NCBI GenBank assembly: GCA_035528375.1
Contig: DATKYS010000018.1
Location: 1 to 5,301, forward strand
Length of the DNA stretch: 5,301 nt
From: a bacterium
Lineage (GTDB): Bacteria > RBG-13-66-14
Reading direction: 5' to 3'
A program made the translations under genes and the position numbers. The notes beneath the pieces were generated by a model that saw only the letters and a list, made by a program, of their open reading frames with translations, did no database searches and had not been told where the DNA came from. Shown piece after piece: positions 1 to 5,301 of this stretch. How positions within the stretch are numbered: the stretch's first letter is position 1; each line of letters opens with the position of its first letter.

Positions 1-52
1 ACATTTGACATGCCGATCCTCGGACTCTTTGTTTGCCACCATGCCTCCAGTT

Positions 53-63
53 CATGTGACATG
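53..63. promoter_or_regulatory. 11-bp palindrome, possible operator
   Basis: CATGTGACATG is a perfect inverted repeat (CATGT and ACATG) around one central base. A near copy, CATTTGACATG, lies at 2-12 and differs at one position. The two copies are 51 bases apart, in the AT-richer leader upstream of the TatD-radical SAM gene. A palindrome with a nearby degenerate copy is what a dimeric regulator site can look like, but no clear -10/-35 pair is visible around it, so the role is inferred. The rest of 1-199 shows no gene I can support. Confidence 0.25.
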
Positions 64-199
64 ATAGCATCCCCGTAAGTCCTTTATCTAGCGTTGTAGA
101 TGAGACTAAGGATGGTCCAGGAACACAAAGGTATCCCAAAATCAAACACTCACCTGGCGAAACGTCAAGTCTCGACGGACTAAAAAGGCGACGGCGTCC

Positions 200-1627
200 G
201 TGAGCGAGACCGTCTTCGATCCTACACCGGCGCTGGTGGACACCCACGCCCACCTCGACGACCCGCGCTTCGAGGGCGAGGTGGAAGCGCTGCTGGCGCG
301 GGCCCGCGCCGCGGGGGTCATCCGCGTCGTGACCATCGGGGTGGACCCGGAAACCTCCCGCCGGGCGGTGGAGCTGGCCCGTAAGTACCCCTTCGACGTC
401 TCGGCCGCAGTGGGCGTGTCGCCGCACGACGCCGGAACCTACGACGAAGCCGTCGCCGCGGAGCTGGAGAGCCTGGCCGGGGAACCGGGGGTGGTCGCCT
501 GGGGCGAGATAGGCCTGGACTACCACCACGACCGCGCGCCCCGCGAAGTCCAGCGGCGTGTGTTCCTGGACCAGCTCCGGCGCGCGCGCGACCAGGGGCT
601 CCCCGCGGTCGTCCACTGCCGCGAGGCCCACGCCGACCTCGCGGGCTGCCTGGAGGAGGCGGAAAGTTACCCCGGATTGGAAGAGCCGCCCCGCGGCGTG
701 CTGCACTGCTTCTCCGGGACGGCGGATGACGCCCGACGAGCCGTCGCCCTGGGGTACATGATCGGCATCGGCGGCGTGGTGACCTTCGCCAACGCCGGGG
801 CGCACCGCGAGGTGGTCCGGTCGCTGCCGCCGGAATCGGTGGTGCTGGAGACCGACGCGCCCTACCTCGCGCCACAGCCCCACCGGGGCAAGCGCAACGA
901 GCCGGCCTACGTGCGCCTGACGGCGGAAAGGGTGGCCGAGCTGCACGGGGCGGGATTGGGGGAAATCGCCCCGGTCACCACGGCCAACGCCCGCCGGCTG
1001 TTCAGGCTGCCGGAGCCCGAGGGCTTCGGGGGTGCTCCGGCATACGCCCTGGGCCGCAACCTCTACCTGAACCCCACCAGCCGCTGTACCAACGATTGCG
1101 CCTTCTGCGTCCGGCGGCGGAGGCTGGGGCTCGGCGGCTACAGACTCTGGCTGGACCGCGAGCCCGGGGCCGGGGACCTGATCGAGGCGGTGGGCGACCC
1201 CGCGTCCTACGACGAGGTGGTCTTCTGCGGCTTTGGCGAGCCGCTCCTAAGCGCCCAGATCGTGGCCGAGACGGCCCGGTGGCTCAAAGAACGCGGCGCG
1301 CGGGTCCGGGTGAACACCAACGGGACCGCCCACCTGGCCCGGGGTGAGACCGCCGCCGGGCTCCTCGAACCGCTCCGCGGGCTGGTGGACGAGTTCTCCG
1401 TGAGCCTGAACGCCGCCGACGCCGCGGGGTACGTAAAAATCTGCCGGCCGGTGTTCGGGGAGGCCGCCTTCACCGCGGTGCTGGATTTCACCAGAACCGC
1501 CGTGGGGCTCGGATTCGCGGTCACCGCCAGCGCCGTCGCCCTGCCGGACACGGACCTCGCGCCCGTGGAGAGGCTGGCGGCCGGGCTGGGCGCCCGATTC
1601 CGCGCCCGGACCTATAAAAACGACTAG
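200..1627 (+). CDS. TatD-family hydrolase fused to a radical SAM domain
   Basis: This is a 475-residue two-domain protein. Residues about 12-270 are a TatD-type metal-dependent hydrolase (amidohydrolase fold, DNase-like, presumably cytoplasmic). The expected metal ligands are all visible: H16 and H18 in DTHAHLDD, E103 in GEIGLDY, H139 in VVHCREA, H169 in LHCFSG and D219 in ETDAPYLAP. Residues about 282-475 are a radical SAM domain with the cluster motif C296-x3-C300-x2-C303 (RCTNDCAFC) and a later CGFGEPLL segment in the place of the SAM-binding GGE motif. TatD-linked radical SAM proteins are a recognised family (TIGR04038, from memory) found next to or fused to TatD; their substrate is unknown to me. 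The GTG start at 200 follows AAAGG at 184-188 with an 11-base gap, which is a little long. An internal GTG at 236 would leave MDTHAHLDD, a typical TatD beginning, but has no ribosome site. Both domains look complete and intact. Confidence 0.93.
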   Translation: MSETVFDPTPALVDTHAHLDDPRFEGEVEALLARARAAGVIRVVTIGVDPETSRRAVELARKYPFDVSAAVGVSPHDAGTYDEAVAAELESLAGEPGVVAWGEIGLDYHHDRAPREVQRRVFLDQLRRARDQGLPAVVHCREAHADLAGCLEEAESYPGLEEPPRGVLHCFSGTADDARRAVALGYMIGIGGVVTFANAGAHREVVRSLPPESVVLETDAPYLAPQPHRGKRNEPAYVRLTAERVAELHGAGLGEIAPVTTANARRLFRLPEPEGFGGAPAYALGRNLYLNPTSRCTNDCAFCVRRRRLGLGGYRLWLDREPGAGDLIEAVGDPASYDEVVFCGFGEPLLSAQIVAETARWLKERGARVRVNTNGTAHLARGETAAGLLEPLRGLVDEFSVSLNAADAAGYVKICRPVFGEAAFTAVLDFTRTAVGLGFAVTASAVALPDTDLAPVERLAAGLGARFRARTYKND

Positions 1628-1639
1628 GGGAATCACCTG
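1626..1639 (+). promoter_or_regulatory. Ribosome binding site before a CTG start
   Basis: AGGGGA at 1626-1631 overlaps the TAG stop (1625-1627) of the TatD-radical SAM gene and sits five bases before CTG at 1637. No ATG, GTG or TTG occurs in this frame between that stop and GTG 1682, and GTG 1682 has no Shine-Dalgarno-like sequence in front of it. The placement therefore favours CTG as the start of the sigma factor gene. Confidence 0.5.
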
Positions 1640-2497
1640 ACCGTCTTCAAAACCAAAGACCCCACCCTCGACGCCTACCTCGTGGAGATAAACCGGTTCC
1701 CCGTGCTATCGCGGCAGGAGGAGCTGGAGCTGGCCCTCCGCGCCAGGGCCGGCGACGAGGTGGCCACCAAGCGCCTCATCGAGGCCAACCTGCGCTTCGT
1801 GGTCAAGATTGCCTTCAAGTACGCCCACCAGGGACTCCCGCTGACGGACATCATCTCCGCGGGCAACGAGGGACTGATAATCGCCGTGCGCCACTTCGAG
1901 CCCGAGCGCGGCATCCGCCTCATCTCCTACGGCGTGTGGTGGATCCGGCAGTCCATAAGCCGCGTCCTGGCCAACGACTCGCGCACCATCCGCTTCCCCT
2001 TCTACATCTACTGCGACCTGTACCGGATGATACGGATGCGGGAGGTCTTCCAGAGCCGCCACGGCCGCCAGCCGTCACTCGAAGAGCTCTCCGACGAGAC
2101 GGGCATCACGGCGGAAAAGCTCCAGCGCATCTCGACCCTGGCCACCAACAGGCTCTCCCTCAACCGCCCCATCGTCCCCGACGGGGAGACCGAGGTGTTG
2201 GACCTGTTGACCGACTCCCAAGTCGAGAGCCCCGAACGGTTGCTCATCGCCGAGGACCGGCAGCGGGAGCTGGAGGAACTGATGGCGAAGCTGCCCAAAC
2301 GCCAGCGGCGGATCGTGGAGTTGCACTACGGGATCGGCCACAAGGCGATGACCCTGCGCCAGATAGGGGAGGTCTTCAACCTCTCCCGGGAGCGGATCCG
2401 GCAGATCGAGGCGGTCGCATTCGCAAAGCTCCGGAGGGAGGCCTCGACGGCCCTGACCGCGGAGGACGCCCTTGACACGGACCGACGCGCCGAATAA
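1637..2497 (+). CDS. RNA polymerase sigma factor, sigma-70 family (RpoD/RpoS-like group)
   Basis: The product binds core RNA polymerase and directs it to promoters. It has 286 residues if started at CTG 1637, or 271 from GTG 1682. In 286-residue numbering, region 1.2 is about 11-47 (DAYLVEINRFPVLS, like the usual D-x-YL-x-EI-x-x-x-P-LL), region 2 about 53-121 (GNEGLIIAV, SYGVWWIRQSISR, RTIRFP), region 3 about 122-180, and region 4 about 205-268 with the helix-turn-helix TLRQIGEVFNLSRERIRQIEA at 239-259. There is no region 1.1, and the size fits a group 2 factor or a short primary factor. The -35-reading helix (RERIRQIEA) is fully conserved. The segment after RTIRFP is unusual: FYIYCDLYRM replaces the common VHMIETINKL. 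The CTG start is inferred because the conserved DAYL lies upstream of GTG 1682. The gene is nine bases behind the previous stop, in the same frame, so co-transcription is likely. Confidence 0.93.
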   Translation: MTVFKTKDPTLDAYLVEINRFPVLSRQEELELALRARAGDEVATKRLIEANLRFVVKIAFKYAHQGLPLTDIISAGNEGLIIAVRHFEPERGIRLISYGVWWIRQSISRVLANDSRTIRFPFYIYCDLYRMIRMREVFQSRHGRQPSLEELSDETGITAEKLQRISTLATNRLSLNRPIVPDGETEVLDLLTDSQVESPERLLIAEDRQRELEELMAKLPKRQRRIVELHYGIGHKAMTLRQIGEVFNLSRERIRQIEAVAFAKLRREASTALTAEDALDTDRRAE

Positions 2498-2500
2498 ACT
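2472..2500 (+). promoter_or_regulatory. Candidate sigma-70 promoter for the Trm112-like gene
   Basis: TTGACA at 2472-2477 matches the -35 consensus exactly. With a 17-base spacer it is followed by TAAACT at 2495-2500, which matches TATAAT at four of six positions. The pair lies across the last codons and stop of the sigma gene and about 32 bases before ATG 2533, a sensible distance for a short leader. It is seen in the sequence, but promoter activity is inferred, and chance matches occur. Confidence 0.4.
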
Positions 2501-2532
2501 TAACCGGGCAATCAGCCGAACCCTTATAAGCC

Positions 2533-2700
2533 ATGGATTTTGACGAACTACTAGAGATTCTGGCCTGCCCGGTCTGTAAGACGCCGGTCCACCTGGACGG
2601 GACCGGCGAGCGGATCGTGTGCGACTCCTGCGGCCGCCGATACCCCATCCGCGACGGCATCCCGGTGATGCTCGTCGAGGAGGCCGAAGGGGGCGAGTAG
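2533..2700 (+). CDS. Trm112/UPF0434 (YcaR-like) zinc-ribbon protein
   Basis: This small gene encodes 55 residues, beginning MDFDELLEILACPVCKTPVH. Two cysteine pairs, C12-P-V-C15 and C30-D-S-C33, form a zinc-ribbon pattern. The LLEILACPVC opening and the RRYPIRDGIPVMLVEEA ending (residues 35-51) are the hallmarks of the bacterial Trm112-like UPF0434 family, whose members are usually about 55-70 residues. In eukaryotes and archaea Trm112 is a partner that activates several methyltransferases; in bacteria the role is less clear. ATG 2533 has no strong Shine-Dalgarno sequence (only TATAAG just upstream). It is the only sensible start, since the conserved region begins a few residues later. It is 35 bases behind the sigma gene with its own candidate promoter. 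Its last codons (GGGE, stop) fall within the repeat cluster that follows, so the C-terminal tail may be shaped by the repeat. Confidence 0.88.
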   Translation: MDFDELLEILACPVCKTPVHLDGTGERIVCDSCGRRYPIRDGIPVMLVEEAEGGE

Positions 2701-2708
2701 GGTCGGCC

Positions 2709-2732
2709 GGGCCGGGGGGCGCGGGGCCGGGG
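2709..2732 (+). other. Potential G-quadruplex just after the Trm112-like stop
   Basis: Four G-runs occur in close succession: 2709-2711, 2714-2719, 2723-2726 and 2729-2732, separated by loops of 2, 3 and 2 bases. This satisfies the usual G3+ with loops of 1-7 pattern on the + (coding) strand, nine bases after the stop at 2700. In RNA it could slow polymerase or protect a 3' end. It may equally be a by-product of the G-rich repeat. Confidence 0.4.
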
Positions 2733-2733
2733 C

Positions 2734-2760
2734 TATCCTTCACCGCACGGGGCCGGGAAG
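2734..2760 (+). repeat. Repeat core, copy A
   Basis: This is the 27-base core beginning TATCCTTCACCGCACGGG and ending CCGGGAAG. It is identical to the copy at 3002-3028 and differs from the copy at 2886-2912 by one base. It is followed by a GGGGCGCGGGGGCTGGG stretch shared with copy B. Confidence 0.8.
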
Positions 2761-2773
2761 GGGCGCGGGGGCT

Positions 2774-2806
2774 GGGATTTAAAAAGAGGCAGGGGATTTT
2801 AATCCC
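2774..2806 (+). other. AT-rich inverted repeat inside the repeat cluster
   Basis: GGGATTTAAAA (2774-2784) can pair with TTTTAATCCC (2797-2806) with one bulged T and a 12-base loop. An alternative tighter hairpin, AGGGGATTTTAATCCCTT, occupies 2791-2808. Neither is followed by a T-run, so this is not a standard intrinsic terminator. It stands out as the only AT-rich island in the cluster and separates repeat copies A and B. Confidence 0.35.
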
Positions 2807-2885
2807 TTGTCAGTCACCCTCGCGCGCAGTGACCGGGGGGTGAATAGGGGCCGACCGGGCCGGAGGGCGCGTAGGGGGCCGGTTT

Positions 2886-2912
2886 TATCCTTCACCGCAC
2901 GGGACCGGGAAG
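2886..2912 (+). repeat. Repeat core, copy B
   Basis: This is the second 27-base core, with one base change (GGGACC in place of GGGGCC) relative to copies A and C. It shares its 5' flank (a GGCGCGTAGGGGGCCGG stretch) with copy C and its 3' flank with copy A, so it bridges two unit types. Confidence 0.8.
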
Positions 2913-3001
2913 GGGCGCGGGGGCTGGGTTCATTTTTCACTGCGCGGGGTCGGGGAGCGAGTAGAGCCGACCGGGCTGGCGGGCGCGTAGGGGGCCGGTT
3001 T

Positions 3002-3028
3002 TATCCTTCACCGCACGGGGCCGGGAAG
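3002..3028 (+). repeat. Repeat core, copy C
   Basis: This is the third 27-base core, identical to copy A. Its 3' flank runs directly into GCGAATAGAGCCGACCGG, the second repeat part, whereas copies A and B carry a GC-rich stretch there instead. Confidence 0.8.
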
Positions 3029-3214
3029 CGAATAGAGCCGACCGGACCGCAGGCGCGCGGGGTCCGGGGAGCGCGTAGGTGGCCGAAGGGGCGACCGCGG
3101 CGCACGAGACGCGGCGGCATCCCTTCGGTCTGAGAAACGGCGCAACCGGAGACCGGGGGACGGGCCCGCCGCGCGATGGACCCGCTTCGACCCGCGACAC
3201 GGGAAAGGACCGTC

Positions 3215-4204
3215 GTGACCGAGTACCAGGCCATCATCCCCGCCGCCGGAATCGGCACGCGCCTCAAACCCCACACCCACACCATCCCCAAGGCGCTCAT
3301 CCGGGTGGCCGGCAAGCCCATCCTGGGCTACATCCTCGACGACGTCGCCCGCGCCGGCATCAAGGACGTCACCCTCGTCACCGGCTTCTTCGCCGAGAAG
3401 GTGGAGGATTACGCCCGGGCCGCCTACTCCGGCTTGAACCTCACCTTCGCCCGCCAGACCGAGCAGCTCGGCCTGGGACACGCCGTCTGGACCGCCCTGG
3501 GTAAAAAGCGCGACCTCCCCAGCCTCGTCATCCTCGGCGACACCATCGTCGAGGCCGACATCGCCGGCATTCTCGACCAGCCCGACAACGTCATCGCCGT
3601 CGCCCCCACCGACGACCCCCGGCGCTTCGGCATCGTCGAGCTTTCGGGCGACCGCATCGTGCGCATGGTGGAAAAGCCCGCCGACCCGCCCTCGAACCTC
3701 GCCATCGTCGGGCTCTATCTCATCCGCGATTCCGAGGCGCTCTACCGCGCCCTGGGCGGCAACATTCACGCCGGCCTGCGCACCAAGGGCGAGTTCCAGC
3801 TCACCGACGCCCTGGCGCGGATGCTCGCCGACGGGACCGTCTTCCGCCCCTGGAAAATCGCCGGCTGGTTCGACTGCGGCAAGCCGGAGACCCTGTTGGC
3901 CACCAACCGCGTGCTACTGGAGCGACGCGCGGAGCCGACGCCCGTCTACCCCGACTCGGTGGTCATCAAGCCCTCCCACATCGGCCGGGGGGTGGTGCTC
4001 TCGGGCTCGGTCATCGGCCCCTACGCCTCCATCGCCGACGGGGCCCGAATCGAGAGCTGCATCATCCGCGATTCCATCATCGGCAGCGGCGCCCGGCTCT
4101 CTCGCGTGCTCCTCAAGGGGTCCCTCGTCGGGGACAACGCCCTGGTGCGCGGGCGCTTCGACCGCCTCAACCTGGGCGACGACTCCGAGGTGACGTTCTC
4201 GTAA
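3215..4204 (+). CDS. Sugar-phosphate nucleotidyltransferase with C-terminal beta-helix domain
   Basis: The predicted reaction is transfer of a nucleoside monophosphate from an NTP to a sugar 1-phosphate, giving an NDP-sugar for cell-surface or storage carbohydrate; sugar and base cannot be read from the sequence. Residues 5-230 are the Rossmann-like catalytic domain: the signature AAGIGTRLKPHTHTIPK at 10-26 (with G12, G14, R16 and K26), QLGLGHAV at 84-91, the metal-binding LGDT at 107-110, FGIVE at 138-142, the EKP motif at 153-155, GEFQLTDAL at 192-200 and WFDCGKPETL at 218-227 (D220). Residues about 245-310 show short hydrophobic periodic turns (IGRGVVLSGSVIGPYASIADGARI) of a left-handed beta-helix, which is common in this family. 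The GTG start at 3215 (329 residues) is preferred because AAAGGA at 3204-3209 precedes it by five bases. An upstream in-frame ATG at 3176 would add 13 residues without similarity to the family. Nearest family names are RmlA-like or NDP-sugar synthase. Confidence 0.92.
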   Translation: MTEYQAIIPAAGIGTRLKPHTHTIPKALIRVAGKPILGYILDDVARAGIKDVTLVTGFFAEKVEDYARAAYSGLNLTFARQTEQLGLGHAVWTALGKKRDLPSLVILGDTIVEADIAGILDQPDNVIAVAPTDDPRRFGIVELSGDRIVRMVEKPADPPSNLAIVGLYLIRDSEALYRALGGNIHAGLRTKGEFQLTDALARMLADGTVFRPWKIAGWFDCGKPETLLATNRVLLERRAEPTPVYPDSVVIKPSHIGRGVVLSGSVIGPYASIADGARIESCIIRDSIIGSGARLSRVLLKGSLVGDNALVRGRFDRLNLGDDSEVTFS

Positions 4205-4218
4205 CGGGGGCCATCGGG

Positions 4219-4284
4219 GTACGCGGAGTTGCCAGCGAAAAACGCATATACCCCGTAGGGGCGGGGCTCCGTCCCCGCCCGCGG
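4219..4284. repeat. 66-bp intergenic repeat, copy 1
   Basis: This copy matches 4335-4400 at 61 of 66 positions; the differences lie at unit positions 3, 7, 14, 21 and 32. The 3' half can fold as GGGCGGGG (4259-4266) with CCCCGCCC (4273-4280) around a six-base loop. The copy begins 14 bases after the nucleotidyltransferase stop, so the hairpin could mark that transcript's end, although no T-run follows. After 4284 the sequence departs into unrelated AT-rich spacer. Confidence 0.85.
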
Positions 4285-4303
4285 GCTTAACAGGATGAGA
4301 CTG

Positions 4304-4333
4304 TTGAAAATTCTATTTTCGCGTAATTGTTAT
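4304..4333 (+). promoter_or_regulatory. Weak candidate promoter between the two 66-bp repeats
   Basis: TTGAAA at 4304-4309 (five of six against TTGACA) is followed after 18 bases by TGTTAT at 4328-4333 (four of six against TATAAT). It lies in the AT-rich spacer 4285-4334, which also has a short palindrome GAAAATTCTATTTTC at 4306-4320. If active it would serve the gene at 4468 and transcribe through the second repeat, placing that structure in the 5' leader. Support is only moderate sequence similarity. Confidence 0.25.
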
Positions 4334-4334
4334 G

Positions 4335-4400
4335 GTTCGCAGAGTTGTCAGCGATAAACGCATATTCCCCGTAGGGGCGGGGCTCCGTCCCCGCCCGCGG
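4335..4400. repeat. 66-bp intergenic repeat, copy 2
   Basis: This is the second copy of the 66-bp element, in the same orientation as copy 1 and 116 bases downstream. It carries the same hairpin (4375-4382 with 4389-4396). Unlike copy 1 it continues into an extra segment that supplies a second arm (4428-4437), so it looks like the more complete form of the element. Confidence 0.85.
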
Positions 4401-4437
4401 CGACTGCGGAGGACTCGTCCTGCGGGTCGCCCCTACG
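4370..4437. repeat. Large GC-rich inverted repeat (cruciform-like element)
   Basis: CGTAGGGGCG at 4370-4379 is exactly complementary to CGCCCCTACG at 4428-4437. Between them lie a GGGCGGGG/CCCCGCCC hairpin, which shares bases with the left arm and so competes with it, and a second stem-loop in which GCGAC (4399-4403) pairs with GTCGC (4426-4430) and AGGAC with GTCCT. Palindromes starting GTAGGGGCG are the form of small dispersed repeats in several GC-rich genomes. It ends 30 bases before the ATG of the following gene. Confidence 0.7.
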
Positions 4438-4467
4438 AAAAAACCATCCCGGGATTAGGAGCCAGAA

Positions 4468-5169
4468 ATGACTGTCGAAGAACGGCTGGAGAAGGTGGAG
4501 CGGGAACTGGCCGCCGCGAAACTCCGCACCCGGCGCCTGTTAATCGCCGCTGGTCTGTCGCTTGGGCTCTTGGCCCTGGCCTGGCTTACCACGGGTAACA
4601 CGGGACCGGTCCTGGCCCAGGAAGCCGTAGAGACTGACAGTATCATTCAGGCCAAGAGATTTGTACTGGTTGATGATGATGGCCGTACTCGTGCAGTGCT
4701 GGGCATGACCGATAGCGGACCGAAGCTGAGCATGTTAGATGAAAACGGCGTGAACCGCGCCGTTCTAGCTGTGACCGAAGTCTTCTCAGTACTGGCCCTA
4801 CTCGACGAGAACGACAAGACACGAACGGCGTTGACCGTGTCTAAAGACGGGTCGCAGCTGGATCAATACGATGAGAGCGGCAAGTCTCGCGCCCAGATGG
4901 TAGCGGATAAGGATGGACCGCGGCTACTCCTAGCCGATGAAAACGGTAAGATTCGCACTGCGCTGGGCTTGGATAAGAATGGACCGTTGCTAGGCCTGCG
5001 CGATGATAATGGGATAAGCCGCGTCGCGCTGGGAGTATCTAAGGATAGAATTGAACTGAATCTAATCGACGAAAACAGCAAGCCCCGCGCCCAGTTACGC
5101 GTGACCAGGGACGGGCCAGTGCTGATTCTGGCTGACAAGAATGGCAATACAATCTGGCAAGCGCCGTAG
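4468..5169 (+). CDS. Membrane-anchored protein of eight 22-residue repeats, function unknown
   Basis: I do not recognise a named function. The 233-residue product starts with a charged, probably coiled-coil stretch (residues 2-20), then KLRTRR and a hydrophobic segment at about 24-41. This suggests a single-pass anchor with the N-terminus inside and the rest outside; a cleaved signal peptide near VLAQ-EA (about residue 50) is a weaker alternative. From residue 63 the protein is a regular array with a 22-residue period: 63-84, 85-106, 107-128, 129-150, 151-172, 173-194, 195-216 and a shortened 217-233. The unit resembles P-x-L-x-L-x-DENGK-x-R-x-x-L-x-V-x-KDG. The alternating hydrophobic strands and DENG turns suggest stacked beta-hairpins. 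Similar DENGK repeat proteins occur in other bacteria as hypothetical proteins. The start is well supported: AGGAG at 4457-4461 lies six bases before ATG. Third codon positions are visibly richer in A and T than in neighbouring genes, which hints at transfer or relaxed selection. There is no cysteine and no catalytic motif. Confidence 0.85.
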   Translation: MTVEERLEKVERELAAAKLRTRRLLIAAGLSLGLLALAWLTTGNTGPVLAQEAVETDSIIQAKRFVLVDDDGRTRAVLGMTDSGPKLSMLDENGVNRAVLAVTEVFSVLALLDENDKTRTALTVSKDGSQLDQYDESGKSRAQMVADKDGPRLLLADENGKIRTALGLDKNGPLLGLRDDNGISRVALGVSKDRIELNLIDENSKPRAQLRVTRDGPVLILADKNGNTIWQAP

Positions 5170-5171
5170 AA

Positions 5172-5234
5172 GGTCCGCACCGGTGAGGCCCCCCCGGTTA
5201 TGTTAAACTGATTACCGGGGCCGGTTTACGGACC
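5172..5234. other. Nested inverted repeat between two genes
   Basis: Three arms nest within one another: GGTCCG (5172-5177) with CGGACC (5229-5234), ACCGG (5179-5183) with CCGGT (5221-5225), and CCCCGGT (5192-5198) with ACCGGGG (5214-5220) around an AT-rich 15-base loop. It starts two bases after the stop of the repeat-protein gene and ends 26 bases before the next start. There is no T-run, so it could be a terminator of an unusual kind, a 3'-end stabiliser or a structured leader of the next gene. The pairing is seen; the role is inferred. Confidence 0.5.
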
Positions 5235-5260
5235 GCGAACAACGAAAAAACGGAGCGACG

Positions 5261-5301
5261 TTGAAGGGCACATTCAAGGAAATCACCCTCGCCGACGTCG
5301 T
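5261..5301 (+). CDS. Start of a gene cut by the window edge, DUF4388-like N-terminus
   Basis: TTG at 5261 opens a frame translating as MKGTFKEITLADVV before the window ends. GGAG at 5252-5255 lies five bases upstream, a good ribosome site. The pattern M-x-G-x-F/L-x-E-I-x-L-x-D-V/L-V/L is how DUF4388 (PatA N-terminal-like) domains begin; these often sit at the front of signalling or gliding-related proteins in bacteria. Only 13 complete codons are visible, so the family assignment is tentative, though the start and frame look sound. Confidence 0.5.
   Translation, partial: MKGTFKEITLADV

Follow-up and report, generated by a model that had tools for sequence, protein, structure and literature searches.

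Non-standard start codons are rarely documented in bacteria, and gene finders usually allow ATG, GTG and TTG alone. The locus described here raises the question of where translation begins in a sigma factor gene whose frame contains none of these codons between the stop of the preceding gene and a GTG that lies inside a conserved domain. The stretch of DNA analysed (the window, 5,301 nt) is contig C18 of genome G000, from an uncultured bacterial genus, an assembly of 2.63 Mb in 144 contigs with a completeness estimate of 100%. An earlier note on this DNA had named a CTG as the probable start. We present evidence from gene layout, ribosome-binding potential and orthologs that this codon, at position 1637, probably is the start of the sigma factor gene, and consider what such a start would mean for its expression.

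Layout of the locus and the encoded sigma factor

The features on which the argument depends are as follows; a recheck of the letters found the coordinates of the TAG, AGGGGA, CTG and GTG in the earlier note to be exact.

200-1627, plus strand: TatD-family nuclease fused to a TatD-linked radical SAM domain (PF01026, 4e-80; PF04055; TIGR04038, 3e-63)
1625-1627, plus strand: TAG that ends the TatD-radical SAM gene, in the reading frame of the sigma gene, 9 nt 5' of the CTG
1626-1631, plus strand: Shine-Dalgarno sequence AGGGGA, overlapping the TAG stop, 5 nt 5' of the CTG
1637-1639, plus strand: CTG, probable sigma start codon, kept in G001 and G003 and lying within 1-2 codons of the ATG where G006, G004 and G005 start
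1637-2497, plus strand: gene of the sigma-70 family, 286 codons and a stop, with regions 1.2, 2, 3 and 4 (PF00140, PF04542, PF04539, PF04545)
1643-1645, plus strand: GTC, in-frame second codon after the CTG; GGC in G001, CAT in G003
1682-1684, plus strand: GTG, first standard start in the sigma frame, inside region 1.2; GAG in G001 and G003; no Shine-Dalgarno sequence

The TAG, the CTG and the GTG share one reading frame. This frame is open directly after the TAG (GNHLTVFKTKDPTLDAYLVEINRFPVLS) and reads GNHLTVFKTKDPTLDAYL from the TAG to GTG 1682. The upstream gene is filled with recognizable sequence almost to its end, the TIGR04038 match covering residues 281-473 of 475 and the domain ending no more than 2 residues from the TAG. 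The observation in the earlier note that the TAG alone separates two genes of the same frame is confirmed for G000, and the same frame is shared in G001 and G003.

Regions 1.2, 2, 3 and 4 of the sigma factor score above their Pfam cut-offs; region 1.1 is absent, and the open frame is too short to accommodate it. The closest NCBIfam models are rpoS and rpoD, yet every rpoS and rpoD equivalog cut-off is missed (for RpoS, 236 bits against a cut-off of 378.7). From its domain content the protein is best described as an RpoS/RpoD-like alternative sigma factor of group 2 type, which shares regions 1.2, 2, 3 and 4 and its nearest models with that group and differs in falling below the equivalog cut-offs and in an N-terminus about 7 residues before region 1.2. 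Elsewhere in the genome, a separate RpoD-like frame of 615 codons on contig C118 qualifies as the housekeeping sigma factor, and a further sigma gene, with an ATG start, lies on contig C21.

Several other features of the window and genome were recorded in passing. Between the Trm112-like and nucleotidyltransferase genes, window positions 2704-3085 are occupied by intergenic G+C-rich direct repeats containing TTCACCGCACGGG, with a 73-nt unit in three copies at 68-82% identity to the first. A 67-nt direct repeat (4218-4284 and 4334-4400, 93% identical) carries a hairpin-like sequence, GGGGCGGGGCTCCGTCCCCGCCC, in each copy, and an ORF at 4468-5169 encodes an N-terminal hydrophobic segment followed by repeated DENGKxRxxL-like units. 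On the minus strand of contig C7, at about 4723-5383 (L043), a conserved gene is split between two frames and has a longer frame in a relative (L166), a possible frameshift or broken gene.

Candidate start codons and ribosome-binding potential

In the sigma frame of G000, no ATG, GTG or TTG occurs between TAG 1625-1627 and GTG 1682. Codon-by-codon inspection of this interval bore out the description of CTG 1637 as the sole near-start, as it is the only codon there that is one base from ATG. The presence of some CTG within about 18 codons is by itself not rare.

Initiation at GTG 1682, with the CTG incidental, would yield a protein in which region 1.2 is missing its first residues. No standard start comes earlier in the frame, and this is the codon that gene finders restricted to ATG, GTG and TTG would choose. 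The Pfam match to region 1.2, however, begins at about residue 14 of the frame counted from 1628, or about nucleotide 1667, so that region 1.2 does extend 5' of GTG 1682 as the earlier note had maintained. The residues that would be removed are conserved in all orthologs of the family, with L..Y invariant in the alignment, and are also present in solved SigA and RpoS structures. GTG 1682 is moreover preceded by no Shine-Dalgarno sequence (+0.1 kcal/mol), and it cannot be the common start of these genes because the corresponding codon in G001 is GAG, as it is in G003. We consider a start at GTG 1682 very improbable.

The 3' end of 16S rRNA in G000 is standard (CACCUCCUUUCU), and with the tail CCUCCUUUCU the best duplex before CTG 1637 has a free energy of -7.0 kcal/mol at a spacing of 5 nt; the corresponding value in both G001 and G003 is -7.9 kcal/mol. 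The starts of 19 other G000 genes span +1 to -14 kcal/mol, and among CTGs drawn at random from the genome 9% have a site as good as the -7.0 kcal/mol of CTG 1637. The AGGGGA site is thus normal for a gene start, yet it is not proof and is not decisive alone, because, of 14 CTGs inside genes of the window, 3 have a Shine-Dalgarno sequence that matches or surpasses it. A promoter scan upstream of the sigma gene returned nothing useful.

Conservation of the CTG among relatives

Seven genomes of the family were compared, and the sigma gene was found in six of them, the exception being G002, which is 75% complete. A scan of named genomes, from which near records were possibly left out, returned distant sigma factors only. 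The closest relative, G001, belongs to a different species; its sigma protein is 87% identical, with a nucleotide identity of 90% at the junction, which reads TAG GGG AGT CTC CTG ACC GGC TTC AGG TCC AAA GAC CCC. No standard start precedes region 1.2 in this genome, and the TAG-9 nt-CTG arrangement is kept. In the congener G003, the junction reads TAG GAG ATG ACC CTG CCT CAT TAC AGG GAA AAA GAC CCC, with the CTG in place at the same distance from the TAG as in G000 and G001, and with an additional in-frame ATG two codons earlier, directly against GGAG. Among the nine codons that follow the TAG, the CTG is the single one identical in G000, G001 and G003.

The three remaining orthologs, from three other genera (G006, G004 and G005), have ATG starts 6-7 residues before the conserved D/K-P/S-x-L-x-x-Y motif, as does the CTG. 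The earlier note had named orthologs beginning at the position of GTG 1682 as evidence that would count against the CTG; none was seen, G001 having GAG there and the other genera starting near the CTG. The spacing of the two genes varies over the family, from an overlap of 4 nt (ATGA) in G006, where the sigma ATG overlaps the TatD-radical SAM stop and the two genes are in different frames, through 9 nt in G000 and G001, to about 450 nt in G004, where the sigma ATG lies downstream of the TatD-radical SAM gene. In this last genome (L007, G004:C72) the sigma ATG is at locus position 1486, and a TATAAT-like box just upstream gives it the appearance of having its own promoter.

CTG 1637 goes beyond chance because it is common to three species, is the one invariant codon of the nine, follows a normally spaced Shine-Dalgarno sequence and is sited where other genera have ATG. 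On this comparative evidence the sigma gene very likely starts at CTG 1637, read as fMet, directly after the preceding stop, which was the suggestion of the earlier note. The position, the conservation and the Shine-Dalgarno sequence of the CTG can be read from the DNA, and it is initiation at this codon that we infer from them. The non-standard start is conserved in the sense that no ATG, GTG or TTG able to yield the conserved N-terminus exists in G000 or G001. Use of the CTG appears to be required in these two species only, and the in-frame ATG of G003 could be the start in that genome. For comparison, start codons were surveyed between about 1 Mb of G000 and about 0.35 Mb of readable G001 and G002 sequence, a small sample. 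This gave 27 gene pairs with strong coding signal; wherever a pair was clean and both of its 5' ends were available, the partners had an ATG, GTG or TTG in common close to where their similarity begins, and the missing standard start of the sigma gene is therefore unusual in the genus.

The same junction sequences bear on three further explanations. The earlier note had offered, as a plain alternative, that an assembly or sequencing error deleted a normal start from the window. The G000 assembly is fragmented into its 144 contigs, and errors do happen in the group, as indicated by an apparent frameshift in the infC gene of G001; but the TAG-GGG-CTG arrangement without a standard start recurs in G001, an independent genome of a different species at 90% nucleotide identity, and for this reason an error is very unlikely. 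Partial read-through of the TAG, also raised there, would produce a TatD-radical SAM-sigma fusion with no separate sigma start, and the single TAG and the shared frame in all three congeners are compatible with it. The TAG, however, behaves as an ordinary stop: of 25 gene pairs aligned at their ends, 10 finish with TAG in both genomes. The three codons between the TAG and the CTG are not conserved as protein, a Shine-Dalgarno sequence sits at the junction, and the two genes do not share a frame in G006 and are separated by about 450 nt in G004. The fusion thus finds no support in these comparisons, and we consider it very improbable.

Finally, another unusual codon might serve as the start, with GTC 1643 and ATA 1688 as candidates. 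A GTC start has been proven for the sigma factor gene sigR of Streptomyces (PMC5472188), and ATA is the probable start of infC in this family, as described below. GTC 1643 is not conserved, being replaced by GGC in G001 and CAT in G003, whereas ATA 1688 lies inside region 1.2, 3' of GTG 1682, and its use would remove still more conserved sequence. A start at either codon is improbable.

Precedents and a possible link to initiation factor 3

Initiation at CTG 1637 would yield a protein beginning fM-TVFKTKDPTLDAYLVEINRFP..., with ribosomes arriving by way of the Shine-Dalgarno sequence, by termination-reinitiation from the upstream TatD-radical SAM gene, or both. Coupling across +9 nt is possible, although weaker than for overlaps (PMC10666635). 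The window resembles known termination-reinitiation pairs in its short stop-start distance, and the same two genes overlap by 4 nt in G006; it differs from them in its CTG start and in a spacing that places it in the +9 to +12 class, for which independent initiation at the Shine-Dalgarno sequence is also likely (PMC10666635).

CUG is a poor start codon, its first base pairing badly with the initiator tRNA (PMC11497404), and AUU and AUA starts in S. aureus give about 10-30% of AUG output (PMC13009471). The CTG of the sigma gene, badly paired with initiator tRNA and probably opposed by IF3, would be expected to initiate weakly. By extension from this published work on non-canonical starts, expression is probably low, and the level of the sigma factor would vary with IF3 and with translation of the TatD-radical SAM gene. 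A cautionary case is Caulobacter dnaA, in which an upstream CUG with a Shine-Dalgarno sequence bound 30S subunits in vitro and is unused in vivo (PMC8443254). An AUG is available at dnaA, whereas the sigma gene of the window has no usable standard start.

The closest precedent is Streptomyces sigR, whose GTC start is repressed by IF3, holding the sigma factor below the level of its anti-sigma factor (PMC5472188). The two cases have in common a non-standard start conserved within a genus in a sigma gene, a Shine-Dalgarno sequence, and a sigma level that is expected to be limited. They differ in that sigR has a GTC codon, encodes an ECF sigma factor with an anti-sigma partner, carries an extended AGGAGGTG site and is experimentally proven, whereas the window gene has a putative CTG start and an ordinary Shine-Dalgarno sequence and encodes a group 2 type sigma factor behind a TatD-radical SAM gene.

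A second non-standard start is found in the same family. The infC gene, encoding IF3, has the arrangement GGAGGTG-4 nt-ATA in all seven genomes (loci L184-L190; in G000, locus L189, G000:C79:34240-34737), and in six of the seven there is no in-frame ATG, GTG or TTG just 5' of the ATA, G004 having a GTG directly before it. In G001 the gene (L190, G001:C349:6345-6701) is spread over two frames by an apparent frameshift, probably an assembly error, while the ATA region is intact. Elsewhere, infC is known to start with AUU, AUC or AUA, the basis of IF3 autoregulation (PMC5472188), with AUA used in S. aureus (PMC13009471). Given the conserved ATA of infC, start codons are likely to be under IF3 control in this lineage. 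The sigma gene is like infC in its probable non-standard start, and it differs in the codon and the gene concerned and in its ordinary Shine-Dalgarno sequence, infC having a much stronger GGAGGTG and sigR and infC both having extended sites. Control of the sigma gene itself by IF3 is suggested by analogy only.

Rules limited to ATG, GTG and TTG would truncate the sigma factor of the window inside region 1.2. A more speculative reading, which we put forward tentatively, is that selection has kept the CTG as a brake on translation that IF3 senses, wired with the ATA of infC; the sigma regulon would then track initiation fidelity, and the principle of sigR would have evolved a second time, independently. 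The conserved CTG of the sigma gene and the ATA of infC in one lineage suggest that control of sigma factors by start-codon fidelity may recur beyond Streptomyces.
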